Shown here: positions 1 to 64,000 of the stretch, in pieces
How positions within the stretch are numbered: position 1 is the stretch's first letter
How the letters are laid out: each line of letters opens with the position of its first letter
NCBI RefSeq assembly: GCF_004331455.1
Contig: NZ_SJJR01000017.1
Coordinates: 1-64,000, forward strand
DNA from: Micromonospora zingiberis
Lineage (GTDB): Bacteria > Actinomycetota > Actinomycetes > Mycobacteriales > Micromonosporaceae
Direction of reading: 5' to 3'
DNA: 64,000 bases
Made by a program: the position numbers and the translations under genes
Notes under the pieces: generated by a model
The model's database searches: none
Seen by the model: the letters and a program-made list of their open reading frames with translations, nothing else
What the model was told of the DNA's origin: nothing

Positions 1-230
1 CACCGTCGTGCTGACCGGGCGTCGCGCCGCCGTCAGCCGGGCCCTCGGCACTACCGTCAGCGCCACCGTCGTGCTGACCGGGCGTCGCGCCGCCGTCAGC
101 CGGGCCCTCGGCACTACCGTCAGCGCCACCGTCGTGCTGACCGGGCGTCGCGCCGCCGTCAGCCGGGCCCTCGGCACTACCGTCAGCGCCGCCATCGTGC
201 TGACCGGGGGTCGCGCCGCCGTCGGCCGGG
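1..230. repeat. 63-bp tandem repeat inside the acidic protein
   Basis: Units begin at about 1, 64, 127 and 190, with a constant period of 63 bp. The first three are nearly identical and the fourth has diverged. The period is a multiple of three and codes for the 21-residue protein repeat, so copy number can change without a frameshift. The array has no spacers and is not a CRISPR. Confidence 0.9.
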
Positions 231-283
231 CCTTCCAGCCGGCCGCCGCTGGTGCTCTGGATGTCGTCGTCGTTGAGTGGCAT
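1..283 (-). CDS. Repeat-rich acidic small protein, truncated at window edge
   Basis: An open frame runs leftwards from an ATG at 283 off the window edge, so the C-terminus is missing. The ATG is preceded by a GGGAG ribosome site 4 bases away, which supports translation. The protein starts MPLNDDDIQSTSGG and then repeats a 21-residue unit (GPADGGATPGQHDGG plus DGSAE-type ending) about three and a half times. There is no signal peptide or membrane segment. A short conserved-looking leader followed by identical Gly/Asp/Ala-rich units resembles multi-core ribosomal peptide precursors, but it could equally be a disordered repeat protein. The function is unknown and the decisive neighbours lie outside the window. 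Confidence 0.6.
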   Translation of the reverse strand, partial: MPLNDDDIQSTSGGRLEGPADGGATPGQHDGGADGSAEGPADGGATPGQHDGGADGSAEGPADGGATPGQHDGGADGSAEGPADGGATPGQHDG

Positions 284-464
284 CGTGCTCCCTCGGATGG
301 ACCCGCCCCCGCCGTCGGTGGGGTGCGTCGTGTCGCGGGTGGTACCCCGCGCCCGATCTTCTCTAACCACTGCACCCCACCGTAGACGTCCGCGCCGACC
401 GACACGCCGGTTCGCCGCCCCACCGCCGGCACGTCGGCGCTGAGGGCGGCCGGCGGCCACCTGC

Positions 465-1841
465 TCAGCGGCGCCGGCCGGGTCGGGGGACGATCAGGAC
501 GGCGGCGGCTCCGGCGAGGACGGCGGCGGCCAGGAAGGTGGTTCCAGCTGAGCTGGCCGGGTGGAGCGGACCGAACAGCAGGGGCGCGCCGAACTGGCCG
601 GTGAATCCGGCGGTGGCCAGCAACGCGATGGCCTGCGCCCGCCGTCCGGGTGGCGCGTGATCGGCGGTCAGTACGGTCAGAGCCGGCACGGCCAGGCCCA
701 TGCCGAGGCCGAACAGGGGCGGCGCGGCGAGCAGCAGCACCGGCACGTCGACAAGGGCCAGCACCAGCAGCGCGACGGCCCACGCGGTGAAGGCGTGCCG
801 GAGCAGCGCGGGTGGGGCCAGCCGGGCTCGAAGGTGGACGTACCCGAACCCGGCCGCGCTCATGGCCAGCGACAGGCTGGCGGCGACCGCCGCCACGACG
901 GCCGTGTTGGTGATGTCCAGCTCGGCGAGCCGGACCGGCAGGAAGACCAGGACGACATAGAGCAGCATGGTGGCGAGGAACTGGAGGGCGTAGACCCCCA
1001 GGAGCCGCCGGCCGTCGGTGACCAACACCGCCAGCCGGCGCGGCGCGGTCCTCCCATCAGGTCCAGCCGGCGCGGCCAGCCCGGTCGAGGCGTCGGCCCC
1101 GGCCGGCGAGTCCGACCCAGCCGGCGCGGCCAGCCCAGCCGAGGCATCGGCCCCGGCCGGCGAGTCCGGCCCAGCCGGCGCGGCCCGCCCGGTCGAGGCG
1201 TCGGCGCCGGCCGGCGCGTCCGGCCCAGCCGGCGCGCCGGGCCCAGCCGCAGGGCCCGGCGCGGTTGGCGGACGGGGTTCGTCGGGTAGGCGCAGCGCGA
1301 GCAGGGCGAGCGGAATGCCGAGCAGGTACACCAGGAACGGCGCCCGCCAGGAGAGCACCCCCAACACCCCGCCGATCAGCGGCCACACCACCCCGCCCAG
1401 GCTGATGGCGGTGGACCGCCAGCCCATCACCCGGTCCCGGGCCGGGCCGGCGTACCGGTCGAGCAGCCCGACGGTGGTGCCGGTGAAGACCAGCGCGGCG
1501 CCGACGCCGAAGACCAGCCGGGTGGCGATCAGGAGCGGGTACGACTCGACGATCGCTCCGGCGCCGCCGGCCAACCCGTAGAGCAGCAGCCCGATGGCCA
1601 GCGGCCGGCGGACTCCGTACCGGTCCACGAGGTGGCCGGTGGCCGGGGCGGCCACCGCCAGGGAGATCCCGTGCACGGTCACGACCAGGCCGGCGGCGGT
1701 GGCGGTGAGCTGCCGCTCGGTGATGAGCAACTGCACCACCGGGGTCAGTACCGCGCCCGCCAGCACGGTCAGCGTGGAGCCGATCAGCAGGACGGTGAGT
1801 TCGGGAGCCCGGCGAGTGTCGGACGAGAGCGTCGACGTCAC
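465..1841 (-). CDS. MFS drug-type exporter
   Basis: This is a major facilitator superfamily transporter of about 458 residues with some twelve hydrophobic segments in two halves. The first half shows the usual short loop with DRYG near residue 80, and later RYAGPARDRVMGW. Such proteins typically export drugs or small metabolites by proton antiport. The central cytoplasmic loop between helices 6 and 7 is expanded by an Ala/Pro/Gly-rich repeat with a period of 18 residues. The start chosen is the GTG at 1841, where a MerR-type promoter predicts transcription to begin. A TTG at 1862 is the upstream alternative but lies inside the promoter. Substrate unknown. Confidence 0.8.
   Translation of the reverse strand: MTSTLSSDTRRAPELTVLLIGSTLTVLAGAVLTPVVQLLITERQLTATAAGLVVTVHGISLAVAAPATGHLVDRYGVRRPLAIGLLLYGLAGGAGAIVESYPLLIATRLVFGVGAALVFTGTTVGLLDRYAGPARDRVMGWRSTAISLGGVVWPLIGGVLGVLSWRAPFLVYLLGIPLALLALRLPDEPRPPTAPGPAAGPGAPAGPDAPAGADASTGRAAPAGPDSPAGADASAGLAAPAGSDSPAGADASTGLAAPAGPDGRTAPRRLAVLVTDGRRLLGVYALQFLATMLLYVVLVFLPVRLAELDITNTAVVAAVAASLSLAMSAAGFGYVHLRARLAPPALLRHAFTAWAVALLVLALVDVPVLLLAAPPLFGLGMGLAVPALTVLTADHAPPGRRAQAIALLATAGFTGQFGAPLLFGPLHPASSAGTTFLAAAVLAGAAAVLIVPRPGRRR
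1060..1250. repeat. 54-bp tandem repeat in MFS central loop
   Basis: Boundaries near 1110, 1164 and 1218 recur every 54 bp, with an incomplete copy on the left. Each unit encodes 18 residues of Ala/Pro/Gly/Ser/Asp-rich loop. The repeat stays in frame and lies between predicted helices 6 and 7. Confidence 0.85.
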
Positions 1842-1847
1842 CCGGCC

Positions 1848-1878
1848 AGCATCGAACCTCAACCATGGTTGAGGTCAA
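1848..1878 (-). promoter_or_regulatory. MerR/SoxR-type promoter with 18-20 bp palindrome
   Basis: On the minus strand a -35 TTGACC and a -10 GATGCT are 19 bp apart. This long spacing is the hallmark of promoters activated by MerR-family regulators. The spacer region holds a perfect palindrome at 1856-1875 whose core is CCTCAACCATGGTTGAGG. Its outer CCTCAA/TTGAGG halves match the known E. coli SoxR box. The predicted transcription start, about 7 bases after the -10, coincides with the GTG of the MFS gene, implying a leaderless mRNA. No merR/soxR gene is in the window. Confidence 0.75.
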
Positions 1879-1941
1879 CGGTCCGGTGCCGTACGGCGGG
1901 TAGTGACAGGATGGGGTGGACGCAAGCAGACGGAGGTGGCG

Positions 1942-2679
1942 ATGACCGAACCGCTGGAGCCGGTGACCGAGGACTGGCAGCGGGCCCTGGCGATCGTGGC
2001 CCACCCCGACGACCTCGAATTCGGTGCGGCCGCCGCCATCGCCCGCTGGACCGGGCAGGGCAAACAGGTGGTCTACTGCCTGGTCACCAGCGGCGAGGCC
2101 GGCATCGACGGGATGGCACCACCGCAGGCCCGGGAGGTACGCGAGCAGGAGCAGCGGGACTCCGCGGCGCTGGTCGGGGTGGACACGGTGGAGTTCCTCG
2201 GCCTGCCCGACGGGGTGCTGGAGTACGGCGTGGCACTGCGCCGGGAACTGGCCGCGGTGGTCCGCCGGCACCGACCGGAGATCGTCATCACGAACAACTT
2301 CCGGGAAACCTGGGACGGGGCGCTCGCCCTCAACCAGGCCGACCACATCGCGGTCGGGCGGGCCACCCTGGACGCGGTCCGCGACGCCGGCAACCGGTGG
2401 ATCTTCCCAGAGCAGCTCACCGACGGCGTCGCGCCGTGGGGCGGCGTACGCCAGGTCTGGGCGGCCTCCTCCCCCCGCTCCGCGCACGGGGTGGACACCA
2501 CCGAGACGTTCGACAAGGGGGTGGCGTCGCTGCTGGCGCACGAGGCGTACCTGACCGGGTTGGGCGACGGCAGCTTCGACGCGGAGGAGTTCCTGGAGGG
2601 CGGCGCCCGCCCGGTCGGCACCCGGCTGGGCGTACGCTATGGCACCTCGTTCGAGGTGTTCCACTTCGATCTCTGGTAG
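1942..2679 (+). CDS. PIG-L family deacetylase
   Basis: This 245-residue protein belongs to the PIG-L/LmbE deacetylase family, zinc hydrolases that remove acetyl groups from N-acetylglucosamine-type substrates; MshB and Mca of mycothiol metabolism are relatives. The zinc motif AHPDD is at residues 19-23, and the second part of the active site is likely the AD-H segment near residue 135 (NQADHIAVGRA). The ATG at 1942 follows CGGAGG at 1931-1936. It is divergent from the MFS gene and ends at a strong bidirectional hairpin. The exact substrate cannot be told from sequence. Confidence 0.88.
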   Translation: MTEPLEPVTEDWQRALAIVAHPDDLEFGAAAAIARWTGQGKQVVYCLVTSGEAGIDGMAPPQAREVREQEQRDSAALVGVDTVEFLGLPDGVLEYGVALRRELAAVVRRHRPEIVITNNFRETWDGALALNQADHIAVGRATLDAVRDAGNRWIFPEQLTDGVAPWGGVRQVWAASSPRSAHGVDTTETFDKGVASLLAHEAYLTGLGDGSFDAEEFLEGGARPVGTRLGVRYGTSFEVFHFDLW

Positions 2680-2689
2680 GCCCGCGCGG

Positions 2690-2718
2690 GGCCCGTCCCA
2701 CCGGTGGCGGGACGGGCC
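2690..2718. terminator. Bidirectional hairpin terminator
   Basis: A perfect 10-bp stem (GGCCCGTCCC paired with GGGACGGGCC) with a 9-base loop lies between the convergent PIG-L and DUF2267 genes. There is no T-run, as is common for actinomycete terminators. Confidence 0.75.
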
Positions 2719-2733
2719 GGGAACACGCGACGG

Positions 2734-3162
2734 TCAGGGCATGATCTGGGCGAGGTCGGCCGGCATGGTGTCCTTCACGTCATCCCATTCGCCCTGGGTG
2801 ATGTGCCGGCGCAGGGTGTCCAGGACCACCTGGACCACCCGTTCCGGGCCACCCTGGACGTCGTAGGGGAAGCCCTGACGGACCTCGTAGAGGAAGTCGT
2901 CCCGGTTGAGCTTGATCGGGACGTTCTGCGGCTGCCAGCCGTCGAAGTAGATGCCCCGCACCAGCATCGGCAGTTGCGCGGAGAACTCCACGCTCTCCTG
3001 CACCGGCATCCGGTCGCGCAGCAGGTGCAACACGGTACGCAGCGCCGCGTACGACTGGTTGCGCTGTTGCTTCGGCCAGCCGTACGCCTGCTCGATGTCC
3101 TTGAGAATGAGGTTGGTCTTGTCCACCGAGGACTCAATTGCCGACTCGAACTGCTCAGCCAT
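2734..3162 (-). CDS. DUF2267 family protein
   Basis: This 142-residue soluble protein matches the DUF2267 family: an alpha-helical protein with repeated segments of the type AYGWP...AYAALRTVLHLLRDRM and FLYEVRQGF. The biochemical role of the family is unknown. The start at 3162 (MAEQFE) is preferred because of a GGTGG site 5 bases upstream and because residues further upstream are Arg/Gly-rich and lack homologous character. It stands alone, convergent with the PIG-L gene. Confidence 0.85.
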   Translation of the reverse strand: MAEQFESAIESSVDKTNLILKDIEQAYGWPKQQRNQSYAALRTVLHLLRDRMPVQESVEFSAQLPMLVRGIYFDGWQPQNVPIKLNRDDFLYEVRQGFPYDVQGGPERVVQVVLDTLRRHITQGEWDDVKDTMPADLAQIMP

Positions 3163-3566
3163 CTGTCCACCCCCGTAGGTCGGTCTCCCACCGTCGGTCG
3201 TCGTGACGTCCCGGCGGACCCACCGGGCCCCGCCGTGACCGGATCGGGCTGGCCCGCCCGACACGTGGTGCCCGCCGGGCCTGGTCGCGGGCGCCGACGA
3301 CGTGCAGGACGCCCTCCCGCCGCCGGTGCAGTACCACCGTCATCGCCAACCACCCCCCGTGGTGTCGCCCCCACACTCCGCACGCCCAGGGTGAACCCCC
3401 CTCACCCCCACCGGGCGAAATACCACCCGGCAGCGCCGGCACCCGCCCCCCTCGCCGCTGATCAAGAAGTTTGAGCGCGTATCCGGGCCGTTCCCAGACC
3501 AAAACCTCTTGATCAACCCCAGCCTGGGTGGGCCTGGGTGGGGTGGGTGGGTGGGTGGGTGGTGGG
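3163..3566. other. Intergenic region with inverted repeat
   Basis: This 404-bp gap separates DUF2267 and the DksA-like gene. It holds GC-rich sequence, a 57-bp inverted repeat at 3459-3515, and a short G/T-rich run near 3530-3560 (repeated GGGTGG). No convincing gene is seen. Confidence 0.6.
3459..3515. repeat. Inverted repeat with TGATCAAGARGTTT arms
   Basis: The left arm TGATCAAGAAGTTT (3459-3472) and the right arm (3502-3515; reverse complement TGATCAAGAGGTTT) differ at one of 14 positions and are separated by 29 bp. The AT-richer arms stand out from the surrounding GC-rich DNA. It is probably a dispersed genomic repeat; only one copy is in this window. Confidence 0.65.
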
Positions 3567-3965
3567 TTAGGCGGCTCGGCGTTCGCGGGTTTGTTTGCAG
3601 GTTACGCAGGTGGTGGCGGAGGGGAAGATTTCCAGCCGTTCCACCGGGATGGGTGCCGAGCAGCCCTCGCAGAAGCCGTAGGTGCCCTCGTCGAGCCGGG
3701 TCAGCGCGTGCTCGTACTGGGCGCGCCGGTCGAGGATGGTGCGCAGCAGCGACTGGGCGGTGTCCCGCTCGGCGGTCTTGGTGCCGCTGTCGGCCTGGTC
3801 GTCGCCCGCGGTGTCGCCGACCTCGACCAGCCGGAGCACCTGGCTCTGCTGCACGGCCTGCTCGTACTCCTCGGACAGTTCGGCGTACCGGTCCTGGAGG
3901 GAGAGTCGGATCTGGTCGATCTCCGCCTGGGATCGGCCCGTGCCGACTGTGTCGTGGACGAGCAT
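3567..3965 (-). CDS. DksA/TraR-type C4 zinc finger protein
   Basis: This 132-residue protein has a predicted N-terminal coiled coil (residues about 10-85) and a C-terminal C4 zinc finger, CEGC ... CVTC with 17 residues between the pairs. This is the DksA/TraR arrangement, in which the coiled coil reaches into the RNA polymerase secondary channel. Actinobacterial members such as CarD-unrelated RbpA partners are little studied, so the role here is inferred from the fold only. The start at 3965 (MLVHD) is preferred with GGAAAGG upstream; an in-frame start at 4025 exists. Confidence 0.85.
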   Translation of the reverse strand: MLVHDTVGTGRSQAEIDQIRLSLQDRYAELSEEYEQAVQQSQVLRLVEVGDTAGDDQADSGTKTAERDTAQSLLRTILDRRAQYEHALTRLDEGTYGFCEGCSAPIPVERLEIFPSATTCVTCKQTRERRAA

Positions 3966-4087
3966 GGCTGCCTGCCTTTCCTGGGCCTCATCGTCATCGC
4001 GGGTGGGGCCTCCCCACCCGGTCATACCGCCCAGGTGGTGATCACCAGGACGCTGTGAGCCCCGCGATTACCCTCCTGCCCCGGGGA

Positions 4088-4729
4088 TCAAACCGGGTCG
4101 TCCACGGATTCCACGATCGCCGGGCGGCGCGGGTCGTCCACCCGGACCACCAGGTCGGCGAAGGTGGCGGGGGCGACCTCGGCGGCGTACCGGGCGTACG
4201 CGGGCAGCGTCCAGGCCAGATCGGGGGCGGTGTGCCGGCTCAGCGCGGCGGCGGACAGTTCCAGGTGCACGGTGACGTCGAACGGTAGTCCGCCGCCGAG
4301 CAGGAACGCTCCGCTGACCAGGACCACGCCCCCGGATGGCAACTCGACGTACCCGGCCCGGCTGGCCCGGTCCGCCCGGGCGTCCCACAGCGAGGGCAGT
4401 ATCCGGCCGGTGCCCGCCGGCCCCGCCGGGTCGAGGACCTCCCGGCGCAGCCCGGCCTCGTCGACCCAGCCTTCGTAGTACGCGTCCGGGTTGGTCCGGC
4501 CACGCTCCAGGCGCACGGATGCGGGACGCAGGAAGTCCTCGGCCCGGATGTGCCGGGCCGGACGGCCCAGGGCCCGCAGCGGGTCGACCAGGGCGGCGGC
4601 CAACTGGTCGGGGCGGGCGGCGGCAGGACCGTCCACGGCGACCCGCAGCCGCCCGGCCGACTCCGTCCGGGCCAACCGCTGCGTCAGCTCGGTGACCAGC
4701 CGCTGCGGTGAGATGGGACGCACGCGCAT
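4088..4729 (-). CDS. Uridine kinase-like protein lacking a canonical P-loop
   Basis: The 213-residue protein resembles the small uridine-kinase-like P-loop proteins of actinomycetes. A beta-strand with VDGPAAARPDQ (about residues 32-42) occupies the Walker A position, but the GxxxxGK(S/T) signature is absent. Downstream segments IRAEDFLRPASVRLERG and DAYYEGWVDE match the family pattern in which substrate residues follow the first strand. Loss of the Lys makes ordinary kinase activity doubtful. It is monocistronic or weakly linked to the regulator gene 116 bp upstream. Confidence 0.6.
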   Translation of the reverse strand: MRVRPISPQRLVTELTQRLARTESAGRLRVAVDGPAAARPDQLAAALVDPLRALGRPARHIRAEDFLRPASVRLERGRTNPDAYYEGWVDEAGLRREVLDPAGPAGTGRILPSLWDARADRASRAGYVELPSGGVVLVSGAFLLGGGLPFDVTVHLELSAAALSRHTAPDLAWTLPAYARYAAEVAPATFADLVVRVDDPRRPAIVESVDDPV

Positions 4730-4845
4730 CCGACCATCGTGCCCGGTGCCCGACGGATGCCGCCGCCGACCACCGGGGTACGCGCCGCTCAGCCAGCCAG
4801 GGTGCCAGCGGAACGAGCGCGTGGTCGGCCGACGCTGCGCGCCGC

Positions 4846-5457
4846 TCAGCCGGTCTGGTCGAGGGTCACCCGGGCATCGTCGGCCAGCCGGTATCCGACG
4901 CCGTAGACCGTGGTGACCAGGGGCACGTCCACTCCGACCTTGCCGCGGAGCCGACGTACGTGCACGTCGACCGTACGCACACCCGCGTGTTCGTAGCCCC
5001 AGACCGCGTTGAGCAGTTGGAGCCGGGTGAACACCCGACGGGGGTGCGCCACCAGGTGCAGCAACAGGTCGAATTCGAGCCGGGTCAGCGGCAGCGGATC
5101 GCCGTCGCGCAGCACCGACCGCGAGGCGGCCAGGATGTGCAGGGTGGGAATGGTCGGGGCGAGTGGCCGCGCCGGTGGCCGCCCGGCCGGCAGGGCCTCG
5201 GTGCGCCGCTCCGGCGCCACCGGGCCACCGTTGGCGATCGTGCCCTCGCCGCGTTCCAGCAGTTCCCGAGCGGCCTCCAACAACCGGCGCGCGGCCGGCG
5301 TCAGGGACTCCTCACAGGCCAACGGAATGGACAGGGTGACGGTGATGACCGGGGCGGCGGTGCTGGTGGGACGACGCTGGCCGCCCGGTGGTCGACCGGG
5401 AACCGCGGGTTGGGACGTATGCCATCCGGCGCGCGACGAGGCGGGGCTGACCGACAT
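4846..5457 (-). CDS. OmpR-type winged-helix regulator without receiver domain (copy 1)
   Basis: This 203-residue protein has a C-terminal OmpR/PhoB winged helix (about residues 108-195), with LTRLEFDLLLHLVAHPRRVF, RTVDVHVRRLRGK and the wing VYGVGYRLA. No receiver domain precedes it; the N-terminal half contains a short strand region (VITVTLSIPL) and a helix (ARRLLEAARELLERGEG). It is therefore a transcription factor not controlled by classical phosphorylation. The ATG at 5457 has a perfect AGGAGG site. A close paralogue lies 342 bp upstream on the same strand. Confidence 0.85.
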   Translation of the reverse strand: MSVSPASSRAGWHTSQPAVPGRPPGGQRRPTSTAAPVITVTLSIPLACEESLTPAARRLLEAARELLERGEGTIANGGPVAPERRTEALPAGRPPARPLAPTIPTLHILAASRSVLRDGDPLPLTRLEFDLLLHLVAHPRRVFTRLQLLNAVWGYEHAGVRTVDVHVRRLRGKVGVDVPLVTTVYGVGYRLADDARVTLDQTG

Positions 5458-5505
5458 GGTCCTCCTAGGCTGGTCCGGGTTTTCCCCACGGCCCCGGTAC
5501 GCCGC

Positions 5506-5534
5506 TTTATCGATGTTTCCCGGCGCCGGTGCAA
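5506..5534 (-). promoter_or_regulatory. Predicted promoter of regulator copy 1
   Basis: On the minus strand TTGCAC and GATAAA are spaced by exactly 17 bp, about 49 bases upstream of the start codon. This is close to the SigA-type consensus; activity is inferred. Confidence 0.5.
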
Positions 5535-5756
5535 GGGTCAAGGGGCGACTGCGTTGCGTGAATGTGACAATTGGCCGACACATCGGAGCCGGATGCTCGC
5601 TCTGCGTACGAGGCCAGATGATTACAGCAGAGTCGCCAAGTTGACCGAATACGGGGGGTCGGCACCGGAGTTCACCTTTCGCGAGGGTCTCGTCGCCGAT
5701 CCGTCGTGACGTCCACTGGTCACGCTCCCAGGCGAACGGGTGTCACGTCCACGAGA

Positions 5757-5792
5757 CAGCGTGGCGCGACCCGGACGGGCCTCGCCACGCTG
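5757..5792. terminator. Hairpin terminator
   Basis: A perfect 10-bp stem (CAGCGTGGCG paired with CGCCACGCTG) with a 16-base loop sits 8 bases past the stop of regulator copy 2. Confidence 0.65.
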
Positions 5793-5799
5793 GATGACG

Positions 5800-6327
5800 T
5801 CAGCGTTCGACGCTCACCCGTGCCTCGTCGGCCAGCCGGTAGCCGACACCGTGGACCGTGGTCAGCAGCGGCGTACCGCCGCCGAGCTTGGCGCGCAGCC
5901 GGCGTACGTGCACGTCGACGGTGCGCGCCACGGCGTGGTCGTAGCCCCAGACCTGGTTGAGCAACTGGAGCCGGGTGAAGACCCGCCGTGGCCGCTCGGC
6001 CAGGAAGAGCAGCAGGTCGTACTCGATCCGGGTCAACGGGATCACCCGATCACCCTGCTGGACCACCCGGGGTCCGGTGAGGATGCGTACGACGCTCGGA
6101 TCCGCCGCGGCCGCCCGGTGGTCGACGTCGTCGCGCGACAGCCGCCCCTCGCCCGACTCGGCCAGTTCGCCGAGCAGTTCCAGCAGCCGGTTCAGCCGTG
6201 GGCTCGCCGACCCGGCGGCGAGGTCGACGGTGATGGTCAGGGTGGGACCGGTGCGCTGCCGCGCGAGGCGGGCCCGGTGGGCCCGGCCGGGCGGGTGTTG
6301 GCGCGGGCTGATGGCGACGACGGACAC
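5800..6327 (-). CDS. OmpR-type winged-helix regulator without receiver domain (copy 2)
   Basis: This 175-residue paralogue of the 4846-5457 protein has the same plan: an N-terminal strand (TLTITVDLAAG), a helix (RLLELLGELAESGEG) and a C-terminal OmpR-type winged helix (LTRIEYDLLLFLAERPRRVF, RTVDVHVRRLRAK, VHGVGYRLA). The GTG at 6327 has AGGAGG upstream with good spacing. It follows the rhodanese gene by 44 bp and the cysteine dioxygenase gene beyond it, so all three may be one transcript. This would place sulfur metabolism near its control, though direct evidence is lacking. Confidence 0.85.
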   Translation of the reverse strand: MSVVAISPRQHPPGRAHRARLARQRTGPTLTITVDLAAGSASPRLNRLLELLGELAESGEGRLSRDDVDHRAAAADPSVVRILTGPRVVQQGDRVIPLTRIEYDLLLFLAERPRRVFTRLQLLNQVWGYDHAVARTVDVHVRRLRAKLGGGTPLLTTVHGVGYRLADEARVSVER

Positions 6328-6371
6328 GGCGGCCTCCTGGGACTACCGCCACGCCGGGTGGGCGTGGCTGA

Positions 6372-6863
6372 TCAGTGGGACACCCGGCCGGCGGTCGCCG
6401 GGGGCGCGGGGATGGACGGGCGGAACGGCGGGGTCGGACCCAGCACGGGCAGGCCGGCGATCCGCCAGGCGGCGAAGCCACCGATCACGTCGGTGGCCCG
6501 GAACAGGCCGAGGTCCTGCAACGAGGCAGCGGCCAGGGACGAGGTGTAGCCCTCCTGACAGAGCACCACCACCGGCAGGTCGTAGCCGACCGCCTGGGGT
6601 AGCCGGGCCGGGCAGCGCGGATCGAAGCGCCACTCCAGCACGTTGCGCTCGACGGCGAGGGAACCGGGCACGGTGCCGTGGGCGGCCCGCTGCGCGGCGG
6701 GTCGAATGTCGACCAGCAGCGCGCCGGCCCGGTACGCCAGGTGCGCCTGCTCCGGGTCGAGGCGGTCGAGCCGGGCCCGGGCAGCGCCCAGGATCTCGTC
6801 GATCCCTCGCGAGCCCGGCGGCGGCACCGGACACTGGGCGGCGGGGTCGGTCTGCGGCATCAT
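6372..6863 (-). CDS. Rhodanese-like sulfurtransferase
   Basis: The 163-residue protein is a single rhodanese domain. The substrate-binding strand reads LLVDIRPAAQRAAHGTVPGSL (two pieces around residues 48-70), and the active-site loop CQEGYTSS (about residues 103-110) carries the Cys that forms a persulfide. Such enzymes move sulfane sulfur from thiosulfate or glutathione/mycothiol persulfides. The ATG at 6863 follows GGAAGGA; a second ATG at 6860 is equally possible. It lies 43 bp downstream of cysteine dioxygenase, fitting a role in handling sulfur released from cysteine. Confidence 0.88.
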   Translation of the reverse strand: MMPQTDPAAQCPVPPPGSRGIDEILGAARARLDRLDPEQAHLAYRAGALLVDIRPAAQRAAHGTVPGSLAVERNVLEWRFDPRCPARLPQAVGYDLPVVVLCQEGYTSSLAAASLQDLGLFRATDVIGGFAAWRIAGLPVLGPTPPFRPSIPAPPATAGRVSH

Positions 6864-6906
6864 CGGTTCCTTCCAGATGGTTCGACTCGGGCGCCGTACG
6901 CGGGAC

Positions 6907-7368
6907 TCACCATGCCACGCCGGCCTCGGCCACCTCGGCGACCAGCAGCCGACCCCCGGTGAGCTGATAGCGCGTCATCCGGCGCAGTGCCGGGCGGTAG
7001 ACGTGCACGCTGACCGCGGGCTCGGCGTGCCGGTTGGTCACCACGTGCACGTGCCGGGAGCCGAACCGGCGGCCGGAGCCGGCGGCGAGCAGGTGCGGGC
7101 GCAGCCGGCCCCCGCTGACCGTCTCCTCGGTGAGCACGCCCGAGGCGACCAGGAAGGCGCCGGAGGAGCCGCCGTGGTCGTGCAGGTCGGTGCCCTGACC
7201 GGGCAACCAGCTCAGCGCCCACACCTCGTGGTCGTCGTCCGCGGCGAGCCGGGCGTACCACCGGCTGGTCGGGTCGAAGCGCAGCGGCACCGGCCAGCTT
7301 GCGGGGTCGGCGGCCCAGCGCCGGGCGACGGTGAGCAGGTCCGGCTCGATGGCGGGCAGGGCAGGCAT
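6907..7368 (-). CDS. Cysteine dioxygenase family protein
   Basis: This 153-residue cupin belongs to the cysteine dioxygenase family, Fe(II) enzymes that oxidise the cysteine thiol to cysteine sulfinate. The metal motif is HDHGGSSGAF (residues about 62-71) with a third His in SRHVHVV. The ATG at 7368 has GAGG five bases upstream; an upstream in-frame TTG at 7389 is less likely. A 15-bp imperfect palindrome lies about 50 bases upstream and may be an operator. The rhodanese gene follows. Confidence 0.9.
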   Translation of the reverse strand: MPALPAIEPDLLTVARRWAADPASWPVPLRFDPTSRWYARLAADDDHEVWALSWLPGQGTDLHDHGGSSGAFLVASGVLTEETVSGGRLRPHLLAAGSGRRFGSRHVHVVTNRHAEPAVSVHVYRPALRRMTRYQLTGGRLLVAEVAEAGVAW

Positions 7369-7418
7369 GTGGTCCTCGCGAACAGTCAACAGCTACGGTC
7401 CCGGCCAGTTTAAGCGTC

Positions 7419-7433
7419 AAACCCTATAGGTTT
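7419..7433. promoter_or_regulatory. Palindromic operator candidate upstream of cysteine dioxygenase
   Basis: AAACC-CTATA-GGTTT forms a short inverted repeat. On the minus strand it is followed directly by TTGACG, a good -35 element, with a plausible -10 (TAGCTG) about 19 bp further on. A repressor bound here would block the promoter of the cysteine dioxygenase-rhodanese operon. The cognate regulator is unknown. Confidence 0.5.
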
Positions 7434-7575
7434 AGTAGGTAATCTCAGATGTCGGGACGGCGATGCCGGGTCCCACCCGGTTGAGCTGCGCCGGGGCCAC
7501 CGCACACCCGGCCGGTACGACGGCTTCGGGTGGCCGTGCTGCACGCGACCCGACGACGCCGACTAGCCTGAGCCG

Positions 7576-7971
7576 GTGAGTGAGGAACTCGACGCCGAGA
7601 CCCTGGAGTTCGCGCACCGGATGTTCGACCTGGCGCGCGACGGTGCGACCGCCGAACTGGCCGGATACGTCGACGCGGGGCTGCCGGTCAACCTGACCAA
7701 CGACAAGGGCGACAGCCTGCTGATCCTGGCGGCCTACCACGCTCGCCCGGAGACGGTGGCCGCACTGCTCGATCGGGGCGCCGACTTCTCCCGCACCAAC
7801 GACCGGGGGCAGACAGCGCTGGCCGCGGCGGTCTTCCGCAGCAGCACCGACGCCGTACGCGCACTGCTCGCCGCCGGTGCCGACCCCGACGACGGCAGTC
7901 CGTCCGCAGTGGAGACCGCCCAGTTCTTCGACCTGCCGGAGATGCTCGCCCTGCTGCGCCCCGCGGCCTGA
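7576..7971 (+). CDS. Ankyrin repeat protein
   Basis: This 131-residue protein consists of about three ankyrin repeats: segments beginning KGDSLLILAAYHARPETVAA, RGQTALAAAVFRSSTDAVRA and the closing SAVETAQFFDLPEM. Ankyrin repeats mediate protein binding. There is no signal peptide, so it is probably cytoplasmic. The start is a GTG at 7576 with a weak ribosome site. It is divergent from the cysteine dioxygenase gene; the partner is unknown. Confidence 0.9.
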   Translation: MSEELDAETLEFAHRMFDLARDGATAELAGYVDAGLPVNLTNDKGDSLLILAAYHARPETVAALLDRGADFSRTNDRGQTALAAAVFRSSTDAVRALLAAGADPDDGSPSAVETAQFFDLPEMLALLRPAA

Positions 7972-8001
7972 GCCGACCCCGCACGACCAGCGCGAGTGGA
8001 C

Positions 8002-8502
8002 CTACGGACGGGGGCGGACGACCTCGACGGTGCGAGCGTCGACGCCACGCAGCGCGTCGAAGTTGGTCGCCTCGGCCCGGCCGACCTCGAAGTGGCGCAT
8101 CAGCCGCGCGCCGAGGTGCACCCCCAGCCCACCGACGGCGAGGGCGAGCACTTCGGTGACCAGCAACACCGGGGTGGCACCCCGGTTCGTTGCGTCCGCC
8201 CGGACCAGGCAGGAGAGCAGGAAGAGCCCGGCCATGCCCGCGTTGACGAGGTTGAAGCTGATCGCGGTGCGGCGGGTGCGGTCGGGCGGCACGTCCCACA
8301 GGTCGACCATTCCGGCCACGGTGGTCATCGCCGCGGCCACCAGGGCGGCCACCGCCGTCCAGTAACCCACCTCGCCGAGGAAGGCCGGCCCGCCGGCCAC
8401 GTCGGCGAAGTCGAAGATCGTTGCGCAGACGAAGAGCCCGTACGGGAACGTCACCAACATCGGTTGGACGGGGTGCCCCTGCACCCGCAGCCGGCTCTGC
8501 AT
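8002..8502 (-). CDS. DUF2231 membrane protein
   Basis: The 166-residue protein has four hydrophobic segments (about residues 18-38, 45-68, 85-103, 113-135) and starts with the family pattern GHPVQPMLVTFP. This matches DUF2231, a family of small membrane proteins often linked to redox or haem proteins. The function is unknown. The ATG at 8502 has GGGGGAA upstream. It is convergent with the ankyrin gene. Confidence 0.85.
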   Translation of the reverse strand: MQSRLRVQGHPVQPMLVTFPYGLFVCATIFDFADVAGGPAFLGEVGYWTAVAALVAAAMTTVAGMVDLWDVPPDRTRRTAISFNLVNAGMAGLFLLSCLVRADATNRGATPVLLVTEVLALAVGGLGVHLGARLMRHFEVGRAEATNFDALRGVDARTVEVVRPRP

Positions 8503-8579
8503 CGGTTCCCCCCTGGGATCGGATCAGCCACCAGCCCAGGGTGCTACCCGGTGGCCAGCGCGGCGAAACGACACTCGGT

Positions 8580-8642
8580 GGCCGGGCAGGAAACGGCGAT
8601 GGCCGGGCAGGAAACGGCGATGGCCGGGCAGGAAACGACGGC
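8580..8642. repeat. Three 21-bp tandem repeats
   Basis: Three head-to-tail copies beginning GGCCGGGCAGGAAACGG lie between the DUF2231 and GAF-ANTAR genes. The third copy has begun to diverge. No gene is seen across them. Confidence 0.85.
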
Positions 8643-8696
8643 GGCCGGGGCAGGGAGGCGACGCCGCGCGGCCAGCGGCGGGACGAGGCCCGGCGG

Positions 8697-9437
8697 TCAG
8701 TTGTCCCGTGGCCGGGAGACCGTGCTGACCAGCCGCTCGGCCACCTCTCGCAACGGGATGGACAGCGACGACGCCGCGCTGCGCAGCACGTCGAGAGCCT
8801 CCTCCGCCGGGCAGCCGCGCTGCGTCATGATCACACCGATCGCCTGCCCGATCACGCCGTCACCGAGCAGCGCGGCGTCCTGCTCGTCGGCCTGCGCGGT
8901 GCGCCGCTGCCGGTCACGGACGGCGGCGAGCAGCAGGCCGGCGTGTTCGGCGAGCAGCATGGCGGTCAACTGGTGACCGGTGGTCAGCGCGTCGGACTCA
9001 GCGGCATAGAGGTTGATCGCACCGATCACCTGCTCGTCCACGTCGACCGGCGCGGAGATCACCCCGCGTACGCCCAACTCGCGGGCGCGGGGCGTCCAGT
9101 CCGGCCAGCGGGGCTCGGCGGCGAGGTCCTCCGCGCCGACCATCTCCCGCCGCCGGATGGCATCCATCGCCGGGGTGTCCGGGCCGCAGCGCAGATCGTC
9201 CAGCCCGCTCACCGGCGCGTCGGAGGCGGCCACCCCGACCGGCTCACCGGCCCGTAGGGCGGTGAACCCGCACCAGCTCACCCCCGCGATGGCGTCCCGG
9301 GTGATCCGGACCAGCGCGGACAGCGCCTCGTCGAAGTCGTCCAGCGCGATCAACCCGGCGGTCAGTTCCCGCAGCAGGGCCGCCGTCTCCAGTACGCCGA
9401 GGGTCTCCGCCAGCGGTGGACTCGTCTCCAGGTTCAC
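8697..9437 (-). CDS. GAF and ANTAR domain RNA-binding regulator
   Basis: The 246-residue protein has an N-terminal GAF sensor domain (about residues 20-170; SWCGFTAL, GVRGVISAPV, IGAINLYA) and a C-terminal ANTAR domain (about 178-240; IGQAIGVIMTQRGCPAEEAL). ANTAR domains bind paired hairpins in mRNA leaders and act as antiterminators, so this is a predicted post-initiation regulator with a small-molecule or redox sensor. The start is a GTG at 9437. No paired ANTAR hairpin target was identified nearby. Confidence 0.9.
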   Translation of the reverse strand: MNLETSPPLAETLGVLETAALLRELTAGLIALDDFDEALSALVRITRDAIAGVSWCGFTALRAGEPVGVAASDAPVSGLDDLRCGPDTPAMDAIRRREMVGAEDLAAEPRWPDWTPRARELGVRGVISAPVDVDEQVIGAINLYAAESDALTTGHQLTAMLLAEHAGLLLAAVRDRQRRTAQADEQDAALLGDGVIGQAIGVIMTQRGCPAEEALDVLRSAASSLSIPLREVAERLVSTVSRPRDN

Positions 9438-9643
9438 CGGCCCCCAGCCCCCGTACGCCTGGCCAGCGTCCTCACCTGTTTCCTCCTCGGTCGAGCCGGG
9501 CGAAGGGCAGCCCCGACGGCAGTCTGGACGTCACGACCCGCCCTACTACCCGCCGCAACAACGGTCGAAACGGTGCAAAGCGGAGCCCCTCCCAGGGTAC
9601 GGGTACCGCTGGAAGGGGCCGCTACCGGCTCAGTGTGCGGGCC

Positions 9644-11938
9644 TCAGCGGGCGCCTGCCCCGCTGAGTCGCCGGCCGACCGAGGCGATCAGCCGGTCCAG
9701 TTCGGAGCCGAACGGGTTGTCGTGCACCAGGTACGTCCAGGTCGCGCTCGGCCGGACCAGTTCCGCCTCGTCCGGCTCCCAGTCCTCGTCGAACTCGGTC
9801 TCGGTGAAGGTGGCGAGGGTACGCGCCTCGATCTCCGGCACCAGGTTGGTGAACGCGGGCACCGCCGCCCGGTGGAACTCGTCGAGCGGGTCGAGTCGGC
9901 CCAGCGCCCGCAGGTGCACGCCCTCGCGGACCTCCGACAGCTCGGCCAGGTGCTGCGCCCAGAGCCGGTCGAGGTGGTAGAGGGCGATCGACCGGGCCAC
10001 CCGGGCGAGCAGGTCCTCGTCCATCTCGCCGGCCTTCTCCGGCATCTTGTCCAGCAACATCAGGGCGGCGATGTCGCTGGTCAGCAGCCGCTCCCGACGC
10101 TCGGCCAGCGCCTTGCGCTGCTGCTCGACGACCACGCTGTAGCGCCAGGTGTTGCGGTGGATCTCGTGGTTGACGCCCTCGGCGACCCGCTGGGCGTGCT
10201 CCACGGCGTAGTCCACCTGCGGGTCGGTGACCAGGCCGTCGGCGTTCATCCGGGGCGACGGCGGCACGGTGTCACCGGCGTGCCGGACGACCAGGTCGTC
10301 CTCCAGGCTGACGAAGAAGACCGACCCGCCCGGGTCACCCTGCCGGCCGGCCCGCCCGCGCAACTGGTCGTCGACCCGGCGGCTGTCGTGCCGGCCGCTG
10401 CCGATCACGTAGAGGCCGCCCAGCTCGGCGACCCGGTCCCGGTCGGCCTGGTCGCTGCCGCCGAGCCGGATGTCCACGCCCCGGCCGGCCATCTGGGTGG
10501 AGACGGTCACCGTGCCGTACGCGCCGGCCTCGGCGATGATCGCCGCTTCCTCGTCGTCGTTCTTGGCGTTGAGCACCACGCACGGCACACCGGCGGCGTT
10601 GAGGCCGGCGGCGAGTTGCTCGGACTCCTTGACGTCGAGGGTGCCGACCAGCACCGGCCGCCCGTCGGCGTGGCAGCGCTTGATCTCGTCGATCAGCGCC
10701 TCCTCCTTCTCCGCCAGGGTGGCGTAGATGCGGTCCGGCTCGTCCACCCGCACACACGGGGTGTTCGGCGGGATCACCGCGACCTCCAGGCCGAAGAACT
10801 CCCGAAGCTGGTCACCGACCAGCACGGCGGTGGCGGTCATCCCGCACACCTTCGGGTAGAGGCCGATGAAGGCCTGCACGGCGACGGTGCCCAGCACCTC
10901 ACCCTCGGCGGTGGCGTCCAGGCCCTCCTTGGCCTCGACCGCCGCCTGGAGCCCGTCGGGCCAGCGGCGGCGCTGGGCCACCCGGCCACGCATCTCGTCG
11001 ATCAGCTCGACCGTGCCGTCGCGCACGATGTAGTCGACGTCGCGGTGCAGCAGGGCGTGCGCGTGCAACGCCACGTTCACCGCCGAGAGCTGCTCGACGT
11101 TCTCCTCGTCGTACAGGTCGATGCCGAGCTTGGCCTCGACGGCGGCCAGGCCGGTCGAGGTGAAGGCCACGCTGCGGCCGTCCTCGGCGACCGTGAAGTG
11201 CCGGCCCTTGCGCAGACCACGCACCAGCGCGGCGGCGGCGTGCACCGGGTCCTGCTCGCCGGGGACCGAGCCGGCCAGCACCATCGGCACCCGGGCCTCG
11301 TCGATCAGGATCGAGTCCGCCTCGTCGACGATGGCGGTGCGCAGCGCCGGCTGGACCCGGTCCTCGACGTCGGTGACGAGCTGGTCGCGCAGGAAGTCGA
11401 AGCCCGCCTCACTGACCGCGACGTAGGTCACGTCGCAGGCGTACGCGGCGCGTCGCTCGATCGGGGTGGACGCCTCGTTCACCCAGCCGACCCTGAGCCC
11501 GAGCAGCGTGTAGACCGGCTCCATCCACTGGGCGTCGCGGCGGGCCAGGTAGTCGTTGACGGTGAGCACGTGCACCGGGCCGTTGCCGAGCCGCACGTGC
11601 CCGTACGCGGCGATCGCCGCGGTCAGCGTCTTGCCCTCACCGGTGGCCATCTCCGCGACCTTGCCGGACAGCAGTGACATGGCGCCGAGCAGCTGGACGT
11701 CGTACGGCCGCTGGTCGAGGCCGCGCCGGGCCGCCTCGCGGCCGAGTGCGCAGATCTCCTCGTAGGTCGACGCCACGGCGGCGGCCTCGGTGAGTTCGGC
11801 GTCGTCGAAAGCGGAGACCGCCTCCTCACGTGCCTCGATGGCCGGCAGCAGCTTCTCCAGCGGGGCCAGGTCGACCGTGGTTCCCGGGCGCTGGAGGAAC
11901 CGGCGGAACCTGGTCTTCAACCGTTGCGACACACCCAT
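9644..11938 (-). CDS. secA2: Accessory preprotein translocase ATPase SecA2
   Basis: The 764-residue protein is a SecA-family ATPase. The Walker A region is MATGEGKTL (about residue 98), followed by VLTVNDYLARRD, the DEAD box VDEADSILIDEAR, and the C-terminal motor motif STQMAGRGVDIRLGG with QLRGRAGRQGDPG. It lacks the C-terminal zinc-binding tail of housekeeping SecA and is shorter (SecA1 is usually about 900 residues), as in actinobacterial SecA2, which exports a subset of proteins using the main SecYEG channel. The ATG at 11938 (MGVSQRLKTRFRRFL) matches the usual SecA start. No SecY2 or accessory Sec gene is nearby. Confidence 0.9.
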   Translation of the reverse strand: MGVSQRLKTRFRRFLQRPGTTVDLAPLEKLLPAIEAREEAVSAFDDAELTEAAAVASTYEEICALGREAARRGLDQRPYDVQLLGAMSLLSGKVAEMATGEGKTLTAAIAAYGHVRLGNGPVHVLTVNDYLARRDAQWMEPVYTLLGLRVGWVNEASTPIERRAAYACDVTYVAVSEAGFDFLRDQLVTDVEDRVQPALRTAIVDEADSILIDEARVPMVLAGSVPGEQDPVHAAAALVRGLRKGRHFTVAEDGRSVAFTSTGLAAVEAKLGIDLYDEENVEQLSAVNVALHAHALLHRDVDYIVRDGTVELIDEMRGRVAQRRRWPDGLQAAVEAKEGLDATAEGEVLGTVAVQAFIGLYPKVCGMTATAVLVGDQLREFFGLEVAVIPPNTPCVRVDEPDRIYATLAEKEEALIDEIKRCHADGRPVLVGTLDVKESEQLAAGLNAAGVPCVVLNAKNDDEEAAIIAEAGAYGTVTVSTQMAGRGVDIRLGGSDQADRDRVAELGGLYVIGSGRHDSRRVDDQLRGRAGRQGDPGGSVFFVSLEDDLVVRHAGDTVPPSPRMNADGLVTDPQVDYAVEHAQRVAEGVNHEIHRNTWRYSVVVEQQRKALAERRERLLTSDIAALMLLDKMPEKAGEMDEDLLARVARSIALYHLDRLWAQHLAELSEVREGVHLRALGRLDPLDEFHRAAVPAFTNLVPEIEARTLATFTETEFDEDWEPDEAELVRPSATWTYLVHDNPFGSELDRLIASVGRRLSGAGAR

Positions 11939-12024
11939 GAGCGGCAACGGTACGCGACCGGAGGCCCCTTTCGCGCCCTCCCCCGCGCACCGTTGCTTCC
12001 GGAGCCCACCGACGGCCCCGCCGC

Positions 12025-13113
12025 TCAGCCGCTCAGCACCACCTGAAGCTCCTGACGGCGGCGCTGAGCGAGGTCGACGAGCAGGGCCGGAGCCTGGACA
12101 AACGGCACCACGGCCGACACCAGGTGGGTACGGATGGCCGCGCCGTCGGCGCGCAACAGGTCGATCGTGGCGGCGGAGAGCCGTTCCCGGTCCCAGGCCG
12201 GTGCGAGCCCTCGGGGCACCCGGCCGATCTGCGCGCAGCGCACCGACAGCCCGTTGTGGTGGAACTCCTCCCCGAGCCGGACGGCGTCGGCACCGCCCTG
12301 GTAGAAGGCCAGGTCGATCACCGTGCCCTGGGGCCGTAGCAGGCGCAGCGCCAGGTGCAGCGCCCAGTCCTGCCCACGGCACTGGAACACCACGTCCGCG
12401 CCCCGGTCGCCGGGGCCGTGCGCCCAGCGGGTCTTGAGCAGCCCGGCCGGATCGCCGTCGCCGGGGTCGAGGGGGTCCAGCCCGAGGGCCCGGGTCACCT
12501 CCCGGCGGGCCGGTGTCGGGTCGAGCACCACCACCGAGGCGGCACCGTGCCGCCGGGCGAACAGGGCGGTGAGCAGGCCGACCACCCCGGCGCCGACGAC
12601 GGCCACCCGCCGGCCGCGTACCCCGTCGCCCAGATCCCGCGTGGCCGGGCCGTACAGGTCGGCGGCGGCGTGCAGCAGCCCGTTGGCACAGATCGGCCCC
12701 AGGTGGGCGACGTAGACGCCGAGCAGCGGTTCGAGGTCGTCGGGCAGCGGCACGAAGCGGGTGGTGACCGGGTCGGCCACGGCGGCGCTGCGGTGGCCGT
12801 AGGTCATCGCGGCGACCGTGCCCACCGGCACCACCGGCGTGTCACTCTCCACCACCCGGGCCACCTGCATGTAGCCCAGGTTCCGCACCGGATACGGGGT
12901 GCTCGGCGGGCCCGGCTGGAACAGGCCGAGGTCGGCGTTCCAGGTGGCGGTGAGGTACGGGTTGGTGCCCTTGACGTAGCTCAGTTCGGTGCCGGCGGAG
13001 ATCCCGCTGTAGAGGGTCTGCACCCGAAAGCCGCCGGGCGGCAGCACGGCCGCCTCCTGGTCGACCAGTTCCACCTGGCCCGGGCCGCTGACCACCAGCG
13101 CCTGTTCACGCAT
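12025..13113 (-). CDS. Medium-chain dehydrogenase/reductase
   Basis: The 362-residue protein has an MDR fold with a Rossmann motif VAVVGAGVVGLLTALFARR (two glycine pairs) near residue 170. The N-terminal part carries SGISAGTELSYVKG instead of the zinc Cys/His cluster of alcohol dehydrogenases, a feature of the BchC/SAGTE subgroup acting on sugars or alcohols without the structural zinc. Its ATG overlaps the end of the Gfo/Idh/MocA gene by 8 bp, so translation is probably coupled. The substrate is unknown. Confidence 0.8.
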   Translation of the reverse strand: MREQALVVSGPGQVELVDQEAAVLPPGGFRVQTLYSGISAGTELSYVKGTNPYLTATWNADLGLFQPGPPSTPYPVRNLGYMQVARVVESDTPVVPVGTVAAMTYGHRSAAVADPVTTRFVPLPDDLEPLLGVYVAHLGPICANGLLHAAADLYGPATRDLGDGVRGRRVAVVGAGVVGLLTALFARRHGAASVVVLDPTPARREVTRALGLDPLDPGDGDPAGLLKTRWAHGPGDRGADVVFQCRGQDWALHLALRLLRPQGTVIDLAFYQGGADAVRLGEEFHHNGLSVRCAQIGRVPRGLAPAWDRERLSAATIDLLRADGAAIRTHLVSAVVPFVQAPALLVDLAQRRRQELQVVLSG

Positions 13114-14113
13114 CGCGGGCCGCCCCGACGGGCGCCGTCCGGGTGGCACCGGCGGTGAGGCGGACGGTGCGGCCGGTACGGGCCGACTCGGCCACCGCCA
13201 CGGCCAGCCGGTGGGTGCGCAGCGCCTCCGCGTACGGCACCCGTACGTCGTCGCCGACACCCCGCACCGCGTCGATGAACGCCCGGTCCACCGCCACCCG
13301 GGCACCGTCCGGGTCGGCCTCGAACCGGCGCTGCCCGTCGGCGTCGCGGACCGTCAGGGCGTCCTCGGCGAGTTCGAGCGCCAACCCGTCGGCCACGATC
13401 TCCACCCCGGCCCGGTGCTTCCAGTCCAGCACGCAGGTGGCGCCGAGGGTGCCCACGGCGCCACCGGCGAAGCGCAGCGCCGCCACGGTCACCGAGTCGA
13501 CGTCGGCGCCGTCCACCGGCGGGGCGACTCCGTCGCCGTACGCGGTCACCTCGGTCACCTCACCGGCCAGCAGCCGGATCAGGTCCAGGACGTGCACGGC
13601 CTGCTCGACCATCGGCCCGCCGGAGCGCTCCCGCCGGCTCCACCACGGCACCGGTGGCACCCGGTCCAGCCAGGCACCGCTGACCAGGCGGGCCGCCCGC
13701 CCGACGAGCAGTTCGCGGGCCCGGGTCACCGCGTGCAGGTACCGCCAGTGGTGGCCGACGGCGGTGAGCAGTCCCCGCTCGGCCACCAGGCCGGCGATCC
13801 GCTCGGCGGTGGGCAGCTCCACGGCCAGCGGCTTCTCCACGAACATCGGTATCCCGGCGGTGACGACCGCCTCCTCGATCGGACCGTGCGCGAACGGCGG
13901 TACGCAGACGTACACCGCGTCCGGCCGGGCGTCGAGCAGCTGCCCGATGTCGCCGTACGACCGGGCTCGGTGGGCGCCGGCCAGCTCGGCTGCGGCGGCC
14001 TCGGTCACGTCGACCACGCCGATCAGCTCGACGTCGGCGAAACCGGACAACACGCGCGCGTGCCGCTGGGCCACCCCGCCCGCGCCCACCAGCCCCACCC
14101 GGCAGGTACGCAT
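13106..14113 (-). CDS. Gfo/Idh/MocA family oxidoreductase
   Basis: The 335-residue protein has an N-terminal NAD(P) Rossmann fold (VGLVGAGGVAQRHARVL), the family catalytic segment FVEKPLAV (Lys at about residue 98) and a C-terminal alpha/beta sheet domain with the HVLDLIRLL helix. Enzymes of this family oxidise or epimerise sugars and cyclitols. The ATG at 14113 (MRTCRVGL) is preferred over an upstream ATG. It is the first gene of a two-gene operon with the dehydrogenase and is divergent from two glycosyltransferases. Confidence 0.88.
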   Translation of the reverse strand: MRTCRVGLVGAGGVAQRHARVLSGFADVELIGVVDVTEAAAAELAGAHRARSYGDIGQLLDARPDAVYVCVPPFAHGPIEEAVVTAGIPMFVEKPLAVELPTAERIAGLVAERGLLTAVGHHWRYLHAVTRARELLVGRAARLVSGAWLDRVPPVPWWSRRERSGGPMVEQAVHVLDLIRLLAGEVTEVTAYGDGVAPPVDGADVDSVTVAALRFAGGAVGTLGATCVLDWKHRAGVEIVADGLALELAEDALTVRDADGQRRFEADPDGARVAVDRAFIDAVRGVGDDVRVPYAEALRTHRLAVAVAESARTGRTVRLTAGATRTAPVGAARDA

Positions 14114-14298
14114 ACCCTTCGCCTTCCCGTCCCGTTCCGGTCTGGCTGGCCCGTTGCCCGAGCTGGGCGCAATCAAACGTTCATCAGTCGGGAACGTGCC
14201 CGGAGCAGGGTCGTGATCAAGCTGGTGGGATCGATCCGGTTAGCTAGCGCGAAGTACTGGGAAATCCCACTCCCGGTCTTCCCGCGAAGGGGGTGCCT

Positions 14299-15315
14299 GT
14301 GCGGAACACCGAATCTCTGGTCTCGCCCGTGGTCGAGGCCTGGGCCACCTATCGCACCAGCTCGGCCGTTGACTGGCCGACCCGGCGACTGCTCCAGGCG
14401 AAGGGGGACAACCGGGTCAGCGTGGTGCTGCCGGCCCACAACGAGGAGGCCACCGTCGGGGCGATCGTCTCGACCATCCGCGAGCATCTGGTGGACCGGG
14501 TTCCGCTGGTCGACGAGCTGATCGTGGTCGACTCGCGCTCGACCGACCGCACCGCGCAGGTGGCCCGGGCGGCCGGCGCGGAGGTGGTCAGCCAGGACGC
14601 GATGACCCGTGGGCTGCCCCGGCTGGCCGGCAAGGGCGACGCGCTCTGGGCCGGGCTGGCCGCCGCCGAGGGTGACGTGGTCGCCTTCGTCGACGCCGAC
14701 CTGCGGGAGTTCCGCCCGCACTTCGTCACCGGGCTGCTCGGCCCGCTGCTCACCGACCCGTCGGTGGACTTCGTGAAGGGGTTCTACCACCGGCCACTGG
14801 TCGGCACGACCGGGGTGGAGGCCGACGGCGGTGGCCGGGTGACCGAGCTGATGGCCCGCCCCATGCTGAACCTGTTCTGGCCGGAGCTGGCCGGTTTCGT
14901 CCAGCCGCTGGCCGGCGAGTACGCGGGCCGCCGCGAGGTGCTGGCGCAGGTGCCGTTCGTCTCCGGGTACGGCGTCGAGACCGCGATGCTGATCGACCTG
15001 CTCGAACTCGTCGGGCTGGACGCGCTGGCCCAGGTCGACCTGGGCGAGCGCAAGCACCGGCACCAGGACACGGCGGCGCTGGGCCGGATGTCCGCCCAGA
15101 TCATGCTCACCGTCTGGTCACGGTTGCAGCAGCGCGGCTGGGCCAGCCCGGACCTGCTGCCGACCCCTCTGTTGACCCAGTTCCGCCGAGGTGGCTCCGA
15201 CGCGCTGCCGAACCTGGACCGGGAGATCGTGGTCAGTGACGTCGCCGTCGAGGAACGGCCGCCGCTGGCCGAACTGCGGCATCGGGTGCCCCGCCGGCGG
15301 TTCGCCGCCGCATGA
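14299..15315 (+). CDS. Glucosyl-3-phosphoglycerate synthase-like GT81 glycosyltransferase
   Basis: The 338-residue enzyme fits family GT81, whose best-known member GpgS joins UDP-glucose to 3-phosphoglycerate. Seen here are VVLPAHNEEATVG, VVDSRSTDRT, a GKGDALWAGL segment and the metal motif VDADLREF. The GTG at 14299 is preferred because GGGGG lies 5 bases before it; a GTG at 14293 is the alternative. A GT4 gene follows 31 bp later. In actinomycetes this activity begins glucosylglycerate and methylglucose polysaccharide synthesis, but the neighbouring dehydrogenases suggest that a different product is possible. Confidence 0.78.
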   Translation: MRNTESLVSPVVEAWATYRTSSAVDWPTRRLLQAKGDNRVSVVLPAHNEEATVGAIVSTIREHLVDRVPLVDELIVVDSRSTDRTAQVARAAGAEVVSQDAMTRGLPRLAGKGDALWAGLAAAEGDVVAFVDADLREFRPHFVTGLLGPLLTDPSVDFVKGFYHRPLVGTTGVEADGGGRVTELMARPMLNLFWPELAGFVQPLAGEYAGRREVLAQVPFVSGYGVETAMLIDLLELVGLDALAQVDLGERKHRHQDTAALGRMSAQIMLTVWSRLQQRGWASPDLLPTPLLTQFRRGGSDALPNLDREIVVSDVAVEERPPLAELRHRVPRRRFAAA

Positions 15316-15346
15316 CCCAGGCCGCCGGCGAGGAGGAGCGACAACG

Positions 15347-16507
15347 ATGACGCTTACCGTCCTGATCAACGCCGGTCCGTGGCTGCCCGTGCCACCGGCC
15401 GGTTACGGCGGGATCGAGAACGTGGTCGCCACCCTCGTGCCGGAGCTGCGCCGCCTCGGCGTACGGGTGGTGCTCGCCTCGGTGGACAGCAGCACCCTGC
15501 CCTGCGACGAACGGATCTCGGTCTTCGCCGACGGTCAGTTCGCCGCCCTGCAACGACCGTACAACCAGGTGTCCGGCATCGCCCAGGCGCACCTGGCGGG
15601 GGTGGTCCGCGAACTGCGCGGCCGCGACGACATCGATCTGGTGCACGATCATGTGGAGGCGGTGGGCCTGGCCACGCTCGCCGCGTTGGGCCCGGACGCG
15701 CCGCCGGTGCTGCACACCCTGCACTGGGATCTGGCCAAGCATCCCGAGCTCTACGGCGGCCTGGACGGCGGCCGGCGGGTCCGGGTGAACGGGGTCTCCG
15801 CGGCGCAGCTCGCGCGGGCACCGCAGGCGTTGCGGGACCACTCGGTCGGGCACGTACACCTGGCCACCCCGCTGGCCGTCGACCCGCACCGTCGCCCACC
15901 GGTGGCCCAGGGCGGGTACGCGCTGGTGCTCGGCCGGATCAACCCCGGCAAGGGGCAGGACGTCGCGGTCCGGCTGGCTCGGCGGGTCGGGTTCCCGCTC
16001 GTGCTGGCCGGGCCGGTCGGCCCGTACCACCGGCCGGCGGATCTCGCCGCCGCCGGTGCGCCGGCCCGGCAGAACCCCGACGTGCGGTTCTTCCACGACG
16101 AGGTGGCGCCGCACCTGGACGGCGACCGGGTGCGCTGGATCGGCACGGTGGCCGGTCGGGACCGGGACGACCTGCTCGCCGCCGCCCGCGCCACGCTGTT
16201 CCCGCTGCGCTGGGAGGAACCCGGCGGTACGGCGGTGGTGGAGTCGCTGGCGCTGGGCACTCCGGTGGTGGCGACGGCCCGGGGCTGCCTGCCCGAACTG
16301 GTCGAGCACGGACGCACCGGGCTGCTCACCGACGACGAGCAGGAGTTGGGCGATCTCGTACTCGCCGCCGACCTGCTGGAGCCCGACGAGTGCCGCCGGG
16401 AGGCCGCCGCCCGGTTCACCCCGGCGGTGATGGCCCGCCGCTACCTCGCCCTCTACGACCGGGTACGCCGCCTCGGCAGCGCCGCACCCGCGCTGCGCGC
16501 GGCCTGA
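15347..16507 (+). CDS. Family GT4 glycosyltransferase
   Basis: The 386-residue protein is a GT-B retaining glycosyltransferase. The N-terminal domain begins with WLPVPPAGYGGIENVVATL, the Gly-rich acceptor loop. The C-terminal domain has LVLGRINPGKG, FFHDEVAPHLDG and the donor motif PLRWEEPGGTAVVESLALG with a paired Glu pattern. The ATG at 15347 follows GAGGAG. It is co-transcribed with the GT81 gene. Acceptor and sugar are unknown. Confidence 0.88.
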   Translation: MTLTVLINAGPWLPVPPAGYGGIENVVATLVPELRRLGVRVVLASVDSSTLPCDERISVFADGQFAALQRPYNQVSGIAQAHLAGVVRELRGRDDIDLVHDHVEAVGLATLAALGPDAPPVLHTLHWDLAKHPELYGGLDGGRRVRVNGVSAAQLARAPQALRDHSVGHVHLATPLAVDPHRRPPVAQGGYALVLGRINPGKGQDVAVRLARRVGFPLVLAGPVGPYHRPADLAAAGAPARQNPDVRFFHDEVAPHLDGDRVRWIGTVAGRDRDDLLAAARATLFPLRWEEPGGTAVVESLALGTPVVATARGCLPELVEHGRTGLLTDDEQELGDLVLAADLLEPDECRREAAARFTPAVMARRYLALYDRVRRLGSAAPALRAA

Positions 16508-16599
16508 GCATTCCGGTGCGGCGGTGCGCACACCGCCGTTTCGCCGGGCCGGACGCCGGGTAGTTGCAGGCTCTGCGACACGGCGGAACGAGGGCGGAG

Positions 16600-17328
16600 A
16601 TGGCGAGCCGGATCAGCTGCGAGGTACGCGACGGATCACCCGTCAGGGTCGTACGCCTCGCCGGCAGTCTCGACCTGACCACCACCCGGCAGGTGTACGC
16701 GGTGCTGGACCGGTGTCTGGCCGACCAGCCCGACGCCCTCGTGGTGGACCTGACCGGGCTGACCGTGCACGACCAGCTGGCGGTCGCGGTCTTCACCGCG
16801 GCGGCGCGACGGGCGGCGGACTGGCCGGTGGTGCCGATGGTGATCTGCGCGCCGCAACCGGAGCCCGCCACGGCGCTGGCCTCCTCCACCGCCGGCCGGG
16901 TGGTGCCGGTGCGGCACGACTGCGCCGAGGCGACCCGGGTGGCGGGTGCCGCGGCCGTACCCCGGATGCGGGCCCGGCTCGAACCGGTCGCGGCGGCCTG
17001 CCGGCGGGCCCGGGAGCTGGTGGTCGATGCCTGCACGCGGTGGGATCTGCCCGCGGCGGTCGAGCCGGCCTCGGTGGTGCTCAGCGAACTGGTCGGCAAC
17101 GTGGTCCGGCACGCCGGCACCCCGATGCAGGTGACGGTGACGCTGCGCCGGCCGTGGCTGCACCTGGCCGTGGTGGACGGCAGCCGCGACGCGGCCGAGC
17201 CCGGCCGGCCCGACCAGCGCGACGAGGGCGGGCGGGGCCTGCTGCTGGTCCGCGAACTGGCCGAGCGGTGGGGCAGCGCGCCGGCCGGCGACGGAAAGGC
17301 CGTCTGGGCCACACTACCGGCGAATTGA
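16600..17328 (+). CDS. STAS domain fused to GHKL anti-sigma-type ATPase
   Basis: The 242-residue protein has an N-terminal STAS-like domain (about residues 8-110, VVRLAGSLDLTTTRQVYAVL, and VVDLTGLTVHDQLAV) and a C-terminal RsbW-like ATPase (about 125-242) with the N box SELVGNVVRHAG, G1 VVDGSRDAA and G2 GGRGLLLVRELAE. Such modules switch sigma factors by partner exchange. The Ser phosphorylation site of typical antagonists is replaced (LTVHDQLA). A SigB/F-like sigma factor gene lies 2.2 kb away. The start at 16600 has GGCGGAG close upstream. Confidence 0.78.
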   Translation: MASRISCEVRDGSPVRVVRLAGSLDLTTTRQVYAVLDRCLADQPDALVVDLTGLTVHDQLAVAVFTAAARRAADWPVVPMVICAPQPEPATALASSTAGRVVPVRHDCAEATRVAGAAAVPRMRARLEPVAAACRRARELVVDACTRWDLPAAVEPASVVLSELVGNVVRHAGTPMQVTVTLRRPWLHLAVVDGSRDAAEPGRPDQRDEGGRGLLLVRELAERWGSAPAGDGKAVWATLPAN

Positions 17329-17414
17329 CCGAAATTCCCCCTCTCGCCTGGTTACATGGTCGACGGGGCGGGTAGCCACGCCCGTCCTTTTCGTCGTCAG
17401 CGGGGTGAGAGCAG

Positions 17415-19418
17415 ATGCCCAAGCGGGTACCCACCGAACCTGGACAGGACCGGGGGCCAGCAATCCTTGCACCGGCCCGGTTCGGCGGCTATCCGGGCTC
17501 GGTGAACAAACCCGTACGCGGCGGCAAGCTGCTCCGGTTCCTGGCCACCACCGATCACAAACAGATCGGCCTGCTCTACCTGCTGACCTCGTTCGGCTTC
17601 TTCCTGGTGGCCGGGATCGAGGCGATGCTGATCCGCGCGGAACTGGCCCGGCCGGGCATGCAGTTCCTCTCCCCGGAGCAGTACAACCAGCTGTTCACCT
17701 CGCACGGCGCGGTGATGCTGCTGCTGTTCGCCACCCCGGCGGCGTTCGGATTCGGCAACTACATCGTGCCGATCCAGATCGGCGCGCCCGACGTGTCGTT
17801 TCCCCGGCTGAACGCGCTGGCCTACTGGCTGTACCTGTTCGGCGGGCTGATGGTCATCGGCGGGTTCTTCACCCCGCAGGGCAGCGCCGACTTCGGCTGG
17901 ACCGCGTACACGCCGCTGAGCAACCCCGAGCACTCCCCCGGCGTCGGGGCGAACATGTGGGTGGTCGGCCTGGTGGTCTCGGGTCTGGGCACCATCCTCG
18001 GCGCGGTCAACCTGATCACCACGATCCTGACCCTGCGCGCCCCGGGCATGACGATGTTCCGGATGCCGATCTTCACCTGGAACATGCTGTTCACCAGCGT
18101 GCTGGTGATCCTGGTCTTCCCGTTGCTGGCCGCCGCGCTGCTGGCGCTGAGCGCCGACCGGCTGCTCGACGCGCAGGTGTTCGAGCCGGCGACCGGCGGG
18201 CCGATGCTCTGGCAGCACCTGTTCTGGTTCTTCGGCCACCCCGAGGTCTACATCATCGCGCTGCCGTTCTTCGGCATCATCACCGAGGTCATCCCGGTCT
18301 TCTCCCGCAAGCCGATCTTCGGTTACACCGGGCTGGTGCTGGCCACCATCGCGATCACCGTGCTGTCGATGACGGTGTGGGCGCACCACATGTTCGCCAC
18401 CGGCCAGGTGCTGTTGCCGTTCTTCAGCATCCTGAGTTATCTGATCGCCGTACCGACCGGGGTTAAGTTCTTCAACTGGATCGGCACGATGTGGAAGGGA
18501 CAGCTCACCTTCGAGACGCCGATGCTGTTCTCCATCGGCTTCCTGGTGACCTTCCTGCTCGGTGGCCTCACCGGCGTACTGCTGGCCAGCCCGCCGGCCG
18601 ACTTCCACACCCACGACACCTACTTCGTGGTGGCCCACTTCCACTACGTCGTCTTCGGGACCGTGGTGTTCGCGCTCTTCGCCGGCTTCTATTTCTGGTG
18701 GCCGAAGATGACCGGGCGACTGCTCGACGAGCGACTCGGCAAGCTGCACTTCTGGACGATGTTCATCGGCTTCCACGGCACCTTCCTGGTGCACCACTGG
18801 TTGGGTAACGAGGGAATGCCCCGGCGGTACGCCGACTACCTGCCCACCGACGGATTCACCACGCTGAACACCATCTCCAGCATCTTCTCGTTCGTGCTCG
18901 GCGCGTCCACCCTGTTCTTCATCTGGAACGCCTGGAAGTCCTGGCGGTTCGGCGCACTGGTCACGGTGGACGACCCGTGGGGCTTCGGCAACTCGCTGGA
19001 ATGGGCCACCACCTGCCCGCCACCGCTACGCAACTTCGACCGGATGCCCCGGATCCGTTCCGAACGCCCCGCGTTCGACGCCAAGTACGGCGAACTCGTC
19101 TCCGACCTGGGCCGCGACCTGCCACAACGGACCACCCGGCCACCACAGGAACTGCACGAGGAACTGCACCCGGAGGAGCATCTGCCCGAGTCGCCCAGCG
19201 CCGAGGGTGCCGGCGGTGCGCGGGAGGCCGTCGCCTACCACCCGGCGCCACAGTCCGGGGCCCGACCGGTCGAGGTGCCGGAGCCGGAAGACGTACGCCG
19301 GCCCAGCTTCGAGGAGACCGACGAGCCGGAGCAGAACCCGCTGGGCGGTGACCGCCGCCCGCAGGCCAACGACCGGTGGCGGCATCCCCGTGGGCATCGC
19401 GACTCACCCGAGAACTGA
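17415..19418 (+). CDS. ctaD: Cytochrome c oxidase subunit I
   Basis: The 667-residue protein is the catalytic subunit of aa3-type oxidase, with about twelve transmembrane helices. It has the low-spin haem His in [13 protein letters not shown], the Cu-B motif WFFGHPEVY (the covalently linked His-Tyr pair), HH in [11 protein letters not shown], and the haem a3 and a ligands in [11 protein letters not shown]. An extended hydrophilic C-terminal tail of about 95 residues (Pro/Glu-rich) follows the last helix. Other oxidase subunits are not adjacent. The ATG at 17415 is chosen; a GTG at codon 30 is possible. Confidence 0.95.
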
Positions 19419-19427
19419 CTGACCGCA

Positions 19428-19472
19428 CCGCAGGTGGGGCGGCACCGGGCCGGTGCCGCCCCCACCTTGCGG
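19428..19472. terminator. Bidirectional hairpin terminator
   Basis: A long GC stem of about 18 bp (arms CCGCAGGTGGGGCGGCACC and its near complement) with a 5-base loop lies between the convergent ctaD and sigma-factor genes. Confidence 0.8.
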
Positions 19473-19477
19473 ATCGG

Positions 19478-20356
19478 CTATCGCGCGCGGGCCGAGGCGG
19501 TCCGTGGCGGGTTCGCCGTGGTCGACTCGGACTCGGCGGCCCCGTTCTGCCAGGGCGGCGGCGCATCGGCGAGCATCGCCTGGCGCAGCCAGGTCAACGC
19601 CCGCGAGAGCAGCCGCGACACGTGCATCTGGGAGATGCCGAACCGGGCGGCGATCTCCGCCTGGGTCTGGTTGCCGTAGAACCGCATGGCCAGGATCCGC
19701 CGCTCCCGCCACGGCAGGCGGTGCAGCAGCCCGCTGACCGTCACCCGGTCGTCGACCGATTCCAACGCGATGTCCGACTCGCCGACCAGGTCACCGAACT
19801 CGGCGGAACTCTCCCCGCCCACCGGGGCGTTCAGCGACGCCGGGCTGTAGCCGGCCGCGGACTCCAAGGCGGCGAGGATCTCCTCCTCCGGCGTCTCCAG
19901 CCGCTTCGACAGCTCGGCGACGGTCGGCGCCCGCGACAGCTCACTGGTCAGCGCCGCCGTCGCCTGCCCGACCTCCAGAATCAGGTCGCGCAACCGGCGC
20001 GGTACGTGCACGCCCCAGGTGCGGTCCCGGAAATGCCGCTTGATCTCACCCACGATGGTGATCGCCGCGTACGCGGTGAACGAACCCCGTTCCGGGTCGT
20101 ACCGGTCGACGGCGTTGACCAGGCCCAACCGGGCCACCTGTTCCAGATCCTCCAGCGGCTCCCCGCGTCCCCGGTAGCGGCGGGCCAGGCGACCGGCGAA
20201 CGGCAACGCGAAGCGGACCAGGTCGTCGCGCGCCTCATGGCGGCGCTCCGGTGGCAGCCCCTCGATCCGTGCCGCGTACGCCAGCGCCGCCGCGTCGAGG
20301 TCCTCCAGGCCCCGATCGGTGGATGGTGGTGTGGTTGTGGTGGTCTGTCCGAACAT
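19478..20356 (-). CDS. SigB/SigF-type RNA polymerase sigma factor
   Basis: The 292-residue protein is a group 3 sigma factor with regions 2, 3 and 4. Region 2 carries YRGRGEPLEDLEQVARLGLVNAV (read as two parts) and FTAYAAITIVGEIKRHFRD. Region 3 includes LSRAPTVAELSKRL. Region 4 is LPWRERRILAMRFYGNQTQAEIA followed by the helix ISQMHVSRLLSRAL. This is the SigB/F/G pattern of actinomycete stress and development sigma factors. The ATG at 20356 is preceded by GGAGG. A STAS-ATPase switch protein is encoded 2.2 kb upstream. Confidence 0.9.
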   Translation of the reverse strand: MFGQTTTTTPPSTDRGLEDLDAAALAYAARIEGLPPERRHEARDDLVRFALPFAGRLARRYRGRGEPLEDLEQVARLGLVNAVDRYDPERGSFTAYAAITIVGEIKRHFRDRTWGVHVPRRLRDLILEVGQATAALTSELSRAPTVAELSKRLETPEEEILAALESAAGYSPASLNAPVGGESSAEFGDLVGESDIALESVDDRVTVSGLLHRLPWRERRILAMRFYGNQTQAEIAARFGISQMHVSRLLSRALTWLRQAMLADAPPPWQNGAAESESTTANPPRTASARAR

Positions 20357-20577
20357 CCGCGCCTCCCTCAGGAAGGACCCCGCCCGGATTCGGCCGGCAC
20401 CGGACACGCGCTTGGACACGCACGGGCCGGTAAGTGGGTTACGTGATTGGGATGCGAACGGGCGACGGCGCCGTGCCACGCCAAGGTGATCAGCCTGTCG
20501 CAGCCGGCGGTGTTCCCGCTCCGTAGGTACTCAATCACGGGATCGCGGCTTCGCGAGGATGTTTCGCCAGCCCGGTG

Positions 20578-22017
20578 TCAACAGACCAGCAGGCCGTGCT
20601 GGGCGCCGCCGTCGCGTAGCGCGGCGAGGGCGTCCGCCACCCCGATCGGTGCCGGGGTGGGCAGGTCGTACGGTTGGCCACGAAGCACCTCGGTGGCCCG
20701 GCGGGTGGGTACCGAGGTGACCGGGTAGCCCCGGGCCGACGCCCGGTCCAGGGCCCGACGGCGGCGGCCGAAACCGGCGATGGCCAGCCACTGCGGCAGC
20801 CCGGCGAGCGCCGGCGAGCGGACCCCCGGCGGTTCCGGCAGCACGTCCACCGAACTGAACGGTTCACTGCCGGCCAACCACCACTCGGCCTGGTCGACGC
20901 AGCGCCGGGTGGCGTTCTCGCACCAGTACGGCACCAGCCCGGCCCGGAGCACCTGCCACGGGTCGAGCAGCCGGCCGCACTCGACCACCAGCCGGTCACC
21001 GGTCTTGCCGGCGGCCCGCAGCCACCGGCGGTACAGGTCGGCGGTGGCCGCGCTGAGCGCCGCTGGCGTCGGAACGACGATCTGGTGCAGGGAACGTCCC
21101 GCCCGGGTCGCCCACTGCCGGACACCGCTGTCGAAATCGGATTCCACGCCGTGTTCGGCGATCCCGGGCGGGGTGGAGATCTCCGGCGGCTCCCAGTGCG
21201 CGCCGTCGCCACCGGCGGACCGCAGCACCTGGCGCAGCGCGTGGCTGTCCGGGTGGAAGTCCACCGGGTCGAGTCCGCTGGCCGGACAGCCGACCTGGAA
21301 GCTGTGCCCGTCGGCGGCGTCGAACACCGGCCAGGTCCGCGCGTCGCGCAGCACCACCACCGGGGCACCCGGCTCCAGCCGCTCGGCCAGGAACCGCCGG
21401 TACGCCCCCGGAAGGCCGCGCCAGCGGCCCGCCAGCGCCACCGTGGCCCCGGCCAGGGCACCCCGGCTGGCCGGACAGTGCACCTGGCGTACGTGCAGGT
21501 CGGGGTTGCCGGCGAGCAGCCGTCCGGCGAGCGCGGCACCATGGTCCAGGGCGGCCCGGGGCCGGTCCACCGAGCCCTTCGACCAGTGCGCGACCATCTC
21601 GAACCCGGCGGGCAGCCACGGCACCCCGAGCGCCACCGCCAGGTGCGCGGCGGCGCCGTGCGGCGACCCCAGCAACACCCCCGGGTAACGGCCGGACGGG
21701 TACTGGTCGACGAACCACTGCGCGACCCGGGCCGCGTCCACCTCCGCCGCCTGCGCCGGGGTCAACGCGGCCCGGCCGGCGGAGCGTACGGCCACCGCCC
21801 GGCGGACCGGATCCGGGGCGCCGAAGAACCGTGACGTCGGTCCGACCTGGCCGAGATCGGCGCAGTCCGCCCCGCGTAGCGCCCGGCCGATGGCCGCGAC
21901 GAGGATCCGGGCGGTACTGCCCACCGCCACCACCCGATCGCCGGCCAGACCGGCGCCTGCCGCGGCGAGTTCCCGGCGCACCTTCCGCACCGGCCCCACC
22001 CTGCCCCGTTCGCTCAC
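20578..22017 (-). CDS. Hypothetical protein, 479 residues
   Basis: I do not recognise this protein. The start is set at the GTG at 22017 (VSERGRVGPVRK), because upstream sequence becomes Gly/Arg-only. It is soluble, without signal peptide or membrane helices. It has a motif LLGSPHGAAAHLAVALGVPWLP near residue 120 and a second conserved-looking segment LVVECGRLLDPWQVLRAGLVPYWCENATRRCV near residue 345. Codon use is as in neighbours, so it is a real gene. It stands alone between the sigma factor and a ThDP-type gene. Confidence 0.7.
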   Translation of the reverse strand: MSERGRVGPVRKVRRELAAAGAGLAGDRVVAVGSTARILVAAIGRALRGADCADLGQVGPTSRFFGAPDPVRRAVAVRSAGRAALTPAQAAEVDAARVAQWFVDQYPSGRYPGVLLGSPHGAAAHLAVALGVPWLPAGFEMVAHWSKGSVDRPRAALDHGAALAGRLLAGNPDLHVRQVHCPASRGALAGATVALAGRWRGLPGAYRRFLAERLEPGAPVVVLRDARTWPVFDAADGHSFQVGCPASGLDPVDFHPDSHALRQVLRSAGGDGAHWEPPEISTPPGIAEHGVESDFDSGVRQWATRAGRSLHQIVVPTPAALSAATADLYRRWLRAAGKTGDRLVVECGRLLDPWQVLRAGLVPYWCENATRRCVDQAEWWLAGSEPFSSVDVLPEPPGVRSPALAGLPQWLAIAGFGRRRRALDRASARGYPVTSVPTRRATEVLRGQPYDLPTPAPIGVADALAALRDGGAQHGLLVC

Positions 22018-22419
22018 GCGGCCCGGCTTCCCGCCCGTATGCGGGTTAAACAGGGCATCACCCCACCGAGCGGCATCAACCAGCTGATCTTGTTCGATCC
22101 CCCCGACACCGTCCACCCCGCCCTCGCCGACGACTTCCCGACGCCCCACCCCCTCCCTCGCACCCCCACCACCCACCCCCCAAACCCCCCGCGCCACCCC
22201 CGCGCCGCCCCCGCGCCGCCCCCGCGCCGCCCCGCGCCGCCCCCGCCCGCCCCAGCGCCCGCCGATCATGCACTTCGTGTCGGGTCATAACGGCATGAAA
22301 GCCACATAAGGGAGACTGAAAGTGCAAGATCGCCGAGCAGGGTGGGGTGGGGTGGGGTGGGGTGGGGTGGGGCGTGAGGGGGGTCGGCGGTCGGAGCGGG
22401 GCGTTGCCGCGCGTGGGGG
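22018..22419. other. Intergenic region with C/G tracts and a repeat
   Basis: This 402-bp stretch holds a C-rich tract (about 22140-22260), a 70-bp inverted-repeat element (22263-22332) and a G-rich tract with five GGGGT steps (22340-22370) able in principle to form G-quadruplexes. No gene is seen. The tracts also make the C-terminus of the next gene Pro/His-rich. Confidence 0.6.
22263..22332. repeat. 70-bp inverted-repeat element
   Basis: The arms CGATCATGCACTT (22263-22275) and AAGTGCAAGATCG (22320-22332) pair with one mismatch in 13. The spacer has an unusually low GC content for this window. Probably a dispersed genomic element; only one copy is seen here. Confidence 0.65.
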
Positions 22420-23652
22420 TCAGGCGGGGGTGTGGGAGTGGAGGGGGGTGGGGATGGGCGGAGGGGAGGGGTGGGGGTGCAGGGCGCGCGGGTCGACGAG
22501 CAGGTCCAGTACGCAGGGGCGGTCGGCGCCCAGCGCCTCGTCCCAGGCCGCGCCGACCAGCTCGGGCCGGTCGACGCGTACGCCGTGCAGGCCCAGCAGC
22601 CGCGCCCAGCCCGCGTACGGGACGTCGTCGGCGACCGGCCGGCCCGGGTAGCCGGCACGGGTGTTGAGGACCAGCACCACCAGCCGGGGGTCGGCCCAGG
22701 CCGGCCAACGACGGGCGATGGTGACCAGTTCGGACAGGCCGTGCGGGCGCATCCCGTCGTCGCCGAGCAGGGCGAGCACCGGCTGCTGCGGGGCGGCCAG
22801 CTTGGCGGCCACCGCGGACGGCAGCGCGGCACCGGCCGCCTCGTGGGCGTCGCAGGTCAGCACGGCCGTCCCCGCCGGCAGGTGATGGGCGTACCGGGTC
22901 AGGCCGGGCTCCCCGTCGAGCGTCACGGCGGCCCGCGCAGGCAGTCGCACCGACAGCTCGTCGAAGACCGACCGCAGGTCGACTCCCCGACCGGCGGGCA
23001 ACTCGGCGGAGGGCAGCCGGGCGTCGGCCGCCAGGCCAGCGGGCAGCCCGTTGGCGAGCAGCCGGAAGTCGGCGGCCTGACCGGCGGGGCGCGGCTGGGA
23101 GTCGGCGGCCTGACCGGCGGAGCGCGGCTGGGAGTCGGCGGCCTGACCGGCGGGGCGCGGCTGGGAGTCGGCCGGTTGGCCGGCGGGCTCGGGGTCGGGG
23201 TCGGGGTCGGGCAGCACCAGGCAGACCGGGCCGGGACCGGCCAGCGCGCTGCGGACCGCCTCGTCCAGCAGGTCGGCGCTGCGCCGTACACCACTGAGGT
23301 GCCACACCCGCCGGCACATCCCGGCGAAGACGCGGTCGGCGTCCACCGATGGTTGATCACTGACGATCGCCAGCAGGGGCAGGGCGGCCCGGCGGGCGGC
23401 GGCGAGCCCACCGAGCAGCCCGAACGCGGCCGATCCTGCCGGTGCCAGGCAGACGCCGAGGCCACCGGTGAGGCGGGCGTGGGCGAGTGCCATGGCGGCT
23501 GCCGCCTCTGCGTGCCGTACCGGCACGAACTCCGGGTCAGCGACCGCGTGCAGCGCCTCGGCCAGCGGCGCACCCGCGATGCCGAAGACCCGTGGTACCC
23601 GCCAGGCCGCCAGCCGCGCGACGAGCGCCTCCGCCAGACCCGGGTCAGGCAC
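22420..23652 (-). CDS. Degenerate thiamine-diphosphate enzyme-like protein
   Basis: The 410-residue protein resembles the acetolactate synthase/pyruvate oxidase fold but is shorter than the usual 540-600. The N-terminal ThDP PYR-like domain has VFGIAGAPLAEAL and VPVRHAEAAAAMALAHARL. The usual catalytic Glu right after RH is Ala here, with a Glu one position later. The PP-like domain has LLGDDGMRPHGLSELVTIARR and LVVLVLNTRAG, so GDG has become GDD and NN is N-T. The middle domain is largely replaced by 11-residue repeats. Activity is doubtful. Its GTG start overlaps the next gene upstream by 8 bp. Confidence 0.65.
   Translation of the reverse strand: MPDPGLAEALVARLAAWRVPRVFGIAGAPLAEALHAVADPEFVPVRHAEAAAAMALAHARLTGGLGVCLAPAGSAAFGLLGGLAAARRAALPLLAIVSDQPSVDADRVFAGMCRRVWHLSGVRRSADLLDEAVRSALAGPGPVCLVLPDPDPDPEPAGQPADSQPRPAGQAADSQPRSAGQAADSQPRPAGQAADFRLLANGLPAGLAADARLPSAELPAGRGVDLRSVFDELSVRLPARAAVTLDGEPGLTRYAHHLPAGTAVLTCDAHEAAGAALPSAVAAKLAAPQQPVLALLGDDGMRPHGLSELVTIARRWPAWADPRLVVLVLNTRAGYPGRPVADDVPYAGWARLLGLHGVRVDRPELVGAAWDEALGADRPCVLDLLVDPRALHPHPSPPPIPTPLHSHTPA
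23071..23200. repeat. 33-bp tandem repeat in ThDP-like gene
   Basis: Units at about 23071, 23104 and 23137, with a partial fourth at 23170, have a 33-bp period. They encode an 11-residue unit, QPRPAGQAADS, in frame. Confidence 0.88.
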
Positions 23653-24763
23653 CGCCCCGTCCCGGGGTGGACGGATCGACGTAGCGCAGCACCGCGCCGA
23701 CCCCGTCCGTCAGTTCCGGCGCCTCGTCGGGGCCGAGCACGGTCAACTCGGCGTCGGTGCCGACCAGGGCGCGGACCAGCGCCGCGTCGGCGCGTACCCG
23801 GGCCGGGTCACCGACGCTCGCCAGCTGGCCCGGGTCGGTGGCGATGTCGGTGGCGGCAGGGCCGATCCACAGTTCGCCGTCGGCGGACGGGTCGTCCACG
23901 ATCAGCATCGTGTCGACCTGGTTGCGCTGCAACGCGGCCACCACGGCGTCGAGCCCAGCGCCGACGTCCTCCTGCATGCCGAAGCGGTCCAGGGCGGCCG
24001 TGATCCGCTGGTCGGCGACCTCGGCGATGGTCTGCACGGTGAGATCGTCGAGCAGGGTCTGGTCGGCGCCGCCGGCCCGCGAGCCGGCGTCGGTACGGAC
24101 CACCATGTCCTGCCAGCGCTCCGGCATCTGGGCGGCGATCATGCCGGTGGCGCGGACGTCGCCGGCCACCACGACCACCTCGGCGCCCACCCGTTCGGCC
24201 AACTCGACGGTGGCGGCGGTGACGTCACCGGCGTTGTGGTGCCACGCCTCCATCGCCGCCCGCTGGTAACGCGACTGCGACCAGCCGCCCGGCTTGACCC
24301 GACGCAACTGGTAGCTCTCCCGACCGACGACGTGGGCCCGGCGCGGTACGCCACCGGCGCTGACCGACATCGCGTCGGCACCGGTCCGGTCGGCCACCAC
24401 CCGCACCCAGGCCACCTGCTCACCGCGTTGGGCCAGCAGCGGCATCACGTGCGGCAGCGGAGCGTACGCGGCCAGGTCGCGGCGCGGCGGTGCGGACAGG
24501 TACTCGGAGAGCACCACCCGACCCCGGGCGCCGAAGACCGCCAGCCCGTAGTCGCCGGGCATCGGGTCGTGTCCCCGGATCACCCGGTCGATGGCGGCGA
24601 CCGTCGGCTCGTCGGCCCCCTGCTCGGCCAGCTGCCGTTGCAGGCCGCGCCACCGCAGATCGAGCGCCGCGTGCGCGTCCTCGGTGTCCAGCGAGGCGTC
24701 CAGGTAGACCGAGCACCACGGACCGGGACGTTCGTAGAGCGGACGCAGGAAGGACAGCTGCAT
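23645..24763 (-). CDS. Vms1/Rv2629-like (baeRF) release-factor-fold protein
   Basis: The 372-residue protein matches the bacterial archaeo-eukaryotic release factor family, related to mycobacterial Rv2629 and to Vms1/ANKZF1. Seen are CSVYLDASLDTEDA, YGLAVFGARGRVVL and the family hallmark segment KPGGWSQSRYQR, followed by VVVVAGDVRATGMIAAQMP. Relatives hydrolyse peptidyl-tRNA on stalled ribosomes or bind hibernating ribosomes, but activity of this subgroup is not proven. The start at 24763 has GGAAAGG upstream. The stop overlaps the GTG of the ThDP-like gene. Confidence 0.75.
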   Translation of the reverse strand: MQLSFLRPLYERPGPWCSVYLDASLDTEDAHAALDLRWRGLQRQLAEQGADEPTVAAIDRVIRGHDPMPGDYGLAVFGARGRVVLSEYLSAPPRRDLAAYAPLPHVMPLLAQRGEQVAWVRVVADRTGADAMSVSAGGVPRRAHVVGRESYQLRRVKPGGWSQSRYQRAAMEAWHHNAGDVTAATVELAERVGAEVVVVAGDVRATGMIAAQMPERWQDMVVRTDAGSRAGGADQTLLDDLTVQTIAEVADQRITAALDRFGMQEDVGAGLDAVVAALQRNQVDTMLIVDDPSADGELWIGPAATDIATDPGQLASVGDPARVRADAALVRALVGTDAELTVLGPDEAPELTDGVGAVLRYVDPSTPGRGGA

Positions 24764-24911
24764 GCTCGACCCCTTTCCAGCTCGACCCACCGCTTACCCG
24801 CGTCATCCGACTTGTCACCTGCCCGCCACCGCATGACCGGATTTCATTCACGTCGTTCAACCCGAAGGATCGATACGATCTGTGCACAGACGCGGACTCT
24901 GGGTGGTGGAC

Positions 24912-25451
24912 ATGGACACGACATCGTATTCCCGGCGCAGCCTCCACCCCACCGGCCGCGTCCTCACCGCCCGGGTCGTCCGCCTGATGGACGGCTACCC
25001 CCGCGAGGTACGGGTGGGGCAGCCGGTACTGGTGCTGGTGCTCGCCGCCGCCGGGGTGATCGGCCTGCTCGCCAAGGTGGTTCGCGCCGCGCTCTCGGCC
25101 GGCTCCGGCACCGGCCGACGCAAGTTCAAGGAGCTGAAGAAGGGCCCGGAGTACCTGGTCACCCCGATCCGGCTACGCGACGACAACGGCCGGCTGTACG
25201 AGGTCGAGCTGCACGGGCACCTGCCGCAGAGCGCCCTGCACCCGGCCGACCTGGTCCAGCTGACCCTGCGCGACCAGGGCGACCCCGACCTGGCGCCGAA
25301 GATCGACCGGATCGTCAACCTCACCACCGGGCAGTTGCTGCGCCCGCGTACCGCCACCATGTGGTCGCATCTCGGGCCGCCGCTGCTGTTGCAGGCGGTG
25401 CTGGGCGTGCTGCTGCTCGCCGGCCTGGCCGCCTGCACGGCACTGACCTGA
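24912..25451 (+). CDS. Hypothetical membrane protein
   Basis: This 179-residue protein has one hydrophobic segment near residues 37-58 and a second at the C-terminus (about 155-176). Between them is a soluble domain with LVTPIRLRDDNGRLYEVELHG and DLVQLTLRDQGDPDL. It is divergent from the Vms1-like gene. The ATG at 24912 has GGTGG close upstream; a GTG at 24882 is an alternative. Function unknown. Confidence 0.65.
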   Translation: MDTTSYSRRSLHPTGRVLTARVVRLMDGYPREVRVGQPVLVLVLAAAGVIGLLAKVVRAALSAGSGTGRRKFKELKKGPEYLVTPIRLRDDNGRLYEVELHGHLPQSALHPADLVQLTLRDQGDPDLAPKIDRIVNLTTGQLLRPRTATMWSHLGPPLLLQAVLGVLLLAGLAACTALT

Positions 25452-25488
25452 GGTTTCCGACCGGCCGGGTCCGGGCACCGCAGGCCGC

Positions 25489-26107
25489 ATGTTCCCCGGT
25501 TTCACCCTGGAGTACGTCGATCTCGGTGCGGTTCGGCTGCGGGTACGCCACGGCGGCTCCGGGCCACCGGTGGTGCTGCTGCACGGGCACGGCGGACCAC
25601 GCGACCTACTCGAAGCGGGCGATGGCCGCCGACGTGGTGGGGCTGCTGACCGCGCTCGGCCACGACCGGGCCGCCGTGATCGGCCACGACCGGGGGGCGT
25701 ACGTGGCGATGCGTACCGCCCTGGACCATCCGCAGCGGGTCAGTCGGCTCGGGGTGCTCGACGGGATCCCGATCGGCGAGGCCCTGGCCCGCTGCGACGC
25801 CCGGTTCGCCGCCCGCTGGTGGCACTGGTTCTTCCTCGGCCAACTCGGCAAGCCCGCCGAGCGGGTGATCAACGCGGATCCGGACGCCTGGTACGGCGGT
25901 TCGCCCGAGCAGATGGGCCAGGAGGCGTACTGGCGGGACTGGGCCGACGACGTGCGGGCCGCACCGATCGAGTCGGGTCACCACATGGCCGAGGAGGCCC
26001 CGGAGCAGTTGGCCGGCGCCCTGCGGGCGTTCCTGGCCGACGGGCCGGAGCAGCCGGGTCAGGCCGGGGTCAGCCGACCGGGGCCGGTTCGCGGGTCGGC
26101 TGGGTGA
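25489..26107 (+). pseudogene. Alpha/beta hydrolase pseudogene (fluoroacetate dehalogenase-like)
   Basis: The first 34 residues (MFPGFTLEYVDLGAVRLRV, VVLLHGH) are in one frame, and the rest of the enzyme (YSKRAMAADVVGLL, GHDRGAYVAMRTALDHP, then GHHMAEEAPEQ) is in another. Alignment from memory with the haloacetate-dehalogenase-type family shows the oxyanion-loop region after HGH missing at the frame change near 25592. About 60 residues of cap and acid-loop are missing between AYWR and DWADDV near 25937. The nucleophile Asp and the catalytic His remain. It overlaps the 3' end of the DUF3817 gene by 38 bp. Confidence 0.75.
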
Positions 26108-26414
26108 CGGAGAGCATGCCGCGCCGACGGGCCCAACGCTCGAAGGCGATGGTGGCGAACGGCGGCACCGCGCAGGCCAGCGCCACGGCGGTAGCCAGCA
26201 GGCTCCACCGGTGCAGCCGGGCCACGGCGAGCACCAGTGCCCCGTACGCGACGAAGAGCGCGCCGTGGATCGGGCCGAAGATCTGCACCCCCAGTTCGTT
26301 GCCGGGCGGGCCGTACTTGACCGCCATTCCGGCCAGCAGGCCGGCCCAGGAGATCGCCTCCGCGATCGCCGCCACCACGAACAACCGGGTCACCGTTTCA
26401 CGCACGACGGCCAT
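26070..26414 (-). CDS. DUF3817 membrane protein
   Basis: The 114-residue protein has three hydrophobic segments and the DUF3817 pattern LFVVAAIAEAISW, PIHGALFVAYG and ATIAFERWARRR. The family is of unknown function. The ATG at 26414 is used because upstream codons are Arg/Gly-rich and non-conserved in character. It is divergent from the ligase gene. Confidence 0.85.
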   Translation of the reverse strand: MAVVRETVTRLFVVAAIAEAISWAGLLAGMAVKYGPPGNELGVQIFGPIHGALFVAYGALVLAVARLHRWSLLATAVALACAVPPFATIAFERWARRRGMLSVTQPTREPAPVG

Positions 26415-26568
26415 GTTAGCGGCGCGGCCGGTTCGGCTCGGGCCGCCAGGGCCGCAGAGGCGACGCCGGTCACCGCGCGCCGGATGGTGGACAACCGGAC
26501 GCGAGGACTTTTCCCGGGGTGCATCAACATGCGACGTTTGGGGTACCAGCGGTGACAGGGTGGTGACC

Positions 26569-28047
26569 ATGGGCGAGGAAGTCGGCGTACAGACGTTCAG
26601 CCGCCAGGATCGGGCTCGCTACCGGGACAAGGTCCGTCGTTGCCTCGACGTCTTCGCCGAGATGCTGCGCGAGTCCCGGTTCGACGTCGACCGGCCGATG
26701 ACCGGGCTGGAGATCGAGCTGAACCTGGTCGACGGCGACTCGATGCCGGCGATGCGCAACGCGGACGTGCTGCGGGCGGTCGCCGATCCGAGCTTCCAGA
26801 CCGAGCTCGGCCAGTTCAACATCGAGATCAACGTGACGCCCCGGCGGCTGGTCGGCACCGGCACGGTCGAGTTCGAGGAGCACGTACGGGCCAGCCTCAA
26901 CGCCGCCGACGAACGGGCCCGCACGGTCGGCGCGCACCTGGTGATGATCGGCATCCTGCCGACCGTGCTGCCCGAGCACCTGACGGCGGCCACACTGTCG
27001 GCCAATCCCCGGTACGCCCTGCTCAACGAGCAGATCTTCGCGGCCCGGGGCGAGGACCTGCGGATCGCCATCAACGGGGTGGAGCGGCTGGCGGTCACCG
27101 CCGACACCATCACGCCGGAGGCGGCCTGCACCAGCACCCAGTTCCACCTCCAGGTGGGCCCGAACCAGTTCGCCGACTACTGGAACGCGGCCCAGGCCAT
27201 CGCCGGGGTCCAGGTGGCGCTCGGCGCCAACTCACCGCTGTTCTTCGGTCGGGAACTGTGGCGCGAGACCCGCATCCCGCTGTTCCAGCAGGCCACCGAC
27301 ACCCGCTCGGAGGAGATCAAGACGCAGGGCGTACGGCCCCGGGTGTGGTTCGGGGAACGGTGGATCACGTCGGTGTTCGACCTGTTCGAGGAGAACGTAC
27401 GGTACTTCCCGGCGTTGCTGCCGGTCTGCGACCCCGAGGACCCGTCCGAGACGCTCGCCGCCGGTGGCGTACCCGCGCTCGCCGAACTGCGGCTGCACAA
27501 CGGCACCGTCTACCGCTGGAACCGGCCGGTCTACGACGTGTTCCGGGGTCGCCCGCACCTGCGGGTGGAGAACCGGGTCCTGCCGGCCGGGCCGACCGTG
27601 CTGGACACCATCGCCAACGGCGCGTTCTACTTCGGCCTGGTGCGGGCGTTGGCCGAAGCCGACCGGCCACTGTGGTCGCAGATGTCGTTCAGCGCGGCCG
27701 AGGAGAACTTCAACACCTGCGCCCGGCACGGCATCGAGGCGCACGTCTTCTGGCCGGGTCTGGGCTACCTGCCGGTCACCGAGTTGGTGCTGCGCCGGCT
27801 CCTGCCGTTGGCCCAGCACGGCCTGGACCGGTGGGGGCTCGACCCGGACGAACGGGACCGCCTGCTCGGCATCATCGAGCAACGCTGCCTGACCGGGCGT
27901 AACGGGGCGACCTGGCAGGTGGCCACGCTGCACCGGCTGGAGTCGGCCGACCAACTCGATCGCCCGACGGCGTTGCGCGAGGTGGTGCGGCATTACGTGG
28001 AGCTGATGCACACCAACCGCCCGGTGCACGAGTGGCCGATCCCCTGA
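26569..28047 (+). CDS. Glutamate-cysteine ligase family (GCS2) protein
   Basis: The 492-residue protein belongs to the GCS2 carboxylate-amine ligase family. It has GLEIELNLVD (Glu residues that bind Mg-ATP), FQTELGQFNIEINV, the substrate segment ACTSTQFHLQV, ALGANSPLFFGRELWRETR (as two parts) and RVENRVLPAGPTVLD. Family members form gamma-glutamylcysteine or related amides. Actinomycetes make mycothiol rather than glutathione, so the product is uncertain; EgtA-like ergothioneine synthesis is possible, but no other egt gene is present. Confidence 0.8.
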   Translation: MGEEVGVQTFSRQDRARYRDKVRRCLDVFAEMLRESRFDVDRPMTGLEIELNLVDGDSMPAMRNADVLRAVADPSFQTELGQFNIEINVTPRRLVGTGTVEFEEHVRASLNAADERARTVGAHLVMIGILPTVLPEHLTAATLSANPRYALLNEQIFAARGEDLRIAINGVERLAVTADTITPEAACTSTQFHLQVGPNQFADYWNAAQAIAGVQVALGANSPLFFGRELWRETRIPLFQQATDTRSEEIKTQGVRPRVWFGERWITSVFDLFEENVRYFPALLPVCDPEDPSETLAAGGVPALAELRLHNGTVYRWNRPVYDVFRGRPHLRVENRVLPAGPTVLDTIANGAFYFGLVRALAEADRPLWSQMSFSAAEENFNTCARHGIEAHVFWPGLGYLPVTELVLRRLLPLAQHGLDRWGLDPDERDRLLGIIEQRCLTGRNGATWQVATLHRLESADQLDRPTALREVVRHYVELMHTNRPVHEWPIP

Positions 28048-28132
28048 CCAACTCCCGACACTCTGCGTGACGAACCGGGTACGGCAACTACCGTGGGTGC
28101 GATTCCATCCGCCGGGTCGAGAGGATCCGCCG

Positions 28133-29206
28133 ATGTCACCGCTGCCGCGTCACACCATCGCCCTGACCGTCCTCACGCTCGTCGTCGGGCTCGGCCAGCC
28201 GCTGCCCGCCCTGGCCGGCCCGACCGGCCAACCCGCCCCCAGTACCCAACCGGCGGTGCCCGGGCCCACCGGTCAGCCCGCCACCACCGGCGGGGTGCGT
28301 ACCGTCGTCCGCGCCGCCGCCACCGGTGCCGCCGTACGGGCCTGCCTGCACCTGGTGCCGGCCGACCGCAACCCGCTCACGGTGGTGGGTCTGGGCGAGG
28401 AGCAGGCCGGCCGGCACGGCGCCTGCACCGGCCCGAACGGCGGCGAGGTGGTCGCCACCGACGTGCTGCCCGGCCGGTACCACCTGCTGGTCCGCCCGTA
28501 CGACAGCGACCGGTACGGCGCGCAGTGGGTCGGCCCGCACGGCGGTACCGGCCAGCGGGAACGGGCGGTCACCGTCCAGGTGCGGACCGGCCGGACCGTC
28601 GCCGCACCCCAGGTCCGGCTCGACCCGCCCGGTACGGTCACCGGCCGGCTGACCCGGGCGTCCGACGCCACGCCCGTCTCCGGCGGGTACGTGAAGGCGT
28701 TGCCGTCGGTCCCCCACCCCAAGGACGGCGACTCCGGTGTGATCAGCGACGACGACGGCCGCTACACGTTGGCCGGTCTGGGGCCGTACCACTGGCCGTT
28801 GTTCTTCACCGGTCCCGGGCTGGCCAGCCAGTGGTCCGGCGGTACGGCCGACCGGCTGCTGGCTCGCACGGTGCGGGTACGCCCCGGCGCGACCGTCACC
28901 GCCGATCAGACACTCGTCGGCGGCACCCTGGTCCAGGGCACCATCACGATCGCCGAGATGCCGTACTACTCCCAGGTCGTCGCCTTCCACGCGCGCACCG
29001 GTGACGTGGTGGGCGTGGCCGACGCCGCCGGCAGCTACACGCTGCGGCTGCTGCCCGGGCAGCGGGTGCTGTTGCGCTGCGACTGCGCGTACACACCCAG
29101 CCGGTGGTATCCGAACGCCGACGGAATCGGCGCGGCCAGTTCGCTTCGGGTGGGCCCCACACCGCTCACCGCCGACTTCGACCTGAGCGGCCCCGCCGCA
29201 CCCTGA
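28133..29206 (+). CDS. Secreted beta-sandwich (carboxypeptidase-regulatory-like) protein
   Basis: The 357-residue protein has a signal peptide (about residues 1-29, ALTVLTLVVGLGQPLPALAG). It is followed by a low-complexity Thr/Pro/Gly linker and several repeats of a seven-stranded-sandwich type with patterns GTVTGRLTRASDATPVSGGY, DGRYTLAGL and AAGSYTLRLLPG. These resemble the regulatory/transthyretin-like modules of secreted carboxypeptidases and cell-wall proteins. No catalytic domain is present. The ATG at 28133 has GAGAGG upstream. Convergent with the CotH operon. Confidence 0.72.
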   Translation: MSPLPRHTIALTVLTLVVGLGQPLPALAGPTGQPAPSTQPAVPGPTGQPATTGGVRTVVRAAATGAAVRACLHLVPADRNPLTVVGLGEEQAGRHGACTGPNGGEVVATDVLPGRYHLLVRPYDSDRYGAQWVGPHGGTGQRERAVTVQVRTGRTVAAPQVRLDPPGTVTGRLTRASDATPVSGGYVKALPSVPHPKDGDSGVISDDDGRYTLAGLGPYHWPLFFTGPGLASQWSGGTADRLLARTVRVRPGATVTADQTLVGGTLVQGTITIAEMPYYSQVVAFHARTGDVVGVADAAGSYTLRLLPGQRVLLRCDCAYTPSRWYPNADGIGAASSLRVGPTPLTADFDLSGPAAP

Positions 29207-29236
29207 CCCACCGCGACTCAGCGAACGCCTCACGGC

Positions 29237-30880
29237 TCAACTCCGCGAGATCACCTCGTTGCTGGCCAGGCTCTCGGTGCGTTGCCGGATCAACGTACGC
29301 AGGCTCTCGGCGTCAGCACTTGTCGTTCCGGCGTCGGATCCGTCCACGGTGGACAGCATCTCGGCTGTCGCGTCCACCGCGGCCAACGCCGCACCGTCGG
29401 CAAAGAGTCGCTGGTAGAGGTCGCGGTAGGCGTCCTCGTACACCTGCTTGAACGTGGCGCTGGCCAGGAAGCGTTCCTTGAGCAGGTGACCGTTGCCGCC
29501 AGGCCCACCGTCGCCACCACCGGGAGCACCGTTGCCACCGGGAGCACCGTTGCCGCCAGGGTCGGCGTTGCCGTCAGGGAGGGTGTCATCCGGGTCGGGC
29601 GGGGTGAAACCGGCGGGAGGTTCAGCCGCCGGCGCGCCGGCGACACCGCCCGCCCGGAAACCCCCGCCGAGCCGGCCCTGCTCGTGCGGGCCCTGGGTGG
29701 CGCTGCCGCTGAAGGCGAGGTTGTAGTCCCAGCCGATGACGGTGAACCGTTTCGTGGCGAGGTCGTACCAGAGGTAGTAGTTGCGGCCGGGGCCGGCCAT
29801 GTCGTCGAAGTTGAGCAGCAGGTTCTGCCAGGCCGCGTACCGGGCGAAGGATTCGACGTCGATCCGGTCGGCGAGTTGCTCGTCGAACTCGGCGTCGCTG
29901 GCGGTGTCCACCCATCTGATCAGGTCGATGACCGGTTGCAGGTCCTGGCTGCCCTTCATGGTGATCTGTTTGAAGTCGTCGGCGTACGCAGTCTGGTCGT
30001 CGCCCTGGTCGGTGAACTGGCTGGTGGCCAGCGACTTGTAGAGCACACCCGCACCGTCGAAGTCCTCGGCGAAGTGCTCGTCGGGATGCTCCACGATCAG
30101 TCGCGCGGTGGTGGGCCGGTCGTTGACGGTGAAGCTGGTGTACGCGTACTCCTGGGCCACCTCGCCGGCCGCGGCCAGCAGGTTCAGGGTGACCGCCTCG
30201 TTGAGCACGGTCGAGCCGCCGCCCATTCCGCCCACCCGCACCGCGATCTCCCGGTGGCCCTGATAGCGGCGGCCGTCCACGAACTCGTCGAAGCGGATCA
30301 ACCACGGCAGCGTCTCCGGCTCCTCGGCCTTCAGCGAGGTCTGGGAGAACGCACCGCCATCGGTTCGACCGGCGCGCCCGGCCTGACCGTCGGTCCGGGT
30401 CTGGCCATCGGGCCGGGTCTGACCGTCGGGCCGGGTCTGACCATCGGGCCGGGGCTGACCGTCCGCTCCGGCCGGGCCGCCGGAGCGCTGCGGGGTTTCG
30501 CCGTTGCGACTCAGGCTGCGCAGGGTGGAGTTGCCCTTCAGCCGGATGCCGACGCTGGGGATCGTGGTGCCGTCGATGACCAGGTCGGCCTCGATGTACT
30601 CCTTCTCCCCCTCGGCGTAGAAGGCGTCCAGCATGCGCTCGTAGTCGGCGTCGCGGAAGACCAACTCGATGCGGTGCGCCACCGTCTCGTCGAACAGGTC
30701 CACGGTGCCGGCGATGTCGTGCGTCACCACGTCACCGCCGGTGTCGCTGGTGCTGGTCACGTACGGGCGGACGGGTACCGAACTGAGCGTGACGGTGAGC
30801 ACGAGCAGGAACGCCAGGCAGCCGACCAGGAACCTCCAGTAGTGCCGGATCCGGATCGGGATCCGGTATTTCCCGCGCAT
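29237..30880 (-). CDS. CotH kinase-like protein
   Basis: The 547-residue protein has one N-terminal membrane anchor (FLVGCLAFLLVLTVTL) and a CotH domain. Seen are VGIRLKGNST (nucleotide-binding side), WLIRFDEFVDGRRYQG, AAWQNLLLNFDDMAGPG and VIGWDYNLAF (metal-binding Asp). Bacillus CotH is an atypical kinase that phosphorylates spore-coat proteins. Disordered inserts are rich in DGQTRP and PGGNGA repeats. Its ATG overlaps the DUF4956 stop as TGATG. It is the third gene of the VTC operon. Confidence 0.85.
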   Translation of the reverse strand: MRGKYRIPIRIRHYWRFLVGCLAFLLVLTVTLSSVPVRPYVTSTSDTGGDVVTHDIAGTVDLFDETVAHRIELVFRDADYERMLDAFYAEGEKEYIEADLVIDGTTIPSVGIRLKGNSTLRSLSRNGETPQRSGGPAGADGQPRPDGQTRPDGQTRPDGQTRTDGQAGRAGRTDGGAFSQTSLKAEEPETLPWLIRFDEFVDGRRYQGHREIAVRVGGMGGGSTVLNEAVTLNLLAAAGEVAQEYAYTSFTVNDRPTTARLIVEHPDEHFAEDFDGAGVLYKSLATSQFTDQGDDQTAYADDFKQITMKGSQDLQPVIDLIRWVDTASDAEFDEQLADRIDVESFARYAAWQNLLLNFDDMAGPGRNYYLWYDLATKRFTVIGWDYNLAFSGSATQGPHEQGRLGGGFRAGGVAGAPAAEPPAGFTPPDPDDTLPDGNADPGGNGAPGGNGAPGGGDGGPGGNGHLLKERFLASATFKQVYEDAYRDLYQRLFADGAALAAVDATAEMLSTVDGSDAGTTSADAESLRTLIRQRTESLASNEVISRS

Positions 30881-31557
30881 CACAGGTCCGTCTGGTCGTA
30901 GCCGGTCAGCACGGTCACCCGCTGGCCGCCGGTCCGCTCGGCCAACGCGTTGATCAGCTCACCCGGTTCGGTGCCCTTCTTCAGCCGGACCGTGTACATG
31001 ATCTCGGTCAGGGCGCCGCCCCGGACGGTCTCCATGCTGACCAACTCGAACTCACTGGTGAGGCGGATCAACACGTCCTGGATGTACTCGGTGTAGTTGC
31101 CACTCGGCGGCACCTGCACCTTGACCACCTGACGCTGTACGTGGGACGCGAACCAGTTGAAGCGGTACATCAACACGATGATCAGGCTGATCGCGACGGC
31201 GGCCACCACGCCCAGCAGGTAGAACCGGGTGCCGCAGGCCATGCCCACGCCCATCACCAGGAAGATGAACCCGACATCGCGGGTCTCCTTGATGGCGTTG
31301 CGGAACCGCACCACCGACAGGGCACCGACCAGGGCGAAGGCGCGGGCGATGTTGGAGCCGACGACGAGCATGATCAGCGAGATGAGCATGCCGAGAATGA
31401 CAAGCGTCTGCACGTACGACTGGCTGTACGACACATTGCGGTGGGTGAACCGGTAGACCCAGCCGATCATCGCGCTGAGCAGGAACGACAGCGACAGGGT
31501 CAGGGCGATGTCGCCGACGCTGAACGTGCCGGACAGATCCTGGAACTCGAACGGCAT
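30880..31557 (-). CDS. DUF4956 membrane protein
   Basis: The 225-residue protein has four hydrophobic segments in residues 20-135 and a soluble C-terminal domain. The pattern ALVGALSVVRFRNAIKETRDVGFIF (in two pieces) is the DUF4956 signature, similar to MgtC-like membrane cores. It is sandwiched between the VTC and CotH genes, with a 2-bp gap to the former and a 1-base overlap with the latter. It is the likely membrane component of a polyphosphate-linked complex; that is inference. Confidence 0.88.
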   Translation of the reverse strand: MPFEFQDLSGTFSVGDIALTLSLSFLLSAMIGWVYRFTHRNVSYSQSYVQTLVILGMLISLIMLVVGSNIARAFALVGALSVVRFRNAIKETRDVGFIFLVMGVGMACGTRFYLLGVVAAVAISLIIVLMYRFNWFASHVQRQVVKVQVPPSGNYTEYIQDVLIRLTSEFELVSMETVRGGALTEIMYTVRLKKGTEPGELINALAERTGGQRVTVLTGYDQTDL

Positions 31558-31559
31558 GG

Positions 31560-32501
31560 TCAGGCCTCACTTCTCGCGTAGGGGGAGGTCGACCCGGCGG
31601 CAGCCGGGCCGGATGACGCAACGGCGTCGTCGTCGGCGACGTGGTACAGGGAACGGGGAGCGCGGCCGAACGCCTCGACGCTCTGGCAGTACTTCGACAT
31701 GCGGACGATGGCCAGGTTCGTCCGGGCGGCCAGGTCGGTCAGCCAGTACGGCACCCGCTCGTTGGCCTTGATTTCCAGCACGGAGAACTTCGCCGGCACG
31801 ATGAGCCGGTTCTCGGCGTCCGCGCCGAGGTGGAAGTCGCGGTCCCGGCCGCGTACCCGGTGGTCGAGGGTGACCCGCAGGCCGAGGTCGGATTCCCGGC
31901 CGACGAACGCCTCCCGCTGGTAGCCGGTCATCGCCACGGGACGCAGGTCCAGGCCGCAGAGCAGTTCCAGCACCTCGTCGAGGAAGGCCCGCTGCTGCGG
32001 GGCGTGCTCGACCATCTGCCGCCGGTCGCACAGCTCGCGGGCCAGGTGGTACGGCATGGCCACCCGGCGTTTCTGGGTGACCCGGTTGACCCGCTGCTTG
32101 ATCTCAACGTGCACGACGCTGTCGTCGGTGACGGTGGACCGGTCACCGTAGTGCCGCACCCGCAGCTTGCGGCGGAACTTCAGCCCTTCGATCTTCTCCC
32201 AGTAGAAGCGCAGCCCGGTGGTGTCGTAGTAGACGCTCCACACGCCGTACCCGGTGCTGCCGCCGTGGCTGTCGCGCTCCATCCGGGCGGCGAACTGCTC
32301 GCGCAGGGCCGGCACGTCGCCGGTGGGCACCAGATACTTGATCTCGTACCGGTTGAAGGCATGCAACCGGCTGGCCGCCCGCAACGCAGGCCCGCCCCGG
32401 TCGTCACCACCCTCCGGTCCGGTATCGGTAGTGAACGGTGCTTCGAAGGACGACGGTAGGTCTGGATCGCGGGACGAAGCCCGACGGAGCCACGAGCGCA
32501 T
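31560..32501 (-). CDS. VTC-domain polyphosphate polymerase
   Basis: The 313-residue protein is a VTC (vacuolar transporter chaperone) catalytic domain, the tunnel-fold enzyme that makes polyphosphate from ATP in yeast and some bacteria. Visible motifs are RYEIKYLVP, VWSVYYDTTGLRFY, KLRVRHYGD, HVEIKQRVNRVTQK and FSVLEIKANERVPYW. These basic and acidic residues line the tunnel of the known structure. It has no membrane segment, so DUF4956 probably anchors it. Upstream is an apparent PHO box. Confidence 0.88.
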   Translation of the reverse strand: MRSWLRRASSRDPDLPSSFEAPFTTDTGPEGGDDRGGPALRAASRLHAFNRYEIKYLVPTGDVPALREQFAARMERDSHGGSTGYGVWSVYYDTTGLRFYWEKIEGLKFRRKLRVRHYGDRSTVTDDSVVHVEIKQRVNRVTQKRRVAMPYHLARELCDRRQMVEHAPQQRAFLDEVLELLCGLDLRPVAMTGYQREAFVGRESDLGLRVTLDHRVRGRDRDFHLGADAENRLIVPAKFSVLEIKANERVPYWLTDLAARTNLAIVRMSKYCQSVEAFGRAPRSLYHVADDDAVASSGPAAAGSTSPYARSEA

Positions 32502-32552
32502 ACGAGTCGGCCGATCTCTGTGGGAGCAGGGACCAGCACATACAAGCGGGCC

Positions 32553-32596
32553 GGGCTATGAACCAGCTTTGTGTTCCGGATGAACCAGCGGTGAAC
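32553..32596 (-). promoter_or_regulatory. PHO-box-like 11-nt direct repeats
   Basis: On the minus strand four phased 11-base units read GTTCACCGCTG, GTTCATCCGGA, ACACAAAGCTG and GTTCATAGCCC. Known Streptomyces PhoP sites are 11-base direct repeats of GTTCACC followed by four free bases, which units 1, 2 and 4 match. The last unit is 52 bases before the VTC start codon, and a TATGTG resembling a -10 lies 10 bases after it. This suggests phosphate-starvation control of the polyphosphate operon. PhoP itself is not in the window. Confidence 0.7.
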
Positions 32597-32628
32597 CGCC
32601 GCAGGCCGTACCGTCGACAACAACCCGC

Positions 32629-32657
32629 GATGTAAAAGTTTCTAGACACGGTGTCAA
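32629..32657 (-). promoter_or_regulatory. Consensus-like promoter within inverted repeat
   Basis: On the minus strand TTGACA is followed, 17 bp on, by TACATC. It reads toward the PHO box and the VTC operon. The -10 lies in one arm of a 9-bp perfect inverted repeat (CGATGTAAA at 32628-32636, TTTACATCG at 32689-32697) that flanks the divergent intergenic region. A small palindrome GACACGGTGTC (32645-32655) is inside. Confidence 0.55.
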
Positions 32658-32706
32658 ACACACCTTACCCTGAGCCTGTCAAGGATTCTTTACATCGGGA
32701 GCGGTC

Positions 32707-33135
32707 ATGACCCATCAGGAGAGACGCGCCTGGATCATGCTGGTGGTCAGCGTGATCGCGTACGCCGGCTACGTGACGGTCGTCCTGGGCCGGCGCGACG
32801 GCGGCTCGCTCGTCGCGGTGCCCTATGTCGGCGCGCTGCTCTGGACGGTGGGCGGCGCCATGGTCGCGAGCATGGTGGCCGAGATCGTGATGGGCATGGC
32901 CAACCCCCGGGCGTCCCGGGTTACCGACGCCCGCGACCGGGAGATCGGGCGCCTCGGCGACCACGTCGGCCAGGCGTTCGTGATCATCGGCGCGGTGTCG
33001 GCGATGCTCATGGCGATGGCCGAGTGGGACCGGTTCTGGATCGCCAACGTCATCTACCTCTGCTTCGTCCTGTCGGCCGTGATCGGCTCCCTGGCGAAGG
33101 TGATCGTCTACCGCAGGGGCGTGCCGCAGTGGTGA
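32707..33135 (+). CDS. Four-helix membrane protein
   Basis: The 142-residue protein has four hydrophobic segments (about residues 9-27, 38-60, 87-107, 112-132). I do not recognise a domain. Its stop overlaps the GTG of an XRE regulator as GTGA. Small membrane proteins fused operonically to a single-domain XRE regulator are common and the pair probably acts as a sensor-regulator unit; that is inference. The ATG at 32707 has GGGAG upstream. Confidence 0.75.
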   Translation: MTHQERRAWIMLVVSVIAYAGYVTVVLGRRDGGSLVAVPYVGALLWTVGGAMVASMVAEIVMGMANPRASRVTDARDREIGRLGDHVGQAFVIIGAVSAMLMAMAEWDRFWIANVIYLCFVLSAVIGSLAKVIVYRRGVPQW

Positions 33136-33362
33136 AACCGACCCGCGTCACCAACAACATCCGGGCGCTGCGTTTCGCCCACGACGAGATGACCCAGGCC
33201 GATCTCGCCGAGCGGATCGGTGTGACCCGGCAGACCGTGATCGCCATCGAGCAGGGCCGCTACTCGCCCTCCCTGGAGATGGCCTTCCGGATCGCCCACG
33301 TGTTCCACGTACGGCTCGACGACGTGTTCCAGTACCCCGACCAGGAGGAGGTGGCACCGTGA
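33132..33362 (+). CDS. XRE-family regulator, single HTH domain
   Basis: The 76-residue protein is a helix-turn-helix domain of the Cro/CI type with the typical pattern MTQADLAERIGVTRQTVIAIEQGRYSPSLEMA (seen in two pieces, about residues 18-50) and a C-terminal DDVFQYP. It starts at a GTG overlapping the membrane protein stop and ends overlapping the oxidoreductase GTG, so the three are translationally coupled. It may regulate its own operon. Confidence 0.92.
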   Translation: MKPTRVTNNIRALRFAHDEMTQADLAERIGVTRQTVIAIEQGRYSPSLEMAFRIAHVFHVRLDDVFQYPDQEEVAP

Positions 33363-34336
33363 GGGCCATCGTTCAGGACAGCTACGGCCCGGCCGACGTA
33401 CTGCGGCTGCGCGAGGTCGACCGGCCGACCGTGGGCGACGACGAGGTGCTCGTGCAGGTACGCGCGGCGGCGGTCGACCCCGGCGTATGGGTCTTCATGG
33501 TCGGTCAGCCCTACCTGGTGCGCCTGGCCAGCGGGCTGCGCCGTCCCCGGGTGCCAGTACGCGGCCGGGACCTGGCCGGCGTGGTGGCCGAGGTCGGTGC
33601 CCGGGTGACCCGGTTCCGGCCGGGCGACGAGGTGTTCGGCACCTGCCTGCGCGGGTCGTACGCCGAGTTCGCGAGCACCTCGCAGCGACGGTTGGCCCAC
33701 AAGCCGGCCAACCTGTCGTTCGCCCAGTCCGCCGCGGTCCCGGTCTCCGGGATGACGGCGCTGCGCGCCGTGCGCGACAGCGGCCGGGTGCGCCCGGGGC
33801 AGCGGGTCATGGTGATCGGGGCGGCCGGCGGCGTCGGATCACAGGCGGTGCAGATCGCCAAGGCGTACGGCGCCACCGTGACCGGCGTCTGCGCCCCCGT
33901 CAAGACCGACTTCGTCCGCTCCCTCGGCGCCGACGACGTGCTCGACTACACCCGCGAGGAGGTCGACCGGGACGGCCCGGTGTACGACGTGGTCATCGAC
34001 ACCGGCGGCGACCGCCCGCTGTCGCTGATGCGCCGCGCGCTCACCCCGCGCGGGACGCTGGCGTTGGTCGGCGGCACGTACACCCGGGGTGGGCTGCTCG
34101 GCGGGTACGGCCGGCAGCTGTTCGGCGCACCGCTGCTGTCCCTGTTCATCGGCCAGCGGCTGCGCAACGTCAGTGCCGTGGAGCGCACCGAGGACCTCGA
34201 CGAACTGCGCGACCTCATCGCCTCAGGCGCGCTCACCCCGCCGGTCGACCGCTGCTATCCGCTGGCCGAGACGGCCGACGCTCTCCGCCACCTCCGCACC
34301 GGGCACCCGGCGGGCAAGATCGTGGTCACCATCTGA
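33359..34336 (+). CDS. Quinone oxidoreductase-type MDR dehydrogenase
   Basis: The 325-residue protein is an MDR enzyme without a zinc site, similar to NADPH:quinone oxidoreductase. It has an N-terminal catalytic fold (VRGRDLAGVVAEVGARVTRF) and an NADPH-binding motif VMVIGAAGGVGSQAVQIAKA. Substrates of relatives are quinones and enones. It is the last gene of a three-gene operon with GTGA overlaps and is followed by a hairpin. Confidence 0.85.
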   Translation: MRAIVQDSYGPADVLRLREVDRPTVGDDEVLVQVRAAAVDPGVWVFMVGQPYLVRLASGLRRPRVPVRGRDLAGVVAEVGARVTRFRPGDEVFGTCLRGSYAEFASTSQRRLAHKPANLSFAQSAAVPVSGMTALRAVRDSGRVRPGQRVMVIGAAGGVGSQAVQIAKAYGATVTGVCAPVKTDFVRSLGADDVLDYTREEVDRDGPVYDVVIDTGGDRPLSLMRRALTPRGTLALVGGTYTRGGLLGGYGRQLFGAPLLSLFIGQRLRNVSAVERTEDLDELRDLIASGALTPPVDRCYPLAETADALRHLRTGHPAGKIVVTI

Positions 34337-34381
34337 CACCTCCCGGCCACCGCCGCGAGGTCTCGTTCACCGGCGACTCCC

Positions 34382-34408
34382 CCGGCCAGCCGCGACAGGG
34401 CTGGCCGG
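34382..34408. terminator. Bidirectional hairpin terminator
   Basis: A perfect 10-bp stem (CCGGCCAGCC with GGCTGGCCGG) and 7-base loop lie between the convergent oxidoreductase and argG genes. Confidence 0.75.
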
Positions 34409-34434
34409 TGACGAGTCAGTCCCGGCGGCGCCGG

Positions 34435-36039
<1,605 letters not shown>

Positions 36040-36112
36040 TCACGTCCGCCCGACAGGCTGTCCGCGCGGCCCGGGACCGTCCCGGGGCCGTCCGGGACAG
36101 AGAGGCGTCGTC

Positions 36113-36694
36113 ATGCGGAGAAATCGTGCGCTTCTGGCGAGTGCGATCGCGCTGGTCGCGCTGTCGGCATGCGGTGCGGCAGACAGCGAGAAGGAGATGG
36201 CGGGCGGCACCCCGCAGGTGCCCACGCTGATCACCGCCGAGCCGGACCGCAGCGGATCGGCACTGCCGAAGGACCAGCGTCCACGCGAGCGGCTCGACAC
36301 CACTGCGGAGGAGTTCCAGGCGCTGCTCGGGCCGTACAACAAGTGCATGAAGGAGCAGGGAATCACCGACGAGGCCGCCATCGGCGCTGGCAGCGACCAG
36401 TTGGGAATCGCCACCCGGGAGGAGACGGAGCGGTTCGAGGCGGCCAACCGGATCTGTGAGCCGCAGTTCTTTCCGCTGCCGCCGTGGGAGAAGGATCCGG
36501 CCAACCCGGAGGCCCGGGACTTCGCGCTCGGCGTGGTGAAGTGCCTCAAGGACAAGGGCGTCAGGTACGTCGAGGTCGCCGAGGACGGCATCGCCATCGC
36601 CTTCGGCGGTGACCGGAACGACTCCCGCTCGATCAGCATGGGCCTGGATCTGGCGCCCGAGTGCGAACGCGAGATGGCCGCCAAGTCGAAGTGA
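36113..36694 (+). CDS. Hypothetical lipoprotein
   Basis: The 193-residue protein has a lipoprotein signal (lipobox ALSAC, Cys at residue 20) and a soluble domain with paired Cys (NKCMKEQG, RICEPQF, VKCLKDKG, PECEREM) that may form disulfides. The family is unrecognised. It is convergent with the ABC exporter genes and followed by a strong hairpin. It may be related to the adjacent ABC/two-component cluster, but co-transcription is not indicated. Confidence 0.8.
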   Translation: MRRNRALLASAIALVALSACGAADSEKEMAGGTPQVPTLITAEPDRSGSALPKDQRPRERLDTTAEEFQALLGPYNKCMKEQGITDEAAIGAGSDQLGIATREETERFEAANRICEPQFFPLPPWEKDPANPEARDFALGVVKCLKDKGVRYVEVAEDGIAIAFGGDRNDSRSISMGLDLAPECEREMAAKSK

Positions 36695-36703
36695 CGTGGG
36701 TAG

Positions 36704-36745
36704 GAACGAGCGCGGCTGCCGCAATCCCGGCCGCCGCGCTCGTTC
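36704..36745. terminator. Hairpin terminator
   Basis: A perfect 13-bp stem (GAACGAGCGCGGC with GCCGCGCTCGTTC) with a 16-base loop follows the lipoprotein stop and separates it from the convergent permease gene. Confidence 0.8.
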
Positions 36746-36814
36746 GTGTCGGTGCCCTGCCCCGTTCTCCCCCACCCGGCTGGGAAGAGGTCTGGGAGCA
36801 TCGCCCCGACGGCC

Positions 36815-38032
36815 TCAGCCGGCGGCGAGGGCCTGCGTCGGGGGCAGCCGGGCCGCGCGTACGCACGGATAGACGCCGGCGAGCATCCCGATCACGACGG
36901 CCCCGCCCACCCCGACGACGGCCGACTCGGCGGGTACCACCAGCGGCCAGCCCTGCCAGTTCGCGTACCCGACGGTGGTGAGCAGGCCCAACGCCGTGCC
37001 GGCCAGCCCGCCGAGCGCCGCCAGCACCACCGACTCGGTCAGGAACTGTCCTCGGATCTGCCCACGGGTCGCCCCGAGTGCCCGCCGCAGGCCGATCTCG
37101 GCCCGCCGTTCCAGGACCGAGACGACCATCGTGTTGGCCACCCCGATCCCACCGACCAGCAGGGCCACCCCGGCCAGCGCGAGAAAGAGGACGGAGAAGC
37201 TGCCCTCGGAGGCCCGCTTGGCGGCCAACGCGTCCGAGGGTCGGCTCACCACCACCTGACCGGGCCGCTCCGGTGAGATCGTCGCCGCCAGCACCCCCCG
37301 CACCGCCTCCAACTGCGACTCCTCGCACCGCACGTAGATCACCGTCGGGTGACCGTCGAACCGCAGCTCGCTGCGGGCCGCCGCCCAGCCGACCAGCACC
37401 GACCGATCGATGTCCGGCGACAGCGGTGTCTGCGCCAGGATGCCGATCACGGTGAACCGGCGGTCGGAGATCATCACCTGGGGCGCCGGCTGGCCGCCGG
37501 GCAGCTCGGTGATGCCGAGTCGGGTGGCGGCGACCGAACCGAGCACGACGGTGGGAAAGCTCGCGGTGGCCGGATTGAGCCAACTGCCGACGCGGATCCG
37601 TGCGTTGATCGTGGGCAGCAGGTCCAGGTGGCTGGCCAGCACGGTGAGGCCGGCGCCGTCGCGGGGGTCGACGCGGTCGTTGCGGCGTACCAGAGTGTGG
37701 GTGTTGCCGACGGCGCTGACCGCCGTGACCGGGCCGATGCGCCGGACCATTCCGACCGCCGATTCCGGCAGCTTGGTCGGCGGGTCGCGGTCCGGTGCCG
37801 CCATCGCCTGGAGGCGGTTCGTGCCGAGCGCGGTCAACTCGGTGAGCAACGCGGCCTGGCTGGACGCGGGGATGCCGGTCACCACGATCATCGTGGCGAT
37901 GCCGATCGCGATGCCCAGTGCCGACAGTGCCGCGCGCAACGGGCGGGTCCGCAGGCCCGTCGATCCGAGCGCGAGCAGGTCCGGTATGGACAGCCGGACC
38001 GGACCGGGTGCCCGGTCGGGTTGTCCGGTCAC
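36815..38032 (-). CDS. MacB/FtsX-type ABC permease
   Basis: The 405-residue protein has an N-terminal helix, a large extracytoplasmic domain (about residues 60-270) and three C-terminal helices with the FtsX-type segment [28 protein letters not shown] (seen in two parts). Such permeases drive efflux or lipoprotein/cell-wall processes through conformational change rather than a channel. The GTG at 38032 overlaps the ATPase stop as GTGA. It is the last gene of the three-gene exporter operon. Confidence 0.9.
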
Positions 38033-38748
38033 CGGTCCGCCGCCACGGCGGGGACCGTTCGCCCGGTCGGCGACGTGTCGTCGCGGACCAGCCGCCCGTC
38101 ACGGATCTCGATCCGCCGGGGCAGGGACGCCGCGATGTCGCGGTCGTGGGTGATCAGCACGATGGTGGTGCCCTCCTCGTTGAGCCGGCGCAGCAGCCGC
38201 AGCACGGACTGTCCGGTGGCGCTGTCCAGCGCGCCGGTGGGTTCGTCGGCCAGGACCAGCGACGGCCGGTTGGCCAGGGCGCGGGCGATCGCGACCCGCT
38301 GCTTCTCGCCACCGGAGAGCTGCGGTGGGCGGTGCCCGGTGCGGTGCGCCAGGCCGACCCGGGCCAGGGCACGCAGCGCGTGTTCCCGCCGCTGCCGACG
38401 GGGCACCCCGGCATAGAGCAGTCCGGTGGCGACGTTGTCGGCCGCGCTCAGCCCGTCGGCGAGGTGGAACTGCTGGAAGACGAAGCCGATCTCGCGGGCC
38501 CGCAGCGCCGACAACTGCCGGTCCCCCAGCGTGGCGACGTCCTGCCCGGCGATCTGGACGTTGCCGGAGGTGGGGCGGTCCAGCGTGCCGATGATGTTGA
38601 GCAGGGTCGACTTGCCGGACCCGGACGGCCCGACGATGCCCACCAGCTCACCGGCGGCGACGTCCAGGCTCACGTTGGCCAACGCGGTGACCCCACCCGG
38701 GTAGACCATGGACGCGGCGCGCACCGAGAGCACGGGTGGTCCGGTCAC
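38029..38748 (-). CDS. MacB-type ABC transporter ATPase
   Basis: The 239-residue ATPase has Walker [10 protein letters not shown] (about residue 40), Q-loop FVFQQFHL, signature [15 protein letters not shown], Walker [13 protein letters not shown] and the H-loop LITHDRD. It is of the LolD/MacB class. The start overlaps the adaptor stop and the stop overlaps the permease start, so stoichiometry is probably set by coupling. Confidence 0.95.
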
Positions 38749-39962
38749 GCGGGCACCACCAGCTCGGTGCCCTCGGTCAGCCCGTCGCCGGTGATCTCGA
38801 CCCAGCCGTCGGCGAACATGCCGGTACGCACCGCGACCAGGCCGGTCGGCGTCTGCACCGCGTAACCGCCCTCACGCAACGCCACCAGCGCCTCGACCGG
38901 CGCGACCAGCACGTCGGCGGCGGTACGCCCGGCAAAGCGCACCTGCACCTCGCCGGAGTCGAGGTTGGCGATGGTCTGTGGCTTGTCGACGGCCACCGTC
39001 ACGGCCAGCACCTGCGGGCCGGTGCCCACACCGTTGTCGGCCGTGACGAGATCACGGCCGACGGCAAGGACGCGGGCGGGCACCGTACGCTCGTCGGGCA
39101 GCTCGACCTTGACCCGGTCGCCCCGCTTGATCGAGGCGGCGTCGGCGAGTTCGGCACCAACGGTGATCACCTTGCGGACGGCGGTCACCGACAGCAGTGG
39201 CGTGTTCGCCGGGGCACCGGGTTGTCCGGTGACCGCCTCCACCCGGATCGCCCCGCTGGCGACCTCGACGTGGCCCATCGGAATCGTGCCGGTCGCCGGC
39301 ACCCCCAGGTCGGTCTGCCACCGTTTGATCGCCGCGATCAGCGCCGCGGTGAGTACGCCCTCGCCGCTGCGTACCCGCTGCTGTTCTCCCCCGGCGCCGG
39401 CACCGCTCTCGCCGTCGCCGCCGGTGGACCTCGCCGGCGCGTGGGGCGGCACCAGTTCGCCGGTCGACGGCTGCCGACCGATCGGATAGCCGAGCGTGCC
39501 GAGGTTGTCCGCGACGATCCGCACGTCCCGGCCGACCAGGTGGAGCCCGGCGATGTCCCGGTACATCGGCATGCCGCCGTAGAAGAGCACCACCGGCCGG
39601 TCGTCGGCCCGCCACAGCTGCCCACCCCGCTTGATGGTGGCGCCGGAGCGCGGCAGCCAGGTCACCGTCGCCGCCAGGTGACCGGCCAACGGGCGGGCCG
39701 CGCCGTACCCGATGGCGCCGGGCAACGTCCTGGTGGTGGACAGATCACGACGCTCGATCGCGGTGGTCGCCACGGTGTCCGTCTCCCCCGGTCCCGGCTC
39801 GGCGGCGGCCCGGTGCCGGGTCGCCGCGATCCCGGACCCGACCAACGCCAGGCTCGCCAACACGAGGCCCGCGACGAGCCACCGGAGCGCGCCGCGCCGC
39901 CGCACCGGCGGATCGGACACGCGGGGGATGAACTCGGTCGGGTCGTCACGCTTCGAATGCAT
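38745..39962 (-). CDS. Efflux adaptor with peptidoglycan-binding domain
   Basis: The 405-residue protein has a single N-terminal membrane anchor, then a membrane-fusion-like region, a peptidoglycan-binding-type segment ([21 protein letters not shown]) and C-terminal barrel-like strands ending [15 protein letters not shown]. It is the likely link between the exporter and the cell wall. It is divergent from the response regulator gene, with 90 bp between them. Confidence 0.82.
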
Positions 39963-40052
39963 ACCGACGAGAGTTGCCAGCGGTCGTTAGGAACCTGTCA
40001 GGTATCGCGCCAGCGACCGCTGCCGCGGAGCAGCGGACCTATCATCGCCGCC

Positions 40053-40754
40053 ATGTGTGCGCAGGTTCTGGTCGCCGACGACGACCTCCGCCAGGCCGAG
40101 GTGGTACGCCGGTACCTGACCGCCGAAGGCCACGACGCCGTGGTGGTACACGACGGCCGGGCGGCGTTGGAGACGGCCCGTCGGCTCCGGCCCGACCTGC
40201 TGGTGCTGGACGTGATGATGCCGGTGCTCGACGGCCTACAGGTGTGCCAGACCCTGCGCCGCGAGTCGGACGTGCTGGTGCTGATGCTGACCGCCCGGAC
40301 CACGGAGGACGATCTGCTGATCGGCCTGGAACTCGGCGCCGACGACTACCTGACCAAGCCCTACAGCCCACGGGAGCTGATGGCCCGGGTCCGCACCCTG
40401 CTGCGACGCGCGGGCCGGGGCGCGCCGCCGGCCGGGGCCGAGCTGCGGCGGATCGGCCCCATCGAGATCGACACGGCCGCACACCAGGTGACCGTGGCCG
40501 GTGTCCGGGTGGACTGCACCCGTGGCGAGTTCGCCATCCTGGCGGCCATGGCGGAGCAACCCAACCGGGTGTTCACCCGGGCACAGCTGCTGCACCACAC
40601 CCACGGCATCGACCGCAGCTCGACGGAACGGACCATCGACGTACACGTGATGAACCTGCGTCGCAAGATCGAACCCGACCCGCAGCGCCCGGCCTGGCTG
40701 GTCACCGTCTTCGGTGTCGGCTACAAGCTCGCCGCCGCGGCGGCGCCCCGGTGA
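40053..40754 (+). CDS. OmpR-family response regulator
   Basis: The 233-residue protein has a receiver domain (VLVADDD; phosphoacceptor Asp in LLVLDVMMP at about residue 52; Lys in YLTKPYSP) and a C-terminal winged helix (CTRGEFAILAAMAEQPNRVF, RTIDVHVMNLRRKIE, VFGVGYKLA). It is followed by its kinase with a GTGA overlap. It probably controls the divergent ABC exporter. Confidence 0.95.
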   Translation: MCAQVLVADDDLRQAEVVRRYLTAEGHDAVVVHDGRAALETARRLRPDLLVLDVMMPVLDGLQVCQTLRRESDVLVLMLTARTTEDDLLIGLELGADDYLTKPYSPRELMARVRTLLRRAGRGAPPAGAELRRIGPIEIDTAAHQVTVAGVRVDCTRGEFAILAAMAEQPNRVFTRAQLLHHTHGIDRSSTERTIDVHVMNLRRKIEPDPQRPAWLVTVFGVGYKLAAAAAPR

Positions 40755-42559
40755 GCGGCCGGCGGGTGCCGATCCGGCACAGCCTGGTGACCCGGCTACT
40801 GCTCACCTCGGTGCTCATCGCGGTCGCCGCGATCGCCGCCACCGCGTGGCTGGCCACCCGGACCGCCACCCGGGCGATCACCCAGGAGCAGGGCCGCTCG
40901 CTGGCCGAGAACACCAGCGTGTACGACATGCTGGTCGGCTACGCGGCCAGCCATCCGGACTGGTCCGGCGTGGCACCGCTGATCGCGCAACGCGCCGCCG
41001 AGCTGGACCGCCGGATCACTCTGATGACCGAAGACCGCACGGTCATCGCCGACACCACCCCCGGCCCGTCGCTGCGCACCGCGCGGCCGGCCGCCGTGGT
41101 GGATCCGCTGAACCTGGACCTCGGCCTCACCGGCGGCACCGACCGCATCGACCGACGAGCGGTCGGACCGTTCCGGGTGTCGTCCGCCGCCCGTGCCGAA
41201 CTGCGTTCCGGGGCCGAGAAACAACTGGCCTGCCTGCGCGACGCGCGGGTCGACGGGAAGGTCGAGGAGCAGCCCAACGGCCGGTTCACGATCGTCCTGA
41301 CCACGCCGGACCCGGTGGGTGCGGCACGCACCTGCGGCCTGGATTCGCCCCAGCGGGTCACCGCGTCGGAGGAGAAGGTGCTGCGGTCGCTCGGTCGGTT
41401 GGCGGGTCGCTGCCTCGACCTGAACGAGCGGAGCCAGCGCCTGGAGGTGCAGCCCGACTTCTCGGCGTACCTGATCGCCACCCGCTCCGGTCCGCCCGCC
41501 GTGCGGGAGGGCAGCCGCCACGACGTGGACGCGGCCCACGCGGCCCGGATCAACAGCTGCGTGGAAAAGTCCCGGCAGACCCTGTTGCAGCCGTACGTGG
41601 CGCCGGCCGTGTTGCTGTTCATCACCGCCCCGCAGACCGGCGCCGACCAGACCACGTTCACCCTGTCCGGCGAGAACACCATCCGCATCGTCACGGTGAC
41701 CGGCGCGGTGCTGGTCGCCACCATCATCGTCACGGTGCTGGTCGGCCGCCGACTGGTACGCCCGTTGCAGGCGCTCACCGACGCCGCCGACCGGCAGCAT
41801 CCCGCTCCGGTGTCCACCCCGGACGAGATCGGCCGGCTGGCCCGTGCCCTCAACGACTCGATCCACCGCCGCGACCGGGCCGAGGCGCAACGCCGGGCCA
41901 TGGTCAGCGACGTGGCACACGAACTGCGTACCCCACTGACCAACATCCGGAGCTGGCTGGAGGCGGCCCAGGACGATCTCGCGCCGACCGACGCCCAACT
42001 GCTCGGCCTGCTGCACGAGGAGGCGGTGCTGCTCCAGCACATCATCGAGGACCTGAGCGATCTGGCCGCCGCCGACGCGGGCACGCTGCGGATCCATCCC
42101 GAGCCGACGTACGTGCGGGACGTGCTCACCCAGGTGGTGGAGAGCCACCGGGGTACGGCACAGGCGGCGGGCATCGACCTGACCATGCAGATCCGCGACG
42201 ACCCGGTGCTGCCGGCCGACGCGGTACGACTGCGCCAGATCGTCGGCAACCTGGTTTCCAACGCGATCCGCTACACCCCGCCCGGCGGGTCGGTCACCGT
42301 CGGCGCGCAGGACAGCACGATCACCGTACGGGACACCGGCGTGGGCATCGCCGCCGAACACCTGCCGAAGATCTTCGACCGGTTCTGGCGGGTGGACGAG
42401 TCGCGCGCCCGGACGACCGGCGGCAGTGGCCTGGGCCTGGCCATCACCCAGCAGCTGGTCAAGGCACACGGCGGCGCCCTGTCGGTGCAGAGCACCCTCG
42501 GCGAGGGCACCCTCTTCACCGTCCGGCTACCCGACGCCCAGCCCACCGCGTCGCCGTGA
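40751..42559 (+). CDS. Sensor histidine kinase
   Basis: The 602-residue kinase has two membrane segments (about residues 13-35 and 310-335) flanking a large extracytoplasmic domain with two Cys, then HAMP and dimerisation domain with SDVAHELRTPLTNI (phospho-His about residue 398), N box VGNLVSNAIRYTPPGG, G1 DTGVGIA and G2 GGSGLGLAIT. The large sensor domain suggests an extracellular ligand such as an antibiotic or a cell-wall fragment. Confidence 0.93.
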   Translation: MSGRRVPIRHSLVTRLLLTSVLIAVAAIAATAWLATRTATRAITQEQGRSLAENTSVYDMLVGYAASHPDWSGVAPLIAQRAAELDRRITLMTEDRTVIADTTPGPSLRTARPAAVVDPLNLDLGLTGGTDRIDRRAVGPFRVSSAARAELRSGAEKQLACLRDARVDGKVEEQPNGRFTIVLTTPDPVGAARTCGLDSPQRVTASEEKVLRSLGRLAGRCLDLNERSQRLEVQPDFSAYLIATRSGPPAVREGSRHDVDAAHAARINSCVEKSRQTLLQPYVAPAVLLFITAPQTGADQTTFTLSGENTIRIVTVTGAVLVATIIVTVLVGRRLVRPLQALTDAADRQHPAPVSTPDEIGRLARALNDSIHRRDRAEAQRRAMVSDVAHELRTPLTNIRSWLEAAQDDLAPTDAQLLGLLHEEAVLLQHIIEDLSDLAAADAGTLRIHPEPTYVRDVLTQVVESHRGTAQAAGIDLTMQIRDDPVLPADAVRLRQIVGNLVSNAIRYTPPGGSVTVGAQDSTITVRDTGVGIAAEHLPKIFDRFWRVDESRARTTGGSGLGLAITQQLVKAHGGALSVQSTLGEGTLFTVRLPDAQPTASP

Positions 42560-42696
42560 GGTCGTCGGCGCTCCGCGCCGACAACCAGCGAGGAAGGGCG
42601 GAGCGTGCCGCTATCGAGCAATCGGAGAGAAATCCGCCGCTGGATCATCCAGCATCATCAGATTCTCACCCTCCGTGATGCCGAGGAGCGTTTTCC

Positions 42697-43695
42697 GTGA
42701 CCCAGGCCGACCGACGCACCCGCCTGCCACAGGCCGCCGACGAGATCTCACTGCCGTCCGAGACCCGCGCCACCTCCGTGTTCGTCACCGGACACGTCCC
42801 GCGCCGCCGCAGGCTGATCATCCTGCTCAGCGTGCTGGGTGGCTTCCTGCTCACCGTCATCTGGTCGGCGGAGTTCGTCGACTCGACCATCGGCGACAAC
42901 ATCGCCAACACGATGCTGGGCCATGACGCCAAGGAGACCCCACTCACCGGCGTCGCGGCGGGCGTGCTCTTCGCGTTCGTCTCCGGCGTCGCCGGCACCT
43001 TCACCGCCTGCAACATCGCTGCCTTCGGCGCCATCGCCCCACTGGCCGGCACCTCCGGCGGCCGGCTCGGCCGCTTCCTGGCACCGCTGCGCCCGCTGGG
43101 CTGGATGGCGGTCGGCATGATCGTGGTGTCCGCCGTCTACGGCGTGATCGTCGGCCTGGTCGGCACGTCGATGCCCCAGTTCTCCACCGCCCCGAACACC
43201 CCCGGGTCCCTGTCGCCGCGCAGCATCCAGTCCATGGTGGTCTTCGGCCTGATCGGGCTGATCATGGTTTACCTGGGCCTGGCCGCGCTGAAGGTGGTGC
43301 CGGACCCGTTCGCCCGGATCGCCCGCCGGTACCCCAACGCGCCGCTGGTCTTCATGGGCGTGCTCATCGCCGGCTTCCTGATCGGACGGCCGTTCCCGCT
43401 GTTCCGCCAGATGTTCCGCGACGCCGCGGAGAGCGGAAACCCGCTGTACGGGGCCGCCGCGTTCACCCTCCAGTCGATCGGCAACATCATCATCATGGCG
43501 GTGCTGTTCCTGCTGCTGGCCTGGTTCGCCGGCAGCCGGCTGCAACGCTGGTTCGCCGCCCGACCGAGTCGACTGGCCGCCACCATCGCGGTGGCGTTCA
43601 TCGTCGCGGGCGCCTTCACCTTCCTCTACTGGGACGTCCGACTGCTCGCCCGCCGCGAGATCATCCCCTGGTACCCGACCGCCCCCTGGGCCTGA
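42697..43695 (+). CDS. Multi-helix membrane protein, CcdA-like
   Basis: The 332-residue protein has about eight hydrophobic segments. A motif FVSGVAGTFTACNIAAFG near residue 95 resembles the CcdA/DsbD core that carries electrons across the membrane, but with one Cys only in this segment. No soluble thioredoxin domain is attached. It may be an orphan CcdA-like or cytochrome-biogenesis-related protein; function unsure. The GTG at 42697 lacks a clear ribosome site. Confidence 0.6.
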   Translation: MTQADRRTRLPQAADEISLPSETRATSVFVTGHVPRRRRLIILLSVLGGFLLTVIWSAEFVDSTIGDNIANTMLGHDAKETPLTGVAAGVLFAFVSGVAGTFTACNIAAFGAIAPLAGTSGGRLGRFLAPLRPLGWMAVGMIVVSAVYGVIVGLVGTSMPQFSTAPNTPGSLSPRSIQSMVVFGLIGLIMVYLGLAALKVVPDPFARIARRYPNAPLVFMGVLIAGFLIGRPFPLFRQMFRDAAESGNPLYGAAAFTLQSIGNIIIMAVLFLLLAWFAGSRLQRWFAARPSRLAATIAVAFIVAGAFTFLYWDVRLLARREIIPWYPTAPWA

Positions 43696-43716
43696 CCCGC
43701 GAACGGGGCGTGATGA

Positions 43717-43774
43717 CGCGCGTTCGATCCGGAGGCCTCGCCACGAGGAGGCGACTCCTCCGGATCGAGCGCGC
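43717..43774. terminator. Strong intergenic hairpin
   Basis: Arms of about 17 bp containing GATCCGGAGG and its complement CCTCCGGATC surround a 22-base loop with a second internal hairpin possibility. It follows the CcdA-like gene and could be its terminator, or a dispersed palindromic repeat. Confidence 0.55.
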
Positions 43775-43788
43775 TCCGCGGAGCGACG

Positions 43789-44337
43789 ATGATGATCGGT
43801 ATGCGGGAGACGGTCGCCATCGCCTTGATCACGTCGCTGTCCACACTGACGGCCGCCGGCCTCACCGGGCTGGTCACCGCCCGCACCGTCCGCCGGCAGG
43901 TCACCGGCCAGCTCGCCGCCGCCCGGGAGGAACGCGCCGAGCAGCGTACGCTGCGCCGCGACCAGGAGCGGCGGGACACGTACGTGAGCTTCCTGGCCGC
44001 CTGTGACCGCGCGTACCGGGCGTTGGACACCGGATGGGTCGGTCCGGAGACCGCACCGGGCGAGGAGCAGCCGTACCCGGCGCTACGTGCCCTCGACGAG
44101 GCGTACAACCTGGTGTTGTTGGTGGGCCCGGACCCGGCGGCGAAGGCGGCCGGGGACACCGTGCGCAGCATCAACGAGGAGTACGCCCAGCAGCGCCCGC
44201 TGCACCGGGAGGCAGCGGGACCACTGGCGACCCGGCACCGTACCGAGCACCTTGCTGCGCTCCGGCGCCGGGCCGAGCGGCGCGACGCGTTCGTCACCAT
44301 CGTCCGCACCGCGCTGGGAGCCGATCGGGTCGGCTGA
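43789..44337 (+). CDS. Hypothetical membrane-anchored coiled-coil protein
   Basis: The 182-residue protein has one N-terminal membrane segment (AIALITSLSTLTAAGLTGLV) and a predicted helical, charged cytoplasmic part rich in Arg, Glu and Ala (RRQVTGQLAAAREERAEQR). No known domain. The ATG at 43789 has GGAGC just upstream, with an ATG at 43801 as alternative. It is convergent with the next gene, 10 bp apart. Confidence 0.65.
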   Translation: MMIGMRETVAIALITSLSTLTAAGLTGLVTARTVRRQVTGQLAAAREERAEQRTLRRDQERRDTYVSFLAACDRAYRALDTGWVGPETAPGEEQPYPALRALDEAYNLVLLVGPDPAAKAAGDTVRSINEEYAQQRPLHREAAGPLATRHRTEHLAALRRRAERRDAFVTIVRTALGADRVG

Positions 44338-44347
44338 CGGCGGCAGC

Positions 44348-44923
44348 TCACCTACGCCGGGCGGTCGGGGCGGGGTGCCGTAGTCCGGGCAGGTACGGCG
44401 AGCCCTGCAAAGCCGACGGATCCCGCCGCGCGATCTTCTCGAACCTGGTGGACCGTAGCCGGGCGGCCCTGGCATAGGGATTCCGCCGCCGACGGGACGA
44501 CCTGAGCCGGTCCATCCGCTCCTGCGCGGACCGGGCGTCCTTCATCACCTCGCGCACCAGCCCGCTTTCCTCCAGCAGACCGGCCAGCTGTGGGAAGTCG
44601 GCGAGCATCTCCCTCAGCACCTCCGCCCGCTCCACGGCGCTGGGCCGGACCTGCTGGCCATTCTTCAACCGACCCGAACCAGGGGTGCCACCGACGGGCG
44701 CCGCCGCCTCCCACTTGCGCACCATCTCCCTGTGCGCATCGGCGAGGTCCCGCCTGCGGTAGTCCCGCGGGCCCCCCAGATATCCTGTTTCGTTCCCAGC
44801 CTGGTTCGCGCGGTACCGCTCCTTTTCGAGCGCCTTGTCGACCATCCACCAGATCTCCTGCTCGGCGCGCCTCCTTGTCGGGGACTTGCTGTTCGGGGAC
44901 GGATACGCACGGTTCGTTGACAT
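44348..44923 (-). CDS. Hypothetical basic protein, 191 residues
   Basis: The protein is soluble, rich in Arg, Lys and Glu, with a predicted helical central region (RAEVLREMLADFPQLAGLLEES, seen in parts) and a strongly basic C-terminus (SSRRRRNPYARAARLRS). I recognise no domain. The ATG at 44923 has GGAG 7 bases upstream. Base and codon use match neighbours. A nucleic-acid-binding role is possible, as the charge suggests, but unproven. Confidence 0.6.
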   Translation of the reverse strand: MSTNRAYPSPNSKSPTRRRAEQEIWWMVDKALEKERYRANQAGNETGYLGGPRDYRRRDLADAHREMVRKWEAAAPVGGTPGSGRLKNGQQVRPSAVERAEVLREMLADFPQLAGLLEESGLVREVMKDARSAQERMDRLRSSRRRRNPYARAARLRSTRFEKIARRDPSALQGSPYLPGLRHPAPTARRR

Positions 44924-45148
44924 CGCGGCACTCCGAGGTAGGCGGCAGTACCAGCCCAACGTCAGCGGAGACCGTGCGGTTCAACGCGCCGCCGAGTTGG
45001 AGGCTGCGTTCGGCGCCGGCGCGACACCTTCGCCCGGCGCGCGTGGCAGAAGTGGCCTGAGCCGGCGGGAGCCGCCGACCAGTCGACGTAGGGTAGCCAG
45101 GGGTCACCGCCGCCCGGTGACGAACCCGACCAGCGGAGAGGACCCACG

Positions 45149-45499
45149 ATGGAGGGCATTGATCCCGCAGTGCCGCCCAGCGGCCCAGGCTGCGCCGACT
45201 GCACGGTGGCCGAACCGCCGGGCTGGTGGTTCCATCTGCGGCGCTGCGCCCAGTGCGGCCACGTCGGATGCTGCGACTCCTCACCCAGCCAGCACGCCAG
45301 CGCGCACCACGCCGCGACCGGGCACCGATTCGTCCGCAGCTTCGAGCCGGGCGAGGAATGGTTCTGGGACTACGCCGAGCAGATCATCTACGAGCAGGGC
45401 CCCGCGCTCGCGCCGCCCGCCCACCGCCCCGCCGAGCAGGGCGCACCGGGCCCGGCCGGCCGCGTCCCCGTCGACTGGCAACGGCACCTGCATCCGTAG
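45149..45499 (+). CDS. UBP-type zinc finger protein
   Basis: The 116-residue protein carries a ZnF-UBP (BUZ) fold: CADC, CAQCGHVGCCD and the HASAHHAATGH segment with the Zn-binding His residues. In eukaryotes these fingers bind the ubiquitin C-terminus; free-standing bacterial copies are found in actinomycetes without known ligand. The ATG at 45149 has GGAGAGG upstream. Confidence 0.88.
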   Translation: MEGIDPAVPPSGPGCADCTVAEPPGWWFHLRRCAQCGHVGCCDSSPSQHASAHHAATGHRFVRSFEPGEEWFWDYAEQIIYEQGPALAPPAHRPAEQGAPGPAGRVPVDWQRHLHP

Positions 45500-45518
45500 C
45501 CTGCTCGCCGGCCACCCC

Positions 45519-45534
45519 GCCCGGCAAGCCGGGC
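45519..45534. terminator. Small hairpin between convergent genes
   Basis: GCCCGGC and GCCGGGC face each other across a very short loop, between the UBP-finger gene and the XRE regulator gene. Confidence 0.4.
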
Positions 45535-45562
45535 CCCTGAGCATCGGGTGGTCCGGCTGGTG

Positions 45563-46717
45563 TCACCGGGTGAGACCGACCAGCGTGGCCAGGCGCGCCA
45601 CGCCGGCCGGCGCCGGGTGCCGCTGAGCGACCTCGGCGATGACCGTACGCGCCAACGGCCGGCAGCGGACCTCGGCCGGCGCGACGGCGTCGGCGTCGAC
45701 CAGCGCCCGCGCCGCAGCCCGCAGATCACCCACCTGGAGGTACGCCCGCGCCACGTCCACCAGGTAGGCGCCCCGGTGCTCGGCCGGCAGCCGCCGCCAG
45801 CCGTCCCGCCGCATGATCGCCGCGTGCCCGTGCACCGCCGCCCCGGCGTCCCCCAGTTCGATCGTCGCCACCACCCGCGTCAGCTCGACAGCCGCCGGCC
45901 CGAAACCGGTCCGCTGTGGATCGTCGTCACCCCGCACCTGGCCGGCAAGCCCGGCGGCCTGCCCGGTCAGCTCGGTGGCCCGCCGGGCATCACCACACCC
46001 TGCGGCAGCGAGCGCGGCCTGGAGCAGCAGCGTCCCGCGTACGGCGGCATCCTGCGGCCCGGCGGGAAGACGGCTCGCGGCGGCGAGGGTCGCGGCCTGG
46101 GCCAGCCGATGCCGGCCGAGTGCCCGCAACGCCTGCCCGACCGACACGGCCGCGGTGGCGGACAGCAGCGCGTCACCGCCCGCCGCCGCCATCGCCCGGT
46201 CTGCGGCCAGCCAACCCAGGTCCGCCTCACCGAGCTTCACCAACACCGACGCGGTGATCCGGTACGCCTGCACCAGCAGTTCCCGGCCCGGTGAACGCTG
46301 CACCACCTCCAGCAGCCCCGGCAACGCCCGCACCAGCTGCGCGTAGTGCGCATGCTGGTAACCCAGCCAGGCATGCTCGACCTGCCGCCGCACCTCGACG
46401 GCCGGCACCGCAGGGCCGGACGCGTGGTCGTAGCGGGCCAGCGCGGCGCGGATCCCGTCCACCCCGTCCGGCGGGCCAGCATCCTGCTGTCGCGGCGGGC
46501 GACGCTGGCCGAGCAACACCATCGGGTCGACCCGCAACACCTCGGCGATCTGCTGGATCGTCGGGTACCGGTCCAACCGCCGGGCCCCCCGCTCCACCTT
46601 GTCCACCCAGCTTTTCGACTTCCCCAACCGGTCGGCGAGCACCTGCTGGGTCATCCCCCGCCGTACCCGCCAGCGCGCCACCCGCCGACCGATCGGCAAC
46701 TCACCGCTGCTGGTCAC
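45563..46717 (-). CDS. XRE regulator with TPR-like C-terminal domain (1)
   Basis: The 384-residue protein has an N-terminal HTH (MTQQVLADRLGKSKSWVDKVERGARRL, seen in two pieces, about residues 20-50) and a long alpha-helical C-terminal repeat domain of the TPR type seen in actinomycete regulators that bind peptides or effector proteins. The start is a GTG at 46717 within the small upstream gene. Target genes unknown. Confidence 0.85.
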   Translation of the reverse strand: MTSSGELPIGRRVARWRVRRGMTQQVLADRLGKSKSWVDKVERGARRLDRYPTIQQIAEVLRVDPMVLLGQRRPPRQQDAGPPDGVDGIRAALARYDHASGPAVPAVEVRRQVEHAWLGYQHAHYAQLVRALPGLLEVVQRSPGRELLVQAYRITASVLVKLGEADLGWLAADRAMAAAGGDALLSATAAVSVGQALRALGRHRLAQAATLAAASRLPAGPQDAAVRGTLLLQAALAAAGCGDARRATELTGQAAGLAGQVRGDDDPQRTGFGPAAVELTRVVATIELGDAGAAVHGHAAIMRRDGWRRLPAEHRGAYLVDVARAYLQVGDLRAAARALVDADAVAPAEVRCRPLARTVIAEVAQRHPAPAGVARLATLVGLTR

Positions 46718-46871
46718 GCCGCCACCGCCGGTCCGGCACCGCCCGCGTGGTCTCCTCGACCGGTACGCGCTCCGCCTCGGCCTGCTCCAGCAGCCGCCGC
46801 CGGGCCGCCTCCCGCTCCGCCGCCTCGATCCGCTCGCCCCGACTTCCCGTGGCACCGTCCTGCCCGTTCAT
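46701..46871 (-). CDS. Small hypothetical protein, 56 residues
   Basis: A small open frame of 56 residues (MNGQDGATGSRGERIEAAERE...) lies just before the XRE gene. The ATG at 46871 has a strong GGAGG site at ideal spacing, and its stop overlaps the XRE gene's start by 17 bases, so the two are coupled. It is charged, with a predicted helix and many Glu/Arg/Ala. Function unknown. Confidence 0.6.
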   Translation of the reverse strand: MNGQDGATGSRGERIEAAEREAARRRLLEQAEAERVPVEETTRAVPDRRWRRDQQR

Positions 46872-47004
46872 CCCACCTCCGCCGGCCTCGGCCGTGGAGA
46901 CCTCGGTCAGGAGGGGCTGACCACCGTCTCATCAGGCCAGAGAGGACAATTTCCCCTCCGAACCGGACATTAGGACGAGCACGTGATGGTGTGATTACCA
47001 CCAG

Positions 47005-48198
47005 TTATGCGCCCAGGCGGATGCCCATCCGGCCAGCGAGCAGCCGCAGATCGTCCGAGACGGCCCGACGCCTCGCTCGCTGGGCGAGGGCCACCACCGC
47101 ATCGCGGGCGAGGGGATTCAGCGCGAACGGTACGGGTGCGGCTCGCTCGGCCTGCACGAACGCGCGGAGTGCCTCGGTATCGCGACGACCGCTGTCCGCC
47201 AAGGCCCGGCCAAGGTCGAGCCAGTAGGCCAACTGCCGGTTCTGCGCCGCAAGCACCTGGGGTCGCACCGTTCTGGACAGCTCGATCACCCGGCCCATCT
47301 CTCCCTGCTCCGCCGCGATGGACATCTGCCACAGGCCGACATTGGTCGGCCCGAACCCACAGCCGTTGAAGCCATCCCCGTCAGCGGGATCGCCGAGACT
47401 GGCTGCCTCCCGGGTCGCCTCGGCAAGGTGATCGCGAGCGGCATCCAGGCGACCGGCCACCGTTGACGTCAACGCAGCCGAGAGGTGCAGCTGGCCGAGC
47501 ATCTGTCGCATCCGCACGTCGGCGGCGTCGGCCTGCAACTCGGCCAGTGACCGGTCGGCAGCCTTGGCCGCGAGCGATGCGGACTCGATCGGCAGGCTCT
47601 GCACGTAGGCAAACCGCGCCGCTGCTGTCCATGCCGAGTCCTCGACGCTCTCGGCAGCCGACATCGCGACCCTGGCCGCGTTGAGCGCCAGATGCCGGTA
47701 TCCAAGATGCCGAAGGCACGTCGACGCCTGGTAGGCAGCCTGGACGAAGGACGGACCACCTACAGCGGCGGCCTCCAGCAGCAGGCTGGGGAGCATCCGA
47801 GCCATCGCCGGATAGTTGCAGATCATGCGAAGCTGATCGCTGCGCTCGATGGCGACGGCCAACTGTTCCGCCGCACGAGTCGGTGGCCGACGCTCGCCGT
47901 CTTCGATCTCGATCAGCGCCGACCAGATCGCTGGTACGCACTCCGCCGCACTCTCGCGGGCCGGGTCGCCGGGCTCGGTGCCCTGACCGAGCAGGTCGGC
48001 CACGGTCACCTGGAGGGCGGCAGCGAAAGCGACCAGCGTCGAGCGCCGGTCGATGGTCTTGCGCCCCGACTCGACCTGCGAGACGTACGACTGGCTGACT
48101 CCGGCAAGCCCAGCGAGGACGGCCTGGGACATTCCGCCTCGCCGCACCCGCCAGTAGCGGATCCTGGCACCAATTGTGTGACCGGCCCGACCGTCCAT
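47005..48198 (-). CDS. XRE regulator with TPR-like C-terminal domain (2)
   Basis: The 397-residue protein has an N-terminal HTH (MSQAVLAGLAGVSQSYVSQVESGRKTIDRRS, seen in two parts) and a helical repeat domain. It resembles the protein encoded just downstream in architecture but is not a close copy. The ATG at 48198 is preceded by GGAGGTGGAAAG. It forms a same-strand series with the small protein and the first XRE regulator, with 133 bp between. Confidence 0.85.
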   Translation of the reverse strand: MDGRAGHTIGARIRYWRVRRGGMSQAVLAGLAGVSQSYVSQVESGRKTIDRRSTLVAFAAALQVTVADLLGQGTEPGDPARESAAECVPAIWSALIEIEDGERRPPTRAAEQLAVAIERSDQLRMICNYPAMARMLPSLLLEAAAVGGPSFVQAAYQASTCLRHLGYRHLALNAARVAMSAAESVEDSAWTAAARFAYVQSLPIESASLAAKAADRSLAELQADAADVRMRQMLGQLHLSAALTSTVAGRLDAARDHLAEATREAASLGDPADGDGFNGCGFGPTNVGLWQMSIAAEQGEMGRVIELSRTVRPQVLAAQNRQLAYWLDLGRALADSGRRDTEALRAFVQAERAAPVPFALNPLARDAVVALAQRARRRAVSDDLRLLAGRMGIRLGA

Positions 48199-48356
48199 GA
48201 TCTTTCCACCTCCCGGCGGCACCTCCGGCTTGCGGCTGCCCCAATCTCAACACGCTCAGGACGGGTCGTGCACGCGGAGTGGTCTTGGCCTCCGCGTTAC
48301 CGCCCTCGACCAGGTCCCGCGTCGCCTCCACCGCCCTCCTGCCGGCCGCCGGCTTG

Positions 48357-50081
48357 TCAGAGCGCGACGATGGCTGCTGTTTCCGCTGGTAGTTCGATGC
48401 GGTCGCGTTGGACGGTGACGCCCTCGCCGGTGGCCAGGAGCACTCGGCGCGCCACGCCGGGCAGGGTCACCCGTTGGGGCTGGTGGGCGAGGTTGGCGGC
48501 GACCAGGCAGCCGCCGCGCCGCATCACCAGGAAGCGGTCGCCGTGGCGTACGTCGATGGCGAACAGGTGCGGGTCGGACAGTTCCGGGCGGGATTTCCGC
48601 AACGCGATGAGCCGGCGGTAGAAGTCGTACATCGCGCGGTGTTCGGGTTTTTCCAGCTCGGCCCAGTCCAACCGGGAGCGTACGAACGTCTGCTGGTCCT
48701 GCGGGTCCGGCACCTCGGCCGAGGACCAGCCGTGTGTGGCGAACTCCCGACGCCGACCAGCGACGACGGCGGTGGCCAGCTCCGGCTCGGGGTGGCTGGT
48801 GAAGTACTGCCAGGGGGTGGAGGCGGCCCACTCCTCCCCCATGAACAGCATCGGGGTGAACGGTGCGGCCATCAGCAGGGTCGCGCCGACGCGCAGCATC
48901 GCCGGTGACACGCTGGCGGTCAGCCGGTCGCCGGTGGCGCGGTTGCCGACCTGGTCGTGGTTCTGCAGGTAGGCGACGAAGCGGTGGCCGGGGGTGCGCT
49001 GGTCGACGGGGCGGCCGTGTTGGCGGTGGCGGAAGCTGGACCAGGTGCCGGTGTGGAAGAAGGCGCCGCGTAGCACCTCGGCGAGGCATTCCATGGTGCC
49101 GAAGTCGCCGTAGTAGCCGTGTTCCTCGTCGGTGAGCAGGGTGTGCAGGGCGTGGTGGGCGTCGTCGTTCCACTGGGCGTGCAGGCCGTAGCCGCCGGCC
49201 TCGCGTGGGGTGATCAGCCGGGGGTCGTTGAGGTCGGATTCGGCGATCAGGGACAGCGGGCGGCCCAGATGCACCGACAGACTCTCGACCTCGACGGCGA
49301 TCTCCTCCAGCAGGTGGACCGCGCGGGTGTCGGGCAGCGCGTGCACGGCGTCCAGCCGCAGGCCGTCGACGTGGTAGTCGCGCAGCCACATCAGCACGCT
49401 GTCGAGGATGAAGCGGCGGACCCCGTCGGAGTGTGGGCCGTCCAGGTTGACGGCCTGTCCCCAGGGGGTGTTGCGGTCACTGAGGTACGGCGCGAACAGC
49501 GGCGCGTAGGCCCCGGAGGGCCCGAAATGGTTGTAGACGACGTCGAGGATCACCCCCAGACCCTTGGCGTGGGCGGCGTCGACCAGCCGTTTGAGGCCGT
49601 CGGGGCCGCCGTACGGTTCGTGCGGGGCGAACCAGCAGACGCCGTCGTACCCCCAGTTGTGCTCGCCGTTGAAGGCGTTGACCGGCAGCAGTTCGATCAT
49701 GTCGACGCCGAGTTCGACCAGGTGGTCGAGCTTGCCGATGGCGGCGTCGAAGGTGCCTTCCGGGGTGAACGTGCCGACGTGCAGCTCGTAGAGGACGCTG
49801 CCGGGCAGTTGCCGGCCGGTCCAGGAGTCGTCGGTCCAGGTGAAGGCCGAGTGGTCGTAGACCCGGCTGGGACCGTGCACCCCGTCGGGCTGCCACCTCG
49901 ACCGGGGGTCGGGCAGCGGCTGGTCGTCGTCGCCCAGCAGGAACGCGTAGTCGGGGCCGGCGCCCGGCACCTCGACCCGCCACCAGCCACCGCGGCCGGC
50001 TCTCATCTCGTGGTCGGCGACGCCGGGCAGGCGCAGCCGTACCCGTTTCGCCTCGGGCGCCCAGACCGTGAATTCGGACAT
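48357..50081 (-). CDS. treZ: Malto-oligosyltrehalose trehalohydrolase
   Basis: The 574-residue GH13 enzyme cleaves trehalose from the end of maltooligosyl trehalose made by TreY. It has the N-terminal beta domain (MSEFTVWAPEAKRV) and the catalytic barrel motifs GVILDVVYNHFG, DGLRLDAVHAL (Asp nucleophile), IAESDLNDPR (Glu acid/base) and YLQNHDQVGNRA. The ATG at 50081 has GGAGG. It is the last gene of treX-treY-treZ. Confidence 0.95.
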   Translation of the reverse strand: MSEFTVWAPEAKRVRLRLPGVADHEMRAGRGGWWRVEVPGAGPDYAFLLGDDDQPLPDPRSRWQPDGVHGPSRVYDHSAFTWTDDSWTGRQLPGSVLYELHVGTFTPEGTFDAAIGKLDHLVELGVDMIELLPVNAFNGEHNWGYDGVCWFAPHEPYGGPDGLKRLVDAAHAKGLGVILDVVYNHFGPSGAYAPLFAPYLSDRNTPWGQAVNLDGPHSDGVRRFILDSVLMWLRDYHVDGLRLDAVHALPDTRAVHLLEEIAVEVESLSVHLGRPLSLIAESDLNDPRLITPREAGGYGLHAQWNDDAHHALHTLLTDEEHGYYGDFGTMECLAEVLRGAFFHTGTWSSFRHRQHGRPVDQRTPGHRFVAYLQNHDQVGNRATGDRLTASVSPAMLRVGATLLMAAPFTPMLFMGEEWAASTPWQYFTSHPEPELATAVVAGRRREFATHGWSSAEVPDPQDQQTFVRSRLDWAELEKPEHRAMYDFYRRLIALRKSRPELSDPHLFAIDVRHGDRFLVMRRGGCLVAANLAHQPQRVTLPGVARRVLLATGEGVTVQRDRIELPAETAAIVAL

Positions 50082-50097
50082 GACGCAGCCTCCCGGG

Positions 50098-52383
50098 TCA
50101 GGTGGTGGGCACCAGCAGCGCGACGGGATAGTTGGCCAACAGATCCGCGACGCGGACCCGTCCATCACTGTAGACCCGCCCGGTGAACAGGCAAGACATC
50201 TGTTTAACGGGCAGTGACAGGGTGGTGTCGCGCCAGCCGCCGTCGGCGGTCAGGCGCAGCGGCAGGCGGGTGGCGACGGCGACCGCGCCGCCCCGGTCGA
50301 AGGCGACGGCGTGCCGGGCGGCGGGGCCGTGCACGACGACCGGCTGGTAGTCGCCGAACAGTTCCGGGCGGTCGCGGCGGGCGCGCAGGGTGCGGGAGAC
50401 CACGAGCAGCTTGGCCGCGCCGGTGGCGTCCACCGCCGGCTGCCAGCCGGCGTCGAGCCGGGCCAGCAGTTCCCGGCGTACGGCGAAGTCCACCGGGCGG
50501 CGGTTGTCCGGGTCGACCAGGGAGTTGTCCCACAGCTCGGTGCCCTGGTAGGTGTCGGGTGTGCCGGGCATGGCGAGTTGGATCAGTTTCTGACCGAGGG
50601 AGTTGGACCAGCCGGCCGGGGTGATCTCGGCGGCGAAGGCGCTCACCGAGGCGTGCACCGCCGGATCGTCGTACACGGCGTCGACCAGGGCGTGCAGGGC
50701 CTGCTCGAAGGCCGGATCGGGGTCGGTCCAGCTGGTCGAGGCCGCCGCCTCCCGGGCGGCCTTCTCGGCGTACGCGTGCAGCCGCTCGCGGTCGACGGGC
50801 CAGGCACCGACGGCGGTCTGCCAGAGCAGGTGGGCCAGGGAGGCGTCGGGCAGCGGCACCGCCGCCATCCAGCCGGTGACCAGTTCCGCCCAGCGTTGCG
50901 GCACCTCGGCGAGGACGGCGAGGCGGGCCCGGACGTCCTCGCCACGTTTCGTGTCGTGGGTCGACAGGGTGGTCATGCTCGCCGGCCAGCGCTCGTGCCG
51001 GGCGGCGGCGAAGCGGTGGAACCGGCCGGGCCGGGTGCCGAAGTGGGCGGGGCTGCCGCCGACCTCGTTGAGCGCGACGAACCGGGTCCACCGGTAGTAG
51101 GCGGTGTCCTCCACCCCCTTGGCCATCACCGCACCGGTGTACTGCGGAAAGCGGCGGGCCAGCTCGTCGTCGGGGTCACGCAGCCGACGGGTGACCGCGT
51201 CCAACGCCCCGGTCAGGTCGGTGCGGCGGCGGCCGGCCTCGGCGCGGGCGTTGGCCAGGTGCCGGGCCCCGTCGGGCGGGTAGCCCCGGTAGACCGGGAA
51301 CGCGGCGGCCAACTCGGCCAGGGCGGCGCGGGCGGCGTCGGTGTCGACGTCGGGGGCGAGCGCGGCCAGCCGGGTCAGTTCGGCGGCGAGCAGTCGGGTG
51401 GCGGCACCGAGTTTGGTGTCGTGGGTCAGGTCCGCCCAGGAGGTGGCCCGGCCTACCAGCCGGGTGTCCAGGGCGGTGAAGTCGGCTTCGGCGTCGCCGT
51501 CGACGAACAGGCCAGAGACCGCCGCGAGGGCGTCGTAGCCGGTGGTGCCGTCGACCGGCCAGGCCGGCAGCTCCTCGCCGTACTCCAGGATCTTCTCCAC
51601 CACCAGCCAGGCGTCGGGGGCAGCGGCGCGCAACCGGGCCAGGTAGCCGGCCGGGTCGCGCAGCCCGTCGGGGTGGTCGACCCGGATGCCGTCGACCTCG
51701 CCGGCCGCCACCCAGGCCAGGATCAGTTCGTGGGTGGCGGCGAACACCTCGGGATCCTCCACCCGCAGCCCGGCCAGGCTGGACACGGCGAAGAACCGGC
51801 GGTACGTCAGCTCGGCGTCGCCGCGCCGCCAGGACACCAGCTCGTAGTGCTGCCGGTCGTGTACCTCGCGGGGGCTGCCCTCGCCGGTGCCGTCGGCGAC
51901 CGGGAAGCGGTGCTCGTGGTAGCGCAGTTCCCCGTCGGCGAGGGTGAGGTCGGCCAGCGCGTCGGGGCCCTCGGCGAGCACCGGCAGCAGCAGCCGGCCC
52001 CGGTCCCAGTCGATGTCGAACCAGCCGGCGTACGCCGAGTCGCGTCCCCGGCGCAGCACGTCCCACCAGGCCGGGTTGGCGGCCGGTACGGCGACCCCGG
52101 CATGGTTGGGCACGATGTCCACGACCAGGCCCAGCCCGACGGTACGCAGCGCCCGCAGCAACCGTTGCCGGGCGGCCTCGCCGCCGAGTTCCGGGTTGAC
52201 CTGACGGTGGTCGACCACGTCGTAGCCGTGCGCGCTGCCCGGGGCGGCGGTCAGCAGCGGTGCGCTGTAGAGGTGGGTTACCCCGAGGTCGGTGAGGTAG
52301 CCGGCGAGGCCGGCGGTGGCGTCCAGGTCGAAGTCGGGGCGCACCTGCACCCGGTAGGTGGCGCCGAGGGGCTTGGCGGTCAT
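50098..52383 (-). CDS. treY: Malto-oligosyltrehalose synthase
   Basis: The 761-residue GH13 enzyme turns the reducing end of maltooligosaccharide into an alpha,alpha-1,1 trehalose linkage. Seen are ATYRVQVRPDFDLDATAGL, VDIVPNHAGV, GIRVDHPDGLRDP, VVEKILEYGEELP and STHDTKRGEDVRAR. Its ATG follows the treX stop by a single base, so it is coupled. Confidence 0.95.
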   Translation of the reverse strand: MTAKPLGATYRVQVRPDFDLDATAGLAGYLTDLGVTHLYSAPLLTAAPGSAHGYDVVDHRQVNPELGGEAARQRLLRALRTVGLGLVVDIVPNHAGVAVPAANPAWWDVLRRGRDSAYAGWFDIDWDRGRLLLPVLAEGPDALADLTLADGELRYHEHRFPVADGTGEGSPREVHDRQHYELVSWRRGDAELTYRRFFAVSSLAGLRVEDPEVFAATHELILAWVAAGEVDGIRVDHPDGLRDPAGYLARLRAAAPDAWLVVEKILEYGEELPAWPVDGTTGYDALAAVSGLFVDGDAEADFTALDTRLVGRATSWADLTHDTKLGAATRLLAAELTRLAALAPDVDTDAARAALAELAAAFPVYRGYPPDGARHLANARAEAGRRRTDLTGALDAVTRRLRDPDDELARRFPQYTGAVMAKGVEDTAYYRWTRFVALNEVGGSPAHFGTRPGRFHRFAAARHERWPASMTTLSTHDTKRGEDVRARLAVLAEVPQRWAELVTGWMAAVPLPDASLAHLLWQTAVGAWPVDRERLHAYAEKAAREAAASTSWTDPDPAFEQALHALVDAVYDDPAVHASVSAFAAEITPAGWSNSLGQKLIQLAMPGTPDTYQGTELWDNSLVDPDNRRPVDFAVRRELLARLDAGWQPAVDATGAAKLLVVSRTLRARRDRPELFGDYQPVVVHGPAARHAVAFDRGGAVAVATRLPLRLTADGGWRDTTLSLPVKQMSCLFTGRVYSDGRVRVADLLANYPVALLVPTT

Positions 52384-52384
52384 C

Positions 52385-54502
<2,118 letters not shown>

Positions 54503-54900
54503 GTCGCTCCTTAGGCCAAGAATCATGAGCGCGCGCCCGCACCATGAGCACATCGTCCGGCGGAGCCCGGGTGATGCGCGGGGCGGTAATGCCCCGCCCG
54601 GTCCGCCGCCAATCCATCCGATCGGGTGAATGCCGGGTATCCGCCCGACCGACCCCGAATGGATCCCTGTGGTGCCGTCTGTCACTGTGACCGTCCTCAA
54701 GGTGCGGAACCGGCCAGCATGACGTTTCCTTGTTTGCGGGCAACTGCCCGCGCGCCGGTGATCGTGCCGATCGGTCGGCGCGTGGTCGCGCGCCTCGATC
54801 CTCGCACCGCCGGACACGTCCGCGCGTGTCCGAAACCCAACGCTGTTCCTTCGCCGCCACCGACGCCGGCGCGTTCCCTCCTGCACGGACGGAGACTGAT
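54503..54900. other. Divergent intergenic region treX / GT4
   Basis: This 398-bp region holds the promoters of treX and of the divergent GT4 gene. It contains a hairpin GCGGGGC/GCCCCGC (54577-54596) in the treX leader and no recognised regulator site. I see no gene in it. Confidence 0.5.
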
Positions 54901-56304
54901 GTGACGACCCTGCGGGTCGGCGGGCGGACCGCCACCGCCACGGACCGGGTCCACCGGCCCACCCTCACCTCGCGACCCCAGATCCCGGCCCAGCCCGGCC
55001 CGGCCACCCCGCCGCGGACCCACCGCATCCTGATGCTGTCCTGGGAGTACCCGCCGGTGCTCGTGGGCGGCCTCGGCCGGCACGTGCACGCCCTGTCGGT
55101 GGCCCTGGCCGCCGCCGGCCACGAGGTCACCGTCGTCACCCGTCACGCCGAGGGCGCCCCGCTGGAGGAGTACGTCGACGGTGTCCGCGTCGTCCGCGCC
55201 GCCGAGGACCCGGTGACCTTCCCGCTGGCCACCGAGAGCCTGCTGGCCTGGACCATGGCGTTCAACCACACGCTCACCCGGGCCGCGTTGCGCGCCGCCG
55301 ACACCGGCGGGTACGACGTCATCCACGCCCACGACTGGCTGGTCGCGCACACCGCGATGACCCTGCGCGAACACCTCGACCTGCCGCTGGTCAGCACCAT
55401 CCACGCCACCGAGGCGGGCCGGCACCAGGGCTGGCTGCCCGGCGAGATGAACCGCACCATCCACGGTGTCGAGCAGTGGCTCGGCACCGAGTCGACCCGG
55501 GTGGTGGTCTGCTCCGGCTACATGCGCGACGAGGTGACCGGGCTGTTCGGCGTGCCCGCCGGCCGGGTCGACGTGGTGCCCAACGGGGTGGAGCCGCACC
55601 GCTGGCGGGTGCCGGCCAGCGCGGTCGCGCAGGCGCGGGCCCGGTTCGCCGGGGACGGTCCGCTGGTCACCTTCGCCGGCCGGCTGGTGTACGAAAAGGG
55701 CGTGCAGCACCTGCTCGCCGGGCTGCCCCGACTGCGGGAGCGGCACCCCGGGCTGCGCGCGGTGATCGTCGGCGACGGCCCGTACCGGGCCGAACTGGAG
55801 GCCGACGTGCACCGGCTCGGCCTGGCCGGCACGGTCAGCCTGCCCGGCTTCCTCGGCGGGACGGACCTGCCGGCGGTGATGGCCGCCTCGGACTGCTTCG
55901 CGGTGCCCAGCATCTACGAGCCGTTCGGCATGGTCGCCCTGGAGGGGGCCGCCGCCGGTGCGCCGCTCGCGGTCGCCGAGACCGGTGGGCTCGCCGAGAT
56001 CGTCGAGCCGGGCGTCACCGGCATGACCTTCCGCCCCCACGACCCGCAGGCGTTGGCCGACGCGGTGCACACCCTGCTCTCCGACACCGAGCGAGCCCGG
56101 TCGCTGGCCCGCCGGGCCCGCGCCATGGTGCACGAGCAGTACGGCTGGGCCGCCATCGCCAGCCGCACCGGGGCCACCTACGCGGCGGCCATCGCCCAGG
56201 CGCCCGGCTTCACCGCCGAACGGGCCGCCCGGCAGATGGCGTACGGCCGGCAGGGCGCCGTGGTGCCGGAGGGCAACCTGCTGGTCGCCGCCGGCCTGCG
56301 CTGA
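54901..56304 (+). CDS. GT4 glycosyltransferase, glycogen synthase-like
   Basis: The 467-residue GT-B enzyme has the N-terminal motif ILMLSWEYPPVLVGGLGRHV, DVIHAHDWLVAHTAM, the donor-side GRLVYEKGVQHLL and EPFGMVALEGAAAGAP (nucleotide-sugar binding, E-x7-E). Relatives make alpha-1,4 glucan or maltose-1-phosphate from ADP-glucose. Being divergent from treXYZ, it probably supplies alpha-glucan. The GTG at 54901 has GGAG. Confidence 0.85.
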   Translation: MTTLRVGGRTATATDRVHRPTLTSRPQIPAQPGPATPPRTHRILMLSWEYPPVLVGGLGRHVHALSVALAAAGHEVTVVTRHAEGAPLEEYVDGVRVVRAAEDPVTFPLATESLLAWTMAFNHTLTRAALRAADTGGYDVIHAHDWLVAHTAMTLREHLDLPLVSTIHATEAGRHQGWLPGEMNRTIHGVEQWLGTESTRVVVCSGYMRDEVTGLFGVPAGRVDVVPNGVEPHRWRVPASAVAQARARFAGDGPLVTFAGRLVYEKGVQHLLAGLPRLRERHPGLRAVIVGDGPYRAELEADVHRLGLAGTVSLPGFLGGTDLPAVMAASDCFAVPSIYEPFGMVALEGAAAGAPLAVAETGGLAEIVEPGVTGMTFRPHDPQALADAVHTLLSDTERARSLARRARAMVHEQYGWAAIASRTGATYAAAIAQAPGFTAERAARQMAYGRQGAVVPEGNLLVAAGLR

Positions 56305-56804
56305 CCCCGCCCGGCCGAGTCCCCACCACCCCCGCCCGGCCGAGTCCCCACCACCCCCGCCCACGCTTTGCTCTGCTTCAACCGACGCAACGGCGCCTGA
56401 GCTGCATCAGGATGCCCGCCTCGCTGGCCGCGATCCAGATCGCCGCGGGCTTCGTCGACCGATCGGCAACGACCGCAAGTGCCGCACCGCGATGGACACG
56501 GAACGCGAGCGTTGCGTGGGGTGAAGCAGAGCAAAGCGCGTGGGGGATGGTGGGAGGGGGCGAATCGGCGTCACGGTCAGTGATGACCGAAAGGGAGGCG
56601 GCACGGGGAGCACGTCGGGTGGCGGGCTCCGGCGACGGCGGGGTCCCAGCGCGAAGGCCGGACGCCTGCCGTTTCGCGTCGTCGGGCAGGCCCGTTCGGG
56701 TAGCCGATTCTGCCGTTACGATCTTGTATCCGCACTGGTCAACGCCGGTTCACATCCGACAGACTCGCGTACATCCAGCGGGGGTGGGTCGAGGAGGGTG
56801 TCGG
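56305..56804. other. Intergenic region with a MITE-like element
   Basis: This 500-bp gap contains two 25-bp tandem copies (56306-56330 and 56331-56355), a MITE-like element (56360-56544), and after that a region with no recognised gene up to the TTG start at 56805. Confidence 0.6.
56360..56544. repeat. MITE-like element with ~33-bp terminal inverted repeats
   Basis: The left terminus (56360-56392; CCCACGCTTTGCTCTGC then GACGCAACG) pairs with the right one (56510-56544) with two mismatches and a 2-base gap. About 117 bp lies between, with no transposase. This size and structure is typical of miniature transposable elements; a transposase elsewhere in the genome is expected. Confidence 0.7.
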
Positions 56805-57461
56805 TTGCGGGTGCTCCTGGTGGAAGACGATCTGCGCGTGTCGGCGGGGCTCGCCTCGGCGCTGCGACGGCGGGGGCACGAGGTGGTGCAGGCGGTCACG
56901 GCCGCCGAGGCGGTCGAGGCCGAGCCAGTCGACCTCATTCTGCTCGACATGAACCTGCCCGACCGCGACGGCCTGGAGGTGTGCCGGCGGATCCGCCAGC
57001 ACAACGAGGTGGTCGCCATCATCGCGGTGACCGCCCGCGCCGAGGAACACGACCGGGTGGCGGGGTTGCGGGCCGGCGCCGACGACTACGTGGTGAAGCC
57101 GTTCTCGATGGTGGAGTTGCAGGCACGCATCGAGGCGGTGATGCGGCGGACCACCCGTACCGTCCGGACCGTGACCGCCCTGCAGGTCGGCCCGCTGCGC
57201 ATCGACGTGGACGCCCGGCGGGTCTGGGTCGCCGACCGGGAGGTCGCCCTGTCCCGTAAGGAGTTCGACCTGCTGGTGGCGCTGGCCCGGCAGGCGGGCA
57301 CGGTGGTGCCCCGGGACCGCCTTCAGCTGGAGGTGTGGCAGACCACCTGGGCGACCCGACACAACCTGGACGTACACGTCGCGGCGCTGCGCGGCAAGCT
57401 GGACGACGCCGGACTGGTGGAAACCGTACGCGGTGTCGGTTATCGGTTGCGAGCCGCCTGA
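56805..57461 (+). CDS. OmpR-family response regulator (orphan)
   Basis: The 218-residue protein has a receiver domain (VLLVEDD; Asp in LILLDMNLP; Lys in YVVKPFSM) and a C-terminal winged helix (LSRKEFDLLVALARQAG, HNLDVHVAALRGK, VRGVGYRLR). The start is a TTG at 56805 with GGAGGG upstream. No histidine kinase gene is next to it, so the partner is elsewhere. Confidence 0.9.
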   Translation: MRVLLVEDDLRVSAGLASALRRRGHEVVQAVTAAEAVEAEPVDLILLDMNLPDRDGLEVCRRIRQHNEVVAIIAVTARAEEHDRVAGLRAGADDYVVKPFSMVELQARIEAVMRRTTRTVRTVTALQVGPLRIDVDARRVWVADREVALSRKEFDLLVALARQAGTVVPRDRLQLEVWQTTWATRHNLDVHVAALRGKLDDAGLVETVRGVGYRLRAA

Positions 57462-57589
57462 GCCGGCGACCGCGCAGCGGCCCGCGAACCTCAGATGATC
57501 CTCAAGATTCCCAGCTCGCAGCCCCGTGACCGGCGCGATCCGGGTGTGCTGGTCGATACCCAGCCATCCCTCCTGTTTGGAGATCCCCC

Positions 57590-59716
57590 TTGAGATACAG
57601 ACGGACAACGGCCGGTGTCTTCTCCAGTCTGCTCGCCGCCATCCTCGCGGCTACCGCGTTGCCCGCCCAGGCCCACGGCCAGTTGGCGGGAACCGCCCTG
57701 CAGATGCAGGCGGAGCCGAACCAGGTGCAGGGCCTGACGGTCGTCCAGAGCGACGGGTACGCGACGCTGGCCTGGACCCACGTCGACGGGGCCACCGACT
57801 ACCAGATCGAGCGCACCCCGGTCGCCGCCGACGACACCACCACCGGCAACTCCGTGATCGTCGGAGTCTGGCGCCCGAACCGTCAGATCAATAACTCCGA
57901 GCCCACCTTCGCCGACGCCGGCTTCGCCCCCGGCAACCGGTTCCAGTGGCGCGTCCGGGCCCGCTTCGGCACCACCGCGCAGCCGTACTCGGCTCCGGTC
58001 ACCGGCACCACCAAGGCGCACTGGGGCGACCTGAACACCCCCGGGCAGAACCTGCGTACGCAGTGGGAGACCACGCTGGGCGCGCAGTACACCAGCGACG
58101 TCAACGAGTACGCGTACACCGCGGCGATCGACGAGCTGAGCGACCGGGTCCGCGTGGTGGAGCTCGGCCGGACCATCAACAACCGGCCGATCAACATGTT
58201 CGTGATCGGCTACCCCACCCCGCCGGCGACCCCGGACGCGGTGGCCGCGACGAACCCGCTGCTGGTCAACTGCAACGTGCACGGCAACGAGCCGGGTGAC
58301 CGCGAGGCGTGCTTCATCATGGCCCGGCAGCTGGCCTTCACCGAGGACCCCACCACCCTCGACCTGCTGTCGAAGACCACCATGCTGATCCTGCCGACCA
58401 TCAACGGTGACGGCCGGGCGGCCAACAGCCGGGGCAACTCCACCGGTCAGGACCTGAACCGGGACTACTCGCTGATCCGTCAGCCGGAGACCCAGACCTT
58501 CGTCGAGATGGTCCGCGACTACCGGCCGATCGCCAGCTACGACGGGCACGAGTACGGCAACACCAACACCGGTGACCTGCCGATGCTGCCGCCGCGCCAC
58601 CAGAACGTGGCCCAGGGGATCTTTGACGAGTCGCAGAACATGATCGAAGGCCACATGTACACCGAGGGCGCCAAGGACGGCTGGTGGGCCTGCCCGTACG
58701 GCTGCACCGGGGCCAGCGTCGGCCTGGGCGAGGAGACCATCCTGCGCAACACCCTCGGCCTGAAGAACGTGGTCAACTCGCTGCTGGAGCTGCGCAGCTC
58801 CGGTGGACCGACCCGGCCGGACGAGAGCAACACCGCCAACAACCGCCGGCGTAAGACCTACTCGGCGCTGTGGACGTTCAACCAGTTCCTGGCGTACCAC
58901 GGGGCGAACGTCGGCAACATCACCGCGGCCCGGGCCGAGGCGATCAAGTTCCAGTCGGCGAACGACGGCCGGATCGTCTTCCGGGGTTCCCGCCCGATCG
59001 AGGCGTACCCGGCCCCGCACCCGGGCGACACCCCGCCGCCGGTGGACGCGCCGCGTGAGGACCAGATCCTGGAGCAGGTGCCGTGTGCCTACAAGCTCAC
59101 CGAGGAGCAGTACAACGGGGCGCGTACCGACGGCCCGAGCGGCCGGCAGACCACGGTGGCGCAGCGCCTCGCCGCCCACGGCTGGAAGGTGATCAAGGTT
59201 GCCGACGGCTACCTGGTCCCGCTGTCGCAGCCGGAGCGGGGTCTGGTGCCGCTGCTGCTCGACGAGCGGGCCGCTGAGGGCCTGGTCGTCGGTGAGCGGA
59301 TCGCCCCGACCCTGACCGGTACGCACAACGGTCCGCTGACCGTCTCCGGGGTGGCCTGCCTGGACGGCGCCACCGTTCGGGGCCCGGTCCGGGTCCAGCC
59401 GGGTGCCACGCTGATCGTCAACGGCGGCTCGATCAACGGGCCGGTGGACGCCAGCGGTGCGGCCGGGTTCGTCCTGACCGACAGCACGGTCAACGGCCCG
59501 GTGAACGTCACCGGCACCCGGGGCCCGGTGGTCCTGGTCGGCAACAAGGTGAGCGGCCCGGTCAACGTGGTCAACAGCACCGGCAGCGCACCGCTGGTCG
59601 CCGGTAACACCGTCAACGGCCCCCTCGGCTGCACCGGCAACAGCCCGGCGCCGGCCAACCTGGAGGTCGCCAACTCGGTCAGCGGTCCGAAGTTCAACCA
59701 GTGCGCCAGCCTGTGA
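57590..59716 (+). CDS. Secreted M14-family zinc carboxypeptidase with beta-repeat tail
   Basis: The 708-residue protein has a signal peptide (to about residue 29, ATALPAQAHG), an Fn3-like domain (about 45-135), and an M14 zinc carboxypeptidase domain with the zinc-binding HGNEPGDREA, TGQDLNRDY (substrate Arg) and SYDGHEYG. The C-terminal 130 residues consist of repeats built around NGPV, as in VNGPVNVTGTRGPV and VSGPVNVVNSTG, likely a beta-helix. The start is TTG with GGAG upstream. It is released or wall-bound. Confidence 0.85.
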   Translation: MRYRRTTAGVFSSLLAAILAATALPAQAHGQLAGTALQMQAEPNQVQGLTVVQSDGYATLAWTHVDGATDYQIERTPVAADDTTTGNSVIVGVWRPNRQINNSEPTFADAGFAPGNRFQWRVRARFGTTAQPYSAPVTGTTKAHWGDLNTPGQNLRTQWETTLGAQYTSDVNEYAYTAAIDELSDRVRVVELGRTINNRPINMFVIGYPTPPATPDAVAATNPLLVNCNVHGNEPGDREACFIMARQLAFTEDPTTLDLLSKTTMLILPTINGDGRAANSRGNSTGQDLNRDYSLIRQPETQTFVEMVRDYRPIASYDGHEYGNTNTGDLPMLPPRHQNVAQGIFDESQNMIEGHMYTEGAKDGWWACPYGCTGASVGLGEETILRNTLGLKNVVNSLLELRSSGGPTRPDESNTANNRRRKTYSALWTFNQFLAYHGANVGNITAARAEAIKFQSANDGRIVFRGSRPIEAYPAPHPGDTPPPVDAPREDQILEQVPCAYKLTEEQYNGARTDGPSGRQTTVAQRLAAHGWKVIKVADGYLVPLSQPERGLVPLLLDERAAEGLVVGERIAPTLTGTHNGPLTVSGVACLDGATVRGPVRVQPGATLIVNGGSINGPVDASGAAGFVLTDSTVNGPVNVTGTRGPVVLVGNKVSGPVNVVNSTGSAPLVAGNTVNGPLGCTGNSPAPANLEVANSVSGPKFNQCASL

Positions 59717-59738
59717 CACCTTCGTACCGATGACCGTC

Positions 59739-59776
59739 GTACCGGCAGGCCGGTTCCGCGCCCGGCCTGCCGGTAC
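59739..59776. terminator. Hairpin terminator
   Basis: A perfect 15-bp stem (GTACCGGCAGGCCGG with its complement) and 8-base loop follow the carboxypeptidase stop. Confidence 0.8.
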
Positions 59777-59802
59777 CCCTCACCAGCCACAGTGGAGAGA
59801 TC

Positions 59803-60477
59803 GTGACCGACACCTTTGCTCGGCTCGCGCGGCCGGGCGCCCGCCGCGCGCGGGTGACGCTCGCCGGTACGGCCGTAGCCCTGCTCGTCGCGGCGGCCGG
59901 ATGCACCAGCGGATCCGACCCGACGCCGGCCAGCCCGCCGATCGCGGTCGCGGTGACCGGTTCGCTGTGCGACCAGTTGCCGGCCGGTGACGAGCCGGGC
60001 AATCCCAACTCCCTGGTCGGCCAGCCCGCAGACCAGGCCCTGCAATGGATTCCGGTGCTCACCACGTTCGAGGCGGCCGTCCGGGCCACCGGCCTGGCCA
60101 GCGAGCTGACCGGATCGCCGGGGGTGACCATCCTCGCCCCGACCGACGACGCGTTCACCGCCAAGTTCTCCCGGACCAACCTGGACGAGTTGCTCCTGCA
60201 GGACACCGACAAGCTGCGCGAACTGCTGCGCGACCACGTGGTCACCGGGCCGATGCCGGTGGCCGAACTGGTCGACGCCGGCAGCGCGACCACCCTCGCC
60301 GGTACCCGATTGACCGTCACCGGCCAGGACCAGGGCGCCCGCATCGCCGACCGGGCCGACACGGTGTGCGCGGACTACCAGGCGGCCAACGCCCGGATCC
60401 ACGTGATCAACCAGGTGCTCGGCTCGCTGCCCACCACGGCGGGCACCGAAGACGACCACGACCACACGATTCACTGA
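59803..60477 (+). CDS. Fasciclin-domain lipoprotein
   Basis: The 224-residue protein has a lipoprotein signal (VAAAGC, Cys at about residue 34) and one FAS1 domain (about 55-215) with TILAPTDDAFTAKF and LRDHVVTGPM. FAS1 proteins mediate surface adhesion. It is preceded by GGAGA 4 bases before the GTG. It follows the carboxypeptidase, but a terminator lies between. Confidence 0.87.
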   Translation: MTDTFARLARPGARRARVTLAGTAVALLVAAAGCTSGSDPTPASPPIAVAVTGSLCDQLPAGDEPGNPNSLVGQPADQALQWIPVLTTFEAAVRATGLASELTGSPGVTILAPTDDAFTAKFSRTNLDELLLQDTDKLRELLRDHVVTGPMPVAELVDAGSATTLAGTRLTVTGQDQGARIADRADTVCADYQAANARIHVINQVLGSLPTTAGTEDDHDHTIH

Positions 60478-60480
60478 CCG

Positions 60481-60553
60481 CCGCGGGGCACAAACCCCCT
60501 CCCCGCGGACCACGACGGCCGCCGACCCCCGATCCAGGGGCGGCGGCCGTCGT
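60481..60553. terminator. Tandem hairpin terminators
   Basis: Two hairpins follow the fasciclin gene: CCGCGGGG...CCCCGCGG (60481-60508) and a 13-bp stem ACGACGGCCGCCG / CGGCGGCCGTCGT (60512-60553). Confidence 0.75.
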
Positions 60554-60575
60554 CGTGTCGCGGCAGGGGCGAGAT

Positions 60576-60630
60576 GTTAAGAAGGGCACCTTCCTCTACC
60601 GGAGGCGTTAGGAAGGTGCCCTTCCTTACC
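60576..60630. repeat. Dispersed inverted-repeat element, copy B
   Basis: The second copy of the element at 35932-35983, in the opposite orientation. It shares AAGGGCACCTTCCTCTACC and the closing GGTGCCCTTCCTT. It lies just 3' of the citrate synthase stop. Confidence 0.85.
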
Positions 60631-60632
60631 GG

Positions 60633-61916
60633 TCAGCGCTTTTCGAGCGGGAGGTAGTCGCGTTCGGCGGCGCCGGTGTAGATCTGCCGCGGGCGGCCGA
60701 TCTTGGTCTCCGGGTCGTTGATCATCTCGCGCCACTGGGCGATCCAGCCGGGCAGTCGACCGAGCGCGAACAGCACGGTGAACATCTTCGTCGGGAAGCC
60801 CATGGCCTTGTAGATCAGGCCGGTGTAGAAGTCCACGTTCGGGTAGAGCCGCCGGGAGACGAAGAAGTCGTCGGCGAGGGCGATCTCCTCCAGCTCCATG
60901 GCGATGTCGAGCAGCGGGTCGGGCGTGGCCATCCGGCCGAGCACGTCCTGGGCCGCCTTCTTCACGATCGCGGCACGCGGGTCGTAGTTCTTGTAGACCC
61001 GGTGGCCGAAGCCCATCAGCTTGACGCCGTCCTGCTTGTCCTTCACCTTGCGGACGAAGGACTGCACGTCACCGCCGTCGGCCTGGATCCGCTCCAGCAT
61101 CTCCAGCACCGCCTGGTTGGCGCCGCCGTGCAGCGGGCCGAACAGCGCGTTCACGCCGGCGGAGACCGAGGCGAACAGGTTGGCGTTGCTGGAGCCCACC
61201 AGGCGCACGGTCGAGGTGGAGCAGTTCTGCTCGTGGTCGGCGTGCAACACGAACAGCATGTCCAGCACCCGGGCCACCACCGGGTCGACCTCGTACGGCT
61301 CCGCCGGCACGCCGAACGTCATCCGCAGGAAGTTCTCCACGTAGCCCAGCGAGTTGTCCGGGTAGAGCAGCGGCTGCCCGATGGACTTCTTGTAGGCGTA
61401 CGAGGCGATGGTCGGGACCTTCGCCATCAGCCGGACCGTGGACATCTCCACGTGCTGGGCGTCGAACGGGTCCAGGCTGTCCTGGTAGAACGTGGAGATG
61501 GCGCTGACCGCCGAGGAGAGCACCGCCATCGGGTGCGCGTCCCGGGGGAAGCCGTCGAAGAACCGGCGCATCTCCTCGTGCAGCAGCGAGTGCCGGCGGA
61601 TCCGCTCGCTGAACTCGGTCAGCTGCTCGCTGGTCGGCAGCTCACCGTAGATCAGCAGGTAGGAGACCTCCAGGAAGGAGCTCTTCTCGGCCAGCTGCTC
61701 GATCGGGTAACCCCGGTAACGCAGGATGCCCGCGTCCCCGTCGATGTAGGTGATCGCGGACGAGCAGGCGGCGGTGTTGACGAAACCCGGGTCGTACGTC
61801 GTCAGCCCGGTTTCCTTCAGCAGCTTGCCCACACCGACACCGGCGGGGCCCTCGACCGCGGAATGTACCGGCATCGACAGCTGCCCGCCGGGGTGGTCGA
61901 GCTTGACTTCCGTCAT
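60633..61916 (-). CDS. gltA: Citrate synthase
   Basis: The 427-residue enzyme is a type II citrate synthase. It has VLHADHEQNCSTSTVR (catalytic His), GPLHGGANQAVLEML (catalytic His) and GFGHRVYKNYDPRA (catalytic His/Arg), with the conserved C-terminal Arg region (RPRQIYTG). It catalyses oxaloacetate and acetyl-CoA to citrate. The ATG at 61916 has GCGAGG upstream. Confidence 0.96.
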   Translation of the reverse strand: MTEVKLDHPGGQLSMPVHSAVEGPAGVGVGKLLKETGLTTYDPGFVNTAACSSAITYIDGDAGILRYRGYPIEQLAEKSSFLEVSYLLIYGELPTSEQLTEFSERIRRHSLLHEEMRRFFDGFPRDAHPMAVLSSAVSAISTFYQDSLDPFDAQHVEMSTVRLMAKVPTIASYAYKKSIGQPLLYPDNSLGYVENFLRMTFGVPAEPYEVDPVVARVLDMLFVLHADHEQNCSTSTVRLVGSSNANLFASVSAGVNALFGPLHGGANQAVLEMLERIQADGGDVQSFVRKVKDKQDGVKLMGFGHRVYKNYDPRAAIVKKAAQDVLGRMATPDPLLDIAMELEEIALADDFFVSRRLYPNVDFYTGLIYKAMGFPTKMFTVLFALGRLPGWIAQWREMINDPETKIGRPRQIYTGAAERDYLPLEKR

Positions 61917-62166
61917 GTGTTTCCTCGCTTCGCCGGCAGATCTACGTTGAATTGCCTTCGCTTCTACCGTAATTGCGGTTGCGGCGACACCGCCCGCCGT
62001 GGTTCGGCGGTGAGGTATGCGTCACCCGATTCCCGACCACGGGGCTGGGAAACCCCGACGAGCAGGACGGACAGGAACGGAGAGCGCACGGAGCGTGGAA
62101 GCACGCGAGCGAAACGGAACTGTGCGACGGGTCAGTCAGGCCGGCGCCCGCCGCCGCCGCCGCGAC

Positions 62167-64000
62167 TCAGGAAATGGTGAGGTGTCGGAGGGTGCCCGCC
62201 GGCTCGACCAGGTACAGGTCGAGCCGGTTCGCGCCGGCCCGGAAGACCCGGTCGTCGGCGACCAACGCGGCGAACCGCCGGCCCCCCGGGTCCGGGGCGA
62301 CCACCGGCACCACCGAGGCGATGGTGCCGTTCACGGCCACCGCCAGCAGCGTGCCGTCGGGGACCTGGTCGGGCAGGGTGCCCCAGATCAGCGCCGGTAG
62401 TTGGCCGCTGTCCGGGTCGACGGCGCGCAGGCCGTCCTGGCCGCCGACGCGGACGGTCCCGCCGGGCGGCGCGTCCCCCACGGCGGTACCGACGAGCGGA
62501 TGCGGGGCCGGCGGTGGCAGCGGGGCCGGCACGCCGCCGCTGATCGGCGTCGGTTCGGCCGGGCGGTCGTAGAACACCTTCCCCGGCTCGGTACGCGGGG
62601 TCTGGCGGGCGGACCGGCCGTCGACCGGCCAGGGCAGCCGGATGGCGGCCTCGTCGGCGATGGTGGGCAGCAGGTCGACGTGTTCCCAGTTACGGTCGTC
62701 GACCCGGCCGGCGCGCTGTCCCGGCGTCCTGACGAACATCGGCACCCAGGCCACCTCGTCGGCGGCGGCCCGGATGGCGTCCATCCCGCGCCCCTGCGCC
62801 CCCTTGGTGAAACTGACCCCGTGGTCGGCGGTGACCACCACCAACGCCTGGTCCCACAGCCCGGTCTCGCGCAGCTTGCGCAGCGTCTCGCCGATCAGGC
62901 GGTCGGTGTAGCCGAGCTGCGCCAGGTGGCGGGCGCGGGCCAGGTCCACCCACCCGTCGCCCTCGTTGGGGAACTCCTCCGGCGCCTCGTAGCGGGCACC
63001 GGAGGGCAGGTACGCCCACGGCGAGTGCGGCATCAGCAGGTGCAGGAAGTGCAGCGTGGGGCGGGGCGACGGGGTCAGGCCGTTGAGGAAGCTGGTGAAC
63101 CGCGCCGGCTGGTTGACGTTCAAGCTGTCCCAGCGGAACTTCGGGTCGTCCGGTACCGGCTCGGCGGCGTCGATGCCCGCCTCCTCGGCGGTGCGTTCCC
63201 GGTAGGAGTTCTCCGGGTCGATCCGGCTGTCCTGCGGCGCGGTCACCTGGCGCAGCAGCCGGCCGGTCTCGCGGACCAGCACGCCGAGCCCCTGTTCCGG
63301 CATGACCGGCTGCTCGCAGCGGCTGGGTGGGCAGAGGCGGGTGATGCTCTCCTCGGCGCGGATGTCGTACAGCCCGCCGAAGGCGGTGAAGAGGTTGTCC
63401 GGGTAGTGCGAGTAGTGCGGGGCGTACGGCTGGGCCGGGTAGCGGCCGGTCAACATCGCCGGCAGCGCGTACGGTGTCCAGCCACTCACGCCGGTGGCGT
63501 TGCGGTACCAGGTGGAGCCGGCGGCCAGTTCGGCGAAGTTCGGGAACCGTTGCGCGTCGATGCCGCCGTCCGGGCCGAGCAGGGAGACCAGCGGCAGTTC
63601 GTCGAGGACCAGCATGACCACCGGCGGGTGCAGGCTGCCGGTGGCGGTGCCGGCCGCACCGCCGTCGCCGCGCGGCAGCACCACCGGCGCGGTCGACGAG
63701 GCGAACAGGAACAGCCCGACGAAGATCAGCGGCCCCAGGCTGGCCACCCGCAGCATCCGGCCCGGGGCCCGCCACCGCCGGTGGGCGAGCGCCCCGGCGG
63801 CACCGGCCACGACGGCCGCCAGCAGCAGCGGTACGCCCCGCAGCGGGGTGAGGTGCCGGCCGACCTGCACCGCCAACGCGGCGACCAGCAGGCCCACCAG
63901 CAGGGCATGGGTGCCCGCGCGGACGGCCGGCCCGAGCAGTCCGCAGATCAGGCCGAGCAGCCCGATCGCCGCCGTCGGCAGCACCGCGATCAGGGCCACC
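62167..64000 (-). CDS. Sulfatase-like membrane enzyme, truncated at window edge
   Basis: At least 610 residues; the N-terminus lies beyond the window. The visible part has four or more hydrophobic segments and a sulfatase/phosphoethanolamine transferase-type catalytic domain. Motifs: VVMLVLDELPLVSLLG (metal Asp), TGVSGWTPYALPAMLTGRYP (the usual Cys/Thr nucleophile region with Thr), and VVVTADHGVSFTKG (metal Asp-His). It is probably an alkaline-phosphatase-superfamily transferase acting on envelope glycans or lipids. Confidence 0.8.
   Translation of the reverse strand, partial: VALIAVLPTAAIGLLGLICGLLGPAVRAGTHALLVGLLVAALAVQVGRHLTPLRGVPLLLAAVVAGAAGALAHRRWRAPGRMLRVASLGPLIFVGLFLFASSTAPVVLPRGDGGAAGTATGSLHPPVVMLVLDELPLVSLLGPDGGIDAQRFPNFAELAAGSTWYRNATGVSGWTPYALPAMLTGRYPAQPYAPHYSHYPDNLFTAFGGLYDIRAEESITRLCPPSRCEQPVMPEQGLGVLVRETGRLLRQVTAPQDSRIDPENSYRERTAEEAGIDAAEPVPDDPKFRWDSLNVNQPARFTSFLNGLTPSPRPTLHFLHLLMPHSPWAYLPSGARYEAPEEFPNEGDGWVDLARARHLAQLGYTDRLIGETLRKLRETGLWDQALVVVTADHGVSFTKGAQGRGMDAIRAAADEVAWVPMFVRTPGQRAGRVDDRNWEHVDLLPTIADEAAIRLPWPVDGRSARQTPRTEPGKVFYDRPAEPTPISGGVPAPLPPPAPHPLVGTAVGDAPPGGTVRVGGQDGLRAVDPDSGQLPALIWGTLPDQVPDGTLLAVAVNGTIASVVPVVAPDPGGRRFAALVADDRVFRAGANRLDLYLVEPAGTLRHLTIS

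Follow-up and report, generated by a model that had tools for sequence, protein, structure and literature searches.

Three adjacent genes, encoding a VTC-domain protein, a DUF4956 membrane protein and a CotH-type kinase, lie in that order on the minus strand of the window (the whole 64,000-nt stretch of DNA that was analysed) and span positions 29237-32501. The genes are tightly packed. A spacer of 2 nt separates the VTC and DUF4956 genes and the DUF4956 and CotH genes overlap by 4 nt. The domain search and the synteny of other loci both showed the three families side by side, and together with the gap and the overlap the Pfam domains bear out the original prediction that the three coupled genes form an operon. 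The synteny is nearly fixed: all three genes were present in 51 of 52 host-family loci, and the complete trio was found in 80/80 loci of a second set that partly overlaps with the others. Four genes that neighbour the trio in the window were looked for in the other fetched loci and not found. Upstream of the VTC gene there is a PHO-box-like array followed by a tentative -10-like hexamer (Table 1). A consensus scan found no sigma-70 promoter, and neither a terminator scan nor an Rfam search returned anything.

Table 1. Features of the trio locus, with positions in the window
Feature	Position	Strand	Remarks
CotH-type kinase gene	29237..30883	minus	548 aa; PF08757 E 2e-28
DUF4956 membrane protein gene	30880..31557	minus	225 aa; PF16316 E 1.5e-21; low-confidence model
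VTC-domain protein gene	31560..32501	minus	313 aa; PF09359 E 1.4e-43; predicted cytoplasmic polyphosphate polymerase
Tentative -10-like hexamer TTGTAT	32540..32545	minus	visual reading of alignment
PHO-box-like array, four 11-nt units	32553..32596	minus	conserved upstream of orthologous loci

The encoded proteins

The VTC/TTM domain, PF09359, was the only domain detected by Pfam in the VTC chain. Pfam and hydropathy analysis revealed neither an SPX domain nor a fused membrane domain, and the hydropathy profile was devoid of a TM-like segment. A single-sequence search against the PDB gave no match, and a profile search gave a weak match to Vtc4. When the structural model (pLDDT 70) was submitted to Foldseek, the best match was 3g3r with an E value of 6.7e-11; for most VTC matches the TM was about 0.5 and the rmsd 6 to 8. 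The 13 nearest folds were all VTC proteins, followed by other TTM enzymes, namely class IV adenylate cyclases and triphosphatases. The residues of the Vtc4 tunnel (K200, R264, R266, K281, R361, R373, E426, K455 and K458) aligned with K55, R114, R116, K135, R196, R209, E243, R267 and K270, respectively. The nine positions are invariant in 26 sequences, R267 being a K to R change relative to Vtc4; the alignment segment that covers the last three (E243, R267 and K270) does not reach significance on its own. The conserved active-site residues and the fold support the assignment of a polyphosphate polymerase domain, and, judged from its sequence, the VTC protein is likely to synthesize polyphosphate.

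The DUF4956 protein was predicted by hydropathy and a low-confidence model to have four to five TM helices and a C-terminal ACT-like domain, and Pfam gave a sub-threshold match to MgtC. The model is poor (pLDDT 64) and had no fold match at E 0.001 or better; the matches listed reflect the small ACT/ferredoxin-like domain. The model is therefore not taken to argue for a channel, and none of the solved structures related to DUF4956 suggests one.

Hydropathy analysis of the CotH protein, which carries Gly/Pro-rich insertions, indicated one N-terminal TM segment with the domain predicted to be outside. The match to the CotH structure 5jd9 was weak, with an E value of 0.006 for the single sequence and 9.6e-6 as a profile. 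The catalytic aspartates, presumably D228 and D251 in CotH numbering, correspond to D360 and D386 here and are invariant in 25 sequences. These conserved active-site residues support the kinase assignment, and the predicted topology would be compatible with phosphorylation or polyphosphorylation of envelope proteins. According to PMC12189002, CotH keeps the equivalents of PKA D166, N171 and D184.

A conserved PHO-box-like array upstream of the operon

Read on the minus strand from position 32596, the array consists of GTTCACCGCTG GTTCATCCGGA ACACAAAGCTG GTTCATAGCCC. Units 1, 2 and 4 (GTTCACCGCTG, GTTCATCCGGA and GTTCATAGCCC) fully match the PHO-box core GTTCAYY, a Streptomyces consensus taken from PMC4415409 and PMC7244524; unit 3, ACACAAAGCTG, is degenerate. 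The phased GTTCACC-like 11-base repeats that had been compared with Streptomyces PhoP sites were thus confirmed in three of the four units. The strict pattern GTTCAYN5GTTCAY occurs once in the window and was absent from 100 dinucleotide shuffles. A looser motif with up to three mismatches showed no excess in the window (10 observed vs. 10.9 expected), so the strict motif and comparative tests were used instead. The four-unit score of 20/24 is the highest in the window; since it was equalled in 1/100 Markov-resampled windows, the window by itself constitutes moderate evidence, and it is the whole-genome counts and the comparative data that place the array far beyond chance.

In the 6.5 Mb genome, GTTCAY-N5-GTTCAY was found in only three places, before pstS, before phoX and before the VTC operon, and a reversed-pattern control gave no matches. 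The start of phoX was read as a later ATG (L004:1617), the frame given by the simple gene caller being over-extended across the box. Directly upstream of ppk1, which encodes PPK1 in the same genome, there is a PHO-like pair with one mismatch. Over 150 host-family genomes, 531 motif matches were counted vs. 52 for the reversed control, and pstS-like, ppk1 or phoX genes stood behind the motif in 15 of 30 host-family loci picked by motif. The genome also encodes a RegX3/PhoP-like regulator (E 4.6e-108 to 2oqr), which we take to be the orthologue of Streptomyces PhoP; the histidine kinase and RegX3-like regulator genes are divergent from phoU.

The array is present upstream of the operon in 42 of 52 host-family loci, representing 17 of 19 genera, compared with at most 9 loci for shifted phases; the other 10 loci have no repeat pair at 11, 22 or 33 nt. 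It was also found in 25 of 26 additional loci of the host genus and in 22/26 named loci from other families. The set holding these named loci had the array in 65 of 80, a total that is not additive with the others because the sets share loci. The fetched places, a different set of 80 taken from the listed matches, comprised all first-subfamily places except the window's own, plus 29 of the second subfamily. In a class sample from outside the host family, five of the ten first-class loci had the array and five had no pair at 11, 22 or 33 nt; the out-of-family scan first covered the 11-nt spacing over 500 nt, and its repeat, limited to 300 nt, took in spacings of 11, 22 and 33 nt. The array was essentially absent from distant VTC loci (1/25, with pairs at 11, 22 and 33 nt scanned over 300 nt).

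The upstream DNA of the trio loci, measured from the first BLAST-aligned VTC residue as opposed to a mapped start, contained 36 motif matches in 15.6 kb, all on the coding strand, compared with 24 in the remaining 372.7 kb. L110, a BLAST match belonging to the second VTC subfamily, was excluded from the upstream counts, giving the 52 loci, and is still inside the 372.7 kb. In the second subfamily, 2 of 29 loci had motif matches, none on the coding strand. Across many genera the array displays strong strand and spacing specificity. Eight of the ten close relatives in the alignment, the window counted among them, carry the hexamer pattern TTGNAT at the candidate -10 position. The earlier reading of the repeats as PhoP-type PHO boxes therefore stands: the motif also marks pstS, phoX and, with one mismatch, ppk1, it is conserved in many genera and a regulator is encoded. 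Putative Pho control of the operon is well supported by these sequence data.

Relation to known systems

Direct repeats of 11 nt with a GTTCACC core precede phosphate genes of the Streptomyces Pho regulon, including ppk and pstS (PMC4415409, PMC7866108), as they do the VTC operon. However, the target here is a VTC-type polymerase operon, which is not named in the accessible text of the Pho-regulon papers. No prior report of Pho control of a VTC/DUF4956/CotH operon was found in the open-licence literature, in agreement with the original prediction that the gene association was known and its regulation undescribed.

The same three adjacent families make up the Pel-associated CotH/polyphosphate polymerase/DUF4956 module (with DUF4832 in addition) of streptococci and clostridia (PMC7112168, PMC12345266), where the trio adjoins pel, and a variant exists in bifidobacteria (PMC7112168). 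In Streptococcus intermedius, deletion of the DUF4956 and CotH genes alters the Pel level and aggregation; deletion of the VTC gene is not listed among those with this effect in the accessible text (PMC12345266). A 2025 paper found no trio outside the Pel context. In contrast, the Micromonospora trio is stand-alone, has the order VTC-DUF4956-CotH and lies behind PHO-like boxes with no PelG detected. PelG (PF16933), the sole Pel marker searched, had no match in the host genome or in 59/60 searched carriers, and the lone match was partial (32 bits). The model also found nothing in more distant VTC carriers (0/18), so its sensitivity in the phylum is unproven.

The Micromonospora VTC protein has the catalytic domain, tunnel residues and fold in common with the yeast VTC complex (Vtc4/Vtc3/Vtc1). 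Unlike the yeast complex, whose membrane part passes the growing polyphosphate chain across, it has neither an SPX domain nor a TM-like segment, and the membrane component belongs to a different family and is encoded by a gene of its own. Similarly, the CotH domain and its catalytic aspartates are shared with the Bacillus spore-coat kinase, whereas the N-terminal TM anchor, the Gly/Pro-rich insertions and the VTC/DUF4956 operon partners distinguish the Micromonospora protein.

Proposed function and alternative explanations

The locus is probably a stand-alone Pho-regulon operon in which an extracytoplasmic CotH kinase would accompany polyphosphate synthesis coupled to the membrane. When phosphate is limiting, the regulator of the RegX3/PhoP type would bind the four-unit array, which directly precedes the probable promoter; binding would change transcription, most likely by activation. 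The VTC protein would convert ATP to polyphosphate at the cytoplasmic face. DUF4956 would serve as its membrane anchor and, like the membrane part of the yeast complex, may conduct the growing chain to the outside. CotH, tethered outside the membrane, would phosphorylate an envelope component. We infer both the export of polyphosphate and the role of CotH. Counted against this reading are the loci within and outside the host family that have no repeat pair, the S. intermedius VTC deletion, the related structures of DUF4956 that suggest no channel, and the missing sigma-70 consensus. From the earlier functional interpretation, the PhoP-type boxes and the polymerase and kinase assignments are retained at the level of sequence, envelope modification as a hypothesis.

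In a more elaborate scheme, which we consider quite unlikely, phosphate starvation would induce a polyphosphate export machine in which the VTC protein synthesizes the chain, DUF4956 passes it and CotH uses exported polyphosphate instead of ATP as phosphoryl donor, so that envelope proteins become phosphorylated or polyphosphorylated. If true, this would explain how energy-rich phosphate is supplied to an extracellular kinase. Published work ties the trio to the Pel polysaccharide, and the conserved PHO boxes tie the stand-alone version to phosphate status. The stand-alone trio of Micromonospora and other soil actinomycetes offers a clean system, in non-pathogenic bacteria, that makes the job of the trio testable. 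Through it, a bacterial Pho regulon would gain a VTC-type polyphosphate synthase in addition to PPK1, and the phosphate source of an extracytoplasmic kinase could come to light.

The trio could instead be an accessory that regulates or modifies a surface polysaccharide, Pho control only coupling another envelope polymer to phosphate status. Two observations speak for this explanation: the S. intermedius deletions that shift Pel level and aggregation (PMC12345266), and the streptococcal and clostridial trios that adjoin pel, together with the bifidobacterial variant (PMC7112168). It is nevertheless doubtful, given the missing PelG match in the host genome and 59/60 carriers, PelG being the sole exopolysaccharide marker searched, and the four window neighbours that do not recur at other fetched loci. 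Plain cytoplasmic storage or overflow of polyphosphate by the VTC protein, with the MgtC-like DUF4956 and CotH merely tuning phosphate or ATP homeostasis, seems unlikely. The absence of a TM-like segment in the VTC chain, the sub-threshold MgtC match and the PHO-like pair before ppk1 are consistent with it, but the near-fixed linkage to a probably outward-facing kinase (51/52 and 80/80 loci) is not. PPK1, already present, makes a second synthase unnecessary for storage, a point that also counts against the preferred reading of membrane-coupled synthesis.

That the VTC/TTM domain is a polyphosphate or nucleotide phosphohydrolase freeing phosphate under starvation, as opposed to a polymerase, is suggested by the TTM enzymes that come next among the fold matches; with VTC proteins occupying the best 13 places and all nine tunnel positions kept, one as K to R, this appears decidedly improbable. 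Other OmpR-type regulators likewise use direct repeats, and the four-unit score by itself was reached in one of the 100 resampled windows. Binding by such a regulator, or an effect of chance or relatedness with the operon not phosphate-controlled, is nonetheless very improbable in view of the motif before pstS and phoX in the host genome, the pstS-like, ppk1 or phoX genes at half of the 30 motif-picked family loci, and the strand and spacing specificity that holds over many genera.

Gene organization and predicted proteins

Three coupled genes with VTC, membrane-protein and CotH domains had been proposed, and this was confirmed by Pfam matches and tight packing; the VTC and DUF4956 genes are separated by 2 nt and the DUF4956 and CotH genes overlap by 4 nt. 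NCBIfam had no model for any of the three proteins at E 0.01. The nearest named relative of the window VTC is from M. gifhornensis (87% identity).

Features of the operon region and one-mismatch PHO pairs elsewhere in the same genome (window coordinates, or coordinates in a compared locus where an L-number is given)
Feature	Position	Strand	Details
PHO-like array	32596 to 32553	minus	GTTCACCGCTG GTTCATCCGGA ACACAAAGCTG GTTCATAGCCC
VTC gene	32501..31560	minus	Pfam E 1.4e-43
DUF4956 gene	31557..30880	minus	Pfam E 1.5e-21
CotH gene	30883..29237	minus	Pfam E 2e-28
Inverted repeat	32628-32697		21 nt, 76%, arms 28 nt apart, ATGTAAA/TTTACAT
Divergent membrane-protein and HTH_3 genes	32707-33362		
Pair before ppk1	contig C5; L178:1501-1517 / L263:864-904		23 nt before first candidate start
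Pair in apparent intergenic DNA	L188:1501-1517		near polysaccharide-synthesis-type epimerase gene
Pair in apparent intergenic DNA	L193:1501-1517		near trypsin-like protease gene

Nine VTC residues (K55, R114, R116, K135, R196, R209, E243, R267 and K270) were invariant in 26 sequences. They map to nine Vtc4 tunnel positions; the first six were placed by a significant alignment segment, and E243, R267 and K270 by a further segment without significance of its own. Vtc4 K455 is replaced by R. When the AlphaFold2 model (pLDDT 70) was compared with known folds, the best 13 matches were VTC proteins (best E 6.7e-11), with TM-scores of about 0.5 and rmsd of at least 6, indicating likeness at the level of the fold only. 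Neither a transmembrane-like segment (hydropathy) nor an SPX match (Pfam) was found in the VTC protein. Polyphosphate synthesis is the probable activity predicted for VTC. The same genome also encodes PPK1, a point against simple storage being the operon's sole purpose.

Hydropathy analysis gave four transmembrane-like segments for DUF4956, and a poor structural model showed five N-terminal helices and a C-terminal ACT-like domain. In these segments and the ACT domain the protein resembles S. intermedius SIR_1592, described in the available text of PMC12345266 as having four transmembrane segments and an intracellular ACT domain. CotH has by hydropathy a single N-terminal transmembrane segment preceded by basic residues, suggesting that the CotH domain is probably extracytoplasmic. 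Where CotH structure 5jd9 has its NFD and WDYD motifs, the aligned aspartates were invariant in 25 sequences. Gly/Pro-rich insertions of very variable length lie between the conserved blocks of CotH. Functional coupling of the three proteins is plausible. Topology and linkage suggest, with low confidence, membrane coupling or export via DUF4956 and a role for CotH in the envelope.

The upstream array and its conservation

In the available text of three papers (PMC4415409, PMC7244524, PMC7866108), the S. coelicolor PHO box is a pair of 11-nt direct repeats with the core GTTCACC. The original prediction that the GTTCACC-like 11-base repeats match Streptomyces PhoP sites held, as array units 1, 2 and 4 match GKTCAY fully and unit 3 is degenerate. 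The strict pair occurred once in the window versus 0 times in 100 shuffles, and of 100 resampled windows 1 matched the degenerate four-unit score; a loose pattern allowing 3 mismatches showed no excess in the window. The array stops 51 nt short of the start codon and is followed by a conserved TTGNAT; this layout suits an activator site, but a scan for a consensus promoter found none. An alignment of ten close relatives showed conservation across the array and on down to the gene, with divergence of the DNA farther upstream.

For a wider comparison, 80 places were fetched from family genomes and VTC loci were divided by us into two score classes, the window being first-class. Within 300 nt upstream, 42 of 52 first-class family loci, window included, and 17 of 19 genera had a pair matching at 11 or more of 12 positions with a spacing of 11, 22 or 33 nt; displacing the phase by 1 to 7 nt gave no more than 9 loci. 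The 11-nt spacing was found on the coding strand in 33 of the 52 loci and on the other strand in 0; the 22-nt spacing occurred in 24 and the 33-nt spacing in 19, and no further spacing between 6 and 44 nt exceeded 5. The upstream DNA (15.6 kb) held 36 matches, all on the coding strand, compared with 24 on both strands of 372.7 kb of other DNA of the same loci. The compared loci are related and the counts are non-independent, so the weight rests on the spacing and strand controls.

Further genus loci, previously unused, carried the array in 25 of 26 cases (shifted phases at most 6, other strand 0). Among 80 named loci, which partly overlap the other sets, it was present in 43 of 54 from the family (Glycomyces included, per database grouping) and 22 of 26 from other families, with shifted phases in at most 10 and 6 and the other strand in 2 and 0, respectively. 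Carriers outside the family include Nonomuraea, Acrocarpospora, Actinomadura, Amycolatopsis and 2 of 3 Streptomyces. In a class sample, the array was present in 5 of 10 first-class loci outside the family, with 11-nt spacing in 3 of them; shifted phases gave no more than 2 and the other strand gave 1. Of the 29 second-class family loci (L085-L113), 2 had matches, exclusively on the other strand; of 25 more distant VTC loci, 1 had the pair (shifted phases at most 2). The presence of the array in first-class actinomycete loci and its near-absence from distant ones mark it as belonging to this actinomycete clade of the operon rather than to VTC genes in general.

Upstream of the 52 first-class family loci, GTTC pairs show additional peaks at 19, 30 and 41 nt (multiples of 11 with 8 added), which suggests a second, phase-shifted half-array. 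The inverted repeat precedes the divergent membrane-protein and HTH_3 genes and is possibly their operator; TTTACAT is also present upstream in two compared loci, L255 and L256.

Pho motifs and the regulator in the genome

The pattern GTTCAYN5GTTCAY had 3 matches in the 6.5 Mb genome and 0 when reversed. The first is 64 nt ahead of pstS, beside a phoU gene, another 99 nt upstream of the likely phoX start (PF05787, 2.2e-160), and the third belongs to the VTC-DUF4956-CotH operon. With one mismatch there were 40 matches versus 6 in the reversed control, many of the matches being intragenic according to a simple gene caller; one precedes ppk1. Across 150 family genomes the exact pattern gave 531 matches in 143 genomes, and its reversed control 52 in 37. 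The downstream gene in 30 sampled exact-pattern loci was pstS-like in 13, ppk1 in 1 and phoX in 1. The regulator's best match was RegX3 (4.6e-108), followed by MtrA (3.9e-60); its gene comes immediately after one for a histidine kinase and diverges from phoU, as in the SenX3-RegX3/PhoR-PhoP arrangement.

The proposed PhoP-type control of the operon is thus supported at the sequence level by the pstS and phoX co-targets, the conserved array and the encoded regulator, and appears very likely. In the available open-licence text, nothing was found that connects VTC or CotH with PhoP or with the actinobacterial Pho regulon, in agreement with the earlier view that the gene association is known and this regulation is not.

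An exact pair was also seen upstream of ppk1 in another genus (L212). The epimerase and protease genes near the two intergenic pairs may be further Pho targets.

Distribution of the trio and the Pel locus

DUF4956 and CotH follow VTC on the same strand in 51 of 52 first-class family loci, window included; in the sole exception, L084, VTC is only partial. The trio lay on one strand in all 80 named loci and was present in 10 of 10 first-class class-sample loci outside the family. Four validly translated neighbour genes of the window were not detected in any of the 80 other fetched loci (51 first-class); given the short flanks, this is no more than a hint of a self-contained trio. The operon is accessory: VTC occurred in 76 of 150 family genomes, and a VTC match in 59 of 160 genus genomes (29 first-class, above 140 bits), 60 of 394 in the class sample and 32 of 296 in the phylum sample.

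Genes for CotH, polyphosphate polymerase, DUF4956 and DUF4832 adjoin pel genes in streptococci and clostridia, with a bifidobacterial variant, in the available text of PMC7112168; that of PMC2879425 places VTC and CotH genes in one C. perfringens locus. According to the text available of PMC12345266, deletion of the DUF4956 or CotH gene changes Pel level and aggregation, VTC deletion is not among the deletions named with altered phenotype, and no such three-gene synteny was detected away from the Pel locus. The actinomycete trio comprises the same three families, but no PelG match was detected in 59 of 60 searched carrier genomes, the match in the remaining one being partial and weak. For actinomycetes, these loci argue against the Pel-locus-only statement. 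None of 18 more distant VTC carriers gave a PelG match either; the model did match one control genome, but its sensitivity in this phylum is unproven.

Variant arrangements were also seen. One genus locus (L260) keeps VTC, CotH and the array, with no DUF4956 seen in its 1.5 kb flank, and in two more distant loci (L133, L137) the CotH gene is upstream of VTC.
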